NCBI RefSeq assembly: GCF_004799325.1
Contig: NZ_SSMD01000003.1
Span: forward strand, 434,001 to 498,000
DNA: 64,000 bases
Reading direction: 5' to 3'
DNA from: Thalassobius vesicularis
GTDB taxonomy: Bacteria > Pseudomonadota > Alphaproteobacteria > Rhodobacterales > Rhodobacteraceae
Shown: piece after piece, positions 1-64,000 of the stretch
Layout: every line of letters starts with the position of its first letter
How positions within the stretch are numbered: position 1 is the first letter of the stretch
Translations under genes and position numbers: made by a program
The notes under the pieces: generated by a model
Database searches by the model: none
Seen by the model: only the letters and a program-made list of their open reading frames with translations
What the model was told of the DNA's origin: nothing

Positions 1-1
1 C

Positions 2-610
2 GAAAAACCCATCGTCGTGGGCCAGTCCTATGGCGGTGCGGTGGCGCTGGCCTGGGCCGTGCATTGCCCCAGAAACCTGTCGGCGCTGGTGCTGCTGGCC
101 GCTGCCTCGCAGACTTGGGACGGGCCGCTGCCGACCTACTACCAGGTCCTCTCGCACCGCTGGATCGGACCCGTGGCGATCCCGTTCCTGACCGCATGGG
201 TGCATGACGAGCGGGTCGAGCGCGAGCTGGACTCGGTCTTTACCCCGCAGCTCCCCCCCGCCGGTTACAACGACCATATCGGGGCCGCGCTGACCCTGCG
301 CCGCCCGGCACTGCGCGCGAACGCCCTGCAGCGCGCCAACCTGAACGAGGAAATCCGCGCCCTGCGCCCGCTTTATCCGGGCATCGCGGTTCCCGTCGAA
401 ATGCTGCACGGAAGCGCGGACATGATCGTCGGCCTGCCCGTCCATTCCGAACCGCTGGCCCGGCAAATCCCCGGCGCGCATCTGACCGTCCTGCCCGGAA
501 TCGGCCACATGCCGCAACACGTCTGCAAACCCCAGGTGATCGCCGCAATCGACCGCGCCGCGTCCCGAGCCGGATTGAACTTGGCCTCGCGCAACGCCAT
601 ATTGCATTGA
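2..610 (+). CDS. alpha/beta hydrolase, C-terminal part (gene begins upstream of window)
   Basis: The reading frame is already open at base 2, so the start codon and N-terminal strands lie outside the window. The visible part begins at the nucleophile elbow GQSYGG, the Gly-x-Ser-x-Gly signature of alpha/beta-fold hydrolases. A later HGSADMIVG segment supplies the likely acid residue and GIGHMPQH near the C-terminus the catalytic histidine, so the triad looks complete. A helical cap region lies between the elbow and the acid. The substrate cannot be told from sequence; esterase, haloperoxidase-like and epoxide-hydrolase-like members share this pattern. The next gene, a polyphosphate kinase, starts 18 bases downstream on the same strand. 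Confidence 0.85.
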   Translation, partial: EKPIVVGQSYGGAVALAWAVHCPRNLSALVLLAAASQTWDGPLPTYYQVLSHRWIGPVAIPFLTAWVHDERVERELDSVFTPQLPPAGYNDHIGAALTLRRPALRANALQRANLNEEIRALRPLYPGIAVPVEMLHGSADMIVGLPVHSEPLARQIPGAHLTVLPGIGHMPQHVCKPQVIAAIDRAASRAGLNLASRNAILH

Positions 611-628
611 AAACAAATGGAGAGGCCC

Positions 629-1498
629 ATGGACCTGCCCTTTGACGGTGCAATCAGCGCGTTCTACGACACAGGCGCCCCGGACGATGTGCGCAACGCC
701 ATCAAGCGCGCCGAGAAAAGCGATATCCTGAACCCGACCTATCCGCACAGCGAACGTCTGGCCTCGAAACCCTATTCCAAGGACATGGCCAAGCTGCAGG
801 TGGAACTGGTAAAGCTGCAAAGCTGGGCCAAGTCCACCGGCGCCCGCATCGCCATCGTCTTCGAAGGGCGCGACGCCTCGGGCAAGGGCGGCACGATCAA
901 GCGGTTCCGCGAAAACCTGAACCCGCGCGGTGCCCGCGTGGTGGCCCTGTCGAAACCTACCGAGACCGAGGCCACCCAGTGGTATTTCCAGCGCTATGTC
1001 GACCACCTGCCCTCGGGCGGTGAGATCGTGTTTTTCGACCGCTCGTGGTACAACCGAGGTGTTGTTGAGAAGGTGTTCGGCTTCTGCACCGACACGCAGC
1101 GGGAACACTTCTTTGCGCAGGTCCCCGATTTCGAAAAGATGCTGGTCGAAGAAGGCATCCACCTGATCAAGTTCTGGCTGAACGTCGGCCAAGCCGAACA
1201 GCTGAGCCGCTTTCTGGACCGCGAACAGGATCCGTTGAAACAGTGGAAGCTCAGCTGGATCGACGTAGAGGGGCTGAAAAAGTGGGATGACTACACCGCC
1301 GCCATCGCCGAGACGCTGAAACGCAGCCACACGCCCCAGGCGCCCTGGACGATCATCCGCTCGGACGACAAGAAACGCGCCCGGCTGGCCGCCATCCGGC
1401 ACCTGCTGCACTCGATCGACTACGCCCACAAGAACGAGAAAGCAATCGGCCCGGTCGATCCCTCGATCTGTGGCGGACCGGACATCTGGGATGCCTAA
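629..1498 (+). CDS. ppk2: polyphosphate kinase 2 family protein
   Basis: PPK2 enzymes transfer phosphate between polyphosphate and nucleoside di- or monophosphates in the cytoplasm. The 289-residue product has the family P-loop GRDASGKGG at residues 80-88 and the Walker B/lid segment FFDRSWYNR at 135-143, followed by the usual KFWL and DREQDP region. An in-frame ATG at 617 is possible, but the ATG at 629 is preferred because GGAGAGG (619-625) lies just ahead of it. One-domain length and motif order fit class I PPK2. The stop overlaps the start of a TetR-type regulator, which suggests co-transcription. A Ppx-type exopolyphosphatase is encoded elsewhere in the window (34924-36036). Confidence 0.93.
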
Positions 1499-2111
1499 GA
1501 AGCGCGGATATCATCACGGAAACCTGCGTCAGGCCCTTGTCGAGGCGGCGCTGGAGCTGATCGAGGCCAAGGGCCCGACCGGGTTCACCCTGTCCGAGGC
1601 GGCCAAGCAGGCCGGCGTCACCCCCGCCGCCGTCTACCGGCATTTCGAGGGCCGCGAGGACCTCATCGCCGAGGCCGCGCGCCAGGGCTACGAGATTTTC
1701 GCAGACGTGATGCAATACGCCTATGACAAGGGCCAGCCCTCGGCGCTGGCGGCGTTCGAGGCGACCGGCCGCGCCTATCTGGCCTTTGCGCGCAAATATC
1801 CGGGCCACTACATCGCGATGTTCGAATCCGGCATTTCGGTCAACCGCACGCCCGAGTTGGCCCAGATCGCCACCCGCGCGCGCGGTGTTCTGGAAAAGGC
1901 TGCGGCCGACCTGTCACAGCACATTCCCCCCGAAAAACGCCCGCCCGCGGCGATGTTCTCGGCCCATATCTGGGCGCTGAGCCACGGCGTGGTCGAGCTA
2001 TTCGCCCGCAACTCGCCCGGCACGCAATCCCCCTTCGCCCCCGAAGAGCTGCTGGAAACCGGCATCGGCGTTTACCTGCGAGGTCTGGGACTGATCGCGC
2101 CGGATAAATGA
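1491..2111 (+). CDS. TetR/AcrR-family transcriptional regulator
   Basis: This 206-residue protein has a typical TetR N-terminal DNA-binding domain with the helix-turn-helix at about residues 32-51 ([20 protein letters not shown]). An all-helical C-terminal half resembles the WHG/TetR_C_33 ligand-binding type. The ATG at 1491 lies inside the last codons of ppk2 (8-base overlap), so the two genes are probably translationally coupled. A start at 1470 would lengthen the overlap without adding conserved sequence. Ligand and operator are not evident. The overlap suggests it may regulate its own operon including ppk2, but this is inference. Confidence 0.9.
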
Positions 2112-2350
2112 GTGCTTAAATTTTAGGCAGGTCAACAGTTCTGCCCCTTTCCGTTACGCCAGTTTTACAAATCCCCATTGCGGAAATTCTGCAACGCAGC
2201 AAATGCTGAATGCATGACCGGGCGGGACATCGGAAACGAATCGCAGTAAAATACTCAGGCTTCGATCCCTTACCCAACCGGACCAAGTACTGGTCCCGAC
2301 CAGGCACCAATCGGGCACTGTCAAAACAATACGGAATGAAGGGATAACAT

Positions 2351-2974
2351 ATGTTCACCCGTACCACTCTCTGTGCAGCCGCTGCGCTGTGCCTCCTGCC
2401 GCTGGGCGCCTATGCAGGCACCGTCGAAATCTCGGGCGGCGTCGCAGCCAACCTGTACTTCGACAACGATCTGGACCACGTCGCAGATGACGTCGAAGGC
2501 TACGTTCAGGCAGCGTACGGCGGTCTGTACGGCGGCATCTGGATCGGTTCGCTGGACGACCCGATCGATGAGTTCGAGTACGACCTGTATGTCGGTTATG
2601 CCAACGAAGTGAACGACAAGTTCAGCTACGATGTCTACGTGACCGGCTACTACGGCAACAACTCGGGCTACTGGGCCTACGACATCACCACCGACCTGAC
2701 CTATGCGTTCTCGGACACCGTGTCGGCCACCTACGAGCTGGTCTACGATCCGGATGCAGAAACCACCGACAACAGCATCGCGCTGGCCTTCGCGCTGGAC
2801 AAGTGGACCATCACCCCGCTGGTCGGCCGTGACGCAGCTGACGTGAACTACGGCGAGCTGTCGTTCGTCTACGGCCTGACCGACGAAGTGTCGTTCGAAG
2901 TGCTGTTCGAAGACTCGGAAGTCTCGGCACCGATGATCACTCTGACGGCCAGCTACGACTTCACCGTGAAGTAA
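2351..2974 (+). CDS. outer-membrane beta-barrel-type protein with signal peptide
   Basis: This 207-residue secreted protein starts with a clear signal peptide (MFTRTTLCAAAALCLLPLGAYA, about 22 residues). The mature part is acidic and rich in alternating aromatic and polar residues (YGGLYGGIW, DLYVGYANE, YDVYVTGYYG), as in transmembrane beta strands. It resembles the TorF-type barrel proteins of unknown function (TIGR02001 group) common in alphaproteobacteria. It stands alone: a 239-base leader precedes it and a strong terminator follows at 3008-3038. The codon pattern is restricted (GCA, CTG, GTC repeated), which suggests high expression. No substrate or pore function can be assigned. The 239-base leader (2112-2350) holds only a short CTGGTC-CC-GACCAG palindrome at 2290-2303. 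Confidence 0.8.
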   Translation: MFTRTTLCAAAALCLLPLGAYAGTVEISGGVAANLYFDNDLDHVADDVEGYVQAAYGGLYGGIWIGSLDDPIDEFEYDLYVGYANEVNDKFSYDVYVTGYYGNNSGYWAYDITTDLTYAFSDTVSATYELVYDPDAETTDNSIALAFALDKWTITPLVGRDAADVNYGELSFVYGLTDEVSFEVLFEDSEVSAPMITLTASYDFTVK

Positions 2975-3007
2975 TACAGGCGACGCCATTCCAATCTGGC
3001 GCAAGAA

Positions 3008-3038
3008 GGCGGGCTCCCTCGGGTCCGCCTTTTTCTTT
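3008..3038 (+). terminator. Rho-independent terminator of the barrel-protein gene
   Basis: A GGCGGGC arm (3008-3014) pairs with GTCCGCC (3023-3029), one G-T pair included, and a run of Ts begins at 3030. It lies 33 bases after the stop codon at 2974. Confidence 0.85.
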
Positions 3039-3063
3039 GCCCGCTGTCTTGGTGCGACAACCC

Positions 3064-3096
3064 AAAAACGAAAAGGCCGCCCCGAAGGACGGCCTT
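3064..3096 (-). terminator. Rho-independent terminator of the rplM-rpsI operon
   Basis: Read on the minus strand, an 8-bp stem (arms 3087-3094 and 3075-3082) closed by a TTCG tetraloop is followed by TTTTCGTTTTT. It lies 22 bases after the rpsI stop. Confidence 0.88.
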
Positions 3097-3118
3097 TCCA
3101 AAACTTTGATCGCGAAGA

Positions 3119-3601
3119 TTAACGCTTCGAGAACTGGAACGAGCGGCGGGCCTTGGCCTTACCGTATTTCTTACGTTCCACAACGCGGCTGTCGCGGGTC
3201 AGGAAGCCAGCGGCCTTCAGCGCGCCACGCAGCGACGGTTCGTACAGCTGCAGGGCTTTCGAGATGCCGTGCTTGACCGCACCGGCCTGGCCCGACAGAC
3301 CGCCGCCCTTGACGGTGGCGATCACGTCGAACTGACCTTCGACGCCAGCAACCTGGAAGGGCTGACGCAGGATCATCTGCAGAACGGGACGTGCGAAATA
3401 CGCATCCATGTCCTTGCCGTTCACGCTGACCTTGCCCGAACCGGGCTTGATCCAGACGCGTGCGACAGCGTCTTTACGCTTGCCGGTGGCGTAGGAGCGA
3501 CCCAGCTCGTCACGGACGGGCTCGCGGGGGGCTTCAACTTCGGCGACGACGGCACCGGTGGCTGCGCCCAGCTGTTCCAGCGAATTGATTTGTTCGGCCA
3601 T
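3119..3601 (-). CDS. rpsI: 30S ribosomal protein S9
   Basis: S9 is a small-subunit protein whose C-terminal tail reaches the decoding region. The 160-residue product carries the S9 core ([20 protein letters not shown], then the [19 protein letters not shown] segment) and ends in the universal basic tail RRSFQFSKR, so it is complete. The roughly 30-residue N-terminal extension, rich in Ala, Glu and Val, is usual for alphaproteobacterial S9. It follows rplM with a 3-base gap; the shared transcript ends at the terminator at 3064-3096. A CGGAG ribosome-binding site precedes the ATG. Confidence 0.98.
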
Positions 3602-3604
3602 TTA

Positions 3605-4066
3605 TCAGCTCCGGGTGTTCTTGGAGTTCATGGACTTCACGTCCAGAACTTCGGGGTTCTGGGCGACGTGCGGATGCTCGGCCCCGGCGTAGACGCGCAG
3701 GTTGGTCATCACTTGACGCGACAGACGGTTGCCCGGCAGCATGCGCTTGACCGCTGCGGTCACGACGCGCTCGGGATAGGCGCCTTCCAGGATCTGCTGG
3801 GCAGTGCGGTGCTTGATGCCGCCCGGGTGACCGGTGTGCCAGTAGTATTTCTTGTCGGTGCGCTTCTTGCCGGTCATCTGCACCTTGTCGGCGTTGATGA
3901 CGATGACGTTGTCGCCCATGTCCATGTGGGGGGTGAAGGACGGCTTGTGCTTGCCGCGCAGACGCATGGCAACGATCGAGGCCAGACGACCCAGAACGAC
4001 GCCTTCAGCGTCGATCACGATCCACTTTTTCTCGATGTCTGCCGGAGTCGCAGAGAAGGTTTTCAT
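3605..4066 (-). CDS. rplM: 50S ribosomal protein L13
   Basis: L13 is an early-assembling large-subunit protein. The 153-residue product contains the conserved segments [35 protein letters not shown] and [12 protein letters not shown], then [21 protein letters not shown]. The frame extends upstream to 4105, but the ATG at 4066 gives the family N-terminus ([15 protein letters not shown]) and is the likely start. It is the first gene of the L13-S9 operon, with a promoter-like pair of hexamers at 4133-4160. Confidence 0.97.
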
Positions 4067-4132
4067 CGCGGGATTACCCTTGTTCAAGTGAAGGCAAAGG
4101 CACAAAGGCCCCCGCCCGAATTCGATTGCGGC

Positions 4133-4160
4133 GTTATATAGGGTGTGCGGATACAGTCAA
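4133..4160 (-). promoter_or_regulatory. putative sigma-70 type promoter of rplM-rpsI
   Basis: On the minus strand TTGACT (plus 4155-4160) and TATAAC (plus 4133-4138) are separated by 16 bases, about 67 bases upstream of the rplM start. Confidence 0.65.
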
Positions 4161-4199
4161 GCGCGCTAAACGCCAATTTATGACGTAAAATCAATTAGT

Positions 4200-4224
4200 T
4201 AAAAAATAGGTATTAAAATACCCC
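4200..4224 (-). terminator. terminator after the MocR-type regulator gene
   Basis: On the minus strand a short GGTAT/ATACC hairpin (plus 4209-4213 and 4218-4222) is followed by TATTTTTT. It lies 16 bases past the stop at 4240. The stem is short, so strength is uncertain. Confidence 0.55.
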
Positions 4225-4239
4225 ACATTTTTCACCCCC

Positions 4240-5616
4240 TCAGACCGTGAATTCCTCGCGCGGGTTGTCCAGCAACTGGCGGACCTGGATGATTCCGGCC
4301 TCGTATCGCGCCGTATCGACCTGCGCATTCACCGCAATCCGGATCATATGCGGGGCGCGTGCGTCGCGCAGGACGAACTCCTCGGCGCCTTTCAGCATCA
4401 CCCCCTGCCCCTCGGCCGCGCGTGCGAATTGCGCCGCCCGCCAGCCAAACGGCAGCGCCACCCACAGGAACGGCACATCCTCGTGCCAGGCCACCTGATG
4501 CCCGCCCAGATGGTTCACCGTCAGGCGCACCAACTCGTTCATCCGGGCGCGCACCTTGGCGGCGACGCTCAGCATTCTGTGGTCGGTCAAAAACTCCAGC
4601 GCGATTTCCGTCAGAGGGCGCGACAGACCGAAATAGGAAAACGTCGCCGTCCGCACCAGATCAGCCACCCGCGGGCGCGGGGCCACAACATAGCCCACCC
4701 GCAACGCCGGCGTCAGCGATTTGGAGGTCGAGGACACATACCACCCCAGCTCGGGCAGCAGCGAGTAATAGCTCTCGTCCTTGTGCGGCCCGATGGCATA
4801 GCAGTCGTCGTCCAGCACATGCAGCCCCAGCCGTTGCGCCAGCGCCGCGATCTCTCGGCGGCGCGCAGAGCTGGTGTGGCGGACGGTCGGGTTGTTGACC
4901 TCGGACGAGGTACAGAAAATCTGCACCCCCTGCTCGCGCACCGCTTGTTCCAGCGCCGCGACGATCGGCCCCTCGTCATCGCAGGGGATACCGACGACAC
5001 GTGCCCGGCACAGCTCGGCCGCACGGCGAAAGCCCGGATAGGTCAGGCTTTCGACCGCCACCGCCGGATCCGGCCCCTGCAGCACCGTCTGCAGCACCAG
5101 CATCAGCGCGTTTTGCGCACCGTGGGTCAGCACGATATCCTCGGCGGTGAAGTTGCCAATCGGCAGGTCTGCCATCCAGCGCCGCAATGCTCGGCGCAGC
5201 GGCAAGTCCTGACGGCGGTCGGGATAGTTCATAAACTCCGGCCCCGGCATCGTATCGGCCACCTTGCGCATCGCATCGCGCAACAGCAGGCTTTGCCCGA
5301 CATCCGGCAACAGCGGGCTACGCAGGTTCAGAACACGCGGCCAGCTGACCGCCTCATCCACCGGCGCGCCGCCCTCGGCCACAAAGGTGCCCCGCCCGAC
5401 ACCGGCCTGCAAAACGCCCTCTTCGGTCAGCACGGAATAGGCCCGCGCCACCGTCCCCGGTGTCACCGACAATTGATAGGCCAACTCCCGCACCGGAGGC
5501 AGCTGCGTGCCGCTGGTCAGCTTGCCCTCGGCTACAGCCGCGCGAATCCCGTCAGCCAGGGCTTTGTACTTCGATCGCCCCGCTTCGCTCAGGTCCGGAA
5601 CCCAATTTGTACCCAT
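4240..5616 (-). CDS. MocR-type (GntR plus aminotransferase fold) PLP-dependent regulator
   Basis: This 458-residue protein joins an N-terminal GntR winged helix (about residues 15-80, with LPPVRELAYQLSVTPGTVARAY) to a class-I aminotransferase-fold domain. Candidate cofactor residues are visible: NNPT near 241, the Asp run LDDDCYA near 269, and the Schiff-base lysine K299 in STSKS. Such MocR proteins act as transcription factors whose PLP domain senses an amine or amino acid. It is divergent from a DUF1127 gene across 96 bases that contain two near-identical direct repeats (5650-5662, 5683-5695), the kind of site MocR proteins bind. The likely target is therefore the DUF1127 gene and itself. 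The ligand is unknown. Confidence 0.9.
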   Translation of the reverse strand: MGTNWVPDLSEAGRSKYKALADGIRAAVAEGKLTSGTQLPPVRELAYQLSVTPGTVARAYSVLTEEGVLQAGVGRGTFVAEGGAPVDEAVSWPRVLNLRSPLLPDVGQSLLLRDAMRKVADTMPGPEFMNYPDRRQDLPLRRALRRWMADLPIGNFTAEDIVLTHGAQNALMLVLQTVLQGPDPAVAVESLTYPGFRRAAELCRARVVGIPCDDEGPIVAALEQAVREQGVQIFCTSSEVNNPTVRHTSSARRREIAALAQRLGLHVLDDDCYAIGPHKDESYYSLLPELGWYVSSTSKSLTPALRVGYVVAPRPRVADLVRTATFSYFGLSRPLTEIALEFLTDHRMLSVAAKVRARMNELVRLTVNHLGGHQVAWHEDVPFLWVALPFGWRAAQFARAAEGQGVMLKGAEEFVLRDARAPHMIRIAVNAQVDTARYEAGIIQVRQLLDNPREEFTV

Positions 5617-5649
5617 AACAATGTTTTCCTAGACGCTTTGTACGCTTAA

Positions 5650-5695
5650 TTGTATCAATATAGGCGTAGCAACACCGCTACATTGTGTCAATACA
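5650..5695. promoter_or_regulatory. candidate MocR operator: paired direct repeats
   Basis: TTGTATCAATATA (5650-5662) and TTGTGTCAATACA (5683-5695) are direct repeats offset by 33 bases, about three helical turns. They sit between the divergent MocR and DUF1127 genes. A GTAGC/GCTAC inverted repeat lies between them. Confidence 0.6.
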
Positions 5696-5712
5696 ATTGA
5701 AGGATTGGTCCC

Positions 5713-5946
5713 ATGTCTCAGGGCAGCGCTCTGACCGCCGCACACGTCATTTCTTACGATCTGGGGCAAACCGCCCCGGTCGCAGCCCGCTGGGCAATGG
5801 CTTTCGCGGTGACCCTGACCAAATGGGACAGCCGATACCGCACGCGAAAGGCGCTGGCGCGCCTCAACGACGCGCAGCTGGCGGATATCGGTCTGGAACG
5901 TGACGTGGCTTATACGGAGGCCCGTCGCCCATTCTGGCGCGCGTAA
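5713..5946 (+). CDS. DUF1127 (YjiS-like) small protein
   Basis: This 77-residue basic protein ends in the DUF1127 signature TRKALARLNDAQLADIGLERDVAYTEARRPFWRA (about residues 45-77), which combines the arginine-rich helix and the DIGL motif. DUF1127 proteins in alphaproteobacteria have been linked to RNA binding and stress or phosphate responses. The role of this one is unknown. An AAGGA site lies about ten bases ahead of the ATG at 5713, and a strong terminator follows at 5977-6002, so it is a single-gene unit. Divergence from a MocR regulator suggests amine- or amino-acid-responsive control. Confidence 0.85.
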   Translation: MSQGSALTAAHVISYDLGQTAPVAARWAMAFAVTLTKWDSRYRTRKALARLNDAQLADIGLERDVAYTEARRPFWRA

Positions 5947-5976
5947 CGACCCCGTCCGCGTTGGAATGTACTTGAG

Positions 5977-6002
5977 GCCGGGGCTAGTCCCCGGCTCTTT
6001 TT
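5977..6002 (+). terminator. terminator after the DUF1127 gene
   Basis: A 7-bp GC stem (GCCGGGG at 5977-5983 with CCCCGGC at 5989-5995, loop CTAGT) is followed by TCTTTTT. The T-run touches the stop codon of the convergent thioesterase gene. Confidence 0.85.
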
Positions 6003-6421
6003 CATCTCGGTGGGATCGAATAGGTCATCGAGGCCCGCGCCACCGGCGTCGCCAGCCCGTCCGAGTAGATCAGCACGTCCCCGACCGCCAGAACACGCCC
6101 CAGCTTCAGCAGGCGGCATTCGGCGATCAAATCCTTGCCCGCTTCGGGCTTGCGCATGAAATCCATGCTGCAATTTGTGGTCACGGCCAGACCCTTGGGG
6201 CCGATCATCGCCAGTACGGCCATGTAGATGGCACAATCGGCCAGCGCGAACATGCTGGGCCCCGACACCGTTCCGCCCGGCCGCAGGTGGCGATAGGCGA
6301 TGGGCATCCGCACCCGGACGGCCATGTCGCGGACCTCCTCGATGACGAAATCCTCGTTCACTTGCGGAAATTCCACCGCCATGAACGCTGTCAAATCCTG
6401 CGCCGACATTTTTACGGCCAT
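6002..6421 (-). CDS. PaaI-family hotdog thioesterase
   Basis: This 139-residue single-domain hotdog protein has the PaaI-type core RHLRPGGTVSGPSMFALADCAIYMAVLAMIG, with the helix-capping Asp, and a typical strand TTNCSMDFMRKPEAG. Such proteins hydrolyse acyl- or aryl-CoA thioesters. The frame opens further upstream, but the ATG at 6421 is preceded by GGGAGGG and gives the normal length, so it is chosen. It is divergent from an enoyl-CoA hydratase (start 6479) across 57 bases, which suggests shared regulation in acyl-CoA metabolism. The substrate is unknown. Confidence 0.85.
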   Translation of the reverse strand: MAVKMSAQDLTAFMAVEFPQVNEDFVIEEVRDMAVRVRMPIAYRHLRPGGTVSGPSMFALADCAIYMAVLAMIGPKGLAVTTNCSMDFMRKPEAGKDLIAECRLLKLGRVLAVGDVLIYSDGLATPVARASMTYSIPPR

Positions 6422-6478
6422 CGCTTCCCTCCCTGTTCGCTTCGGCCTAGACTTGCCGTGATTTGCGAGGAGGACAAG

Positions 6479-7264
6479 ATGGCAATCCTGGAACGTCACG
6501 ACACGGGCGCGGTCGCCCACCTGAAACTGAACAGCCCGGGCTCGCTGAATGCGTTGTCCGACGCGATGCTGGCCGCGCTACAGTCGGAATTCGACGCGCT
6601 GTCGAATGACCGCTCGATCCGCGCCGTGATCCTGTCCGGCGAGGGCAAGGCGTTCTGCGCGGGCCATGACCTGAAAGAGATGACCGCGGGCCGTCAGGCC
6701 GAGGACGGCGGCAAGGCCTATTTCAAGGACCTGTTCGAACGCTGCGCCCGCATGATGATGTCGGTGCAAAAGCTGCCCCAGCCGGTGATCGCGCAGGTGC
6801 ACGGCATCGCCACCGCTGCGGGGTGCCAGCTTGTTGCCTCGTGCGACATGGCGATCGCCGCCGAGGGCACGCGCTTTGGCGTAAACGGCGTCAATATCGG
6901 CCTGTTCTGCTCGACTCCGATGGTGGCGCTGTCGCGCAACATCCCCCGCAAGAAAGCGTTCGAGATGCTGTCCACCGGCACCTTCATCCCCGCCGAAAAG
7001 GCCGAGGATCTGGGCCTCATCAACCGCGTCGTCCCGCACGATCAGCTCTCCGCCGCGACCGAGGAGATGGCGAACATGGTCGCCTCGAAACTTGGCGCCG
7101 CCGTCAAAATCGGGAAAGAGGCGTTCTACAACCAGATCCAGATGCCACTGGACCAGGCCTATGCCTATACCGGCGATGTCATGGTCGAGAACATGCTCTA
7201 CCGCGACACGGCCGAGGGAATCGCCGCCTTCCTGGAAAAACGCACGCCGGATTGGCAGCAATAA
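6479..7264 (+). CDS. enoyl-CoA hydratase/isomerase family protein (ECHDC3-like)
   Basis: This 261-residue crotonase-fold protein has the oxyanion-hole segments CAGHDLKEM (near residue 60) and GIATAAGCQLVASCD (near 104-118). The segment GVNIGLFCSTPMVALSR lacks the usual catalytic Glu and resembles the ECHDC3 subgroup, whose reaction is not settled. The ATG at 6479 follows GAGGAGG closely. It stands alone on this strand; a divergent PaaI thioesterase is the only metabolic neighbour. The structured 307-base gap before trmFO follows. Confidence 0.88.
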   Translation: MAILERHDTGAVAHLKLNSPGSLNALSDAMLAALQSEFDALSNDRSIRAVILSGEGKAFCAGHDLKEMTAGRQAEDGGKAYFKDLFERCARMMMSVQKLPQPVIAQVHGIATAAGCQLVASCDMAIAAEGTRFGVNGVNIGLFCSTPMVALSRNIPRKKAFEMLSTGTFIPAEKAEDLGLINRVVPHDQLSAATEEMANMVASKLGAAVKIGKEAFYNQIQMPLDQAYAYTGDVMVENMLYRDTAEGIAAFLEKRTPDWQQ

Positions 7265-7571
7265 CCGCAACCGCCGCAGCGCAGCACCGGTTTTCACTGT
7301 GATAACAACGGGTTCCGAGGTCGTTTCCACTCTGCGCCCAATTGTTTTCACATTTGCCACTTTTCCGCCTCAAATTCGGGTGGTAGAGATGGATCAAAGA
7401 GGAAGTGATGAGCCTCTTGATCATGCGAGTGTGGGTCACCACGGCGGTCGTCTCTCTGGGCCAATCTCTCTGGCTCCTGACCAGCCCTGGTGACCCACTC
7501 GTCCTCTTCCTCAGCTTAGTTTCCACGAACAGGGCTTCCCAAACGCCCTCGCCTGCCCTAAATCGCGGCGC
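7265..7571. other. 307-base gap holding a possible structured RNA (7392-7512)
   Basis: I see no convincing gene. Two nested hairpins stand out. One is GATCAAAGAGG (7392-7402) with CCTCTTGATC (7413-7422). The other is a long imperfect hairpin closed by the 11-bp GTGGGTCACCA (7431-7441) / TGGTGACCCAC (7488-7498), with further internal pairing (GGTC/GACC and GGGCCA/TGGCTC). An outer pairing GAGGAAG (7399-7405) / CTTCCTC (7506-7512) could alternate with the first hairpin. There is no T-run, so it is not an ordinary terminator. It may be a small RNA or the leader of trmFO; strand unknown. Confidence 0.4.
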
Positions 7572-8915
7572 ATGGACAACACTCTTCATATCATCGGCGG
7601 CGGCATGGCCGGATCCGAGGCCGCCTGGCAGGCGGCCAACGCGGGCGTTCAGGTCGTTATCCACGAAATGCGCCCCAAGGTCGAAACCTTCGCTCACCGC
7701 ACCGGCAACCTGGCCGAGATGGTCTGCTCGAACTCGTTCCGCTCGGACGATGACGAACAGAACGCCGTGGGCCTGCTGCATTGGGAAATGCGCGCCGCGA
7801 ACGGGCTGATCATGGGCATGGCCGACCGCCACCGCCTGCCCGCCGGCGGCGCCCTGGCCGTGGACCGCGACCCGTTCTCGGAATCGGTGACGCAGGCACT
7901 GATGGATCACCCCAATGTCCGCGTCGAATATGGCGAGATCACCGAACTGCCCACGACAGGCCACTGGATCATCGCCACCGGCCCGCTGACCTCGGACAAG
8001 CTGGGCGCCGCGATCCAGCGCGAGACTGGCTCGGAACGGCTGGCGTTTTTCGACGCTATCGCCCCCATCGTCTATGCCGACAGCATCGACATGTCCGTCG
8101 CCTGGGAACAGTCCCGCTACGACAAGGGCGAGACCGAGGCCGAGCGCAAGGCCTACATCAACTGCCCGATGACCAAGCCGCAATACGAGGCCTTCATCGA
8201 CGCCGTCCTCGCCTCGGACAAGACCGAGTTCCACGAGGGCGAGACCGCCGGCTATTTCGACGGCTGCCTGCCGATCGAGGTCATGGCCGAGCGCGGCCGC
8301 GAAACCCTGCGCCACGGCCCGATGAAACCCGTCGGCCTGACCAACGCCAACGATCCCGCGAACAAGCCCTATGCCGTGGTCCAGCTGCGCCGCGACAACG
8401 CATTAGGAACGCTGTATAACATCGTGGGATTCCAGACAAAAATGAAATACGGCCCGCAATCCAGCGTGTTCCGTATGATCCCCGGTCTGGAGAACGCCAA
8501 CTTTGCCCGTCTGGGCGGCATCCACCGCAACACCTTCCTGAACTCGCCCACCTTGCTGGACGACCAGATGCGCCTGCGCTCGCGTCCGAACATCCGTTTC
8601 GCCGGTCAGGTCACCGGGGTCGAGGGCTACGTGGAATCCGCCGCGATGGGCCTGCTGGCTGGCCGTCTGGCCGCCGCCGAGATCCTCGGCAAGCCGCTGC
8701 AAACCGCCCCGCAGGACACCGCGATGGGCGCGCTGATCCACCACATCACCGGCGGGGCCGAGGCGAAAACCTTCCAGCCGATGAACGTGAACTTTGGCCT
8801 GTTCCGTCCGCTCGACGGGCTGCGCGGTGGCCGCAAAGGCCGTAAGGACCGCTACAAAGGCTACACGGATCGCGCGAAAGAGGCGTTCTCTCAATGGCTT
8901 GAAAGCCAAAGCTGA
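7572..8915 (+). CDS. trmFO: methylenetetrahydrofolate--tRNA-(uracil-5-)-methyltransferase TrmFO
   Basis: TrmFO makes 5-methyluridine at position 54 of tRNA using methylene-tetrahydrofolate and FAD. The 447-residue product begins with the FAD-binding dinucleotide fold [14 protein letters not shown] (residues 6-19). It carries the family segment [15 protein letters not shown] with C52, the position of a known functional Cys, and ends with the [10 protein letters not shown] signature. Length is normal. Its TGA overlaps the ATG of gluQ by one base (TGATG), so the two tRNA-modification genes are translationally coupled. Confidence 0.97.
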
Positions 8916-9781
8916 TGCAGATGCGTACCCGGTTCGCCCCCAGCCCGACCGGGCCGCTGCATCTGGGCCACGCTTACTCTGCGCTCCTCGCCCATGACAT
9001 GGCGCGCTCCGCCGGCGGCACCTTCCTCCTGCGGATCGAGGATATCGACCAATCCCGCGCCCGTCCCGAGTGGGAAGCGCAGATTTACGACGACCTGACC
9101 TGGCTGGGCCTCACCTGGCCCACCCCCGTCCTGCGCCAATCCGACCGCCTGCCGCTTTACCGCGCCGCGCTGAAACACCTCTGGGCGCGCGGCCTGCTGT
9201 ACCCTTGCACCTGCAACCGCCGCGACATCGCCGCCGCCGCTTCGGCCCCGCAAGAGGGCGCCCCCCTGCACGGCCCCGACGGCATCGTCTACCCCGGCAC
9301 CTGCCGCCACATCCCCGACAGCACCCAGCCCCTGCCCGACACCGCCCTGCGCCTGAACGTCGTGCGCGCGCTCAACGTGCTGCAACACCGCCCGATGGCC
9401 CGCCCGCTCCGCTTCACCGAGACCGGCACCCGCGCAGGCACCCACACCATCGACCCCACCGATTTCCTGAGCCAAGTCGGCGACATCGTCCTTGCCCGCC
9501 GCGACATGGGCACGTCCTACCACCTTTCGGTCGTGCTCGACGACGCCGCCCAACACATCACCCACGTCACCCGCGGCGAAGACCTGTTCGAGGCGACGCA
9601 AATCCACGTCCTGCTGCAACAACTCCTGCACCTTCCGACGCCGATCTACCACCACCACGGACTGATCCGCGACGCTCAGGGCAAACGCCTCGCCAAACGC
9701 GACGACGCCCGCGCCATCGCGAAATACCGGGCCGAAGGCGCCACCCCGCACGACATCCGCCGCATGGTGAATCTCGCCTAG
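8915..9781 (+). CDS. gluQ: glutamyl-Q tRNA(Asp) synthetase
   Basis: This truncated glutamyl-tRNA synthetase paralog attaches glutamate to queuosine at the wobble base of tRNA-Asp. The 288-residue protein has the class-I catalytic motif PSPTGPLHLGHA (residues 10-20), the RIEDID segment, a Cys cluster beginning YPCTC that likely binds zinc, and the KMSKS equivalent KRLAKR near 250. It ends after the catalytic domain and lacks the anticodon-binding half of GluRS, which is diagnostic for GluQ. It starts inside the trmFO stop codon. Paired hairpins at 9815-9857 follow. Confidence 0.95.
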   Translation: MQMRTRFAPSPTGPLHLGHAYSALLAHDMARSAGGTFLLRIEDIDQSRARPEWEAQIYDDLTWLGLTWPTPVLRQSDRLPLYRAALKHLWARGLLYPCTCNRRDIAAAASAPQEGAPLHGPDGIVYPGTCRHIPDSTQPLPDTALRLNVVRALNVLQHRPMARPLRFTETGTRAGTHTIDPTDFLSQVGDIVLARRDMGTSYHLSVVLDDAAQHITHVTRGEDLFEATQIHVLLQQLLHLPTPIYHHHGLIRDAQGKRLAKRDDARAIAKYRAEGATPHDIRRMVNLA

Positions 9782-9814
9782 CCCTTCTTCTTTTCCCAAA
9801 TATCCCGGGGGGAG

Positions 9815-9857
9815 CGTTGAAAATCCCCGATTTTCAACGTGGGGGGCAGCGCCCCCC
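9815..9857. repeat. double inverted repeat between convergent gluQ and hisI
   Basis: A perfect 11-bp stem (CGTTGAAAATC 9815-9825, GATTTTCAACG 9829-9839, 3-base loop) is followed by a GGGGGGC/GCCCCCC stem (9841-9847, 9851-9857) that abuts the hisI stop. It probably acts as a bidirectional terminator and looks like a common intergenic repeat of this order. Confidence 0.6.
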
Positions 9858-10217
9858 TTACGCCTCGGGCTTCATCAGCTCCACCTCGGCCCCGTCGCGC
9901 ACCGCCGTATAAAAACAGCTGCGCCGATTGGTATGACACGCCGGCCCGGTCTGCCGCACCAGCACCAGCAGGCAATCACGGTCGCAATCCACGCGGAAAT
10001 CCACCAGCTCCTGCACATGCCCGCTGCTCTCGCCCTTGACCCAGAACGCCTGACGCGAGCGGCTCCAATAGGTCACCTTGCCCGTCGCCAGCGTCCGCGC
10101 CACGGCCTCGGCGTTCATCCACGCCATCATCAGCACCTCGCCGCTTTCGTGATCCTGCGCGATGGCCGGGATCAGACCTTGGTCGGAGTATTTCAGCGTG
10201 GCAGGGTCGAACGACAT
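9858..10217 (-). CDS. hisI: phosphoribosyl-AMP cyclohydrolase
   Basis: HisI opens the purine ring of phosphoribosyl-AMP in histidine biosynthesis. The 119-residue stand-alone enzyme (no HisE domain fused) carries the zinc and magnesium ligand motifs DCDRDC and the C-terminal [10 protein letters not shown]. The [17 protein letters not shown] segment binds the nucleotide. The ATG at 10217, with AAAGG upstream, gives the standard N-terminus; a start six codons earlier is less likely. It is divergent from a NifU-like gene across 66 bases. Confidence 0.95.
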
Positions 10218-10283
10218 GGGATAAACCTTTTGCATCTGCGGGTTGGCCCCCTATCTATGCCACAGACAGACGAAGGAAAACCC

Positions 10284-10730
10284 ATGAGCGCCGATAGCGA
10301 CCTGATCAAGCTCTACTCTGCCCGCATTCTGGCGCTGGCGGCCGACATCCCGCATGACGAACGCTTGGACGCCCCCGATGCCAGCGTGAAAAAACGCTCG
10401 CCGCTCTGTGGCTCGACCGTCACCGTGGATATCAAGGTCAGCGACGGCAAGATCAGCGATTTCGGGCAGGACGTGAAGGCCTGCGCGCTGGGTCAGGCCT
10501 CGGCGGCGGTGGTCGGTGCCAACGCAATCGGTTGCACCCGAGACCAGATCGCCACGGCCCGCGACCAGCTCAAGGCCCTGCTGAAAGAGGACGGCCCCAC
10601 CCCCGACGCCCCGTTTGCGGATCTCGAGGTGCTGCGTCCCGCCCGCGAATACAAGAACCGCCACGCCTCGATCATGCTGACGCTCGAGGCGACGCTCGAA
10701 GCGATGGATCAGGCCAGCAAGGCCGCATAA
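10284..10730 (+). CDS. NifU_N/IscU-like iron-sulfur cluster scaffold family protein
   Basis: This 148-residue protein resembles the N-terminal scaffold domain of NifU/IscU. Three cysteines are placed as in the family: C42 in SPLCGSTV, C67 in KACALGQAS and C84 in AIGCTRD. The conserved block GQDVKACALGQASAAVVGANAIG surrounds them. The Asp normally next to the first Cys is not obvious, so it may be a divergent member. GAAGGAAA lies just before the ATG at 10284. Its stop codon is embedded in the T-run of the minus-strand terminator at 10729-10764. No other Fe-S assembly genes are nearby. Confidence 0.85.
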   Translation: MSADSDLIKLYSARILALAADIPHDERLDAPDASVKKRSPLCGSTVTVDIKVSDGKISDFGQDVKACALGQASAAVVGANAIGCTRDQIATARDQLKALLKEDGPTPDAPFADLEVLRPAREYKNRHASIMLTLEATLEAMDQASKAA

Positions 10731-10764
10731 AAAAACCGCCGCACTTCCTGGGGGAAGGCGGCGG
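10729..10764 (-). terminator. strong terminator of the small membrane protein transcript
   Basis: On the minus strand a 12-bp GC-rich stem with one bulge (plus arms 10736-10748 and 10753-10764) is followed by seven Ts (plus 10729-10735). Confidence 0.85.
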
Positions 10765-10902
10765 CAAAGTGGCGTCTCCGATTGGGGTGGTCCGGCGTGG
10801 TCGGATCAGGCAGAAAACCGACAAGACGGGGACAGGCAGTCTGACGCAATGTTGGACATGTTTGCGTCGCAGCCGGACCGGGATCGGATCGCAGGCAGAA
10901 AC

Positions 10903-11025
10903 TCAGATAAAACTCGGCAGGTGCAGCGCCGCGACGGTCATCACGATCAGCGCGGCCACACCGATCATGTCGGCGAACAGCGTCTCTTCGGTACGGCTGA
11001 CGATTTCAGCAATCTGGCGGAACAT
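10903..11025 (-). CDS. 40-residue single-pass membrane protein with an upstream LexA-type box
   Basis: This small gene encodes MFRQIAEIVSRTEETLFADM followed by a hydrophobic stretch (about residues 18-37) that ends LHLPSFI. The form is a charged cytoplasmic N-terminus and one membrane helix. Support for coding: a GAGGAG ribosome-binding site ahead of the ATG, a strong minus-strand terminator at 10729-10764, and a perfect GAAC-N7-GAAC box at 11088-11102, which is the alphaproteobacterial LexA operator pattern. Its size, membrane helix and probable SOS control recall SidA of Caulobacter, a 29-residue SOS-induced division inhibitor, but I see no sequence identity to it. Function is unproven. Confidence 0.75.
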   Translation of the reverse strand: MFRQIAEIVSRTEETLFADMIGVAALIVMTVAALHLPSFI

Positions 11026-11087
11026 GGCGGCGGCTCCTCGTTGTCGCGTGTTGCTTATTTGTTCTCATTTCCTTAACAGGAAGTAAA

Positions 11088-11102
11088 GAACTTTTTGAGA
11101 AC
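11088..11102 (-). promoter_or_regulatory. LexA-type SOS box
   Basis: GAACTTTTTGAGAAC (minus strand GTTCTCAAAAAGTTC) matches the alphaproteobacterial LexA consensus GTTC-N7-GTTC exactly. A further GAAC at 11109-11112 and a GTTC at 11061-11064 flank it. It lies 62 bases upstream of the 40-residue membrane protein start and between it and recG. Confidence 0.75.
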
Positions 11103-11174
11103 AAATGTGAACAAACCGGTTTACTGCGCTGTCTGGCGACCGCAAGAGGCGCAGCCGCACAGGATTGGCGACCG

Positions 11175-16181
<5,007 letters not shown>

Positions 16182-16215
16182 ATCGTTCCTCGCAACTTTG
16201 AACTTTATTCAATTC

Positions 16216-16235
16216 AACCTTGGCGAATAAAGGTT
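16216..16235. promoter_or_regulatory. inverted repeat in the ctrA leader
   Basis: AACCTT (16216-16221) and AAGGTT (16230-16235) form an inverted repeat with an 8-base spacer and contain TTAA half-site sequence. It lies 35 bases upstream of the ctrA ATG. It could be an operator for ctrA. Confidence 0.4.
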
Positions 16236-16275
16236 AATCACTCCTTACCTGAGAAGAACAAATAGCATACTATCG

Positions 16276-16554
16276 TTAAAGTTGTCGATACTTTTGCACC
16301 GAGGTTGCCTTCAACGCATCCACCCCGTGATTGGCAATTGCCTGACACCATTCGTGAAATTCCTCATCGCTCAGTCCATAGCGTTGCAGCGCCTCGGACC
16401 GAGTGATCAGGCCGTATAAAACGCCCCTTACAACCGCTGCTTTGCGTTTGGCCACCCACCTATACGTGTTTTTCGGAGGCAAATCCGCCTGTGTCATCAC
16501 GCTCCCGTCGGGCAGCGTCACCGTTCGCGGGCCTTCCACTTTCTTCAGATACAT
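16276..16554 (-). CDS. sciP: CtrA inhibitor SciP (DUF1153)
   Basis: SciP is a small helix-turn-helix protein that binds CtrA and blocks its transcriptional activation. The 92-residue product matches DUF1153 throughout: MYLKKVEGPRTVTLPDGSVM, then DLPPKNTYRWVAKRKAAVV, and the HTH segment TRSEALQRYGLSDEEFHEWC. A much longer frame runs into the antisense of mnmA, but the ATG at 16554 has AAAGGG upstream and gives the family N-terminus. It is directly upstream of ctrA in the same orientation, placing inhibitor and target in one locus. Confidence 0.95.
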   Translation of the reverse strand: MYLKKVEGPRTVTLPDGSVMTQADLPPKNTYRWVAKRKAAVVRGVLYGLITRSEALQRYGLSDEEFHEWCQAIANHGVDALKATSVQKYRQL

Positions 16555-16618
16555 GCCGGTTTTCCCTTTGTTTGGGGCACCTTTGCGCGGCGGGCTTAAC
16601 AGGGGGTGAAACCGGGGC

Positions 16619-16646
16619 TTGAGAGTAGTTAGGATTTTCCTATATT
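16619..16646 (+). promoter_or_regulatory. putative promoter of mnmA
   Basis: TTGAGA (16619-16624) and TATATT (16641-16646) with a 16-base spacer lie only 13-28 bases before the candidate mnmA start codons, which implies a very short leader. Confidence 0.6.
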
Positions 16647-16674
16647 CTCGCAGACTTTCATGGGGATGCGGCCG

Positions 16675-17814
16675 ATGCTGGATGACACGACGAAACTGAA
16701 TTCGCTGGGCTTTGCCAAACCGCCGTCGGAAACGCGCGTGGTCGTGGCGATGTCGGGGGGCGTGGACAGCTCGGTCGTGGCCGCGCAGCTGGCCGAGGAA
16801 GGCTATGATGTTGTCGGCGTCACCCTGCAGCTTTACGATCACGGGGCTGCGCTGGCGAAAAAGGGTGCCTGCTGTGCCGGGATCGACATCCACGACGCCC
16901 GCCGCGTCGCCGAAGAGATGGGCTTCCCCCACTATGTCCTTGATTATGAAAACATCTTTCAAGAGGCCGTGATCGACGAATTTGCCGACAGCTATCTGGC
17001 CGGCGCCACGCCCGTGCCCTGTATCCGCTGCAACGAGCGCGTGAAATTCAAAGATCTGCTGCAAACCGCGAAAGATCTGGAGGCCGATTGCATGGCCACC
17101 GGCCACTATATCCAGCGCAAGATGGGCCCAAACGGCCCCGAGCTGCACTGCGCCGCCGATGCCAGCCGCGATCAGTCCTATTTCCTGTTCTCGACCACGC
17201 CCGAGCAGCTGGAATACCTGCGATTCCCGCTGGGCCACCTGCCGTCGAAGGCCGAGACCCGCAAGCTGGCGCAGAAATACGGGCTGGCCGTGGCCGACAA
17301 GCCCGACAGCCAGGACATCTGCTTCGTGCCGAATGGCAACTACGCCTCGGTCATCGAGAAACTGCGCCCCGGTGCGGCCGAGCCGGGCCAGATCGTCCAT
17401 GCCGACGGCCGCGTGCTGGGCGAGCATAACGGTGTCATCCACTACACCATCGGCCAGCGCCGCGGGCTGGGCATCGGTGGCCTCAGCGAGCCGCTCTACG
17501 TCGTTCGCCTGGACGTGGATGCCAAGCAGGTCATCGTCGGCCCCAAGGAACTGCTCTCGACCCGCACCATCCCCGTGCGCGAGATCAACTGGCTGGGCGA
17601 CACCCCCTTCACCTCGCAGCCCGAGTGGCACGTCTCGGTCAAGGTCCGCTCCACCCGCCCCCCGCGCGAGGCGATCATCCGGCCGCTGACCGACACCACC
17701 GCCGAGGTCGAGTTGCTGACCGCCGAGGAGGGCGTCTCTCCCGGTCAGGCCTGCGTGTTCTACGAAACCGGCGGCTCGCGCATTCTGGGCGGCGGCTGGA
17801 TCTGGAAGGGCTAA
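16675..17814 (+). CDS. mnmA: tRNA-specific 2-thiouridylase MnmA
   Basis: MnmA thiolates U34 of tRNAs for Lys, Glu and Gln. The protein carries the PP-loop SGGVDSS near the N-terminus, the catalytic Cys pair in the GACCAGID and [13 protein letters not shown] segments, TGHYIQ, and the C-terminal beta-barrel region with [13 protein letters not shown] and [10 protein letters not shown]. Three in-frame ATGs (16660, 16666, 16675) are possible; the promoter-like hexamers ending at 16646 make the first almost leaderless, so 16675 (379 residues) is listed, with moderate certainty. It faces olsA convergently. Confidence 0.95.
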
Positions 17815-17834
17815 GTTTCGAGCGTACGTTTTTT

Positions 17835-17859
17835 CCCGGGAATCATACGATTTCCCGGG
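17835..17859. repeat. inverted repeat between convergent mnmA and olsA
   Basis: CCCGGGAA (17835-17842) and TTCCCGGG (17852-17859) form an 8-bp stem. An outer GAGCGT (17820-17825) / ACGCTC (17863-17868) pair encloses it. There is a T-run before, not after, the stem on the plus strand, so its terminator role is uncertain. Confidence 0.5.
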
Positions 17860-17870
17860 TTAACGCTCCG

Positions 17871-18689
17871 TTACACCGGCATCCCGGACCGCACGATTTT
17901 CTCGCAATAGGCCGCTAAAGACTTGCGGTTGGGGAAGTCGTCGACCCGGACGGGCTCGTGATAAATCACCGTCACACAGCCCTGACGCGGCGCGGCCAGC
18001 ACCTTCAGCAAGTGGCCACCAAAGTCCATATTGCCCCACCAGCCGTAGAACCGCGGCTCTGCGTCATCAGGCGCGCGATAGACCAGCGTGACGGGCTGGA
18101 TGTGCAGTTCATGCCTCAGGTGATGACTGAAGAACGCCTGAAAAAGCGTTGATTTAAAAGGCAAAACAACAATGCCGTCAGTCGATGTCCCCTCGGGGAA
18201 AAACAGCAGCTTATGGCCAGCTAGCAGGCGGGACTCAAAGATTTCCTGCTGCTTTTTCGCCTCTTTCGGATCGCGCCGAATGAACACCGTTCCGGTCGCC
18301 CGCGCCAGCCAGCCGATGCCGGGCCAGCCTGCGACCTCGGCCTTGGCGACGAAGTAAATCCGCTTGCGCGCGTTCAGCGCAAAGATGTCCAGCCAGGACA
18401 CATGGTTGCCGACGACGGCACCGCGATGGCGCATCACCTCGCCCTGCGTCTCAAACCGTATCCCCATGATTCTGAACGAATTTCTGCACACAAACTGGGT
18501 GATGTGCGGGGTTATCGGGCGATGAAGGCCGAACAGCGGCGCCTCGATCAGGCGCACCAAAAGCAGCACGGCCAAACCGCCGAACACCAGGATCGCAAAC
18601 GGGATACCGCGCATCAGGGCACGCGCCCAACCCGCGAAACCGAAGGGACCGACTTCAGGCTCCGGCGGCATATCCCAGTCGAAGGTCAC
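17871..18689 (-). CDS. olsA: lyso-ornithine lipid O-acyltransferase OlsA
   Basis: OlsA adds the second acyl chain to lyso-ornithine lipid at the inner membrane. The 272-residue protein has a membrane helix at about residues 29-47 and the PlsC-family motifs NHVSWLD (H96-x4-D101) and FPEGTSTDG (164-172). On sequence alone a general 1-acylglycerol-3-phosphate acyltransferase is possible, but it overlaps olsB by four bases, which identifies the pair as the ornithine-lipid operon. Confidence 0.9.
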   Translation of the reverse strand: MTFDWDMPPEPEVGPFGFAGWARALMRGIPFAILVFGGLAVLLLVRLIEAPLFGLHRPITPHITQFVCRNSFRIMGIRFETQGEVMRHRGAVVGNHVSWLDIFALNARKRIYFVAKAEVAGWPGIGWLARATGTVFIRRDPKEAKKQQEIFESRLLAGHKLLFFPEGTSTDGIVVLPFKSTLFQAFFSHHLRHELHIQPVTLVYRAPDDAEPRFYGWWGNMDFGGHLLKVLAAPRQGCVTVIYHEPVRVDDFPNRKSLAAYCEKIVRSGMPV

Positions 18690-19453
18690 CGGCCAACCTC
18701 TTTAGTATAAATGTTTTTTTGCTTTTCGTTCATCCGTTCGGTGTCCATGATAAGGCACACGTCGATGGTGTTGAACTCATGGTCGATGAACGCGCCCTCG
18801 CCGACGAACCCACCCAGCCGCAGGTATGCCTTGATCAGCGACGGCACCGAAAGCATCGCCGTCTTACGGTCCAATTGCTCCTCGGGCAGCAGATCCATCC
18901 GCGTAAAGGACGTGTCACGCACGCGCACGCGCAGGTCCAGCGGCGCCAAGTGATGATAGTGCAGCAGCGACAAGGGCTGGGCTAGCGCCGCCGGATCGGT
19001 GCCGTGGAAACTGGCGACACCGAACAGGATTTCTATTTTATGTTCAGCAACATAGAGGCCAAGCGCATTCCACAGATGGAACATCGCAGCACCCCCGCGA
19101 TAGTCCTTGTGCAAGCACGAACGTCCAAGCTCCAGCAGCTTGCGGCCGCTGTTTTTCAGGGCTGTCAGATCGTATTCGTCCTCGGAATAGAACTGCCCAA
19201 CCTCGCGCGCCTGGTCGTCGCGCAACACCCGGTAAACGCCGACGATCTGGTCCCCGACCGCGCCGGGACGCGCCTCGTCCAACAGGATCAGGTGGTCGAA
19301 AAACGGGTCGAAGCGGTCGATCTCAAGGCGCTGTTCATGATCGACCATCGCGCCCCTGCCGCCCAGTTCCGCAACGAAAACCTCGTAACGCAGTCGCTGG
19401 GCGGCCCGCAGGTCCTCCTCAGATTGTGCAAGTTTTACAACGTATTGAGGCAT
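18686..19453 (-). CDS. olsB: L-ornithine N-alpha-acyltransferase OlsB
   Basis: OlsB transfers a 3-hydroxyacyl group from acyl carrier protein to ornithine, the first step of ornithine-lipid synthesis, a phosphate-free membrane lipid. The 255-residue GNAT-fold protein contains RLRYEVFVAELG near the N-terminus, LELGRSCLHKDYRGGAAMFHLW in the acyl-carrier region, and the downstream GVASFHGTDP segment characteristic of OlsB/PF13444. It is the first gene of the olsBA operon; olsA overlaps by four bases. A CtrA-like box lies upstream at 19560-19575. Confidence 0.93.
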   Translation of the reverse strand: MPQYVVKLAQSEEDLRAAQRLRYEVFVAELGGRGAMVDHEQRLEIDRFDPFFDHLILLDEARPGAVGDQIVGVYRVLRDDQAREVGQFYSEDEYDLTALKNSGRKLLELGRSCLHKDYRGGAAMFHLWNALGLYVAEHKIEILFGVASFHGTDPAALAQPLSLLHYHHLAPLDLRVRVRDTSFTRMDLLPEEQLDRKTAMLSVPSLIKAYLRLGGFVGEGAFIDHEFNTIDVCLIMDTERMNEKQKNIYTKEVGR

Positions 19454-19559
19454 TTCAAGCGTCTCTCAGCCGGGTTCGGTTCGGGGCTTGTCTGCTTGTA
19501 GGAAAGCCCGAGATGAAAAGCAACTCCGGAGCCAAGGCTTTACTAAACCCTTAGTTGTG

Positions 19560-19575
19560 TTAGCTTTTCATTAAC
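19560..19575. promoter_or_regulatory. near-consensus CtrA box upstream of olsBA
   Basis: TTAG-CTTTTCA-TTAAC fits the CtrA consensus TTAA-N7-TTAAC with one mismatch. It lies 107 bases upstream of olsB and just past the DUF3553 stop, in a window that also encodes CtrA, SciP and ChpT. Confidence 0.4.
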
Positions 19576-19580
19576 TACAA

Positions 19581-19763
19581 TCAGTCATCAAAGACCGGGA
19601 TTAGAAAAATACGGGATCCGTCGATCACAACCTTGCCCGCCTCGGGAAAATTCACGGTGATCTTGCCGTGAATGTTCGATTGCACCTGACCAATGCCCCA
19701 ATCGGGGCAGTCGGGGTGTTGAACGCGCATACCGGGTTCGAGGAAGGAATTCAGGTCATCCAT
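19581..19763 (-). CDS. DUF3553 small protein
   Basis: This 60-residue protein (MDDLNSFLEPGMRVQHPDCP at its start) matches DUF3553, a small beta-rich domain resembling the CarD/UvrD-C SH3-like fold: GMRVQHPDCPDWGIGQVQS then GKITVNFPEAGKVVI. Its role is unknown; related folds contact RNA polymerase or DNA helicases. It is divergent from chpT (start 19788) across 24 bases, an arrangement that ties it to the CtrA pathway region. The ribosome-binding site is weak. Confidence 0.8.
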   Translation of the reverse strand: MDDLNSFLEPGMRVQHPDCPDWGIGQVQSNIHGKITVNFPEAGKVVIDGSRIFLIPVFDD

Positions 19764-19787
19764 CGGGTCACTCTTGGAGGTTTGTAA

Positions 19788-20387
19788 TTGTCGAACGATA
19801 CCCTCGAACTTGCGGCTTTGATAGGTTCGCGGATCTGTCATGACCTTATCAGCCCGATCGGCGCGATTGGCAACGGTCTGGAGTTGCTGCAAATGGGCAC
19901 GCCGCCGTCGCCGGAAATGGCCCTGATGGCGGACAGCGTGAATAACGCCAATGCCCGTATCCGGTTCTTCCGGGTGGCCTTTGGCAAGGCCTCGGGCGGT
20001 CAGGGCGTGCCGCTTGGCGAGGTGCAATCGATCTTGCGCGACATGTCACTCTCCAGCCGTATTCGCTATGAATTTCAATCGGATAGCGCGCCGGACCGCG
20101 CCGAATTGCGGACCGCGTTCCTGGCGCTACTCTGCGTAGAACAAACCCTGCCGATGGGCGGAGAAATCGGTATTCGGCTTGAATCTACGGGCTGGGCCGT
20201 TACCGGCAAAGGCCCGCGCATTCGTCAGGATGAAGCGCTTTGGGCGCATCTTTCCGATGCCAACGCGACTTCCACCGAATTAAGCCCGGGCCAAGTGCAA
20301 TTCGGCCTGTTGTCAGGGCATCTGCGTCAGATGGGACGAAGCGCCGACATCTCGTTCACCGAGACATCGGCGCAGATCGCGTTTTAG
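19788..20387 (+). CDS. chpT: histidine phosphotransferase ChpT
   Basis: ChpT relays phosphate from the hybrid kinase CckA to CtrA and CpdR. The 199-residue product has the dimerisation helix with the phosphorylated histidine H18 in [22 protein letters not shown] and a degenerate ATPase-like C-terminal domain, as in ChpT (HPTransfase family). It begins at a TTG codon seven bases after GGAGG; no ATG fits. The stop overlaps the convergent proA stop. Together with ctrA and sciP within 5 kb it makes a compact cell-cycle phosphorelay region; cckA is not in the window. Confidence 0.93.
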
Positions 20388-21637
20388 GGCCGGGTCGCGC
20401 CGTCGCCTTCGACCAGGTACTTGAAGCTGGTCAGCTGTGCTGCGCCCACCGGGCCACGCGCGTGCATCTTGCCGGTCGCAATACCGATTTCGGCGCCCAT
20501 GCCGAACTCGCCCCCGTCTGCAAACTGGGTCGAGGCGTTGCGCATCAGAATGGCGCTGTCCAGCCGCTCGAAAAAGCGGTTCGCGACGGCGTCATTCTCG
20601 GTGATCACGCAATCGGTGTGGCTAGAGCTATAGCGGCGGATATGCGCGATCGCGCCATCCACATCGTCCACAACCTTGGCCGCAATGATCGAGTCGAGGT
20701 ATTCCTTGCCCCAATCTTCCTCGCCAGCAGGCACCGATCCGGGCAGTCCTTCGGCGCGGACTTCGACGCCCGCCTCCATCAGCGCGCGGATCAGATCGGC
20801 CCCAAGGGTTTCCGCGATGTCCTTGTGAATCAACAGACATTCCGCAGCACCACAGATCCCGGTGCGCCGGGTTTTCGCGTTCATGACCACGCGCAGCGCC
20901 TTGGCCGGGTCGGCATCCTTATCGACGAAGATATGCACGATGCCTTCGAGGTGGGCAAACACGGGCACGCGTGCCTCGCGCTGCACCAGGCCGACCAGGC
21001 CCTTGCCGCCACGGGGCACGATCACGTCCACATAGTCGACCATCGTCAGCAGTTCCTGCACCGCGGCGCGGTCGCGCGTCGGCACCAGCTGGATCGCGTC
21101 CAGCGGCAGGTTGGCGGCCTTCAACCCCTCGACCAGGCACTTATGGATTGCGCCGGACGAGTGGAAACTTTCCGAGCCGCCGCGCAGGATCACCGCGTTG
21201 CCCGATTTCAGGCACAGCGCACCGGCGTCGGCGGTCACATTGGGGCGGCTTTCATAAATCACGCCGATCACGCCCAAAGGCGTGCGCACGCGGCGGATAT
21301 GCAGGCCCGAAGGCATGTCCCATTCCGCCAGAACCTCGCCCACCGGATCGGCCTGTTCGGCCACGGCGCGCAGGCCGTCCATCATGCCACGAATACGGCC
21401 TTCGTCCAGCATCAGACGGTCCATCATGGCCGGGCTCAGGCCCTTTTGGCGGCCATATTCCAGATCCTTCTGGTTTGCCTCGATGATGGCGGCGCGATTG
21501 GCCCAGACCGCATCGGCAGCGGCAATAAGAGCGGCGTGTTTACGCTCGGCGCTAGCAAAGGCCAACTCGGCCGAGGCCGCCTTGGCGCGCTTGCCGATTT
21601 CGGTCATCACCGCGTGAATATCGTTTGCGTCTTTCAT
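20384..21637 (-). CDS. proA: gamma-glutamyl phosphate reductase
   Basis: ProA reduces glutamyl-5-phosphate to the semialdehyde in proline biosynthesis. The 417-residue protein has the aldehyde-dehydrogenase fold with the catalytic Cys in [13 protein letters not shown], the [11 protein letters not shown] cofactor segment and the LNDALA-type substrate region near the N-terminus ([11 protein letters not shown]). Length is normal. CCGGAGG precedes the ATG. It follows proB by 38 bases, so obgE-proB-proA form one operon. Confidence 0.97.
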
Positions 21638-21675
21638 TTCTGACCTCCGGTTTCCCTGTCAGTTCAATTACTTGC

Positions 21676-23816
<2,141 letters not shown>

Positions 23817-23855
23817 CTATCGCAAAGGCCGAGCTATCCGCAATCCGGTCTTTGC

Positions 23856-24395
23856 TCAATCCAATTTTCGGCTGTAGGTCCAGGTGGGAACCTTGGCGTT
23901 GCGCGCAACCGAGAAAGTCTCGGCGTCGCCCAGATATTCAAAGCCGCAATTCGTCAGCACACGCGCCGATGCGGCGTTATCCTGAAACACCTGACCGAAC
24001 ACGGTTTTGCACTTCTGCGGGTTCGCCTCGATCAGCGCACCGACTGCCTGCGAGGCCAGACCGGTGTTCCAGAACGCCGGCGCCACCCAGTACCCGATCT
24101 CGGACTGGCTGCGGTCCATCCGCTTCAGCGAGATCAGGCCCATCACCTCGGGGCCACCGGATTTGGTGCCGTCAATGGCCCAGATATCCTCGACCCGGTC
24201 ATCCTTTTGCGCGCGCGTCACAAAGGCCTCGGCCGCGCCCGGCGGATAGGGGTGCGGAACCGCACTGGTGTTCTTGGCCACGCGCACATCGCCCGCGTGC
24301 ATGGCGATCAACCCCTGGTCAGACTTGCGCAACGGGCGCAGATCGAACCGTTCGGTTTCGATAACAGGTTGATTGGCGATCTTGTCCAACATCAT
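23856..24395 (-). CDS. GNAT acetyltransferase, RimJ/RimL-like
   Basis: This 179-residue GNAT-fold protein belongs to the RimJ/RimL type: ETERFDLRPLRKSD at the N-terminus, IGYWVAPAFWNTGLASQAV as the acetyl-CoA binding loop, and NAASARVLTNCGFEYLG near the end. The target could be a ribosomal protein N-terminus or a small molecule; position between rpmA and obgE fits the former. The ATG at 24395 follows GGAGGAG; it overlaps the stop of the upstream small gene by four bases, so the two are coupled. Confidence 0.88.
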   Translation of the reverse strand: MMLDKIANQPVIETERFDLRPLRKSDQGLIAMHAGDVRVAKNTSAVPHPYPPGAAEAFVTRAQKDDRVEDIWAIDGTKSGGPEVMGLISLKRMDRSQSEIGYWVAPAFWNTGLASQAVGALIEANPQKCKTVFGQVFQDNAASARVLTNCGFEYLGDAETFSVARNAKVPTWTYSRKLD

Positions 24396-24634
24396 GCTCT
24401 TTCTCCTCCAAAAAGCACCGAGGATAGGCCCCCTTTTCCGGCGAGACCCCGTGCTCCTCCTGCACGCGACTTGCCAAGGGTAAAACCGAAGGATGTCAAA
24501 TAGAAGGCGATGGACGCGAGGGATACAACCCCAGGCCATGCCGACACTTCGGAAACCAATGCACCAGCCATCCGGGCAACGCGAGGTCCGCGCAGCAGAG
24601 AGGTTGGCGATTTAAACAGTCCGGCAACGTACAT
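24392..24634 (-). CDS. small protein of unknown function upstream of the acetyltransferase
   Basis: This 80-residue frame starts at an ATG (24634) eight bases after GGAGG and ends overlapping the acetyltransferase start by four bases. Both are good signs of a real translated gene. The product has a hydrophobic middle (WPGVVSLASIAFYLTSFGF, about residues 33-51) and a basic, glycine-rich tail. It could be a small membrane protein. I do not recognise a family. It lies just after the rpmA terminator. Confidence 0.55.
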   Translation of the reverse strand: MYVAGLFKSPTSLLRGPRVARMAGALVSEVSAWPGVVSLASIAFYLTSFGFTLGKSRAGGARGLAGKGGLSSVLFGGERA

Positions 24635-24652
24635 CGGTTGCCTCCTCATACG

Positions 24653-24684
24653 AAAAAGGGGATCGGCGTCTTGCCGATCCCCTT
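24653..24684 (-). terminator. terminator after rpmA
   Basis: A perfect 10-bp stem (GGGGATCGGC plus 24658-24667 with GCCGATCCCC 24673-24682) is followed on the minus strand by five Ts (plus 24653-24657). It lies between rpmA and the small gene at 24634. Confidence 0.9.
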
Positions 24685-24709
24685 ATGCTTTCAAGCCCTT
24701 AAGGTCGGC

Positions 24710-24979
24710 TTACTCAGCGGCCTCCGCCACTGGCAGGACCGAAATAAAGGTGCGGCCTTTCAGGCCCTTGCGGAAGGTCACTTTGCCCTCGGCAGTTGCA
24801 AAGATGGTGTGGTCTTTGCCCAGACCGACGCCTTCGCCCGGCCACCACTTGGTGCCGCGCTGACGCACGATGATGTTGCCGGGGATGGCGGTTTGGCCGC
24901 CAAACAGTTTCACGCCCAGGCGGCGACCATCAGAGTCGCGGCCGTTACGGGACGAACCACCAGCTTTTTTATGTGCCAT
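24710..24979 (-). CDS. rpmA: 50S ribosomal protein L27
   Basis: L27 reaches the peptidyl-transferase centre through its N-terminus. The 89-residue protein starts [20 protein letters not shown], with no cleaved leader of the Firmicute type, and contains the signature [25 protein letters not shown]. It follows rplU by 13 bases and is closed by the terminator at 24653-24684, so rplU-rpmA is a separate transcript from obgE. Confidence 0.98.
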
Positions 24980-24992
24980 TGGTCGTTACTCC

Positions 24993-25370
24993 TTATTCTG
25001 CAGCGACGGGCGCCGAGCCCGCGCCGACGGCAGCCTTGACGCCCGACGCAGCTGCGCCCGAGGTCAGGATGTCGGTGATCTTGATCAGCGTCAGCTTCTG
25101 ACGGTGACCGCGGGTGCGCTGCGAGCTGTGCTTACGACGGCGCTTAACGAAGGTGATGACCTTGTCGGCTTTGACCTGATCGACGACTTCGGCCTGAACG
25201 GCAGCATCGGCAACCAGAGGAGCACCAACAACCAGGTTGTCGCCACCCAGCATCAGAACTTCGTTGAATTGGATTTTTTCGCCAGCATCGGCAGCCAGTT
25301 TCTCGACGCGCAGGATATCGCCCGCCTGAACCTTGTACTGCTTGCCGCCAGTCTTGAGGACCGCAAACAT
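24993..25370 (-). CDS. rplU: 50S ribosomal protein L21
   Basis: This large-subunit protein is 125 residues: MFAVLKTGGKQYKVQAGDILRVEKL at the start and the conserved KRRRKHSSQRTRGHRQKLTLIKI segment at about 75-97. A 27-residue Ala/Gly-rich C-terminal tail (TSGAAASGVKAAVGAGSAPVAAE) extends beyond the core, as is common in alphaproteobacteria. It is the first gene of rplU-rpmA, behind a promoter at 25507-25535 and a 5-prime hairpin at 25475-25498. Confidence 0.97.
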   Translation of the reverse strand: MFAVLKTGGKQYKVQAGDILRVEKLAADAGEKIQFNEVLMLGGDNLVVGAPLVADAAVQAEVVDQVKADKVITFVKRRRKHSSQRTRGHRQKLTLIKITDILTSGAAASGVKAAVGAGSAPVAAE

Positions 25371-25469
25371 GCGTTTCTTCCTTTGTTTCCCGCGTTCTGT
25401 GGTCCCCGTTTCCAGGAGTTCTGGCTGACGCCACCTCGAACTGCGCGCCCCTTTAGGGCGTCGTTACAA

Positions 25470-25498
25470 CAAAATCGGGCAAGGAATCCCCTGCCCGA
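25470..25498 (-). promoter_or_regulatory. hairpin plus T-run in the rplU leader
   Basis: On the minus strand TCGGGCA pairs with TGCCCGA (plus 25492-25498 and 25475-25481) and is followed by TTTTG. It starts about two bases after the transcription start expected from the promoter at 25507-25535. It is either the terminator of the DUF2059 gene or a 5-prime element of rplU. Confidence 0.5.
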
Positions 25499-25506
25499 GA
25501 TGTGCG

Positions 25507-25535
25507 CTTATCCACGGGAATGATCTGCAAGTCAA
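25507..25535 (-). promoter_or_regulatory. putative promoter of rplU-rpmA
   Basis: On the minus strand TTGACT (plus 25530-25535) and GATAAG (plus 25507-25512) are separated by 17 bases. Confidence 0.55.
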
Positions 25536-25569
25536 GGGCCGGGTCCAGCTAAACCCCAAGTTTTCTTGC

Positions 25570-26382
25570 CTAAAGCTCTTCATACTGGCCCAGGCTGGCA
25601 ATCGCCAGACCCAGCCCCAGGGAAAGCTGCGCATACATTCGGTCAAAGCCCTGAAACAACGCCCGGTTCAGCGCCTGTCCTTCGGGCGTCGCGGCAAAAT
25701 CGGTCAGGGTTTTCAACTCTTCGACGCTCAGCTCTGCATAGGCCTCGTCCAGATAGGCATAGAGCCAGCTGATCGAGTCCTCGCGCGTCGCGTCCTCCTC
25801 GGCCCAGGCTTCGGCCAAGATCTCGGCGTCGCTCATCTGGATCATGCCGCCCTGAGTGAGACCGCGATAGAACATGTAGTTAGCGTTCAGCGCCCCGGCG
25901 ACGTTGTATTCAACCAGATCGTTGATCTCGATGAACTGTCCGATCTGGGTCAGTCGCGCATTGGCCGTTCGATGACTGACACGCGCCCGCGCCGCGTCTT
26001 CGGTGGGTTTGTCCAGGAACGCCTCGCGCGCCGTGATCTCTCCGCTGACGATCCTGCGTCCAAGGTCCGTGTCATAGAAGGCGATGATCTTTGCCTGATC
26101 CACGTTTTGCAGGACCTCAGAAAACCCCGCCTCGACCACTTGTTCCATCTTGCCGGTGTCATAAAGGTCCGAGACCCGCGCCGCCCATTGCGCGCTGTCT
26201 GCCTCGGGCAGCATCCCCTGCCCCAACTCGGCGCCGAAAATCAGCCCCTCTTGCCGCATCACGTGAATCACATCGCTTAGACGCAGCAAGCCAATCAGGC
26301 GGCGCGTATCCTCTCGCCCCTCGGCAATGGCGATACCGGCCCCGAACACCGCAATCACCACATAAACCAGAACTCTGCGCAT
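25570..26382 (-). CDS. DUF2059 periplasmic protein (first of a tandem pair)
   Basis: This 270-residue protein has a signal peptide (MRRVLVYVVIAVFGAGIAIAEG) and a helical mature part. It carries the DUF2059 segment ENVDQAKIIAFYDTDLGRRI-like (here QNVDQAKIIAFYDTDLGRRIV, about residues 92-112) and a second repeat-like copy EELKTLTDFAATPEGQALNRAL near the C-terminus. Function is unknown for the family. It starts 9 bases after a second DUF2059 gene, so the two are an operon of paralogs. An AAGGTCC site precedes the ATG. Confidence 0.82.
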   Translation of the reverse strand: MRRVLVYVVIAVFGAGIAIAEGREDTRRLIGLLRLSDVIHVMRQEGLIFGAELGQGMLPEADSAQWAARVSDLYDTGKMEQVVEAGFSEVLQNVDQAKIIAFYDTDLGRRIVSGEITAREAFLDKPTEDAARARVSHRTANARLTQIGQFIEINDLVEYNVAGALNANYMFYRGLTQGGMIQMSDAEILAEAWAEEDATREDSISWLYAYLDEAYAELSVEELKTLTDFAATPEGQALNRALFQGFDRMYAQLSLGLGLAIASLGQYEEL

Positions 26383-26391
26383 TTACGGACC

Positions 26392-27237
26392 TTACAATTC
26401 CTGCGACGGCAACAAGCCCGCCATGCGTGCTGCCAGCATCTCGAACCGGCGCGCCGTGATTTCGAACTGGATGGCGTTCATCAACTCATAGACGCGCCGC
26501 ATGGCCGGGCTTTCCAGCGCCTCGACATAAACGAGCAACTCGGAATCGCCGAAAGCCTGATAGGTATAGGCCGAACCCGCCAGCGACGTCCGCTCGATCG
26601 CGGCGCGCAGTTCGGGTTCCTGCTTGCGGAACATCTCTCGCATGTCCGCCTCATCCATCTTGAGGCGCACCACACCAGCGGCGGCAGCAGCCAGTAGAAA
26701 CCTGATCTGGACCTCTTGCATGGCCCGCAACGACAGGCCCTGAGGGTCGATCGCCACATTCATGCGCCGAAACAAATCCAACCGCGCCTGCCCTTCAGCA
26801 CCCGCCCCTTCGAGTGCGGACAACAGCGAGTCGCCCGCTTCATCCCGTTGGTCATCGCTTTTTTCCCGATGAGACGCGTTTTCGGCCACGACGAGTCGCT
26901 GCCCGAGGTCCGATCCGTAAAAATCCAACGCGACCTGCAAGTCGGCGTCGTCAAGCGCGGCCTCCAGCATGGTGCGGGCGTCGGCGCGAATCTCTGCCGG
27001 GTCCATCACATCGAGGACCATCTTCTTCCAGATCACCCCGAACGCCCCCGGATCCTGCCCAAGAATCGCCGGAGCGTCCTCGGCACCGATCACAATCGAG
27101 TCCAAGGCGACGTCAAATCCGGTGATTTCAAGAAAACGCTCAATCTTTTTCTCATCACTCGCCAAAGCGGTCTGCGCAGCCAACAAGCCCAAGATCAGGA
27201 CAAAACCGGCTAAAACCCTTTGAAATGCAGACTTCAT
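26392..27237 (-). CDS. DUF2059 periplasmic protein (second of a tandem pair)
   Basis: This 281-residue secreted protein has a signal peptide (residues about 1-26, cleaving after ALA) and an alpha-helical mature domain. The DUF2059-like segment is DDADLQVALDFYGSDLGQRLV (about 92-112), aligned with FYDTDLGRRI of its neighbour, and the C-terminal block DSELLVYVEALESPAMRRVYEL matches too. The frame extends upstream to 27321, but the ATG at 27237 begins the signal peptide. The two proteins are divergent paralogs and may act together in the periplasm. Confidence 0.82.
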   Translation of the reverse strand: MKSAFQRVLAGFVLILGLLAAQTALASDEKKIERFLEITGFDVALDSIVIGAEDAPAILGQDPGAFGVIWKKMVLDVMDPAEIRADARTMLEAALDDADLQVALDFYGSDLGQRLVVAENASHREKSDDQRDEAGDSLLSALEGAGAEGQARLDLFRRMNVAIDPQGLSLRAMQEVQIRFLLAAAAAGVVRLKMDEADMREMFRKQEPELRAAIERTSLAGSAYTYQAFGDSELLVYVEALESPAMRRVYELMNAIQFEITARRFEMLAARMAGLLPSQEL

Positions 27238-27363
27238 GACCCGTTTTCCTTTGTGATTTTCTGGCCGTCTTTCAAAGTTAGAAAAAATCTTCGTAGAAAC
27301 AACGCAAATCGCCCTTGCCACTGCTGAAAAGAGCCATTAAACGCACCTTCCACAGACCCCCGC

Positions 27364-27453
27364 GGAGAGGTGCCGGAGTGGTCGAACGGGGCGGTCTCGA
27401 AAACCGTTGTGGGCGCAAGTCCACCCAGGGTTCGAATCCCTGTCTCTCCGCCA
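27364..27453 (+). tRNA. tRNA-Ser (anticodon CGA)
   Basis: This 90-base class II tRNA has acceptor GGAGAGG paired with TCTCTCC (one G-T pair), anticodon loop CTCGAAA (anticodon CGA, reads UCG), a long variable arm (TTGTGGGCGCAAGTCCACCC region), the T-loop GGTTCGAATCC and an encoded CCA (27451-27453). Confidence 0.95.
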
Positions 27454-27507
27454 TACTTCCCAGTAGGCTGCCCGATTTGTCAGTTCCGATACCACCCGGA
27501 ACGACAA

Positions 27508-30014
27508 TCAGCGTTTCAAAAACTCTTCGAGTTTGGTTCTGGTTTCTGACCAGAGCACTTCGAGGGGTTCACGCCAGACCAGCAGATTCTCGTCCGGGCT
27601 GCGCTTGAGCGTCTCTTCGAGGCGGGCCAGCGTGTTGCGCATCCGTTGTGCGCCAATGATCGCGCATGTGCCGGCAAACTGATGGACCTTGTTGCGGAAC
27701 GAATCCCCCTGTTGAGCGTCCGCCAGAGTCGCGACAAAGGCGTCGCCCTCGGCCAGAACGTCCCGAATGAGGGCGCCGGATTTCGCGGCCCCCAGGCTGC
27801 CGATCAGTTGCTCCATCAGGCCCAAGTCCAACACGCGGTTGACCCGGACGGGTTCGCCGTCGTCCAGCGTCCCCGAGATCTGCTCGTATAGCTTCTTGCG
27901 ACTCAGGGGTTTCGACAGAACGCGGTCAAAGCCGATTTCGCGATACAGCTGGACATCCTGATCCATCGCATGAGCCGTCAGGGCGACGATCCGCGCTCCC
28001 TGGCTTGCCCCGCCAGACCGGATCAAGGTCGTCGCCTCTACGCCCCCATGACCGGCATGTTGATATCCATCAGGATCAGATCGAAGGCGGTATTGCGGGC
28101 CAACTCTGCCCCGATGGCCCCGTTTTCCGCTTCGGTGACAAAGTGCCCGCCGCGACTGAGCATTTCGTGCAGCACCAGCCGGTTGGTCGGGTTGTCCTCA
28201 ACCAGCAGCACATCCAACGCCCGTTCGGCAACGATCGGCTCCGCCTCTATGACGGCAATGGGTAGCGGCGGCAGTTCCATGACCTCGGACAGGGGAAGTT
28301 CAATCCAGAACAGCGTCCCCTCACCTTTCACGCTTTCGACGCCACATTTGCCGTTCATCGCCCTCACGATCCGGCGCACAATGCCCAGCCCAAGTCCGGT
28401 GCCTTCGATCTGCATGGTTTTCTCGCGGTCCAGACGGACGAAATCGTCGAAAACGATACCCAGCTTATCCTCGTCGATGCCAATCCCCGTATCCGCCACC
28501 TGCAAATCCAGTTGCACCCCCGCGCCCGACCGGTGGACCGTGGCCGAGACTTCGATGCTGCCGTTGTTGGTGAACTTGATGGCGTTGCTGAGGATGTTGG
28601 CGACCACCTGCCGCAAGCGCATCGCGTCCCCGACGAAATGCCCCAGTACCGGCGGAGTCGCCGTAAAGGTCAGGCTGTTGCCACGCGCCTCGGCTGCGGG
28701 CCGCAGAGAGGCGATCAACTCGTTCAGCACCGCGTCCAGGCTATAGGACGTCTTGACCAGCCGGATGCCGCGCGCTTCGATTTCGGTGATGTCCAGAACC
28801 TCGTTGATATGGTTCAGCAGCACCTGGCCCGAGTTTTCCAGCAGCGACAGATAATAGCGGTTCTTGTCGCCCGTCACCGTATCCTTCAGCAGCTCGATTA
28901 TGCCCAGAATGCCGTTCAGGGGGGTCCGCATCTCGTGGCTCATGACCGCCAGAAAGTGCGCCTTGGCACGCTCGCCCGCCACGGCCTTGTCCCGCGAGGC
29001 CAGCAAGGCTTCGTCTGCGGCCAGTCGTTCCGTGATGTCGCGCAGGAAGAACACGTAGACGCTGCGACGGCCCAACGACGTTGCACCTTGCGACAGCTCG
29101 ATCGGGACCACCCGCCCGTCCCGACGCAATCCCGAAAGGCGTTCGTTCATCGCGCCCCAACGCACAAACGGGAAGGTAACCGTGCCGCCGCTGGTCGTTT
29201 CGACAAGCGCGGACAGGTTCATGCCAAGGGCATCTTCGCGCAGATAGCCCAGCAAAACCTCGGCCGCCGGGTTGAAATCCTGAATTTCGCCCGAGGCATC
29301 CGTCACGATAATGGCATCAGGCGAGGTCGCAACGACAGTGGCAAGACGCCGGCTGGTCGACATGTTTTCGACCGCGCGCTGCTTGTAGACCACGAACAGC
29401 CGCAGGAATAGCAACGCCAGCCCCATCAACCCGCCAAACAGCAGGACCGAGACAAGCCCCAGACGCATCACCAGCCGCGCGGCCTCTTGCCGGGCATCTT
29501 CGGTTTTCGAGGTCAGCACATAGTTGGCGTTTGCCACCACACGCCGAATGGGGACGCGCAGTTCATGCAGAGACTCCATCAACACCGGCTGATTTTCGAT
29601 AAGCGTGCTGTCGGCCCCGTCGATCAGGTAGATCAGGCTGTCCACTCCGGACTTAACGAAGGCAAGGTTCTCCAGCTCACCGGCATCACCGATCGCTTCG
29701 CGATACAGCGGGCTTTGCTGCATCGTTTGAACGCGGCTGTAGAACACGTTGAACCGCCGCCGCACCTCGGGCAGTCCGCTGGCACCGGCGTATTTCAGAG
29801 CGGTGGCGGACTTCTCCAGCTCCAGAAACTCGACTTCGAGCTGAACCACCGTCCAGATCACGTTGTCACGGCGCGAGGTGCGCATCTGCTCCAGCCGCTG
29901 GGTCACTTCCAGCCAAAGCGGCAGCAAAAGCGCCAATGCGATCAAGCTGACCAATAACAGGACACCGCCCTGCAGCCATCTGGGTTTCAGCTTTAATGAC
30001 TCGGCCTCAGCCAT
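27508..30014 (-). pseudogene. hybrid histidine kinase (HK-receiver-HPt) with a one-base frameshift
   Basis: Two adjacent frames (28038-30014 and 27508-28026) are the halves of one tripartite sensor kinase. In order: membrane helices at about residues 17-36 and 185-207 enclosing a periplasmic helical sensor, a PAS domain (222-330), HisKA with H360 in MSHEMRTPLNG, the ATPase domain, and a receiver with D650 in LMDINMPVMG. The frame then breaks. The next frame resumes with the end of the receiver (LSKPL lysine) and an HPt domain with H115 of the fragment (KVHQFAGTC). A run of five Gs (plus C5 at 28043-28047) that should be six explains the break exactly. It may be a sequencing error, a phase-variable site or a real mutation. 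Confidence 0.9.
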
Positions 30015-30047
30015 GATTTACCGTCTACTGCGCTGTGTGCGGGCAGA

Positions 30048-30551
30048 TTAGTGGTAAACCTCGATGCGGTCCATTTGCCAAATACTTTGGGCATAAATGG
30101 ACTCGGTCTGGTATTTCGGGTCGCTGTCATAGGGGAACACCACCCACAGCGGGCCCTTGTCGCGCGGGCTCATCGGCTCTCCGTCGCGTTCATAGGCCAC
30201 CAGCGGTCCGCCACGCTCCATCTCGTCGACCGGAAACTCCACGAGGTACTCGTTCAGCGCGCTCAGGTAGACCTCGCCCTCGGTGATCGACAGGAACGCC
30301 GCCAGATCGGCCAGCCAGACGCCTTTGAAGATGTGAGTGCCCTCGGTCCAGATGGTGGATGTCTCGAACTCTGCAGAAGGCATGGCTTGTAGCTCGTCCA
30401 TGGTCATCGTGCGTTTGGACAAAACCGCTTTCGAGGCATCGAAATGCGTCACCTCAAGAACAACAAGGCTGTCTTCCTCTGCCTGCCCGCCGGAAACCGC
30501 CAGACCCAGAACCGCGCCCAGACATACCCCAAGGAGATTTCGCCGATTCAT
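30048..30551 (-). CDS. secreted molybdopterin-oxidoreductase-like domain protein
   Basis: This 167-residue secreted protein (signal peptide MNRRNLLGVCLGAVLGLAVSGGQA, start at ATG 30551 with AAGGTAGC upstream) resembles the small SUOX-like molybdopterin-binding fold: TIWTEGTHIFKGVWLADLAAFL, then GEVYLSALNEYLVEFP, GPLVAYERDGEPM and GPLWVVFPYD. The Cys ligand for the cofactor is not evident, so it may only retain the fold. It lies 33 bases upstream of the hybrid kinase in the same direction and is likely its periplasmic sensor partner. Confidence 0.75.
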   Translation of the reverse strand: MNRRNLLGVCLGAVLGLAVSGGQAEEDSLVVLEVTHFDASKAVLSKRTMTMDELQAMPSAEFETSTIWTEGTHIFKGVWLADLAAFLSITEGEVYLSALNEYLVEFPVDEMERGGPLVAYERDGEPMSPRDKGPLWVVFPYDSDPKYQTESIYAQSIWQMDRIEVYH

Positions 30552-30722
30552 TGCTACCTTGGCCCTATTTTCAACCGTTTCACCTTTTTGGCGAGACGCT
30601 GGCATCTGGTCTATAGCCCTATGCCAATGGATAGGCTAAGCTTCCCTAATGACAACTTTGGCACACACCTCTTTTTCAGTCGCCAGCCCGAATGATTTTT
30701 CGGGTGGCCAGCACATAGACGA

Positions 30723-31331
30723 ATGACCAGTATTTTAATTGCCGATGACCACGAGCTTGTCCGCGAAACCATAGCAACGTTTCTTCGCAATGCTGCGGGA
30801 TTCGAGATCACGCAATGCGCCGATTTTTCCGGCGCGTTGGCCAAGATTACAGCCAATGGCCCGTATGACCTGGTTCTGGTAGATTACACCATGCCGGGCA
30901 TGAGCCTGCCCGAGGGTATGAACGCCCTGATTGATGCCAACATGCCCAATCCGGTGGCCATGTTGTCCGGCACCGCGTCCGCCGATGTGGCCCGGCGTGT
31001 GCTGGAAAGCGGCGCACGCGGGTTCTTGCCAAAAACCATGGCACCCGAAACGCTTGTCAGCGCGGTACGGCACATTCTGGCAGGCGACACCTATACGCCC
31101 CGGCAGTTCCTAGAGGCCGATCCCGCGAACCCTGACGCCCCGCAACTGACCCCGCGCGAGCGGGACGTTCTGCGCGGCCTCTGCGACGGTAAATCGAACA
31201 AGGAAATCGCCCGCGATCTGGACCTGCAAGAGGTCACGATCAAGCTGCACGTCAAAACGCTCAGCCGTAAGCTGAACGCCCGCAACCGCACCCATGCCGC
31301 CATGCTGGGCCGCGACATGGACCTGATCTAG
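30723..31331 (+). CDS. NarL/LuxR-type response regulator
   Basis: This 202-residue protein has a receiver domain with D54 in LVLVDYTMPGM and the conserved Lys in FLPKTM, and a C-terminal LuxR-type helix-turn-helix (LTPRERDVLRGLCDGKSNKEIARDLDLQEVTIKLHVKTL, about residues 140-180). It is divergent from the periplasmic protein/hybrid kinase genes (171-base gap), so it is the probable output regulator of that sensor. Its stop overlaps the convergent glucokinase stop. Confidence 0.9.
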   Translation: MTSILIADDHELVRETIATFLRNAAGFEITQCADFSGALAKITANGPYDLVLVDYTMPGMSLPEGMNALIDANMPNPVAMLSGTASADVARRVLESGARGFLPKTMAPETLVSAVRHILAGDTYTPRQFLEADPANPDAPQLTPRERDVLRGLCDGKSNKEIARDLDLQEVTIKLHVKTLSRKLNARNRTHAAMLGRDMDLI

Positions 31332-32263
31332 GACAGGTCCTGCCTGAGCCGCGTCGCGCAACCTCGCAGCGTCAGTTGCACTTGGGGGACGGCGTGGATC
31401 GGGATGGCACGGTGGATGGCCTCGTAGGGGCCCGGTCGATGGAACATGCTGGCAAAGCCTGTCTCGGTGAAATGGCGCGACAGTGCCAGACCGACGGACC
31501 CGGCGACGAAAACCCCGCCCATCGGCAAATGCACCAAGGCCAGATCCGCCACATATCGCGCCAGATAAGCTGCCTGTCGCCGAACCGCCGTTTCGGCTGT
31601 TTGATCCCCTTCGGCGCAAGCGGCAAAGACGTCCTCGGCCAATGCGCCGTCCGCGCCACCGAAAAACCGCCAGAGCCGGGCCAGGCCAGCCCCCGACAGC
31701 GCCGCCTCGACCGGGCAATGGCCCAATTCCTCTCGGATCATGGCGGCAATGGCGAAATCCGTGTCGTCGATCAGCGGCAAAGCCATGTGGCCGCTTTCCG
31801 AGGGCGGCACGAAGACCCGCCCACCATCGGCAAAAGCAACCGCCGCGTTAACCCCGGTCCCTACTGCGATGATCAACCGAGACGCTTCGGGGTCCGCATC
31901 CGCGCCCTCAACCAGAGTCTGCACATCCGCCCCCCCCAGTGAATGCAAGGCATAGCCCTGCGCCTGCAGGTCGTTCATCAGCGTGACAAGCCCCGCGCCC
32001 GTTGCCTGCGCGATCTGCGCAGCCTCCACGCGCCACGGGTAGTTGGTCAGACGCACCGCATCGCCTTGCACCGGCCCGGCAACGCCTAGGCACACCGCAT
32101 GAACCTGCGCGTCCATTTCCTGCAAAAAGGCCAGAACGGCGGCCACAGGGCTATCGAACCCGTCGTTGCGATAGCTGCGCTGGCTGGCGTCCAGAACATG
32201 GCCATCGCGTGCGAGTGCGAAGCGGCTGTTCGTGCCGCCGATATCTCCGACAAGTGACAACAT
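31328..32263 (-). CDS. glk: glucokinase
   Basis: Glk phosphorylates glucose with ATP at the entry of glycolysis/Entner-Doudoroff. The 311-residue protein has the ROK/Glk N-terminal phosphate-binding motif GDIGGTNSRFALA, the sugar-binding GDAVRLTNYPW and LMNDLQAQGYAL segments, the adenosine segment GTGVNAAVAF, and SESGHMALP. The ATG at 32263 begins the domain; the frame runs further upstream. Convergent with the NarL-type regulator. No glucose transporter is adjacent. Confidence 0.92.
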   Translation of the reverse strand: MLSLVGDIGGTNSRFALARDGHVLDASQRSYRNDGFDSPVAAVLAFLQEMDAQVHAVCLGVAGPVQGDAVRLTNYPWRVEAAQIAQATGAGLVTLMNDLQAQGYALHSLGGADVQTLVEGADADPEASRLIIAVGTGVNAAVAFADGGRVFVPPSESGHMALPLIDDTDFAIAAMIREELGHCPVEAALSGAGLARLWRFFGGADGALAEDVFAACAEGDQTAETAVRRQAAYLARYVADLALVHLPMGGVFVAGSVGLALSRHFTETGFASMFHRPGPYEAIHRAIPIHAVPQVQLTLRGCATRLRQDLS

Positions 32264-32315
32264 CGCCTGATCCTTCTGACCCTTGGCAATCAGGCTAATA
32301 CGATGGCGCACAAAG

Positions 32316-32340
32316 AAAAAGGCCCCGCATTTGCGGGGCC
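32316..32340 (-). terminator. terminator of the methyl-tetrahydrofolate operon
   Basis: GGCCCCGC (32321-32328) pairs with GCGGGGCC (32333-32340), loop ATTT, followed on the minus strand by TTTTTCTTTG. It is 10 bases after the methyltransferase stop. Confidence 0.9.
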
Positions 32341-32350
32341 GTTTCTGGGA

Positions 32351-33427
32351 TCAACCGCGACGACGACGGCCACCGCCGCGACGTCCGCCTGCAGCCTCAC
32401 CGGCCGCATCGGGGGCTTTGTTGAACTTGATCCACTCACCACCATGCGGGTCATTGTTGGTCAGCAGGTTGGCGGCGCGAATGGCCTCCATCTCTTTGCC
32501 CGGACGCGCCTTGGTCGAGCCCAGACCGAACAGGGTGACAAAGGTTTCGTCGTCCATATCCTCGGGCAGGAAGATGCCCGCGGCTTCGACGGCGGCTTTC
32601 TTCTCGGCGATCGCTTTCTGAGTCACCGGCAGCGCCACCGGGTTCATAATCGCGCTGGTCATGCCTGCGCCCATCGCCATCGGCAGGAAGGCGTTGTTGA
32701 TGCCGTGACGGTTCGGCAGGCCAAAGCTGATGTTCGACGCGCCACAGGTCGTGTTCACACCCAGCTCTTCGCGCAGGCGACGGACCAGGGTGAACACCTG
32801 ATGACCAGCGGTGGCCATCGCACCGATCGGCATCACCAGCGGGTCCACCACGATGTCATGCGCAGGGATGCCGAAATCGGCGGCGCGTTCCACGATCTTC
32901 TTGGCGACGGCGAAACGCACATCGGGGTCTTCGGAAATCCCGGTGTCGTCGTTCGAAATCGCCACGACCGGCACGTTGTATTTCTTGACCAGCGGCAGGA
33001 CCAGCTCCAGACGCTCTTCTTCACCCGTCACCGAGTTCAGCAGCGGACGGCCTTCGGCGGCCATCAGGCCGGCCTCCAAAGCGCCGGGGACCGAGCTGTC
33101 GATGCACAGCGGCACGTCGACAATAGCCTGCACCCGCTCGATCAGTGCCTTCATCAGGCCCGGCTCGACAAAGTTGTTGTCAGCGTAGCGCGGATCCTCG
33201 GCCATCTTGTTCGAGAACACCGCGCCCGAGTTGATGTCCAGCACCGTAGCCCCGGCCAGAACCTGCGCCACCGCATCGGCCTCGACGGTCGAGAAATCGT
33301 CCATCTCAAGTTCGGCGGCCAGTTTCTTGCGGCCAGTCGGGTTGATCCGCTCGCCGATCACGCAGAAGGGCTGATCGAAACCGATGATCGAAGTCTTGGT
33401 CTTGGATTCAACGATGGTGCGGGTCAT
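32351..33427 (-). CDS. methyltetrahydrofolate:corrinoid methyltransferase (pterin-binding family)
   Basis: This 358-residue DHPS-like TIM-barrel protein binds methyl-tetrahydrofolate: GERINPTGRKKLAAEL, AGATVLDINSGA, PLCIDSSVPGALEAGL, and NTTCGASNISFGLPNR. Such proteins move methyl groups between tetrahydrofolate and a corrinoid protein. It is the last gene of an operon with a MetF-type reductase and a small 'virulence factor' family protein. The C-terminal tail is unusual: about ten arginines and many glycines in the last 16 residues, suggesting nucleic-acid binding or an unstructured tag. The corrinoid protein and demethylase partners are not in this window. Confidence 0.88.
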   Translation of the reverse strand: MTRTIVESKTKTSIIGFDQPFCVIGERINPTGRKKLAAELEMDDFSTVEADAVAQVLAGATVLDINSGAVFSNKMAEDPRYADNNFVEPGLMKALIERVQAIVDVPLCIDSSVPGALEAGLMAAEGRPLLNSVTGEEERLELVLPLVKKYNVPVVAISNDDTGISEDPDVRFAVAKKIVERAADFGIPAHDIVVDPLVMPIGAMATAGHQVFTLVRRLREELGVNTTCGASNISFGLPNRHGINNAFLPMAMGAGMTSAIMNPVALPVTQKAIAEKKAAVEAAGIFLPEDMDDETFVTLFGLGSTKARPGKEMEAIRAANLLTNNDPHGGEWIKFNKAPDAAGEAAGGRRGGGRRRRG

Positions 33428-33430
33428 TTC

Positions 33431-34360
33431 TTATCCTTGCTGGTTGGCGGGCACAGCCGAGGCGCCGCCATTGTCGATGGCCCATTGGGCGTTGGTCTTG
33501 ATCCCGCCCAGCGGGAAGAAGTGGACATTGGTGATGTTGAAATCGGGGTTGGCGGCCTTGTGGGCGGCCAGATCGGCGATCACATCGGTGGGTTCGTAGG
33601 GCAGCAGCAGCTTGCTGACATCCATCGCGCGTTTCTGCAAAACCTTCAGCGAGGGGCCGACGCCACAGGCGATCGCGAACTTGATCAGGGTCTGCAGCTT
33701 GGCCGGACCGGCGATACCGATATGGATCGGCAGCTCGATGCCCTCGGCAGTCAGACGGTTGGCCCAGTCGATGATCGGCTTGGCGTCAAAGCAGAATTGC
33801 GTGGCCAGCGCCATCTTGGCGTCGGTGCGGTTGGCGAACGCTTGTTTCCAGCGCAGCGCCTCCATCACCATGCGGTCAGAGCCGTCGGCGTCGATGTCCT
33901 TGTTGCCCTCGGGGTGGCCTGCAACGTGCAGACGGGTGAAGCCCGCCTTGTCGAACAGACCGGTTTCCAGCAGCTGCATCGAGGAGTGGAACTCGCCTGC
34001 GGGCTGAGCCACACCACCGGCCAGCAGCAGGCCCTGCTTGACGCCTGCTTCGCACTGGTAGCGGGTGATCCACTCTTCCAGCGTGGCTGCGTCCTTGATG
34101 ATGCGCGCCGGGAAGTGCGGCATCACGTTGAAGCCTTCGTCGGTCAGACGCGCGGCGGTGGAAACCATGTCGTCGATATGGGTGCCGTCGATATGCGCGA
34201 TGTAGACGCGGGTGCCCTCGGGCAGCAGGTCGCGGAAGTTTTCGACCTTCTCGGCGGTGCGCGGCATCACCTCGATCGAGTAATCCTTCAGGAACGCCTC
34301 GACCTGCGGGGCGGCGGGTTTCGCGACATCATCGCGACGTTTGAAGTTCAGCAAGCCCAT
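33431..34360 (-). CDS. methylenetetrahydrofolate reductase family protein
   Basis: This 309-residue MetF-type TIM barrel includes FLKDYSIEVMPRTAEK, RVYIAHIDGTH, VMPHFPARII, VKQGLLLAGGVAQPAGEF, and ALATQFCFDAKPIIDWANRL. It reduces or oxidises methylene/methyl-tetrahydrofolate in C1 metabolism. It differs from canonical MetF and belongs to the type found with corrinoid methyltransferases. The frame extends to 34396, but GGGAGG lies just ahead of the ATG at 34360. It precedes the methyltransferase with a 3-base gap, so the products likely pass methyl groups on from demethylation of methylated compounds. Confidence 0.87.
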   Translation of the reverse strand: MGLLNFKRRDDVAKPAAPQVEAFLKDYSIEVMPRTAEKVENFRDLLPEGTRVYIAHIDGTHIDDMVSTAARLTDEGFNVMPHFPARIIKDAATLEEWITRYQCEAGVKQGLLLAGGVAQPAGEFHSSMQLLETGLFDKAGFTRLHVAGHPEGNKDIDADGSDRMVMEALRWKQAFANRTDAKMALATQFCFDAKPIIDWANRLTAEGIELPIHIGIAGPAKLQTLIKFAIACGVGPSLKVLQKRAMDVSKLLLPYEPTDVIADLAAHKAANPDFNITNVHFFPLGGIKTNAQWAIDNGGASAVPANQQG

Positions 34361-34386
34361 GAAGGCCTCCCATATCGCAGCGGGGG

Positions 34387-34683
34387 TCATGCCCATCCGT
34401 CATTGGCTATCAGGGCCTTCAGCCGGTCCTGATCAAACTCGGCTTCCAGCCTTTCGGCTTCGGCCACGGCAATGTCCGAGGGCTCGCCCTCGACCGGATA
34501 AGGGTCTGCTTTGCGCCATTCGGCCAGGTAGGCGTCGGTATCGGACGCTCCTGTTTTCATGGCCGCGCGATCAATCGCCTGTTCGAACCGCTCGGAAAGT
34601 TGCTTCTTCGCGCCCCGACGGCCCTTGCCCACGATCACCTGTGCCGGAATATCCCGCCAGTAAACGATTGTGACCTCAGGCAT
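34387..34683 (-). CDS. small 'virulence factor' family protein (PF13769 type)
   Basis: This 98-residue protein begins MPEVTIVYWRDIPAQVIVGKG and continues with a helical region (KKQLSERFEQAIDRAAMKTG) and an acidic tail. The pattern fits the family labelled 'virulence factor', a misleading name. Its consistent place upstream of MetF-type and corrinoid methyltransferase genes in alphaproteobacteria points to C1 metabolism. The exact function is unknown. First gene of the operon, with AGGGG upstream of the ATG. Confidence 0.75.
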   Translation of the reverse strand: MPEVTIVYWRDIPAQVIVGKGRRGAKKQLSERFEQAIDRAAMKTGASDTDAYLAEWRKADPYPVEGEPSDIAVAEAERLEAEFDQDRLKALIANDGWA

Positions 34684-34923
34684 TCGATTGATTCCCCTGT
34701 TTCCTGTGACCCATCTGTAATTCAGCCCGTTTGCGACACGAGGGCCGTTTTCGACAGAAAGATCACGCTCTGCGACGTCCCCCTTCTATCCTTTGGGGGC
34801 CGCGATAGGCCAGCGCCCGACATTGGAAAAATCCTAAACATCTTCATGAGCCGAACGCCGGTCCTTGCGCGGCGGGGCGGAGTTCACTACCTTGGGGGTA
34901 ACTTGAAATGGAGGGCGTAAGTC

Positions 34924-36036
34924 ATGGCGCCCAAGCGTCCCAAAGGTGCGGGCGCGTTCCCGAAACCGGTTGAGAGCCCCGCGCCCAATCCGCCTGATCC
35001 GGCCGAGCTGTATGCCGCGCTGGATCTGGGCACGAACAGTTGCCGCATGTTGATTGCCCAACCCAAGGGCAGTCAGTTTCATGTGGTCGACAGCTTCTCG
35101 AAATCCGTGCAACTTGGCGCGGGTCTGGAAAGCACGGGCAAGCTTAGCCGTGCCTCGATGGGTCGCACCATTCAGGCGCTGCGGATTTGCCAGCAAAAGC
35201 TCAAGCGTCACAAAGTGCAGCGTATGCGCCTGGTGGCGACCGAAGCCTGCCGTCGTGCCACCAATGCCGCCGACTTTATCAAAAAGGTCCGCCGCGAAAC
35301 CGGTCTGCAGCTAGAGATCATCCAGCCCGAGGAAGAGGCCCGGCTGGCCGTTATCTCTTGCGCGCCGCTGGTCAGTACGCGGACAGAGCAGCTGCTGGTG
35401 GTCGATATCGGCGGCGGCTCGACCGAGCTGGTGTGGATCGACCTCAGCTCGGTTCCCCGTCGTGACCGCCCCCGCGCGATCATGAGACTGCACGCTGGTT
35501 TCCACCCGCAAAACAGCCCCTTCCCCGCCGCCAAGGTGGTGGACTGGATCAGCGTCCCGCTGGGCGTGGCAACGCTGCGCGATCAGTTCAACGATGTCGA
35601 AGACGATGCCGCCCGTTTTGCCCTGATGAGCTGGTTCTTTGAGGAGAACCTTGCCGAATTCACCCCCTACGCCAATGAACAGGCGCGCGCGGGCTTCCAG
35701 ATCGTCGGCACCAGTGGAACGGTGACGACCGTCGCCGCCTCGCATCTGGGGCTAAAGCGGTATGACCGAACCAAGGTCGACGGGTTGCGCATGACCTCGG
35801 ACCAGATAGACAAGGTGATCCGCTCGTATCTGGACCTCGGCCCGACCGGCCGGCGCAGCGATCCGCGCATCGGACAGGACCGCCATGCGTTGATCATGTC
35901 TGGCGCTGCGATCCTTCAGGCGCTATTGCGCTGCTGGCCCACCGATAGGCTATCGGTCGCAGACCGCGGCCTGCGCGAAGGGCTGCTTTACGCCCAGATG
36001 ACGGCGGACGGCGTACTGGAAGACGGACCATTCTGA
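34924..36036 (+). CDS. ppx: Ppx/GppA family phosphatase (exopolyphosphatase)
   Basis: This 370-residue ASKHA-fold protein hydrolyses polyphosphate or pppGpp. Motifs: [16 protein letters not shown] (phosphate 1), [41 protein letters not shown] (phosphate 2), and [15 protein letters not shown]. The roughly 27-residue N-terminal lead is proline-rich and basic. GGAGG sits before the ATG at 34924. Its TGA overlaps the ATG of rlmE by one base. The 240-base gap upstream (34684-34923) shows no other gene. Confidence 0.93.
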
Positions 36037-36746
36037 TGACCGAGAAAAAGAAAAACACATCCGGGCGCGGTCAGCGCGATCTGAAAGTCAAGGTAAAGAC
36101 CGCCCGTGGGCGCTCGCTCAGCTCGACCCGCTGGTTGCAGCGGCAGTTGAACGACCCCTATGTGAAACAAGCCAAGATCGACGGCTATCGTGGTCGCGCG
36201 GCCTACAAGATTCTTGAACTGGACGATAAGTTCCGCTTCCTCGTTCCCGGCGCGCGCGTCGTGGATTTGGGCTGTGCGCCGGGCGGATGGTGTCAGGTCG
36301 CGGTCAAACGTGTGAATGCCCTGGGCGAGAAGTCCGGAAAGCGCATCGGCACCGTGCTGGGCGTGGACCTGCAAGAGGTCGAGCCGATCGCCGGTGCGGA
36401 AACTCACCAGCTGGATTTCATGTCCGATGACGCCGACGAACAGGTCAAGGCCTGGCTGGGCGGCAAAGCTGACGTGGTGATGTCCGACATGGCAGCGGCA
36501 TCCTCGGGGCACAAACAGACCGACCACCTGCGCATCATCGCCCTGTGCGAGGCCGCAGCGTATCTGGCCTTCGATGTGCTGGAGGACGGTGGCACTTTCG
36601 TCGCCAAGGTTCTGGCCGGCGGCGCCGAGGGCGACCTGCAAAAGCTGCTGAAGCAGAAATTCGCGAAGGTCGTGAACGTGAAACCGCCCGCGTCACGCTC
36701 GGACAGTTCCGAGAAATTCGTGATCGCCACCGGATTCCGCGGCTGA
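36036..36746 (+). CDS. rlmE: 23S rRNA (uridine-2552-2'-O)-methyltransferase RlmE
   Basis: RlmE (FtsJ/RrmJ) methylates U2552 in the A-loop late in 50S assembly. The 236-residue protein has a basic N-terminus, the SAM-binding motif [14 protein letters not shown], the acidic GVDLQEVEP, and the catalytic region [15 protein letters not shown] with FVAKVLAGG (the second catalytic Lys), ending [15 protein letters not shown]. The first Lys lies in [12 protein letters not shown]. It is coupled to ppx by a TGATG overlap. Confidence 0.96.
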
Positions 36747-36748
36747 TC

Positions 36749-36949
36749 TTACAAGTAGCCGCCCCCGCCCTGATGGAGCGACGCGTCCGCTGCCGCCAGA
36801 AACGCCGCCTCGGCCACACCGTCCACCGGACGCGCCTTGCGCCCGACGCGGCTGGTCGCGATCAGGTTCTGCTGTCGCAACAGCTCGAACAGGCGAGCAT
36901 GTTTTTCTAGGCTGTCGCGCACATGTTTGGGCGGGTCATTGCGGGCCAT
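36749..36949 (-). CDS. small basic protein of unknown function
   Basis: This 66-residue frame starts at ATG 36949 with GGAG at a usable distance and ends two bases from the convergent rlmE stop. The product (MARNDPPKHVRDSLEKHARL at its start) has an amphipathic helical N-terminal half and a Gly-rich end GGGGYL. I do not recognise a family, and the evidence that it is translated is modest. The terminator of the exonuclease transcript lies just upstream at 36967-36991. Confidence 0.45.
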   Translation of the reverse strand: MARNDPPKHVRDSLEKHARLFELLRQQNLIATSRVGRKARPVDGVAEAAFLAAADASLHQGGGGYL

Positions 36950-36966
36950 CGCGGTCTCCGGACGTG

Positions 36967-36991
36967 AAAAGGGCACCCACGCAGGGTGCCC
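36967..36991 (-). terminator. terminator of the DUF294/exonuclease transcript
   Basis: GGGCACCC (36971-36978) and GGGTGCCC (36984-36991) form a perfect 8-bp stem; the minus strand continues with TTTT (plus 36967-36970). Confidence 0.8.
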
Positions 36992-37038
36992 CTTGATTGC
37001 GGCGCAAATGGCCCCTGTCCGGGGTAATCTGATGGCGC

Positions 37039-38448
37039 TCAGTTCAGATCTTCCAGCAAACGCCCGTGTTTACGGGTTTCCTTCAGCATGTCGCCAAAGG
37101 TGATGATCCCGCGCGCTTCGAGCATGGGCAGCATCTTACACAACACCTCGGCCGTTGCGTAGGCGTCGCCCATGGCGGTGTGGCGCAGGTGATCAGGGAT
37201 CACGATCCCCAGCCGTTCGCACAGCGCATCCAGCGTATGGGTCTGGCTGGCCCCGAACAGCACCGCCGAAACCAGAACCGTATCCAGAACCGGGTGCTTC
37301 CACTCCAACCCCAGCCGTTTGCCGTGGCGATGCATGAACGCCATGTCGAACGGCGCGTTATGCGCCACGATGACCGAGCCCTTGGCGAATTTGTGGAAGC
37401 TCGGTACTGCCTTGTCCGGTGAGGGCGCGCCACGCACCATCGCATCGCTGATCCCGTGCACCTTGGTCGAGGCCGGCGGGATCGGCATGCCCGGATTCAC
37501 CAGCATGTCGATATTCTCGCCCGAGACGATCTTGCCCCGCACGACACGCACGGCACCGATCTGGACGATCTCGTCCTTGTGCGGCAACAGCCCGGTGGTT
37601 TCGGTGTCAAACACCGCATAGGTTAGCTCGCGCAGCGGTGTTTCATCCGCCGCAGTGCCTGCCTTTTGCACCAGCAGATCGAAATCATAGATCAGTGGGC
37701 GCGCGGCATCGGGGTCGATATGCGCCTCGGCCCCGTCGATGATCAGCACATAGCCCGAGCCTTGCTCCAACGGTTTCATCCGCAGGCTATAGGTCTGTTC
37801 GTTTTCCGCACCGTCCGCAATGAATGACACCTCGCGCCCGGTTTTGCCGACCTGTTTCCAGGCGGCCTCGACCGCGCCTTGATCGAAATAATCAAAGATC
37901 GGTGCATTCAGACGCGGCGTGTGGATCTGCGCCAGAACGCCCGCCGCCTGCCCGTCATACAACACGATCTGGTGGTGCGGATTCACCAGAACGGTCGCCA
38001 CAGGGATCTCGGTCAGCAGGGCAGTCAGACGATCCCGTTCAGCGGTCAGGCGTTCGGTCTCAGCCGCGATGGCGCTGGCCGTGTGCATGGTCGAGGCGGA
38101 CAGCTGTTGCGACATCGCCTGTGCGGCAGGCGCCAGATCGCCAAGGTATTTCGCCGTCTCGGCATCGACGCCACCATGCGCCCCCGCATGGGCCCGCGCA
38201 CGCAACCCGGCGGCCAGCCGCTCGATCGGTTTGGCGACGTTTTCGTCGAACAGGAACCAGATCCCGGCGGTCATCCCCACCAGACCGAACCCACCAATCG
38301 TCGCCGCCTGAACGAATCCCGAGGTCACATCCCCTGTCGAGGCCTTAAGATACCCGACATAAAGCGCCACGAAAAACAGCGCGGCGCCGCCCAATCCAAT
38401 CAACACGAAGAACAGGAAAATCCGGATTCGCAGACTTAAATGGGTCAT
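37039..38448 (-). CDS. membrane-anchored DnaQ-type (DEDDh) 3'-5' exonuclease
   Basis: This 469-residue protein has two membrane helices (about residues 8-33 and 48-67), a helical linker, a PAS-like region (TEIPVATVLVNPHHQIVLYDG), then a DEDDh exonuclease domain: FDTETTGL (Exo I), VAHNAPFDMAFM (Exo II) and HTAMGDAYAT (Exo III). It resembles the DNA polymerase III epsilon subunit but with a sensor-kinase-like front end. It is the last gene of a three-gene run with a DUF294 nucleotidyltransferase. A conserved association of such exonucleases with DUF294 and a solute symporter is known, without assigned function. The ATG at 38448 is chosen over one six codons upstream. Confidence 0.88.
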   Translation of the reverse strand: MTHLSLRIRIFLFFVLIGLGGAALFFVALYVGYLKASTGDVTSGFVQAATIGGFGLVGMTAGIWFLFDENVAKPIERLAAGLRARAHAGAHGGVDAETAKYLGDLAPAAQAMSQQLSASTMHTASAIAAETERLTAERDRLTALLTEIPVATVLVNPHHQIVLYDGQAAGVLAQIHTPRLNAPIFDYFDQGAVEAAWKQVGKTGREVSFIADGAENEQTYSLRMKPLEQGSGYVLIIDGAEAHIDPDAARPLIYDFDLLVQKAGTAADETPLRELTYAVFDTETTGLLPHKDEIVQIGAVRVVRGKIVSGENIDMLVNPGMPIPPASTKVHGISDAMVRGAPSPDKAVPSFHKFAKGSVIVAHNAPFDMAFMHRHGKRLGLEWKHPVLDTVLVSAVLFGASQTHTLDALCERLGIVIPDHLRHTAMGDAYATAEVLCKMLPMLEARGIITFGDMLKETRKHGRLLEDLN

Positions 38449-38450
38449 CT

Positions 38451-38972
38451 TTACGCTCCTCCACAAACAAGCCCCATCAATTTGTCACCCGAGGCCACGG
38501 GGTGCCACACGGCGTTCTCCAGCTCTCCCTGCGCCGAGATTTTGGGTTCTGCGGGCAGCTGCGACTGGCGGCTTTGCGCGCAATCGAACACTACCGACAG
38601 AACCTGAACCTGCTGCCAGCGGCTAAAGAACAGAAGATCGGCCACGGTCAGCGACGGCACCTCCTCCATCGCGTGGACCGAGTCGCGATCCAGCGCCATG
38701 AAGCGATGAACGAATGGCCTCACATAGGTCCAGGGGCGAAAGAATGCCTTGTTTTCAACGGTCTGAATAACGACCACGCGTTCGGGCATGACCGAGGTCG
38801 TGCGCCCGTACCAGCCGTATTCGCTGGAAATCGTTGCCGCGATCATCGCGCATCCAGCGGCGGCCGGGATCAGCCATTTCGGCAGGCGCCGCCCCAACAG
38901 GCGGTTCACCAACAGCATCAGACCACCGCCCGCAGCGCCCGCGATCACGGTCGCAACCAGTTCAAACAGCAT
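38451..38972 (-). CDS. membrane protein of unknown function
   Basis: This 173-residue protein has two N-terminal membrane segments (residues about 3-22 and 35-52) followed by a soluble region of about 115 residues, which begins YGWYGRTTSVMPERVVVIQ and contains no motif I recognise. It lies between the DUF294 gene (28-base gap) and the exonuclease gene (2-base gap), in the same direction. It is probably a component of the same membrane-linked unit. Confidence 0.65.
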   Translation of the reverse strand: MLFELVATVIAGAAGGGLMLLVNRLLGRRLPKWLIPAAAGCAMIAATISSEYGWYGRTTSVMPERVVVIQTVENKAFFRPWTYVRPFVHRFMALDRDSVHAMEEVPSLTVADLLFFSRWQQVQVLSVVFDCAQSRQSQLPAEPKISAQGELENAVWHPVASGDKLMGLVCGGA

Positions 38973-39000
38973 TCAATTCCTCCCTTTGTGTCGTGGGGGT

Positions 39001-40824
39001 TTATCCCACGACACCCTTTCCGTGTCCGACCGCAGATTGCAACGATTTCACCACCACGAAGGCGTTGCGCAGGTGGCTGCGCTCGAAATCGGACAGTTCG
39101 GCCAATTCAAGATAGTTGTCGGGGGCCTCGCCCCGTTTCACCTGCCGCGACTGGTGCAGCAGGCGGGTTTCCGCAATCAGATCATAGGCATCCAGCAAAT
39201 CCCGCGCGCCAGATGCGCTGAGCACCCCAGCCGTTGCCGCCTCTTCCAGACGGGCGCGTGTGTTGACGGCGGTCAGTTTGCCTTGCAGTGCATAAACGCG
39301 GCCCAGATCAACCACAGGCACCACGCCGTTGTGTTTCAGATCCAGCGTGTTTTTATGCTCTCCCGAGCGAATGGTCGCAAAACCGCGCAGCAAACCCAAC
39401 GGCGGCGTATGCTTCAGCGAATTGCCAATCATATGCGCCACGAAGATCGAGTTCGCATTGGCCGCTTTCAGCGTATCCTCCTGCAGATCCTCGAACAGCG
39501 ACCTGGTGCCGCCGATGGGCCGCAGGTCGAACATGACCGAGGCCAACATCTGCGCCATCGGGTCGGGCTTGCGGATCCAGCCGCTGAAATACTCTTTCCA
39601 GACGCGCACGGGTTGGCACCATTTCGGGTTGGTCGCCATCATGTCGCCGGGGCAATAGACATAGCCGCAATCGTTCAGCCCATCACAGACGAAATTCGCC
39701 AGATCGGTGAAATAGGCCATGTCGGCCTCGGTCACCGCATCGTCAAGGAACAGGCAGTTGTCCTGATCGCTGACGCCGGTCTGTTCCTGCCGCCCTTGGC
39801 TGCCGCAGGCCAGCCACAGATACGGCACCGGCGGTTTGCCCAGCTTTTCCTCGGCCAGAGCCAGCAGGCGACGGGTCGCGGTATCCGCGATGTCGGTGAT
39901 CAGCCGGGTGACAACCTCGTGCCGGTTGCCGCCGGCGACCAGTTGCACCAGCAGTTGCGGAATGCGCGCCGTCACCGCTGCCATTTGCGCGGCGGACTGA
40001 GCATGGGCAATCTCGGACACAAGCTCGGCCGAGGACACGGCCTGATACCGCGTCAAGTCGGTCTGCGTGACGATGCCAACCAGTTGCCCACCTTCGCAAA
40101 TCGGGATGTGGCCGATGCGTCGCTCCATCATCGCGTGCAGCACGTCCGAGCCGATGGCCGACGGGGACAGCGTCAGGGGATCGCGGGTCATGATCGCACT
40201 GATGGGCGTGCTGAGCGGCATCGCTTCGGCCAAGGCTTTGCCGGACAGATCACGCACGGTGACGATCCCCGCCAGGCTGTCGGCCTCGATCACACAAAGC
40301 GAGGAAATCCGGTGGTCACGCATCAGCCGCGCCGCATCCTGCACCGTGGCTTCGGGGGCGCAGGTCATCGGATTGCGCGCCATCAACGTGTCCACCCGGC
40401 TGGTCGCCAGGTCGTTCTGCTTGGGTTTCGTTGCCCGCGAACGATCAAAGAACCGCCGGGCGGGTTCATGGCTGGCCAGCAACGCCGCGAAATCGGCGGC
40501 GGGCAACAGCAGCAAGGTAGTGTCTTCAGTCGCCGTCGCGGATGTCACAGCGATCCCGTCGCGGGTCAGACCGCGTTCGCCAAAGCTGTTCCGCACACCC
40601 AGCAACGATACCGGAACATCGTTGCCATCGCGGACTTCGATCTGGCCGTGGTGGATCAGGTACAGCCCTTCCAACTGATCACCAAAGCGGTAAACGGTGT
40701 CTCCGGCAACGATCTCGCGGATCTGGAACTTCTCGGCCAAGGCCGACAACTGATCGGCGGACAGAGAGTCGTACGGATGGACCGAGGTCAGAAAACGCAG
40801 AAAATCGGGAAGGCGCGAGGGCAT
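39001..40824 (-). CDS. cNMP-binding/CBS/DUF294 nucleotidyltransferase-like protein
   Basis: This 607-residue regulatory protein contains, in order, a cyclic-nucleotide-binding domain (about residues 20-120, FGERGLTRDG), two CBS domains (about 145-265), a GlnD-like DUF294 nucleotidyltransferase domain with the catalytic pattern ACGSQGRQEQTGVSDQDN, and a helical C-terminal domain. It may sense a nucleotide and nucleotidylylate a partner. It follows the acetate-type symporter operon on the same strand, separated by a terminator at 40921-40957, and precedes the exonuclease. The ATG at 40824 has AGGAGCC upstream. Confidence 0.87.
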   Translation of the reverse strand: MPSRLPDFLRFLTSVHPYDSLSADQLSALAEKFQIREIVAGDTVYRFGDQLEGLYLIHHGQIEVRDGNDVPVSLLGVRNSFGERGLTRDGIAVTSATATEDTTLLLLPAADFAALLASHEPARRFFDRSRATKPKQNDLATSRVDTLMARNPMTCAPEATVQDAARLMRDHRISSLCVIEADSLAGIVTVRDLSGKALAEAMPLSTPISAIMTRDPLTLSPSAIGSDVLHAMMERRIGHIPICEGGQLVGIVTQTDLTRYQAVSSAELVSEIAHAQSAAQMAAVTARIPQLLVQLVAGGNRHEVVTRLITDIADTATRRLLALAEEKLGKPPVPYLWLACGSQGRQEQTGVSDQDNCLFLDDAVTEADMAYFTDLANFVCDGLNDCGYVYCPGDMMATNPKWCQPVRVWKEYFSGWIRKPDPMAQMLASVMFDLRPIGGTRSLFEDLQEDTLKAANANSIFVAHMIGNSLKHTPPLGLLRGFATIRSGEHKNTLDLKHNGVVPVVDLGRVYALQGKLTAVNTRARLEEAATAGVLSASGARDLLDAYDLIAETRLLHQSRQVKRGEAPDNYLELAELSDFERSHLRNAFVVVKSLQSAVGHGKGVVG

Positions 40825-40920
40825 GAATGGCTCCTGTAGGCACTGAAATCGTGCGAAGGTTATCCCGATCATAGCCTGCCGCGATTTGATCCACCTCAGA
40901 CGGGACCAAGGATCCGGCAG

Positions 40921-40957
40921 GAAAAAGAAATCCCGCCCGAATTACCCCGGGCGGGAT
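40921..40957 (-). terminator. terminator of the acs-adk-symporter operon
   Basis: A perfect 10-bp stem (40930-40939 with 40948-40957, 8-base loop) is followed on the minus strand by TTTCTTTTTC (plus 40921-40930). Confidence 0.9.
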
Positions 40958-41008
40958 CGTGTTCACGGCAGGGGCACAGCCGCGATGGCCTGCCCCTGCC
41001 CCAAGACC

Positions 41009-42736
41009 TTAGTGATCGACTGCACCACCGGCGCCACGGGGCACGCGGACGCTTTCGACCAGGGCTTTGATCTCTTCCGGGGTGTCCTCGGTCGCGTTCG
41101 ACACGACATAGGCAACCACGAAGTTGACCAGAGCACCAACCGCACCGAACGAGGTCGACTTGATCGGGCCCAGCAGCGGGTCAGCATCGTCGAAGCTGTT
41201 GGTGCCGGGAACGAAGAACCAGCCCTTGTGCAGGAAGATGTAGACCAGGGTCACGATCAGGCCCGACAGCATGCCAGCAACGGCGCCCTTGTTGTTGATG
41301 CGCTTCGAGAAGATGCCCATCATCAGTGCCGGGAAGATCGAGGCTGCGGCCAGACCGAAGGCCAGAGCCACGGTTTGTGCTGCGAAGCCCGGGGGGTTCA
41401 GACCCAGCCAGGTTGCGATCAGGATCGACACCAGCATCGAGATACGGGCTGCCAGCAGCTCGTTCTTTTCGGAAATGCCGGGGTTGATGATACCCTTGAT
41501 CAAGTCGTGCGACACAGCAGACGAGATTGCCATCAGCAGGCCCGCTGCGGTCGACAGTGCTGCTGCCAGACCACCGGCAACCACCAGAGCGATAACCCAC
41601 GACGGCAGGTTTGCGATCTCGGGGTTGGCCAGAACCATGATGTCACGGTCCAGCTTGACCACTTCGTTGGCTTCGCCGTTTGCCGAGTAGGTGATGTGGC
41701 CATCGTTGTTCTTGTCTTCGATTGCCAGCAGACCGGTGCGTTCCCAGTTCAGCATCCAGCCCGGCTGTTCGTCGATCTTCAGGGACTCGCCCTGCAGGCC
41801 GTTCGGGTAGATGGTGTTGATGAAGTTCAGACGCGCCATTGCACCAACAGCCGGAGCGGTCAGGTACAGCAGGGCGATGAAGACCAGCGCCCAACCGGCC
41901 GACCAACGTGCGTCAGACACGCGGGGAACGGTGAAGAAACGCACGATAACGTGGGGCAGACCCGCGGTACCGATCATCAGCGACAGGGTGAACAGGAACA
42001 TGTTGAAGGTCGAACCCGACTGCGCGGTGTACGACTTGAAGCCCAGATCCTGGACGACCTGGTTCAGCTGTTCCAGCAGCGGTGCACCGCTGTTGGTGTC
42101 CGAGAACAGGCCCAGTGCGGGGATCGGGTTGCCGGTCAGCTGCAGCGAGATGAAGATCGCAGGAATGGTGTACGCGGTGATCAGAACGACATACTGAGCC
42201 ACCTGGGTGTAGGTGATGCCCTTCATGCCGCCCAGAACGGCGTACATTGCCACGATTGCAGCGCCCAGCCACAGACCGCCCGAATACGACATGTTCAGGA
42301 AGCCCGAGAAGGCAACGCCCACGCCCTTCATCTGGCCGATCACGTAGGTCACCGAAGCGACGATCAGGCAGATAACGGCAACGGTACGTGCAGTCTGCGA
42401 GTAGAAACGGTCGCCGATGAACTCGGGGACGGTGAACTTGCCGAACTTACGCAGGTAAGGTGCCAGCAGCATGGCCAGCAGCACGTAACCACCGGTCCAA
42501 CCCATCAGGTAGGCCGAGGTTTCGTAGCCGCCGAATGCGATGATCCCTGCCATCGACAGGAACGACGCAGCCGACATCCAGTCAGCGCCGGTGGCCATAC
42601 CGTTCAGAATGGGGTGAACGCCGCGACCTGCAGCGTAGAACTCGCTGGTCGAGCCGGCACGGGCCCACAGCGCGATCCCGATGTAGAGCGCGAAAGTCAC
42701 GCCCACAAAAATCAGGTTAAGGGTAAACTGATCCAT
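41009..42736 (-). CDS. sodium:solute symporter (acetate-type, VC_2705 subfamily)
   Basis: This 575-residue SSS-family membrane protein has about 13 transmembrane segments. Family features include FYAAGRGVHPILNGMATGADWMSAASFLSM (helix 2) and AAGLLMAISSAVSHDL (helix 8-9). It carries a polar loop of about 60 residues between positions 270 and 350. It follows DUF4212 by 6 bases, the arrangement typical of this symporter subfamily, and lies in an operon with acetyl-CoA synthetase, so acetate or a related short-chain acid is the likely substrate. The substrate is inferred, not shown. Confidence 0.9.
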   Translation of the reverse strand: MDQFTLNLIFVGVTFALYIGIALWARAGSTSEFYAAGRGVHPILNGMATGADWMSAASFLSMAGIIAFGGYETSAYLMGWTGGYVLLAMLLAPYLRKFGKFTVPEFIGDRFYSQTARTVAVICLIVASVTYVIGQMKGVGVAFSGFLNMSYSGGLWLGAAIVAMYAVLGGMKGITYTQVAQYVVLITAYTIPAIFISLQLTGNPIPALGLFSDTNSGAPLLEQLNQVVQDLGFKSYTAQSGSTFNMFLFTLSLMIGTAGLPHVIVRFFTVPRVSDARWSAGWALVFIALLYLTAPAVGAMARLNFINTIYPNGLQGESLKIDEQPGWMLNWERTGLLAIEDKNNDGHITYSANGEANEVVKLDRDIMVLANPEIANLPSWVIALVVAGGLAAALSTAAGLLMAISSAVSHDLIKGIINPGISEKNELLAARISMLVSILIATWLGLNPPGFAAQTVALAFGLAAASIFPALMMGIFSKRINNKGAVAGMLSGLIVTLVYIFLHKGWFFVPGTNSFDDADPLLGPIKSTSFGAVGALVNFVVAYVVSNATEDTPEEIKALVESVRVPRGAGGAVDH

Positions 42737-42742
42737 CTGCGC

Positions 42743-43015
42743 TTACTCCTCTTCCACGCCGTACTGACGGTCCAGATTGTTCATCCGCCAAGCATAGACG
42801 AAGATCAGGATCAGGAACGTGATGATGCTGCCCTGCTGGGCAAACCAGAAGCCCAGGTCAGTGCCGCCAATTTTGATGCCTTCCAGCATCGGCCGCAGCA
42901 GAATGCCGAAACCGAAAGAACAGACAGCCCAGATCACCAGGATGACTGCAATGGTGCGCACGTTCGCAGCCCAATAGGCCTTGTCCGACTCACTTGTAGT
43001 GTTTTGATCCGCCAT
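42743..43015 (-). CDS. DUF4212 small membrane protein (symporter partner)
   Basis: This 90-residue protein has two membrane helices (about residues 22-40 and 58-76) and the DUF4212 motifs AYWAANVRTIAVILVIW and GFWFAQQGSIITFLILIFVYAWRMN. DUF4212 proteins precede SSS symporters and are thought to be their small subunit. It has a strong GGAGGAAGAGGAGG ribosome-binding region and follows adk after a GC hairpin (43043-43068). Confidence 0.92.
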   Translation of the reverse strand: MADQNTTSESDKAYWAANVRTIAVILVIWAVCSFGFGILLRPMLEGIKIGGTDLGFWFAQQGSIITFLILIFVYAWRMNNLDRQYGVEEE

Positions 43016-43042
43016 GACGCGGGTCCTCCTCTTCCTCCTGAG

Positions 43043-43068
43043 CCCCGCCGAGATGAGAGGCGGCGGGG
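43043..43068 (-). promoter_or_regulatory. intercistronic hairpin between adk and DUF4212
   Basis: CCCCGCCG (43043-43050) pairs with CGGCGGGG (43061-43068), 10-base loop, with no T-run. It probably stabilises or processes the mRNA and sets expression of the transporter genes relative to acs-adk. Confidence 0.55.
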
Positions 43069-43078
43069 CGGTAAAAAC

Positions 43079-43750
43079 TTACGACATCGCCTTGGTGACG
43101 ATTGCCGCAAGCCCGTCTGCAATCGCATCGATCTCGCCCATGGCATCGATGTGCTGCAATACTCCCTTGTCGCCGTAATAGGCGATCAGCGGGGCGGTCT
43201 GCGCGTGATAGGCCTCCAGGCGGCTGGCCACCGTTTCAGCGTTATCATCGGCGCGGCGCTTGAACTCGGTTCCGCCGCACTTGTCGCACACCCCATCCTG
43301 CGCCGGCGTCTTGAAGGTATCGTGATAGCCTTCGCCGCACTTGCCGCAGGTGTAGCGACCCGAGATCCGGGTCACCATCGCCGCATCATCCACATCCAGG
43401 CTGATGGCGGCGTTGATCTTCTGGCCACTTTCGGCCAGCAGTTTGTCCAGGGCCTGAGCCTGCACCGTGGTGCGCGGGAAACCGTCCAGGATGACGCCCT
43501 TGGCGACATCCGGTTCGGCCAGACGATCACGCAGGATGGCGATGACGATGTCATCGCTCACCAGATCGCCCGCTTCCATCACGGCCTTGGCAGCCTTGCC
43601 GGCCTCGGTGCCCGCGGCGACTGCTGCGCGCAGCAGATCGCCGGTGGACAGTTGCACCAGCCCGAATTTCTCTTCGAGAACACGGGCTTGCGTGCCCTTC
43701 CCGGCGCCCGGAGGCCCGAGAAGGATCAGAACTGCGGGGGTATCAGCCAT
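43079..43750 (-). CDS. adk: adenylate kinase
   Basis: Adk interconverts AMP + ATP and 2 ADP. The 223-residue long-type enzyme has the P-loop GPPGAGKGT, DGFPRT, and a LID with a four-Cys zinc site (CGKCG then CDKCGG). It starts 6 bases after acs, which produces AMP and pyrophosphate, so the pair recycles the AMP made by acetate activation. This location differs from the usual place beside secY in the ribosomal operon, so it may be a second adk copy. GAGG precedes the ATG. Confidence 0.95.
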   Translation of the reverse strand: MADTPAVLILLGPPGAGKGTQARVLEEKFGLVQLSTGDLLRAAVAAGTEAGKAAKAVMEAGDLVSDDIVIAILRDRLAEPDVAKGVILDGFPRTTVQAQALDKLLAESGQKINAAISLDVDDAAMVTRISGRYTCGKCGEGYHDTFKTPAQDGVCDKCGGTEFKRRADDNAETVASRLEAYHAQTAPLIAYYGDKGVLQHIDAMGEIDAIADGLAAIVTKAMS

Positions 43751-43756
43751 ATCGCC

Positions 43757-45721
43757 TCAGCCCCGGTTCATGCGGTTTTCGATCAGCTCGTCCACGACCG
43801 AGGGATCGGCCAGGGTCGAGATATCGCCCAGCGAGCCGAAATCGTTCTCGGCGATCTTGCGCAGGATGCGGCGCATGATCTTGCCCGAACGGGTCTTCGG
43901 CAGGCCCGGTGCCCACTGGATCAGATCCGGCTTGGCGATCGGCCCGATCTCGGTACGAACCCAAACTTCCAGCTCCTTGCGCAGCGCGTCGGTGGGTTCG
44001 ACATCGTTCATCAGGGTGACGTAGCAGTAGATGCCCTGCCCCTTCAGATCGTGCGGATAGCCCACAACGGCGGCCTCGGCGACCTTGGCATGTGCGACCA
44101 GGGCGCTTTCGACTTCGGCGGTGCCCATGCGGTGGCCCGACACGTTGATAACGTCGTCCACGCGGCCGGTGATCCAGTAGTAGCCATCCTTGTCACGGCG
44201 GCAGCCGTCACCGGTGAAGTAGTAGCCTTTGAAGTCCGAGAAGTAGGTCTGCATGAACCGCTCGTGGTCACCGTAAACGGTGCGCATCTGGCCCGGCCAG
44301 CTGTCCTTGATGGCCAGCACGCCTTCGGCTGCGGTTTCGTCGATTTCCTTGCCGGTGGTGCTGTCCAGCAGGACCGGCTGCACGCCAAAGAACGGCGTGG
44401 TGGCCGAGCCGGGCTTGAGCGCGGTGGCGCCGGGCAGCGGGGTCAGCATGTGGCCACCGGTTTCGGTCTGCCACCAGGTGTCGACGATCGGGCATTTGCC
44501 CTTGCCGACAACCTCGTTGTACCAGTTCCAGGCTTCGGGGTTGATCGGTTCACCCACCGAACCCAGCACCTTGATCGAGGACAGGTCGTACTTGGTGACG
44601 AAATCCTTGCCCTGGCCCATCAGCGAACGGATCGCGGTCGGCGCGGTGTAGAACTGGTTGACCTTGTGCTTTTCGCAGACAGCCCAGAAACGGCCAGCAT
44701 CCGGGTAGGTCGGCACGCCTTCGAACATCAGCGTGGTGCCGCCATTGGCCAGCGGCCCATAGACGATGTAGCTGTGGCCGGTGACCCAACCCACGTCAGC
44801 GGTACACCAGTAAACGTCACCTTCATGGTAGTCGAAGGTGTACTGGTGGGTCATCGAGGCATAGACCAGATAGCCACCCGAGCTGTGCACGACGCCCTTC
44901 GGCTTGCCGGTCGAACCCGAGGTGTACAGGACGAACAGCGGATCTTCGGCGTTCATCGGACGGCAGGGGCAATCGGGGCTTGCATGCTCCATCAGGTATT
45001 TGACGTCAACGTCGCGGCCCTGAACCCAAGTGGTCTGGTCGCCGGTGTGTTTCACGACCAGGCAGCGCACCTTGTCCGAGCAGTGCAGCAGTGCGGCGTC
45101 GCAGTTCGACTTCAGCGCAGTGCGGCGGCCGCCACGGGGGGCGGTGTCGGCGGTGATCACGACCTTGGCGCCCGAGTCGTTGATACGGTTCGCCAGCGCG
45201 TCCGGCGAGAAGCCCGCGAACACGATCGAGTGGACAGCGCCGATACGCGCGCATGCCAGCATCGCATAGGCGGCTTCGGGGATCATCGGCAGATAGATGA
45301 CGACGCGGTCACCGCGCATCACGCCCTGGCTCAGCAGGACGTTGGCCATGCGGTTCACCTTGTCCGACAGTTCGTTATAGGTGATGTACTGCGCGGGGGT
45401 GTCGGGGCTATCGGGCTCGAAAATGATGGCGGTCTGATCGCCGCGGGTCGCCAGGTGACGGTCGATGCAGTTATACGCAACGTTCAGGACACCATCTTCG
45501 TACCACTTGATGTCCACCTTGCCGTATTCGAACGTGGTGTTCTTCACCTTCGAATAGGGCTGCATCCAGTCCAGACGCTTGCCGTGCTCACCCCAGAACG
45601 CTTCGGGGTCATTGACCGACGCGGCGTACATCTCTTGGTATTTCGCGGCATCGACATGTGCCTTGGCGGCAAAGTCAGCCGGAACGGGGTAGATCGGTTC
45701 GGACGTAGTTTCAGCAGTCAC
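43757..45721 (-). CDS. acs: acetyl-CoA synthetase
   Basis: Acs activates acetate to acetyl-CoA through acetyl-AMP. The 654-residue protein has the AMP-binding signature [14 protein letters not shown], the [11 protein letters not shown] segment, [19 protein letters not shown], and the C-terminal [10 protein letters not shown] motif whose lysine is the site of regulatory acetylation. The frame runs to 45763, but a GTG at 45721 follows GGGAGG and is the likely start. It heads the acs-adk-DUF4212-symporter operon. Upstream is a 372-base regulatory region. Confidence 0.96.
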
Positions 45722-46093
45722 AGCAAGGTTCCTCCCTTGGGTCTTTGAAAACGGGACCGGCAAAATCTTGCCGGCGAAAATGAAATTATCCGCGCTCTGT
45801 CACAATCATAATGAAAAATGAAAACAAAGAAATAAGTATGCGAAAAAACAGCATTTCTTTGTAAAATGCTGTCATCTTTTGTACGCCCCTTGTAAAATTC
45901 CCGTCGTGACGTCACGTAACCAATTTGAAAACAACACTAAATTGTGAAAACGAGTGAAAAGCCATGGGGGGCTCAAACGCACAAATCTTTCGCGTCCGAT
46001 CTGCAGACTCAGACAAAGGTCCAGCGCGACAGATTGGCACGGTATGCAAATGCATACCGCCGCACTCGCTCCCCGCGCCCAAGGGCGAGTCGG
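45722..46093. promoter_or_regulatory. 372-base AT-rich regulatory region upstream of acs
   Basis: No gene is seen here. It contains a leader hairpin CCGGCAA/TTGCCGG (45757-45763, 45768-45774), a perfect 9-bp inverted repeat ACAGCATTT/AAATGCTGT (45848-45856, 45864-45872), two direct copies of TTGTAAAAT (45859-45867, 45890-45898), and a 12-bp perfect palindrome CGTGACGTCACG (45905-45916). These are candidate operators for acs. Confidence 0.55.
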
Positions 46094-46981
46094 TTAGAGT
46101 CGGGACCGTAAAGATTGGGGAATGACGACGCGGCGCGGCTCCTTGGCCATCTGCGAATGGTCCACCACGACCTTCTTGCCATCCGTCCGCACGGCGGCCT
46201 GAAGAAGCCGGGCACATTCGGCAAAACCTTGCTCGACCGGCACCTCGGTGGCGCGAGCGAAATGGCCAAATTCCTTCTCGCGGATCATGGCGGGGTCGGA
46301 CCAGTTGATCCAGAACCGCTTGCCCACATCCGCGGGCTGCCCTGACTGCGCGTTGTGGGCCTTGGACTGCGCGACGATCTCTTGCCGTTCGGCCATGCGT
46401 TGCGCGTAGTCGGGCGTGACGTAGTGCAGGTGGAACAGCAGCAACTCTGGGTCGATGGTAAAGCGGCCGCGCACCAGGCCATGCCCGCCGATCGTGTACA
46501 CGACCCGAGACCGCACGATGCACGGCTTGGTGTATTTCGCGCTCAGGATCGCCTGCGGATGCGCGTTTAGCACCCCCTGCGACAGGTCAACCTCCCCCTC
46601 GGATGGGATCAGGTTCAGCCCGACCGGCGACAACGCGATGGTGTCGGCCTGACTGGCCTCCAGATGCTCTTGCAGGCTGCCCTGCCCCGTGTAGACGATC
46701 AACTCGTCCACATCGGTGCAGACCACCCGGTCATAGAACGCCAACAAGCCGTTGGTCACACCGCCCAGCAGATCCCAGCGCCGTCTGTCCAGATCAATCG
46801 TCAGTTCCTCGCGCGGGATGTGGATGACGTTGCAGCCAGCGGCGATCTCATCAATCCGCGGGTCGCCACCGTGGTTCAGAACGTACAGCGCGCGCTTGTC
46901 CACGTATTGCGCGTTGTGGGTCACCCACTTTTCCAGAAGCCAGTAGTCGCGCCAGACCATCGTGACGAATGCCAGCTTCAT
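46094..46981 (-). CDS. glycosyltransferase family 2-like protein
   Basis: This 295-residue protein begins with a GT-A-type front end: MKLAFVTMVWRDYWLLEKWV, then NHGGDPRIDEIA and a DxD-like metal site VVCTDVDELIVY near residue 90. The pattern fits the Glyco_tranf_2_4 group, which transfers sugars to unknown surface acceptors. No other polysaccharide genes are near, and the gene is a singleton divergent from an enoyl-CoA hydratase (116-base gap). AAGGAGG precedes the ATG. Confidence 0.78.
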   Translation of the reverse strand: MKLAFVTMVWRDYWLLEKWVTHNAQYVDKRALYVLNHGGDPRIDEIAAGCNVIHIPREELTIDLDRRRWDLLGGVTNGLLAFYDRVVCTDVDELIVYTGQGSLQEHLEASQADTIALSPVGLNLIPSEGEVDLSQGVLNAHPQAILSAKYTKPCIVRSRVVYTIGGHGLVRGRFTIDPELLLFHLHYVTPDYAQRMAERQEIVAQSKAHNAQSGQPADVGKRFWINWSDPAMIREKEFGHFARATEVPVEQGFAECARLLQAAVRTDGKKVVVDHSQMAKEPRRVVIPQSLRSRL

Positions 46982-47097
46982 GTGGTGCCTCCTTCTGCCA
47001 AACCCGTCCTAGCACAGCCAAACCGTTGCGGCGAGTGCTTGCAACCTGCCATGTATTGGTAAACAAAATGAACATGTGAACTTTATCGGAGACGCCC

Positions 47098-47907
47098 ATG
47101 ACCTCGCCCCTTTCGCCGACCGAACCCGGACCTCAGGATGGGCTGTGCGTGGCCCAAACCTTGGGCACCACCCGTTTGCTGTGGCTCAACCTGCCATCCA
47201 AGCGCAACGCCCTGGCGCCCGAGCTCCGCGAAAGCCTGCTTGGCCTGATCCGCGAAGCCTCGGCCGATGAAACGGTGCGGTGCATTGTCATTGCGGGGAC
47301 GCAGGGATGTTTCAGCGCGGGCGGCGATCTGTCCACGATGAAGGGTATCACCTCGGTCGCCGGCAGGGCCAGGATGGAGCGCGCCTGCGATCTGATGCGT
47401 ACGGTCATCGAATGCCCAAAGCCCATCATCGCCGCGGTCGAGGGCTGGTCCGTCGGCGCGGGCCTGTCGCTGATGGCGGCCTGTGACATCGTGATTGCGG
47501 GTCAGGACGCCAAATTCTCGCTGCCCTTTGGCAATCTGGGTCTGATCCCCGATCTGGCCTCGCTCTACACGCTGCCGGCGCGGATCGGCATGGGGCGCAC
47601 CAAGTGGATGGCCTTCACCCGCCGCCGTATTGACGCAGCCCAGGCCGTCGACTGGGGGTTGATCGAAGAAGTGGCGCCCACCGGTACCGCCCTTCAGGCC
47701 GCGCTGGAAATGGCGGCAGAGGTCGCCAAGGGCGCACCGCTGACGAACACCTATACCAAGCAGATGCTGGCCCGGCACCCCCTGCCCCTGCCCGAGTTTC
47801 TGGCGGCCGAGCGGGACGCGCAGGCGATCCTCTACACCTCCGAGGATTTTGCCGAAGGCTTCAACGCGTTCTTCGAAAAGCGCGCGCCGAAGTTCGAGGG
47901 CAAGTAA
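47098..47907 (+). CDS. enoyl-CoA hydratase/isomerase family protein
   Basis: This 269-residue crotonase-fold protein has oxyanion-hole motifs SAGGDLSTM and GWSVGAGLSLMAACD. The segment KFSLPFGNLGLIPDLASLYTLPARIG lacks the classical Glu and resembles PaaG-like isomerases. GGAG lies ahead of the ATG at 47098. It is convergent, by a 3-base gap, with the carboxylase operon that holds two further family members, so the locus carries three crotonases. Confidence 0.85.
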   Translation: MTSPLSPTEPGPQDGLCVAQTLGTTRLLWLNLPSKRNALAPELRESLLGLIREASADETVRCIVIAGTQGCFSAGGDLSTMKGITSVAGRARMERACDLMRTVIECPKPIIAAVEGWSVGAGLSLMAACDIVIAGQDAKFSLPFGNLGLIPDLASLYTLPARIGMGRTKWMAFTRRRIDAAQAVDWGLIEEVAPTGTALQAALEMAAEVAKGAPLTNTYTKQMLARHPLPLPEFLAAERDAQAILYTSEDFAEGFNAFFEKRAPKFEGK

Positions 47908-47910
47908 GCC

Positions 47911-48702
47911 TCAGCCGAAGTCGGGTTTGCGCTTTTCGATAAAGGCATTGACGGCTTCGGCATGTTCGGCGGTCTTGTGGGCCAGCGCCTGATAGGCCGC
48001 CGACAGCTCCAGCAGGCTATCCAGCCGCGTGACCTGCCCTTCGCGCAGCAACCGCTTGGTCAGGCGCAGGGTCGGCCCCGGGTTGGCCGCGATCCGATCG
48101 GCCAGTTCACGCGCGGTCTGCATCAGCTGGTCATCGGGAACGACACGGCTGACCAGCCCGCAGGACAAGGCCGCCTGCGCATCCAGCATCTCGCCGGTAA
48201 AGGCCATTTCGGCGGCCTTGGACATGCCCACGACGCGCGGCAGCAGCCATGCGCCACCGTCGCCGGGGATGATGCCGACCTTGATGAAGCTCTCGGCGAA
48301 TTTGGCGCTTTCTGCCGCGATCCGGATGTCGCACATGCAGGCCAGATCGCAGCCCGCCCCGATGGCAAAGCCGTTCACGGCGGCGATCAGCGGCACATCC
48401 AGATTGTACATCGCCAGCGTCAGCCGCTGAATGCCACGCCGGTATTCATCCCGGATCGGCATCGGCTGGATCGCGTCGCCCTGGTATTTCTTCATGTCCT
48501 TGACGTTGCCCCCCGCCGAGAACGCCGCCCCCGCCCCGGTCAGGATGACCACGCGGACCGAGGGGTCAGCCTCGATCCGGGCGGCCATGGCCACGAATTC
48601 CGCGGCGGCCGAGTTGCCCGTCAGCGGGTTGCGGTTGTCGGGGTCGTTCATCGTCAGGGTGGCGACCTTGCCGTCCTGTTCGTATTTCAGGAAATCGCCC
48701 AT
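47911..48702 (-). CDS. enoyl-CoA hydratase/isomerase family protein (carboxylase operon)
   Basis: This 263-residue protein shows the crotonase motifs AFSAGGNVKDM and GFAIGAGCDLACMCD. The catalytic region ESFIKVGIIPGDGGAWLLPRVVG has Asp where classical hydratases have Gly-Ala-Gly-Gly context, so the reaction may not be standard hydration. It is the last gene of the minus-strand operon, 3 bases after an SDR gene. The product class fits degradation of a branched-chain or unsaturated acyl-CoA. Confidence 0.86.
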   Translation of the reverse strand: MGDFLKYEQDGKVATLTMNDPDNRNPLTGNSAAAEFVAMAARIEADPSVRVVILTGAGAAFSAGGNVKDMKKYQGDAIQPMPIRDEYRRGIQRLTLAMYNLDVPLIAAVNGFAIGAGCDLACMCDIRIAAESAKFAESFIKVGIIPGDGGAWLLPRVVGMSKAAEMAFTGEMLDAQAALSCGLVSRVVPDDQLMQTARELADRIAANPGPTLRLTKRLLREGQVTRLDSLLELSAAYQALAHKTAEHAEAVNAFIEKRKPDFG

Positions 48703-48705
48703 CGC

Positions 48706-49485
48706 TCAGCCCCCTGCCACGGTCACGCCACCGTCCACGACGATGGTCTGGCCCGTCACATAGCCCCCCGCCTTTGAGGCCAGATAGACCGCAGCCCCCG
48801 CGATTTCATCCGGGTCGCCAATCCGGCGCAGCGGGGTCATCGTGTTGTAATAGCTCAGTGTTTTGTCGTTATCCCACAGCGCCTTGGAGAAATCCGTCTT
48901 GATCAGACCTGGCGCGATGCAGTTGACACGGATGTTGTCCGGCCCCAGCTCGACCGCCAGGTTGCGGGCCATCTGCATGTCCGCCGCCTTCGAGATATTG
49001 TACGCCCCGATCACCGGCGACCCCTTGAGCCCCCCGATCGACGACACGATCACGATCGCCCCGTCCTTGCGCGCGCGCATCTGCGGGCCGACCATCTGCA
49101 CCAGCCAGTGATTGGCCAGCACGTTGTTGTCCAGAACCTTGCGGAACGCGTCGTCGCTGATCCCCTCCATCGGGCCGTAATACGGGTTCGACGCTGCATT
49201 GCAGACCAGCACGTCGATCTGGCCCCACTTGGCCATCGTCGCGTGGATCATCGCCTGTAGGCTGCCCTTGTCCGAGATATTGGCCGGCAGCGCCACCGCC
49301 GCCTCGCGGCCCAGCCGCGCGTTGATCTCGCTCGCCACCTCCTCGCAGGGTGGCCCCTTGCGGGACGAGATGACGACGTTTGCCCCGGCCTCGGCCATGC
49401 GTTCAGCGATAGCGCGGCCAATGCCACGCGACGAGCCGGTGATGACGGCCACTTTGCCCGTCAGATCGAACAACGAATTGCTCAC
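48706..49485 (-). CDS. short-chain dehydrogenase/reductase (SDR)
   Basis: This 259-residue SDR with Rossmann fold carries the cofactor motif TGSSRGIG (near residue 16), NAASNPY, the catalytic VSSIGG serine and the YxxxK pair in GAYNISKAA, plus VNCIAPGLIKTD. It is NAD(P)-dependent; substrate probably a hydroxyacyl-CoA or alcohol of the pathway served by this operon. It lies between two crotonase genes. GGAGG-like sequence precedes the ATG. Confidence 0.9.
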   Translation of the reverse strand: MSNSLFDLTGKVAVITGSSRGIGRAIAERMAEAGANVVISSRKGPPCEEVASEINARLGREAAVALPANISDKGSLQAMIHATMAKWGQIDVLVCNAASNPYYGPMEGISDDAFRKVLDNNVLANHWLVQMVGPQMRARKDGAIVIVSSIGGLKGSPVIGAYNISKAADMQMARNLAVELGPDNIRVNCIAPGLIKTDFSKALWDNDKTLSYYNTMTPLRRIGDPDEIAGAAVYLASKAGGYVTGQTIVVDGGVTVAGG

Positions 49486-49551
49486 GGTTTCCTCCCCTTC
49501 ATTTCTGGTTGCAGCCTGCGACAGCCCGAACGGACAGGCAAACGTCTTTTG

Positions 49552-50325
49552 TCACTTGCCGGAAAAACGCGGCGTCCGCTTTTCGTTGAACGCAGCCAGC
49601 CCTTCCCGAGCATCCTGCGTCAGCGTCATCAGTCCCAGCTGGGATTCCGCAAATGACACCGCCTGATCAAAGCTCATGTGCCCCATTGCCCGCAGCGCAT
49701 ATTTTCCCCGTCGCAACGCGGACGGAGAGTTCGCCGCCATATCCGAAACCAGCGCGTCGATCCGGGCAACCAACGCCTCCTGCGTGTCGCTGATGCCGTT
49801 CAGCAGCCCCTGCGCCAGCGCCTCTTCCGCGCCAAACAGGCGGCCCGTCAGCATCCAGTCGCGCAGCACGCGCGGGGCGACCAGATCCTTCATCAGAGCC
49901 GCCACCTGCATCGGGAACAGGCCGACCTTGACCTCGGGCAGGCCGAACATCGCCCCCTTGACCGAGAACGCCATATCCGCTGCCGACAGGAACCCCATGC
50001 CGCCCGCCACGCAGGCCCCGTTCACCGCCACGATCAGTGGTTTCGGGCAATCCTGCATCTGGCGCAGCATGTCGCCATAGGCGGTTCTAGGCTGCGAGAA
50101 ATCGAAGGCGAAACCGCCCCCCGGCGCCAGATCACCGCCAGCGCAGAACGCCTTGTCGCCCGCACCGGTCAGCACGATCGCCTTGACTTCGGCGTCAGCG
50201 ACCGCGGTTTCGATCCCATGCGAGACGCCGGTCAGCAGCGCCTCGTTAATCGCGTTGCGGCGTTCGGGTCGGTTGAGGGTAATCCACAGCGCAGCCCCGC
50301 GCCGATCCAGCAGAACCTCACTCAT
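49552..50325 (-). CDS. enoyl-CoA hydratase/isomerase family protein
   Basis: This 257-residue crotonase-fold protein has AFCAGGDLAPGGGF and GACVAGGMGFLSAADMAF as oxyanion-hole segments and PEVKVGLFPMQV at the catalytic region, retaining the first Glu. It overlaps the biotin carboxylase subunit gene by 8 bases, so it is translationally coupled to the carboxylase and likely hydrates its product, as 3-methylglutaconyl-CoA hydratase does in leucine degradation. The exact substrate is inferred. Confidence 0.87.
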   Translation of the reverse strand: MSEVLLDRRGAALWITLNRPERRNAINEALLTGVSHGIETAVADAEVKAIVLTGAGDKAFCAGGDLAPGGGFAFDFSQPRTAYGDMLRQMQDCPKPLIVAVNGACVAGGMGFLSAADMAFSVKGAMFGLPEVKVGLFPMQVAALMKDLVAPRVLRDWMLTGRLFGAEEALAQGLLNGISDTQEALVARIDALVSDMAANSPSALRRGKYALRAMGHMSFDQAVSFAESQLGLMTLTQDAREGLAAFNEKRTPRFSGK

Positions 50326-52222
50326 TGGGTGTCACCTCGACCAGAATGCGGTGCGCCTCGACCTGATCGCCCTCGACGGCATGTACCGCCTGAACCACGC
50401 CTGCGACGGCCGATTTATGGGTGTGCTCCATCTTCATCGCCTCCAGCACCAGCACCTTTTGCCCTTCCGCGACATGATCCCCCGGCGCGACCAGCAGCGC
50501 GACGACCCGGCCGTTCATCGAGGCGCGCACCTTGCCGTCGCCGCCCTCTTTCCCGGCCATGCGAGGGGCAAGGCTGCGGTCCTCGAAATCCCAGGCCCGA
50601 CCGTTCCAATGCAGCCAGACAGCATCCCCACAGCGCAGCAGGTCAGCCTCCTCCTGAATACCGTCGCGCAGGATGCCGCGCGGCGCCACGGTCAGCTCGG
50701 TCCTGTCGTCGCCGTGTTCGATCTGGCACAGGCCCTGCGGACGCGACAGCAGGCGCATATCGTGAGTGGCCTCTCCGCGTTTCAGCAGCACCGGCGTGGG
50801 GAAGCCATGGGTCAGCGCGCAATGCGTGGCCCGGCCCAGAACGGCGGCAATCTCGGCGGCTTTGGCCTCGTCCGCGCCGCTGAACAGCTCGTCCTCATGC
50901 GCGCCGATGAAGCTGGTTGTCGCCTCGCCCGCCGCAAAGACCGGATGACCCAGACAATCCGCCAGAAACCCCTGATTGGTCCGCACTCCCAAGGCGCGGG
51001 TCTGGCCCAGCCCCCGGATCAGCGCCTGACGGGCCTCGTCCCGCGTCGGTGCGTGCGCGATCAGTTTTGCCACCATCGAGTCGTAATACGGCGGGATCAT
51101 CGCCCCATCCGTCAGCGCATGGTCACAGCGCAGCGCCGTTGGCGGGGTCCAGCGCAGCATCCGCCCCGATTGCGGCATGAAGCCCGCATCCGGGTCTTCG
51201 GCGCACAGGCGCACCTCGATCGCGTGGCCGTCAAAGGTGATGTCGTCCTGCGTCAGCCCCAGTGCCTGCCCACCGGCGACGCGCAATTGCAGCTCGACCA
51301 GATCCAGCCCGGTGATCGCCTCGGTCACCGGATGCTCAACCTGAAGGCGGGTGTTCATCTCCATGAAATAATAGTGCCCTGCCCCGTCCAGCAGGAATTC
51401 CAGCGTGCCCGCCCCTTCGTAGCCGATGGCGCTGACCGCGCGCAGGGCGGCGGCGCCCATCTCGGCCCGCAACTCGGCCGAGACCGCGGGCGACGGCGCT
51501 TCCTCGATCACCTTCTGGTGACGCCGCTGGACCGAGCAATCCCGTTCCCCCAGATGCACCGCGGTGCCAAAGCTGTCGGCCATGACCTGAATTTCGATAT
51601 GCCGGGGCGAGACGATGGCCTTTTCCAGCAGCACGGTGTCATCCCCGAACGCCGCCTTCGCCTCGGACTTGGCCGAGCGCAGGGCGTCCGCGAAATCGCC
51701 CGCTTCGGCAACCAGACGCATCCCGCGCCCGCCGCCGCCAGCCGTGGCCTTGATCATGACCGGATAGCCGATCTTGGTGGCCTCGTCGGCCAGCGTCTCG
51801 GGCGTCTGATCCCCCTGGAACCCCGGCACGCAGGGCACGCCCGCCTGTTGCATCAGCGCCTTCGCCGCAGCCTTGTCGCCCATCGCGCGGATCGCCTCGG
51901 CCGAAGGGCCGACAAAGGTCAGCCCCGCAGCCTGACAGGCCGCAGGCAGGTTTTCGTTCTCGGCCAGAAAGCCATAGCCGGGGTGGATTGCATCCGCGCC
52001 GGTCTGTTGCGCCGCCTCGATGATACGGTCGATCCGCAGATAGCTGGACGCCGGGGCCGCACCGCCAATGCAGACGGACTGATCGGCCATGCGAACATGC
52101 AGCGCCTCGGCATCAGCCTCGGAATGCACCGCCACGGTGGCGATGCCCATACGGCGGGCGGTCTTGATGATCCGCACCGCGATTTCGCCCCGATTGGCGA
52201 TAAGAAGTTTGTTGATTGCCAT
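50318..52222 (-). CDS. acyl-CoA carboxylase biotin-containing subunit
   Basis: This 634-residue subunit of a biotin-dependent acyl-CoA carboxylase joins an N-terminal biotin carboxylase ATP-grasp domain (about residues 1-445, with KATAGGGGRGMRLV and MEMNTRLQVEHPVTE) to a C-terminal biotin carrier domain whose biotinyl lysine is about K597 in EAMKMEH. Length and order fit methylcrotonyl-CoA or geranyl-CoA carboxylase alpha subunits. It follows the carboxyltransferase gene by 12 bases. The substrate is not fixed by sequence. Confidence 0.93.
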   Translation of the reverse strand: MAINKLLIANRGEIAVRIIKTARRMGIATVAVHSEADAEALHVRMADQSVCIGGAAPASSYLRIDRIIEAAQQTGADAIHPGYGFLAENENLPAACQAAGLTFVGPSAEAIRAMGDKAAAKALMQQAGVPCVPGFQGDQTPETLADEATKIGYPVMIKATAGGGGRGMRLVAEAGDFADALRSAKSEAKAAFGDDTVLLEKAIVSPRHIEIQVMADSFGTAVHLGERDCSVQRRHQKVIEEAPSPAVSAELRAEMGAAALRAVSAIGYEGAGTLEFLLDGAGHYYFMEMNTRLQVEHPVTEAITGLDLVELQLRVAGGQALGLTQDDITFDGHAIEVRLCAEDPDAGFMPQSGRMLRWTPPTALRCDHALTDGAMIPPYYDSMVAKLIAHAPTRDEARQALIRGLGQTRALGVRTNQGFLADCLGHPVFAAGEATTSFIGAHEDELFSGADEAKAAEIAAVLGRATHCALTHGFPTPVLLKRGEATHDMRLLSRPQGLCQIEHGDDRTELTVAPRGILRDGIQEEADLLRCGDAVWLHWNGRAWDFEDRSLAPRMAGKEGGDGKVRASMNGRVVALLVAPGDHVAEGQKVLVLEAMKMEHTHKSAVAGVVQAVHAVEGDQVEAHRILVEVTPNE

Positions 52223-52234
52223 GCCCTGCTCTCC

Positions 52235-53851
52235 TTACGGCCGTGCCACGCCGAACTGCATCTTGTTCGGAGTGCGGCGTGCCTCTTCCCGGGCGATTTT
52301 CATGACTTCGGCCAGCACGTCGCGGGTGTCACGCGGATCAATGATCCCGTCGTCCAGCACCCGCGCCGAGGTATGGAACGCGTCCATCTGGCTGTTGAAG
52401 TTGTGGATGATCATCTGTTTCAGCTGGGCCATTTGCTCTTCGTTCACAGGCTCGCCCGAGCGTTCGGCACGCGCCTCTTGCACGATGCGCATAGTCTCGG
52501 CGGCCTGTTCGCCGCCCATCACGGCGGTCTTGGCGTTGGGCCAAGAGAAGCAGAAGCGCGGCTTGAACCCCCATCCGCACATACCGTAATTCCCCGCGCC
52601 AAAGGACGCCCCGCAATAGACGGTGAACTGCGGCACCGTCGCGTTCGTCACCGCCTGGATCATCTTCGATCCGTGCTTGATGATCCCCGCCTCTTCGTAG
52701 CTGCGGCCCACCATGAAACCGGTGGTGTTATTCAGGTACAAAAGCGGCGTGCCGGCCTGACAGCAGGACTGAATGAAATGCGTGGCCTTGGCAGCCCCCG
52801 CCGGATCGATGGGGCCGTTGTTGGTGATGATCCCGATGGGCCAGCCCTTGATCCGGGCCGTGCCGCAGACCGTCGCCCCGCCGTAGCGCGTGCCAAACTC
52901 GACGAAATCCGAGCCATCGACGATCCGCGCGATCACCTCGCGCATGTCGATCGGGGTGCGGTAGTCGCGCGGCACCAGCCCCAGCAGATCTTGCGGATCA
53001 TGGGCGGGTTCGTCAAACGAGCGGCTGTCCTCTTGCTGGCCCGACCAATCGACATTGCCCAGCACCTCGCGCGCCATGCCCAGGGCGTGGCGGTCGTCCT
53101 CGGCCAGGAAATTGCCCAGACCAGAGATGCCGGTGTGCATCTCGGCACCGCCCAGTTCCTCCTCGGTCGCGACCTCACCGGTGGCGGCCTTCAGCAGCGG
53201 CGGGCCGGCCAGAAACGCCCGGGTCCGGCCGCGCACCATGATGATGACGTCCGACAGGCCAGTCTGATACGCACCCCCGGCGGTCGAGGAGCCATGCGTC
53301 ACCGTCACCACCGGCAGCCCCGCCGCCGACAACCGTGCCAGATTGGCAAAGATCGAACCGCCGCGGATGAAATCCTCGACCCGGTAGGCCATCAGGTTCG
53401 CCCCGGCGCTTTCGACCAGCTGCACGAAGGGCAGCTTGTTCTCCAGCGCCAGTTCCTGCACGCGCAGCTGTTTCTCCAGCCCCATCGGCTGCAACGCGCC
53501 CGCCGCGATCCCGCTGTCCGAGGCCGAGATCATGCACCGCACGCCCGAGACATAGCCGATCCCGGCGATGATCCCGCAGCCAGGGATGGATTTTTCCAGC
53601 TTCTTGGTGTCCAGCCCGTAGCCCGCTAGCGCGCCCAGTTCCAGGAACGGCGTGCCGGGGTCCAGCAACAACGCCACGCGTTCGCGCGGCAGCAACTGGC
53701 CGCGCGCCTCGAAACGGGCCTTGGCCGCTTCGGACGCGGCACGGGCGCGTTCCTTCAACGCCTGAACCTGCGCCAGCAGCGCAAGCATGTTGTCACGATT
53801 TTCGGCAAAGGCAGGCGCACCGCGCGCCACCTGACTGTCCAGTCTGGCCAT
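52235..53851 (-). CDS. acyl-CoA carboxylase carboxyltransferase subunit
   Basis: This 538-residue carboxyltransferase of the MccB/AtuC type carries the acyl-CoA and biotin domains with ESAGANLMAYRVEDF, HGSSTAGGAYQTGLSD, the GSSFVEFG-like DGSDFVEFGTRYG, and GASFGAGNYGMCG. It pairs with the biotin subunit at 50318-52222. The frame runs upstream to 53998, but GGAGG precedes the ATG at 53851. First gene of the operon; leucine catabolism (methylcrotonyl-CoA) is the best guess, but no isovaleryl-CoA dehydrogenase or HMG-CoA lyase is in the operon, so another acyl-CoA is possible. Confidence 0.92.
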   Translation of the reverse strand: MARLDSQVARGAPAFAENRDNMLALLAQVQALKERARAASEAAKARFEARGQLLPRERVALLLDPGTPFLELGALAGYGLDTKKLEKSIPGCGIIAGIGYVSGVRCMISASDSGIAAGALQPMGLEKQLRVQELALENKLPFVQLVESAGANLMAYRVEDFIRGGSIFANLARLSAAGLPVVTVTHGSSTAGGAYQTGLSDVIIMVRGRTRAFLAGPPLLKAATGEVATEEELGGAEMHTGISGLGNFLAEDDRHALGMAREVLGNVDWSGQQEDSRSFDEPAHDPQDLLGLVPRDYRTPIDMREVIARIVDGSDFVEFGTRYGGATVCGTARIKGWPIGIITNNGPIDPAGAAKATHFIQSCCQAGTPLLYLNNTTGFMVGRSYEEAGIIKHGSKMIQAVTNATVPQFTVYCGASFGAGNYGMCGWGFKPRFCFSWPNAKTAVMGGEQAAETMRIVQEARAERSGEPVNEEQMAQLKQMIIHNFNSQMDAFHTSARVLDDGIIDPRDTRDVLAEVMKIAREEARRTPNKMQFGVARP

Positions 53852-53954
53852 GAAACCTCCGGGTCTTGCGGGCAATTTCACCCGTTTCCCAGAGGTTAGA
53901 GGACAGAGCTCAGATGTTCTTGCGTGATTGCATTGTGCCGAGGCGCTGGCCCGT

Positions 53955-54395
53955 TCAGCCCGCCAGCAGGCTGCCCATCCGGCGCGTCGCCAGCGCATAG
54001 CCCTCGATGCCGAAGCCAGCCATCACTGCGTCCGCCCGCAGGCTGACATAGGAATGATGCCGGAACGCCTCGCGCTTGTGGACCTGGCTGATATGCACCT
54101 CAATCACCGGGCCTTCGAAGGTGTTCAGCGCATCCAGCACCGCGACCGAAGTATGCGTAAACGCCGCCGGGTTGATGACGATGCCCGCCGCCTTTTCGCG
54201 CGCCTCGTGGATCCAGTCGATCAACTGGCCTTCCCAGTTGGTTTGCAACAGGCGGATATCCAGGCCGAAGTCCTTGGCCACGGCGGCGCAGTTCCGCTCC
54301 ACATCCTCCAGCGTGTCGTACCCGTAGATTTCTGGCTGGCGCTTGCCCAGCAGGTTCAGGTTCGGTCCGTTCAGGATGTAGATAGTCTTGGTCAT
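53955..54395 (-). CDS. aroQ: 3-dehydroquinate dehydratase, type II
   Basis: AroQ dehydrates 3-dehydroquinate in the shikimate pathway. The 146-residue type II enzyme has the N-terminal [19 protein letters not shown] with the lid tyrosine, [23 protein letters not shown], and the C-terminal GFGIEGY. It lies between the acyl-CoA carboxylase operon and the AHL synthase gene, on the same strand. AGAGG precedes the ATG. Confidence 0.96.
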
Positions 54396-54470
54396 GCGTG
54401 CCTCTGGTCAGAAAAAGGCCAACGGCCCCGCCCTGTTATGGGCGTTTCCGGGCGCGTTGTGAATACCAGA

Positions 54471-55205
54471 TCAGTTCGAGAACTTGGCCGCGTTGAACAG
54501 TGCCGCCTGGCTGGTCGTGCCGTCGATGGCGAATTTGCGCCCCACCGGCACCGCGTCCAGGTCCATCCGGCGCAGCCAGCGCGACCACACTTCGGGAACG
54601 ATACCGATCACATGGGTCGCGCCCATCTGGCGCGTGCAGCTGACCATCTGCCCCATGATGACGCTTTGCACCTGCATCCGGCGCGAGGCCGGAACGTCCT
54701 CGGCAATGAACAGGCGCGAGGCTTCGACGATGCGCGCCTCGACCGGAGCATCAATAAACAGGCAGTCCTGCGGGATGCTGTCCAGAAGCCCGCGCTGCGC
54801 GTCGCGCAACATGTAAGTGTAGATGCCGCATTTCGCCGTGGTCGGCAGCAGCCGGAACCCGCCCAGGATCTCGCCGTATTCATGCACGGCCACCCAGCGG
54901 CACTGGGGCGTGTCGTACTGGTCGAACTCCATCCCCTCGGTATGAGGCAGGTCCCAATGCAGCCGGTCGATAAAGGTCCGCTTGCGCGCCCGCAGGAAAT
55001 TCACCAGCAGATCACCGAACTGCCCGACATTGGTGTAACCCATCATCGTGGACTTCACATGCCCGACCGGAGCCAGCGAAGGCCGCCGCGCCAGCATGCG
55101 AACTGGATCGATTCGTTTTTTTGAAACACCCGGAACAACGGGTTCTAACTCGGGAAACACCTGCTGCGACCGTGACGGCCGCTCTGCGAAAGCTGTATGT
55201 TTCAT
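54471..55205 (-). CDS. acyl-homoserine-lactone synthase (LuxI family)
   Basis: This 244-residue protein makes N-acyl-homoserine lactones from S-adenosylmethionine and an acyl donor. All hallmark LuxI residues are present: R74 and F78 in RARKRTF, W84, D95 and D98 in EFDQYDT, R118 in GGFRLLPT, and E161/R164 in IVEASRL. It has about 50 extra residues before the family core; if an ATG at 55046 is used, the extension disappears. No LuxR gene is adjacent; its neighbours are two histidine kinases and a response regulator, divergent across 358 bases with two inverted repeats. Confidence 0.9.
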   Translation of the reverse strand: MKHTAFAERPSRSQQVFPELEPVVPGVSKKRIDPVRMLARRPSLAPVGHVKSTMMGYTNVGQFGDLLVNFLRARKRTFIDRLHWDLPHTEGMEFDQYDTPQCRWVAVHEYGEILGGFRLLPTTAKCGIYTYMLRDAQRGLLDSIPQDCLFIDAPVEARIVEASRLFIAEDVPASRRMQVQSVIMGQMVSCTRQMGATHVIGIVPEVWSRWLRRMDLDAVPVGRKFAIDGTTSQAALFNAAKFSN

Positions 55206-55563
55206 GTCCTGCCCGACCATGTTTTTTCAACAGTTTAGGTGAGACTTCTCATCCGTCACCTAAAAATTTGTCCGTTTTCACCAAAAAAACGCCACATTGA
55301 TGTATAGGCAACACATGCCGTCACGTTAAGATTGTAAAGAACGTGACCAGTTCATCGCCTCCGGCCCAGTTTGCTGCAAAAATAGACGAAATCGGTACAC
55401 TTTTTCCATCTATGATAGTATCACCGTGCACCCCTACCGCCAAGTGATGCATTCGCAGGTTTTTTCTTCCGACTGGTAAAAAGTTCGATTACGCCGAAAT
55501 TTCGCCAATATCCTTAATTAGAAATGAATGGCGACGAGTAGGAAACGATACGGCAGTTGATGG
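55206..55563. promoter_or_regulatory. 358-base luxI/kinase intergenic region with two long inverted repeats
   Basis: No gene is seen here. TTTAGGTGA (55234-55242) / TCACCTAAA (55256-55264) is a perfect 9-bp inverted repeat with a 13-base spacer, just upstream of the luxI gene. GTCACGTT (55320-55327) / AACGTGAC (55340-55347) is a perfect 8-bp inverted repeat with a 12-base spacer. Their similar geometry suggests operators for a dimeric regulator. Confidence 0.55.
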
Positions 55564-56931
55564 ATGGCACTACGGGTGATCCTCAGAAAATTCCGGAAAG
55601 ACTGGCTTAGGCTTGACCGCCTAGAGCGCCAGCTGAAGGACTACGTCGAGGCGACGACGACCCTGCTCTGGCAGCGTCAGGCGATCTTTGTCTCCGCCAC
55701 CCTGCTGACCGCATTCTACTTTGACTCGACCATCGCGTTCCTCACCTACACCGGGGTTCTGTTCTCCGAGGTGCTGGACGTGATCGCGGCACGGCGCATC
55801 CGGGCCTGGGACGGCAAGGATCAGACTAAGGCGATGCACTTCCTCACCGCCATTCTGGTCAATACGCTGGTCAGTTCGGGCGCGATCTGTCTGTTCATCA
55901 TCATGGTTGCCGAACAGCAATTGGACGGCGGTCACTTCACCCCGCTGTTCTTCCTGTTCGCGGCGGCCCTGTTCGCGGCCATGAACAACCACCAGTTCCT
56001 GCCCGCCCTGTTCCTGCGCCTGACGATCTATGGCGCGACCTTCGGCTATATCGCGTTGATGGACATCCTGCGGTACTACCCGCCGATCGACTCTCGGGCG
56101 TGGCTGGAGTTCTTCACGATCCTGTTCGTGATGTACTTCATCATCGACATCTCGATTCAATTCCTGCGTCTGTACCGCGCCGGCGTCCGCCAGCTGGAAG
56201 AGCTGCGCCGCGAACACGAACGCACCCTGGCCGCCCTGACCGTCAAATCGCAATTCCTGTCGACCGTCAGCCACGAGCTGCGCACGCCGCTGACCTCGAT
56301 CAAGGGGTCGCTGGATCTGGTCAACCGCGGGATGCTGGGCCCCGTCCCGCAAACCCTGTCGCCGGTTCTGGAAATCGCTGGCAAGAACTCGGTCCGCTTG
56401 GCCAACCTGATCGACGACCTGCTGGACCTGCAGAAATTCGAAGCCGGCGAGATGGTGTTCAACTTCGAGCCGCTCAGCGTCAACGCCATCATCTCCGACG
56501 CCATCGAAAGCGCCTCGGGCTTTGCCCGCAGCCTGGGCATCATCGTCACCTACATCCCCGAAGGCGAGGACCTGACCGTTCTGGGCGACAAATCGCGCCT
56601 GCAACAGGTCATGGCGAACCTTCTGTCCAACGCAGTGAAATTCTCGCGCGAGGGGGGGCAGGTCAACGTCCGCGCCCATGCCACCGGCGACAAGGTCACG
56701 ATTTCGGTCATCGACTACGGCGTGGGCATTCCCGCCGGCAAAGAAGACGCCGTGTTCGGCCAATTCAGCCAGATCGACTCCTCGGACCAACGCAAGGTTG
56801 GCGGCACCGGGCTGGGCATGAACATCTCGAAACAGATCGTCGCCCGCCACAAGGGCGAGCTGACCTACAGCAGCACGCTGGGCGAAGGCACGACCTTCTT
56901 CCTGACCCTCGACCGCGCCGAAGCTCAGTAA
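55564..56931 (+). CDS. membrane sensor histidine kinase
   Basis: This 455-residue kinase has a multi-helix membrane sensor (about six segments, residues 38-205) with little periplasmic sequence, suggesting detection of a membrane or hydrophobic signal. A coiled-coil linker leads to HisKA with H237 in TVSHELRTPLTSIKG and an ATPase domain (MANLLSNAVKF, DYGVGIP, GGTGLGMN). It ends the divergent side of the luxI gap. The next kinase starts 114 bases later in the same direction. A hydrophobic signal such as an AHL is a speculative ligand. The ribosome-binding site is weak. Confidence 0.9.
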   Translation: MALRVILRKFRKDWLRLDRLERQLKDYVEATTTLLWQRQAIFVSATLLTAFYFDSTIAFLTYTGVLFSEVLDVIAARRIRAWDGKDQTKAMHFLTAILVNTLVSSGAICLFIIMVAEQQLDGGHFTPLFFLFAAALFAAMNNHQFLPALFLRLTIYGATFGYIALMDILRYYPPIDSRAWLEFFTILFVMYFIIDISIQFLRLYRAGVRQLEELRREHERTLAALTVKSQFLSTVSHELRTPLTSIKGSLDLVNRGMLGPVPQTLSPVLEIAGKNSVRLANLIDDLLDLQKFEAGEMVFNFEPLSVNAIISDAIESASGFARSLGIIVTYIPEGEDLTVLGDKSRLQQVMANLLSNAVKFSREGGQVNVRAHATGDKVTISVIDYGVGIPAGKEDAVFGQFSQIDSSDQRKVGGTGLGMNISKQIVARHKGELTYSSTLGEGTTFFLTLDRAEAQ

Positions 56932-57045
56932 TTCTACCGCTTTTCCACGTGAAATGCTCTCTTTTATACCATCAAAACGCACATAGTGAGACAACAAAAC
57001 GCCGTAAACTTGTGTAAACTGGAAATTGTTAACCAGGCAGAACCC

Positions 57046-58122
57046 ATGATCTCGATTGCACCTTTATCCGAGCCAAGTTCCTACCTTCCGGAAATTCTGG
57101 AAGAGCTGCACGACGAGGTCTACGTCTACCGGGCCGACAGTTTGCGTCTGGTCTACGCCAACAAGACTGCCCGCCTGCGTTGCGACTGGCGCGATGGCGA
57201 GGTCACCCAGAAATACATCTACGACAGCTCCAAGATGTTCGACACATCCGGCTTTCACCGCCATGTTGAACCGCTACGTCAGGGCCTGTCCGACACCGTC
57301 ACCATCGAAACCCTGCATGAAAAAGGCCTGGTCGAGATCTCCACGCGGATCCTGTCCACCCTGGGCGAAGGGCCGCTGTTCGTCTCGGTCCTGCGCGACC
57401 GCGAACACCGCCGCCAGCTGGAACGCGCGCGCACGCAGGCGTTTTCGGAAATCGTGCACGATTTGCGCACGCCCCTGACCTCGATCAACGGGGCGCTGAA
57501 ACTGCTGACCTCCGGCTCGATGGGGGATCTGCCGCCGCAAGCCAAGAACCTGTTAGAGCTGATGCAGCGCAACGCCGACACCTTGCTGTCGATCATTGGC
57601 GACATTCTGGACCTGCAGAAATTCTCGACCTCGAACCCCAAGCCCGAGGAAGAGATGGAGGAGCTGGACCTGGTCGCCCTGGTCAAAGAGGCCGTCGCCG
57701 CCCATCTGGGCTATTGCGCGGTCCACAACGTTGCGATTGATCTGGTCGCAACCCCCGAAAATGCATGGTCGCGCGGCGTCCCCCTACGTCTGCACCAGAT
57801 GCTGGCGAACCTGCTGTCCAACGCGATCAAGAACTCGCCCCAGAACGAAACCGTCGGGGTGAAACTGCGCGAGCATGGTGACTACTGGCGCATAAGTATC
57901 GACAACACCGGGCCAGGCATTCCCGACCATTTGCGCGACCGGATTTTCGACAATTACGTGAACCATTCCGCCGCCAAGGGTGCCAAGGTCAAAGGCACCG
58001 GCCTGGGACTGGCAATCTGCAAGAAAATCGTGAAATCTCATGGTGGTGATATCGGTTTTTCATGCGATACTGCCGAAAGGACAGTGTTCTTCGTGGACCT
58101 GCCGAAACTGCCAAATCCCTAG
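57046..58122 (+). CDS. soluble PAS-type histidine kinase
   Basis: This 358-residue cytoplasmic kinase has a PAS-like N-terminal domain (about 15-120), HisKA with H138 in EIVHDLRTPLTSING and an ATPase domain (MLANLLSNAIKNS, DNTGPGIP, GTGLGLAI). The receiver domain is absent. The frame extends to 56986, but ATG 57046, preceded by CAGGCAG, fits better. It precedes a single-domain response regulator by 63 bases, so they probably form a phosphotransfer pair, with the upstream membrane kinase as a second input. Confidence 0.9.
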   Translation: MISIAPLSEPSSYLPEILEELHDEVYVYRADSLRLVYANKTARLRCDWRDGEVTQKYIYDSSKMFDTSGFHRHVEPLRQGLSDTVTIETLHEKGLVEISTRILSTLGEGPLFVSVLRDREHRRQLERARTQAFSEIVHDLRTPLTSINGALKLLTSGSMGDLPPQAKNLLELMQRNADTLLSIIGDILDLQKFSTSNPKPEEEMEELDLVALVKEAVAAHLGYCAVHNVAIDLVATPENAWSRGVPLRLHQMLANLLSNAIKNSPQNETVGVKLREHGDYWRISIDNTGPGIPDHLRDRIFDNYVNHSAAKGAKVKGTGLGLAICKKIVKSHGGDIGFSCDTAERTVFFVDLPKLPNP

Positions 58123-58185
58123 GTCAGTCCCCTACGCACACCCCGGCCTTTGGCCCAAGAAACAGACGGAAAGCGGCGTCAAACG

Positions 58186-58575
58186 ATGGAAGACTTGAAG
58201 CGGATCCTGCATGTTGACGATGACGAGGACATCCGTGTCATCGTGAAGATGGCGCTGGAGCTCATCGGCCAGTTCGAGGTCGCACAGTTTTCCTCTGGCC
58301 CCGAGGCGCTGGCCGGCATCGGAGACTTTCAGCCGCAGATGTTTCTGCTGGACGTGATGATGCCCGAAATGACGGGCGAGGAAACCTGGCACAACCTTGC
58401 GGACATGCCCGGACTGGCCAAAGTTCCGGCGATCTTCCTGACTGCAAAGGCCGAGGAAAGCTTTGCCCAAAGGCTGCTGTCCAAGGGCTGTCTGGCCGTC
58501 ATCACCAAGCCCTTCGACCCCGTCGATCTGTGCAGCCGCCTGCAACAGCACTGGGCCGAGTTCAACGCCCGTTAG
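58186..58575 (+). CDS. single-domain response regulator
   Basis: This 129-residue receiver has no output domain: acidic pair HVDDDED, phospho-acceptor D56 in LLDVMMPEMTGEE, and the conserved Lys in VITKPFDP. Such CheY/DivK-like proteins act by protein contact or as phosphate relays. The ATG at 58186 follows a GGAAAG sequence; an in-frame TTG at 58150 is less likely. The stop overlaps the convergent pxpA stop. Confidence 0.9.
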   Translation: MEDLKRILHVDDDEDIRVIVKMALELIGQFEVAQFSSGPEALAGIGDFQPQMFLLDVMMPEMTGEETWHNLADMPGLAKVPAIFLTAKAEESFAQRLLSKGCLAVITKPFDPVDLCSRLQQHWAEFNAR

Positions 58576-59348
58576 GCGACCGGGCTGCCGCCGAACCGCG
58601 CGATCGAGACCCCTGCTCCCTCCAGCATCAAACGGACACGCGCCGCGATCTGAACCGCCGTCGGCGTGTCGCCATGCAGACAGATCGTGTCGATCCGTGT
58701 CGGGATATGCTTGCCGCTTTCGGTGATGATCGCCCCGGCCTGCACCATGTCCAGCATCCGCTGGCCAGCCACCTCGGGGTCATGGATCACCGCGCCCGGC
58801 AGCTTGCGGTCCACCAGCGTGGCGTCGTCATTATAGGCCCGGTCGGCGAAAATCTCGCAGGCGGTGTTGCAGCCCAGCTCGGCCACGGCCGCCTGCTGCT
58901 GCGTGCCTGCCAGCACCATCACGATCAGGTCGGGGTCAACGTCCAGCGCCGCCCGGTAGCAGGCCAGCGCCATCGCCTTGTCCTCGGCCGCCATGTTCGC
59001 CAGCGCGCCGTGCAGCTTCAGGTGCCGCACCTGCCCGCCTGCCGCGCGCGCCATCGCCTGTGCCGCGCCCAGCTGATAGCGCACCAGATTGCCCAGCGTT
59101 CCATGCGGCAGATGCATCTTGCGCCGGCCAAAGCCCTGCAGATCCGGAAACCCCGGATGCGCGCCGATGCCGACGCCGTTCTTCACCGCCAGCGCCATCG
59201 TCTGGGCCATGATGTCCCAATCCCCCGCATGCACCCCGCACGCGATATTGGCCGAGCTGACAACCTGCAGCAGCGCCGCGTCGTCGCCCATGTTCCAGGG
59301 GCCAAAGCTTTCGCCCATATCGGCGTTCAGATCGACAGTCAGGGTCAT
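58572..59348 (-). CDS. pxpA: 5-oxoprolinase subunit A (LamB/YcsF family)
   Basis: PxpA works with PxpB and PxpC to open 5-oxoproline (pyroglutamate) to glutamate at the expense of ATP. The 258-residue protein has the family N-terminus VDLNADMGESFGPWNMGDDA and SANIACGVHAGD, with GIGAHPGFPDL and the C-terminal CLHGDTPTAV. It is the last gene of the TRAP-pxp operon, 3 bases after pxpC. Confidence 0.93.
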   Translation of the reverse strand: MTLTVDLNADMGESFGPWNMGDDAALLQVVSSANIACGVHAGDWDIMAQTMALAVKNGVGIGAHPGFPDLQGFGRRKMHLPHGTLGNLVRYQLGAAQAMARAAGGQVRHLKLHGALANMAAEDKAMALACYRAALDVDPDLIVMVLAGTQQQAAVAELGCNTACEIFADRAYNDDATLVDRKLPGAVIHDPEVAGQRMLDMVQAGAIITESGKHIPTRIDTICLHGDTPTAVQIAARVRLMLEGAGVSIARFGGSPVA

Positions 59349-59351
59349 GGC

Positions 59352-60362
59352 TTACTCCTCGTCACCGGCAATCATGCCGCTGATCAGTTGATAGGACAAA
59401 AGGTCGGGCATGTCGCGCGGATCGCGGATCATCGGCTGCACCCGGCGGCGCAACCCGGCCAGCGTGTTGCGCGCGCGCGTCTCGGCCTCCAACGCGGTGT
59501 CCGTATCGACAAAGCGGAAACGCAGAGACGCACCTGGCAGCGCCTGCGCCACTTTCGGCAGATCGCAGGGCAGCACCGTGCCAATGCGCGGATAGCCCCC
59601 GGTGGTCTGGCATTCGGACATCAGCACAAAGGGCGCGCCATCGCCGGTGATCTGGATGTCGCCGGGCACGATCACCTCGGACAGGACGGTCAGCCCGCCC
59701 TCGACCAGGAACCCCTCGCCGTCCGAGTTCATCCGCACCCCCATCCGGTTGCCCCGGTGGTCGCGGTGGAACTCGGTCGCCTGAAACCGCGCCAGAACCG
59801 CGTCGGAAAACAGCGCCGTCTGAAGGCTGGCCAGCACGCGGATCACCCCGCCGCCAAAGCGCGGCTCGGGCGGCAGGATGCGCCCCACCTGCCCCACGGG
59901 ATCGGGTCCGGCGGTCAGCACGTCCCCCGTCTGGCTCAGCGCGCCAAGACCCGCAGACAGGTGCACGGCGCGTGATCCCAGACGCTCGGACGCGTCAATG
60001 CCGCCGCCGATATGCAGGTAGCCATAGGTCCCGTTCTGGGCCGAGCCGATCGACAGAACCGCGCCCTTCGGCACCATGTGGCTGGCGTTCCAGACCAGCG
60101 GGCTGCCGTCCAGCGTGACCCGCATCTCGGCCCCGGTCAGGGCGATCCGCAGGTCGGTCAGCGCCTGAAACTCGCCGCCCATCCCGGTCATTTCCAACGC
60201 CGCCAGCGTGGGCGATTGCGACAGCAGAGCCGCACCTTCGGCCAGCGCCACCGGATCGGCAGCCCCGCCGCGCGACAGGCCCTGCGACAGGTAGCCCGGG
60301 CGGCCTTGGTCCTGAACGCTCATGCCCGGACCGGCCCGGCGGATCAGCAGCGCGGCGCTCAT
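59352..60362 (-). CDS. pxpC: 5-oxoprolinase subunit C (biotin-dependent carboxyltransferase family)
   Basis: This 336-residue KipA/PxpC-type protein has GPGMSVQDQGRPGYLSQGLSRGGAADP at the N-terminus, GYLHIGGGID, VRVLASLQ-like RVLASLQTALF and GGYPRIGTVLP. It forms the 5-oxoprolinase complex with PxpA and PxpB. It overlaps pxpB by four bases (ATGA), so the two are coupled; pxpA follows after 3 bases. Confidence 0.93.
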   Translation of the reverse strand: MSAALLIRRAGPGMSVQDQGRPGYLSQGLSRGGAADPVALAEGAALLSQSPTLAALEMTGMGGEFQALTDLRIALTGAEMRVTLDGSPLVWNASHMVPKGAVLSIGSAQNGTYGYLHIGGGIDASERLGSRAVHLSAGLGALSQTGDVLTAGPDPVGQVGRILPPEPRFGGGVIRVLASLQTALFSDAVLARFQATEFHRDHRGNRMGVRMNSDGEGFLVEGGLTVLSEVIVPGDIQITGDGAPFVLMSECQTTGGYPRIGTVLPCDLPKVAQALPGASLRFRFVDTDTALEAETRARNTLAGLRRRVQPMIRDPRDMPDLLSYQLISGMIAGDEE

Positions 60363-61105
60363 CGGATCACCTCAAAGGTGGCACCACCATCCGGACCGGA
60401 TTTCACCATGTTTTCATAGGCTTCTCTGGTGATCTGCGGAAACAGAACCTCATCCCCCGGACGCAGCACAAAGGGCATATCGCTGTCCGGGCGGAACAGC
60501 TTGATCGCCGTCTGCCCGACATGCCGCCAGCCCGTCGGCGTCGCCACCGAGAACAGCACCATCTGCCGGATCGCCACCGCCAGCGCCCCTTCGGGAATGC
60601 GCGAGGTCAGCGCCTGTTGGCGCGGAATATTCCAGCACTCGGGCAATTGCCCCAGATAGGGCTGACCGGGCGCGAAGCCGATGGTTTGCACGCGAACGCG
60701 GGTGGTGGACAGCATCGCTACCGCCGCATCCACGCTCAGCCCGGCAGCCTGTGCCGCCTCCTCCAGCTGCGGGGCCAGATCGGTGCCCCATACTGTGGGC
60801 ACATGCCAAAGCCGCCGTCCTTCGGGCATCGGGGCGGCATACCAGTCCTGCCCCGCCAGCAGCGCCGACAGATCGGCACGTAGGTCCGTGGCATCCGTCC
60901 CCAGCGGATCAAACCGCACGAAGCACGACACCAGCGAGGTGCTCGTCTCCTCGATCCCGCTGAGCCCGGCGCGCTCGACCGCGGCGCGATAGGCCAGGGC
61001 CGCGCGGTTGGCGGGCTCGCTCAGCCGGTCGCCAAAACTGACCAGCAGCCCGTCAAACCCCACCGAGCGGATGCACGGCCAGATGATGTCCGTCGTCTCG
61101 GTCAT
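60359..61105 (-). CDS. pxpB: 5-oxoprolinase subunit B (KipI family)
   Basis: This 248-residue KipI/PxpB-type protein has the family segments FDPLGTDATDL, the VWGTDLAPQLEE motif, IGFAPGQPYLGQLP and PTGWRHVGQTAIKLF. It is the 5-oxoprolinase subunit that pairs with PxpC. In the operon it follows dctM by 4 bases and precedes pxpC with an overlap, so transport and hydrolysis genes are transcribed together. Confidence 0.92.
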   Translation of the reverse strand: MTETTDIIWPCIRSVGFDGLLVSFGDRLSEPANRAALAYRAAVERAGLSGIEETSTSLVSCFVRFDPLGTDATDLRADLSALLAGQDWYAAPMPEGRRLWHVPTVWGTDLAPQLEEAAQAAGLSVDAAVAMLSTTRVRVQTIGFAPGQPYLGQLPECWNIPRQQALTSRIPEGALAVAIRQMVLFSVATPTGWRHVGQTAIKLFRPDSDMPFVLRPGDEVLFPQITREAYENMVKSGPDGGATFEVIR

Positions 61106-61109
61106 GCGC

Positions 61110-62405
61110 TTACATCGCCTCGGGCAGGAAGGTCACGACCTGCGGCACCGCGACGATGATCGCCAGCGCCAGCAGCATCAGCAGGAAAAACGGCAGCGCC
61201 GCGCGGGCCACGGTCAGGATGTTGCGCCCGGTCAGCGATTGCAGCACGAACAGGTTGAACCCGACCGGCGGCGTGATTTGCGACATCTCGACCACGATCA
61301 CCACGAAAATCCCGAACCACAGCGGATCAATCCCCACCTTCTGCACCATCGGCATGATGACCGAGGTCGTCAGCACCACGACCGAGATCCCGTCCAGGAA
61401 ACAGCCCATGATGACAAAGAACACGGTCAACGCCGCCAGCAGCGTATAGGTCGAAAGCTGCAAGGAGCCAATCCATTCCGCCAGCAGGCGCGGAATGCCG
61501 GTGAACCCCATCGCCACCGTCAGGAACGACGCCCCCGCCAGGATGAAGGCGATCATGCACGAGGTCACCATCGCACCCATCAGCCCCTCGGAAAAGCTCT
61601 GCCAGTTGAGCGAGCCCGAGGCCCAGCTGAGCACCAGCGCCAGCACGACCCCCACCGCAGCGGCGTCCGTGGGCGAGGCGATGCCCGCATAGATCGACCC
61701 GATCACCCCGGCGATCAGCCCCATCACCGGCAGCAGACGGCGCGCGCGGCGCAGCTTTTCGCGCAGCGGGAAACGCTCGCCCTCGTCCGGCAGCAGGTCG
61801 CGGTTCAGCATGCCCCAGATCGCCACGTAGCCCACGAACAGCGTCACCAGCAGGATGCCCGGCACGATGCCCGCCACGAACAGGCGCGCGATGGATTGCT
61901 CGGTCGCCACGCCATAGACAATCAGGATGATCGACGGCGGGATCAGCAGCCCCAGCGTGGCCGAGCCCGCCAGCGTGCCGATCACCATCTTCTCGGGGTA
62001 GCCGCGCTTGGACAGCTCGGGAATGGACAGCTTGCCGATCGTGGCCGCCGTGGCCGCCGACGACCCCGACACCGCCGCGAAAATCCCGCAGCCAAAGATG
62101 TTGACGTGCAGCAGGCGCCCCGGCAGCCGGTTCATCCAGGGCGACAGGCCGGTGAACATGTCCTCGGACAGGCGCGAGCGGAACAGGATCTCGCCCATCC
62201 AGACGAAGAGCGGCAGCGCCGCCAGCGCCCAGGAATTGCCGTTGCCCCAGATCGTGGTGGCCATGACCAGCCCCAGCGGCGCGTCGGTGAACAGCGCCAT
62301 CGCGGCCATGCCCACGCCCAGCAGCGAAAGCGCCACCCACAGGCCCGAGCCAAGGAACGCGAACAGCAGAACGAACAGAATGATGGAAAGGGTTGCGACG
62401 GTCAT
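61110..62405 (-). CDS. TRAP transporter large permease (DctM type)
   Basis: This 431-residue inner-membrane permease of a TRAP transporter has about 12 membrane helices and the DctM family signature segments FVWMGEILFRSRL, GSSAATAATIGKLSIPEL, and TPPVGFNLFVLQ near the C-terminus. It works with the small permease and the binding protein encoded upstream, driven by a sodium gradient. Coupling to pxpBCA suggests 5-oxoproline or a related dicarboxylate/cyclic amino acid as substrate. Confidence 0.93.
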   Translation of the reverse strand: MTVATLSIILFVLLFAFLGSGLWVALSLLGVGMAAMALFTDAPLGLVMATTIWGNGNSWALAALPLFVWMGEILFRSRLSEDMFTGLSPWMNRLPGRLLHVNIFGCGIFAAVSGSSAATAATIGKLSIPELSKRGYPEKMVIGTLAGSATLGLLIPPSIILIVYGVATEQSIARLFVAGIVPGILLVTLFVGYVAIWGMLNRDLLPDEGERFPLREKLRRARRLLPVMGLIAGVIGSIYAGIASPTDAAAVGVVLALVLSWASGSLNWQSFSEGLMGAMVTSCMIAFILAGASFLTVAMGFTGIPRLLAEWIGSLQLSTYTLLAALTVFFVIMGCFLDGISVVVLTTSVIMPMVQKVGIDPLWFGIFVVIVVEMSQITPPVGFNLFVLQSLTGRNILTVARAALPFFLLMLLALAIIVAVPQVVTFLPEAM

Positions 62406-62409
62406 GATC

Positions 62410-62958
62410 TCACTCGCTCAACAGGTTTTCGCCCTTACCCTCGTACGAGGGGGCGGCGCCGCGAAGAACGGCGATCAGATCGTCCAGCAGGGCGATGCTC
62501 AGCACGCCCAGCCCGATGGCGACAGGCAGCTGCACCAGCCACAAAGGCAGCGCCACCATGCCCGAGGTCATGTCGCCATACTCATGGCTCTCGGCCACCA
62601 AAAGCCCCATGTAAACAGTGGCATAGCCCGCCATACCCAGGGCCACGGCCAGTACCAGCGCCTCGACCCAGCGGCGTGGCGTTGGGCCCAACAGGCCGGT
62701 GACCAGCGTCACCCGGATATGCCCGCCGGCCCGCAGCGCATAGGCCAGGCCCAGAAAGGTCGCCGCCGCCAGCAGGAAGCCGGTGAAATCAGCATACGAA
62801 GGAATGGTCAGTCCGATGGCCTGCCCAGTTGTCAGCTTGGCCAGTTTGTCCACCAGGTTCAGGCAGACCTGCGCGAACACCACGGCGGCGATCGACAGGA
62901 TGCACAGCGCGGCCACCGCGCCGCTGAGTTTATAGAGTGCCGTCAGGATCTGTCTCAT
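62410..62958 (-). CDS. TRAP transporter small permease (DctQ type)
   Basis: This 182-residue protein has four membrane helices as in DctQ: an N-terminal helix at about 5-30, ADFTGFLLAAATFLGLAYALRAGGHIRVTLV, VLAVALGMAGYATVYMG, and WLVQLPVAIGLGVLSIALLDDLI. It is the small subunit of the TRAP permease. An ATG at 62958 follows GAGGAGGGAATG; a start at 62961 is nearly equivalent. It lies 4 bases before dctM and follows dctP after a hairpin. Confidence 0.88.
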   Translation of the reverse strand: MRQILTALYKLSGAVAALCILSIAAVVFAQVCLNLVDKLAKLTTGQAIGLTIPSYADFTGFLLAAATFLGLAYALRAGGHIRVTLVTGLLGPTPRRWVEALVLAVALGMAGYATVYMGLLVAESHEYGDMTSGMVALPLWLVQLPVAIGLGVLSIALLDDLIAVLRGAAPSYEGKGENLLSE

Positions 62959-62979
62959 CATTCCCTCCTCGGAATGGTC

Positions 62980-63001
62980 GGGCGGCCGCAACGGGCCGCC
63001 C
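62980..63001 (-). promoter_or_regulatory. intercistronic hairpin between dctP and dctQ
   Basis: GGGCGGCC (62980-62987) pairs with GGCCGCCC (62994-63001). No T-run follows. Such hairpins after binding-protein genes stabilise the upstream mRNA so that the binding protein exceeds the permeases. Confidence 0.65.
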
Positions 63002-63010
63002 TGCCCTGAT

Positions 63011-63982
63011 TTACTGCTGATACGCGTTCAGCAGGGCTTCGCCTTCGGCACCGGCCGCGGCTTTCCAGCCGTCCAGCATCTGTGCGCCAATCGCCTTCAG
63101 GCCTGCCATCAGCTCGGCCGAGGGTTCGACGACGGTGATGCCGTTTTCCTTCAGCACAGCGACCTTCTCGGCGGTCTCGGCGCGGCTCATCTCCCAGCCG
63201 CGGGTCTCGGCGGCGGCGGCGGCTTCCAGCACGGCAGCTTGGGTCGCTTCATCCAGACGACGGAACGAGCGCTTGTTCACCACCACGATGTTCTTGGGCA
63301 GCCAGGCTTGGATATCGGTGTAATGCGACAGGAAATCCCACGCTTTCGAGTTGGCGCCGGTGGACGGCGAGGTGATCATCGCTTCGACCTGACCAGTGGT
63401 GAAGGCCTGCGGAATGTCCGGCACCTCGACCTGCGTCGGCGCGGCACCGGCCAGCGCTGCGAACTGCTCCAGCGTCGAGTTATAGGTGCGGAATTTCAGA
63501 CCTTTCAGATCGTCTACCGTCTTGATTTCCTTGGTGGTATACAGGCCCTGCGGCGGCCACGGCACCGCGTACAGTGCCATCATCCCCTGCGCATCCAGCA
63601 GCGCGTCGATCACCGGCTTTTGCGCCGCCCACAGCTTGGCCGCGTCGTCATAGCTGGTCGCCAGGAACGGCAGGCTGTCCACGCCGAAGGCCGGGTTATC
63701 GTTGTTCAGCAGCGACAGGAAAAACTCGCCCGCCGGCACCTGACCGCTGCGGACGGCCTTGCTGATCTCGGGGTGCTTGAACAGCGAGCCCGCCGAGTGC
63801 ACCTTGATCTCCAGCTTGCCGCCGGTCTTTTCGGCGACGTCCTTGGCAAAGTCGTGCACGTTCACCGTATGAAAGGTCGCGTCCGGATATGGCGTCGGCA
63901 TATCCCAGGTTTCGGCCTGCGCGTTCAGGGTCAGCGCTGCCACGGCAAAGGCCGCCCCGCTGATGGTTTTGAAAAAGCCCAT
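63011..63982 (-). CDS. TRAP transporter substrate-binding protein (DctP type)
   Basis: This 323-residue periplasmic binding protein has a signal peptide (MGFFKTISGAAFAVAALTLNAQA, about 23 residues) and DctP family features: VHDFAKDVAEKTGGKLEIKVHSAGSLFKHPEI, KGLKFRTYNSTLEQF, and TSPSTGANSKAWDFLSHY. It is the first gene of the dctPQM-pxpBCA operon. TRAP binding proteins for pyroglutamate are known in other bacteria, and the downstream 5-oxoprolinase makes that the best substrate guess. Confidence 0.93.
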   Translation of the reverse strand: MGFFKTISGAAFAVAALTLNAQAETWDMPTPYPDATFHTVNVHDFAKDVAEKTGGKLEIKVHSAGSLFKHPEISKAVRSGQVPAGEFFLSLLNNDNPAFGVDSLPFLATSYDDAAKLWAAQKPVIDALLDAQGMMALYAVPWPPQGLYTTKEIKTVDDLKGLKFRTYNSTLEQFAALAGAAPTQVEVPDIPQAFTTGQVEAMITSPSTGANSKAWDFLSHYTDIQAWLPKNIVVVNKRSFRRLDEATQAAVLEAAAAAETRGWEMSRAETAEKVAVLKENGITVVEPSAELMAGLKAIGAQMLDGWKAAAGAEGEALLNAYQQ

Positions 63983-64000
63983 GTTCTCACTCCGTTGGAC

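Follow-up and report, generated by a model that had tools for sequence, protein, structure and literature searches.

A conserved recG-adjacent locus with a LexA-type promoter, a gene for a predicted membrane peptide and a structured 3' UTR RNA

The small gene and its distribution

The window, by which the whole analysed stretch of 64,000 nucleotides from Thalassobius vesicularis is meant, carries on its minus strand a 40-amino-acid ORF (10903-11025) that begins with ATG and whose translation is MFRQIAEIVSRTEETLFADMIGVAALIVMTVAALHLPSFI. A Shine-Dalgarno sequence, GAGGAG, can be read from the sequence at 11034-11039 (minus strand), and an SD-like 4-mer stands before the ORF in 142 of 147 orthologues; an ATG start was assignable in all 147, with a start-picking script that prefers ATG. 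The upstream neighbor is recG (11175-13265, minus strand, by Pfam). On the other side lies a convergent NifU_N-like gene (10251-10730, plus strand), named from a Pfam match (E 0.0007) whose 20.2 bits fall under the curated cut-off of 22. An earlier note on this DNA had described a small minus-strand gene with a good ribosome-binding site and a 40-residue single-pass product; the ribosome-binding site is as described, the gene is confirmed by the ORF and its conservation, and the single-pass product agrees with prediction.

The peptide is predicted to cross the membrane once, at approximately residues 19-38, with its N-terminus inside, and its AlphaFold model is one helix comprising residues 2-39 (mean pLDDT 87.8). 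In the 147 orthologues used for the peptide and selection statistics (the 148 loci described below, with L124 left out), the best 19-residue hydropathy is always at least 1.6, the mean net charge over residues 1-17 is +1.2, and Lys and Arg are absent from the last 18 residues. The modeled topology would be a single inner-membrane helix with a cytoplasmic N-terminus. D19 and G22 are conserved, and L34 and P37 nearly so. Purifying selection on the ORF is apparent from pN<pS in 1764 of 1770 pairs, computed with 60 of the 123 members of 40 amino acids. Judged from this conservation, the 40-amino-acid frame is a genuine, coding gene. No relative of the window protein or of its profile was found in Pfam, NCBIfam, or the PDB; ComX gave a marginal match for one of 30 family members (E 0.14). 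An unnamed phage protein family, phrog_15880 (PHROG), matches two of 30 orthologues at E 0.003, possibly by chance, and one orthologue used as a query against 72,556 plasmid and 50,697 phage records gave no match at E 0.01.

Of 198 family genomes, a single-sequence search (E 0.001) detected the gene in 93 and a 30-sequence profile (E 0.01) in 169, nearly always as one copy each. It is kept by 168 of the 197 genera sampled in the family, mostly marine bacteria. A 64-sequence profile (E 0.05), applied to 53 genomes picked because they had been missed or weak before, matched 37 of them. Among the 29 genomes missed earlier, six (G001, G004, G023, G056, G077, and G125) appear to hold true orthologues judging by their promoters, and 16 gave no match with this profile either. 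Searches in the wider class gave matches in 8 of 289 genomes, four of which are family members; the matches in the other four are fragments of long frames. Within the genomes sampled, the gene thus appears to be confined to its family.

From 152 loci collected, the spurious L067-L070 were removed, leaving 148 distinct orthologous loci. Two of the 148 were too short for the recG check; of the other 146, 143 have a recG motif directly before the small gene, in the same orientation. In named genomes, the exact promoter core (see below) was found at at least 119 loci. The family ORF follows it in 117 of these 119, and in the other two the sequence stops 56-72 bases past the core; 111 have a recG motif ahead of it, and the remaining eight extend less than 450 bases in that direction. 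Among the 80 titles listed, the genera include Roseovarius, Sulfitobacter, Leisingera, Celeribacter, Phaeobacter, and Litoreibacter; other titles give Rhodobacteraceae, Paracoccaceae, or Rhodobacterales, and three give only Alphaproteobacteria or Pseudomonadota. No description of the locus was found in the titles and abstract openings of the literature searched, which lies mostly outside subscription journals.

Promoter architecture and its relation to LexA

Upstream of the gene, an array of GTTC half-sites, GTTC-N6-GTTC-N7-GTTC (O1; 11088-11112, minus strand), abuts a putative -35 element, TTTACT (11082-11087, minus strand; family consensus TT(T/G)ACA). The likely -10 region, TGAGAACAAA (11058-11067, minus strand), is 88-98% conserved per position. 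The earlier note had singled out a perfect GAAC-N7-GAAC 62 bases upstream of the ATG (11088-11102) and an extra half-site on each side of it; all three are present, the third GAAC at 11109-11112 with N6 spacing and the inverted GTTC at 11061-11064. It had overlooked a second LexA-like site (O2; 11050-11064, no strand assigned), which reads GAAC-N7-CAAC on the minus strand, with one mismatch, and covers the putative -10/+1 region. Transcription in the window would start about 25 bases before the ATG.

As a bare pattern the box carries no weight, and it was rejected as evidence by itself because its count in the window (2 vs. 2.05 expected) is at chance level; genome-wide, 112 copies were counted vs. 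72 for the reversed control. The second copy in the window, at 40439-40453, lies inside long open frames and fits chance. The box becomes significant because it is conserved across orthologous loci. Of 148 loci, 144 have GTTC-N7-GTTC no more than 300 nt before the ATG (the exceptions are L124, L162, L165, and L168), mostly followed directly by TT(T/G)ACA. Alignment on this box gave the promoter consensus GTTC-N5-T-GTTC-TYAWAAA-GTTC-TT(T/G)ACA-N12-AWATGAGAACAAA-N4-CAACA. Of the 144 boxed promoters, 126 have the third half-site with N6 spacing and 26 a further GTTC 10 bp higher up, so that some arrays have four GTTC in a row. In all 144, GAAC-N7-NAAC follows O1 at a distance of up to 60 nt (123 with CAAC and nine with GAAC, the latter making a perfect box), and the position profile places this site over the presumed -10/+1. 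In a later set of 30 loci, three of which were already among the 148, GTTC-N7-GTTC is found in 26 and O2 is a perfect GAAC-N7-GAAC in eight; in two of these eight, L410 and L424, O2 is perfect while the O1 array has gone. The second site of L013 holds GAACACTTAGGGAAC, identical to the recA box of L210. An upstream ORF beginning at ATGAGAACAAA was also considered and was rejected, its third codon positions being conserved as much as the others.

The earlier note had named the absence of the frame or the box from related species as the finding that would count against its reading; the frame was detected in 169 genomes and the box at 144 loci, as given above, and this objection fails. That a chance ORF happens to lie beside a chance box has a practically negligible probability. 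The window has only as many boxes as chance predicts, but the frame, the promoter, and the RNA described below are conserved over many loci, and this explanation is refuted thereby.

The window genome (G000) encodes LexA (PF01726, E 1.4e-15), and GTTC-N7-GTTC lies upstream of both its lexA and its recA, the two genes having been found by Pfam. The same motif lies upstream of genes that we take, by eye, to be uvrA, mmcB, a pdeM-like gene, an imuB-like gene, uvrD, tag, and a photolyase-like gene. Across the family, the LexA motif was found upstream of lexA in 27 of 27 loci, three of 30 having been left out as not found by the start motif, and upstream of recA in 26 of 30 loci examined. A matrix built from these 27 lexA and 26 recA sites scores at least 12 bits in 145 of 148 promoters of the small gene, vs. 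2 of 148 shuffles and none of 50 recG windows. Its median is 18.8 for O1 and 15.2 for O2, and the training sites have a median of 22.1 and a minimum of 14.6. The recA gene of the same family has GAAC-N7-GAAC at a position comparable to that of O2. The box GTTCTTGTTATGTTC at G000:C8:26003 (L388) possibly marks a further SOS gene: a 98-amino-acid frame follows at 50 nt, and an opposite-strand frame begins 143 nt from it.

The array could instead be the site of another regulator, for example an OmpR-type activator acting on helically phased direct repeats, and SOS control would then be weak or absent. The half-sites follow one another in 10/11-bp steps and abut the -35 element, as would suit such a protein, and CenR of Rhodobacter sphaeroides is described as using direct repeats upstream of -35 at the promoters that it activates (PMC9275681). 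However, the CenR motif given there, TGA-N8-TGA, differs from the GTTC array, and CenR was rejected as the regulator of the small gene because its published motif is unlike (PMC9275681). Another regulator is also favored by the flank of O1: ahead of the last GTTC, 97% of the promoters have A, and 48 of 53 lexA/recA sites have T. That O2 mostly has one mismatch is a further point against LexA. On the other hand, GTTC-N7-GTTC marks lexA and recA in this family, divergent lineages have a perfect LexA box at O2, and the N7-N6 array is itself found at lexA in four genomes. In these four of 61 genomes (G003, G013, G048, and G057; arrays L440-L443), GAAC-N7-GAAC-N6-GAAC, with exactly the O1 spacing, lies just before lexA, and the G057 site, GAACTTTTGTAGAAC, is near the window's GAACTTTTTGAGAAC and has the same A flank as O1. 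These arrays raise the already high probability of LexA control a little further and lower that of another regulator to the same extent, from unlikely to quite unlikely. Among the same 61 genomes, GTTC-N6-GTTC-N7-GTTC was rejected as a marker of other genes, nearly all the other listed matches having unlike spacers.

The distribution of LexA itself bears on this question as well, with a mixed answer. Among near-complete genomes, the orthologue, scored by the 30-sequence profile, is missing from four of the six that lack a LexA match and from 22 of the remaining 168 (Fisher p 0.005, uncorrected for kinship). In G157, which has no LexA match, the gene is present and the boxes are absent (L124). 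Retention of the array in LexA-poor genomes speaks for another regulator: G150 (100% complete, 3 contigs) has no match to the LexA DNA-binding domain and a partial C-terminal match only, yet the gene and the two sites persist there; the same is true of six genomes of lower completeness in which LexA gave no match (G158, G160, G159, G147, G028, and G196). L434 (G150) and L433 (G059) are cases in which the sole LexA-like match of a near-complete genome is a partial C-terminal half; G059 is without the small gene. None of the in silico LexA targets of Dinoroseobacter shibae in the main text of the published list lies beside recG, and "recG" occurs 0 times in that text (PMC6473078). On the balance of this sequence evidence, LexA very probably controls the promoter of the small gene. 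The LexA operator of the earlier note stands as a conserved LexA-type box (144 of 148 loci) to which LexA would bind; what does not stand is the force of the bare pattern, which is at chance level.

A structured RNA in the 3' UTR

Between the stop codon and the terminator lies a structured RNA element (10765-10898, minus strand) with a closing stem around three hairpins. Because the next gene is convergent in the window, the element belongs to a 3' UTR and is not a leader. It is followed by an intrinsic terminator (10729-10766, minus strand), a hairpin (CCGCCGCC...) and a T-run, recognized from sequence and fold. A simple terminator scanner missed it, and the fold displays the hairpin; a bulge in the stem probably hides it from the scanner. 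This agrees with the gene having its own terminator, as had been claimed.

The 3' UTR of the window folds with a z of -4.4, terminator included, and 60 orthologous UTRs without their terminators have a median z of -1.77, with 3 of 60 above zero. For the work on UTRs, 17 of the 148 were excluded as having no recognized terminator, leaving 131, and those of 140-215 nt were aligned (n=109). Of the 131 UTRs, 107 contain one or more copies of CTGTCC, vs. 287 of 2620 shuffles. This motif is predicted to be unpaired with a value of 0.70, vs. 0.52 for other C-rich 6-mers (p 7e-14). The unpaired C-rich motifs of the element in the family are CUGCC, CUGUCC, CUGCCUGUCC, and UGCCU.

MAFFT combined with RNAalifold on 16 UTRs recovered the terminator only, and larger alignments scarcely more. 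A covariance model was built on a hand-drawn structure with seven close sequences, and the later alignments lean towards it. This first model (R1), run on 100 orthologue loci, found the element in 59 of them at E <=0.01, seven of these matches being its own training rows, and nowhere else in 236 kb. All matches are on the sense strand, 1-69 nt past the stop codon. In the alignment of the 59 matches, 93.9% of cells are paired vs. 70.7% in shuffles, compensatory cells number 298 vs. 64.5, and the covariation score is 0.519 vs. 0.151; RNAalifold proposed 23 pairs, every one with double changes. The second model (R2) found the element in 51 of 78 named loci, all on the strand of the promoter, with 300 compensatory cells vs. 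70.3; these loci may share species with the 100, so that independence of the two covariation sets is incomplete. In Roseovarius nubinhibens ISM (L327), the promoter, the ORF, and the RNA all match. Both alignments are fitted to the model, which inflates the percentages; slid controls drop to 33-44% paired. At E 0.01, the RNA was below detection in 41 of the 100 and 27 of the 78 loci. The window UTR matches R2 at G000:C3:444765-444898 (E 1.6e-7), having been among the sequences of R2, and R1, built without it, matches it at E 4.5e-5. Among 36 picked genomes, all 20 that have the ORF carry the element, always beside the ORF, and none of the 16 ORF-less ones does; 15 of the 20 ORF-bearing genomes fed the model and all 20 were hand-picked, so that 20/20 is no rate. 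Rfam gave no gathering match in six loci, and nothing above 15.5 bits on the window 3' UTR, vs. cut-offs of at least 50.

The element might be a structure that stabilizes or terminates the mRNA and has no targets in trans. This simpler explanation has an appreciable probability, although it is not the favored one. It is in keeping with the terminator-like tail that 107 of 110 elements have no more than 60 nt away, and with the association with the ORF among the 36 genomes, 16 of 16 ORF-less ones lacking the element. However, the structure far exceeds what a terminator needs, and the C-rich CTGTCC is less paired than its peers, as given above. These features suggest that the 3' UTR RNA is a probable regulatory RNA. 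Autoregulation by pairing of the UTR to its own ribosome site was considered and is unsupported, the value being -22.6 kcal/mol for the own UTR vs. -23.3 for swapped UTRs.

Relation to known systems and probable function

The earlier note had proposed an SOS division inhibitor of the same kind as Caulobacter SidA, which is described as a 29-amino-acid SOS-induced single-pass inner-membrane division inhibitor with a LexA-type promoter, acting via FtsW (PMC4211646). The window product resembles SidA in being a very small, predicted single-pass inner-membrane protein behind a LexA-type promoter in an alphaproteobacterium. It is set apart by description, not by sequence: the peptide has 40 amino acids with conserved D19 and G22, and the gene is kept family-wide and is joined to a structured 3' RNA. 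The conserved gene, the predicted membrane protein, and the LexA-type operator of that proposal were borne out; the second LexA-like site and the conserved 3' RNA were missing from it, and they change the likely nature of the locus.

In Klebsiella, DinI-DinR is reported as a LexA-controlled mRNA that releases a 3' sRNA repressing ftsZ, with a pairing region of DinR that is specific to Klebsiella (PMC10907235). The present locus likewise has a LexA-type promoter and a predicted short mRNA ending in an RNA and a terminator. In contrast, its protein is a predicted membrane peptide and not DinI, and covariation shows its RNA fold to be conserved family-wide. DicB-DicF is described as one operon that encodes an sRNA together with a small protein affecting division (PMC10448788), and it shares with this locus the combination of a small protein and an RNA; unlike it, DicB-DicF is prophage-encoded, and the protein and the regulation differ.

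TisB of Escherichia coli is an SOS-regulated single-helix membrane peptide and a type I toxin. A peptide of the TisB/DinQ type that depolarizes the membrane upon SOS induction and slows growth, with a 3' UTR that merely tunes its translation or stability, is an unlikely reading of the locus. It would account for a LexA-type promoter before a 40-amino-acid product that AlphaFold models as a single helix, as in TisB and DinQ of E. coli, and DinQ is described as SOS-regulated, toxic, and single-transmembrane (PMC3567139). However, rather than being patchy, the gene is nearly always a single copy in a conserved neighborhood throughout the family, the presumed leader is merely about 25 nt long, and the query with one orthologue matched no plasmid or phage record at E 0.01. 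Moreover, no antisense RNA was seen: a weak scan of both strands of 10600-11300 gave no sigma-70-like promoter, and it missed the gene's own promoter as well. The locus resembles a mixture of SidA, DinI-DinR, TisB/DinQ, and DicB-DicF, and the comparison does not place it in any one of them.

Conservation establishes the gene, the promoter array, the RNA fold, the terminator, and the synteny. The reading preferred here, which has about an even chance of being correct, is that of a DNA-damage (SOS) transcript with two products, a membrane peptide and a probable regulatory RNA. In the undamaged cell, LexA would occupy O1, abutting the -35, and O2, over the -10/+1, and keep the promoter low. Upon damage, cleavage of LexA would induce a short mRNA of about 320 nt. 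Its 40-amino-acid product would insert as one inner-membrane helix with the N-terminus inside, and would most likely restrain some membrane process during repair, of which division is the likeliest; that the peptide is a division inhibitor is a guess. The 3' UTR RNA, with its C-rich unpaired motifs and its terminator, would probably persist or be cut out and may act as a base-pairing regulator. A bolder version is tentative and decidedly less probable: a family-wide SOS checkpoint, with a core gene beside recG, in which LexA cleavage frees from one 320-nt RNA both a divisome-blocking peptide and a C-loop sRNA that silences envelope or division mRNAs.

New here is a covariation-supported multi-hairpin 3' UTR RNA without an Rfam match. 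One LexA-type transcript combines a protein family and an RNA family, neither of which was found in the libraries searched. The DinR report notes a lack of LexA-controlled sRNAs besides DinR (PMC10907235); should the RNA of the present locus have targets in trans, it would be a further example beside DinR, with a family-wide fold. The locus offers one testable handle on how DNA damage may be coupled to division or membrane state in these bacteria.
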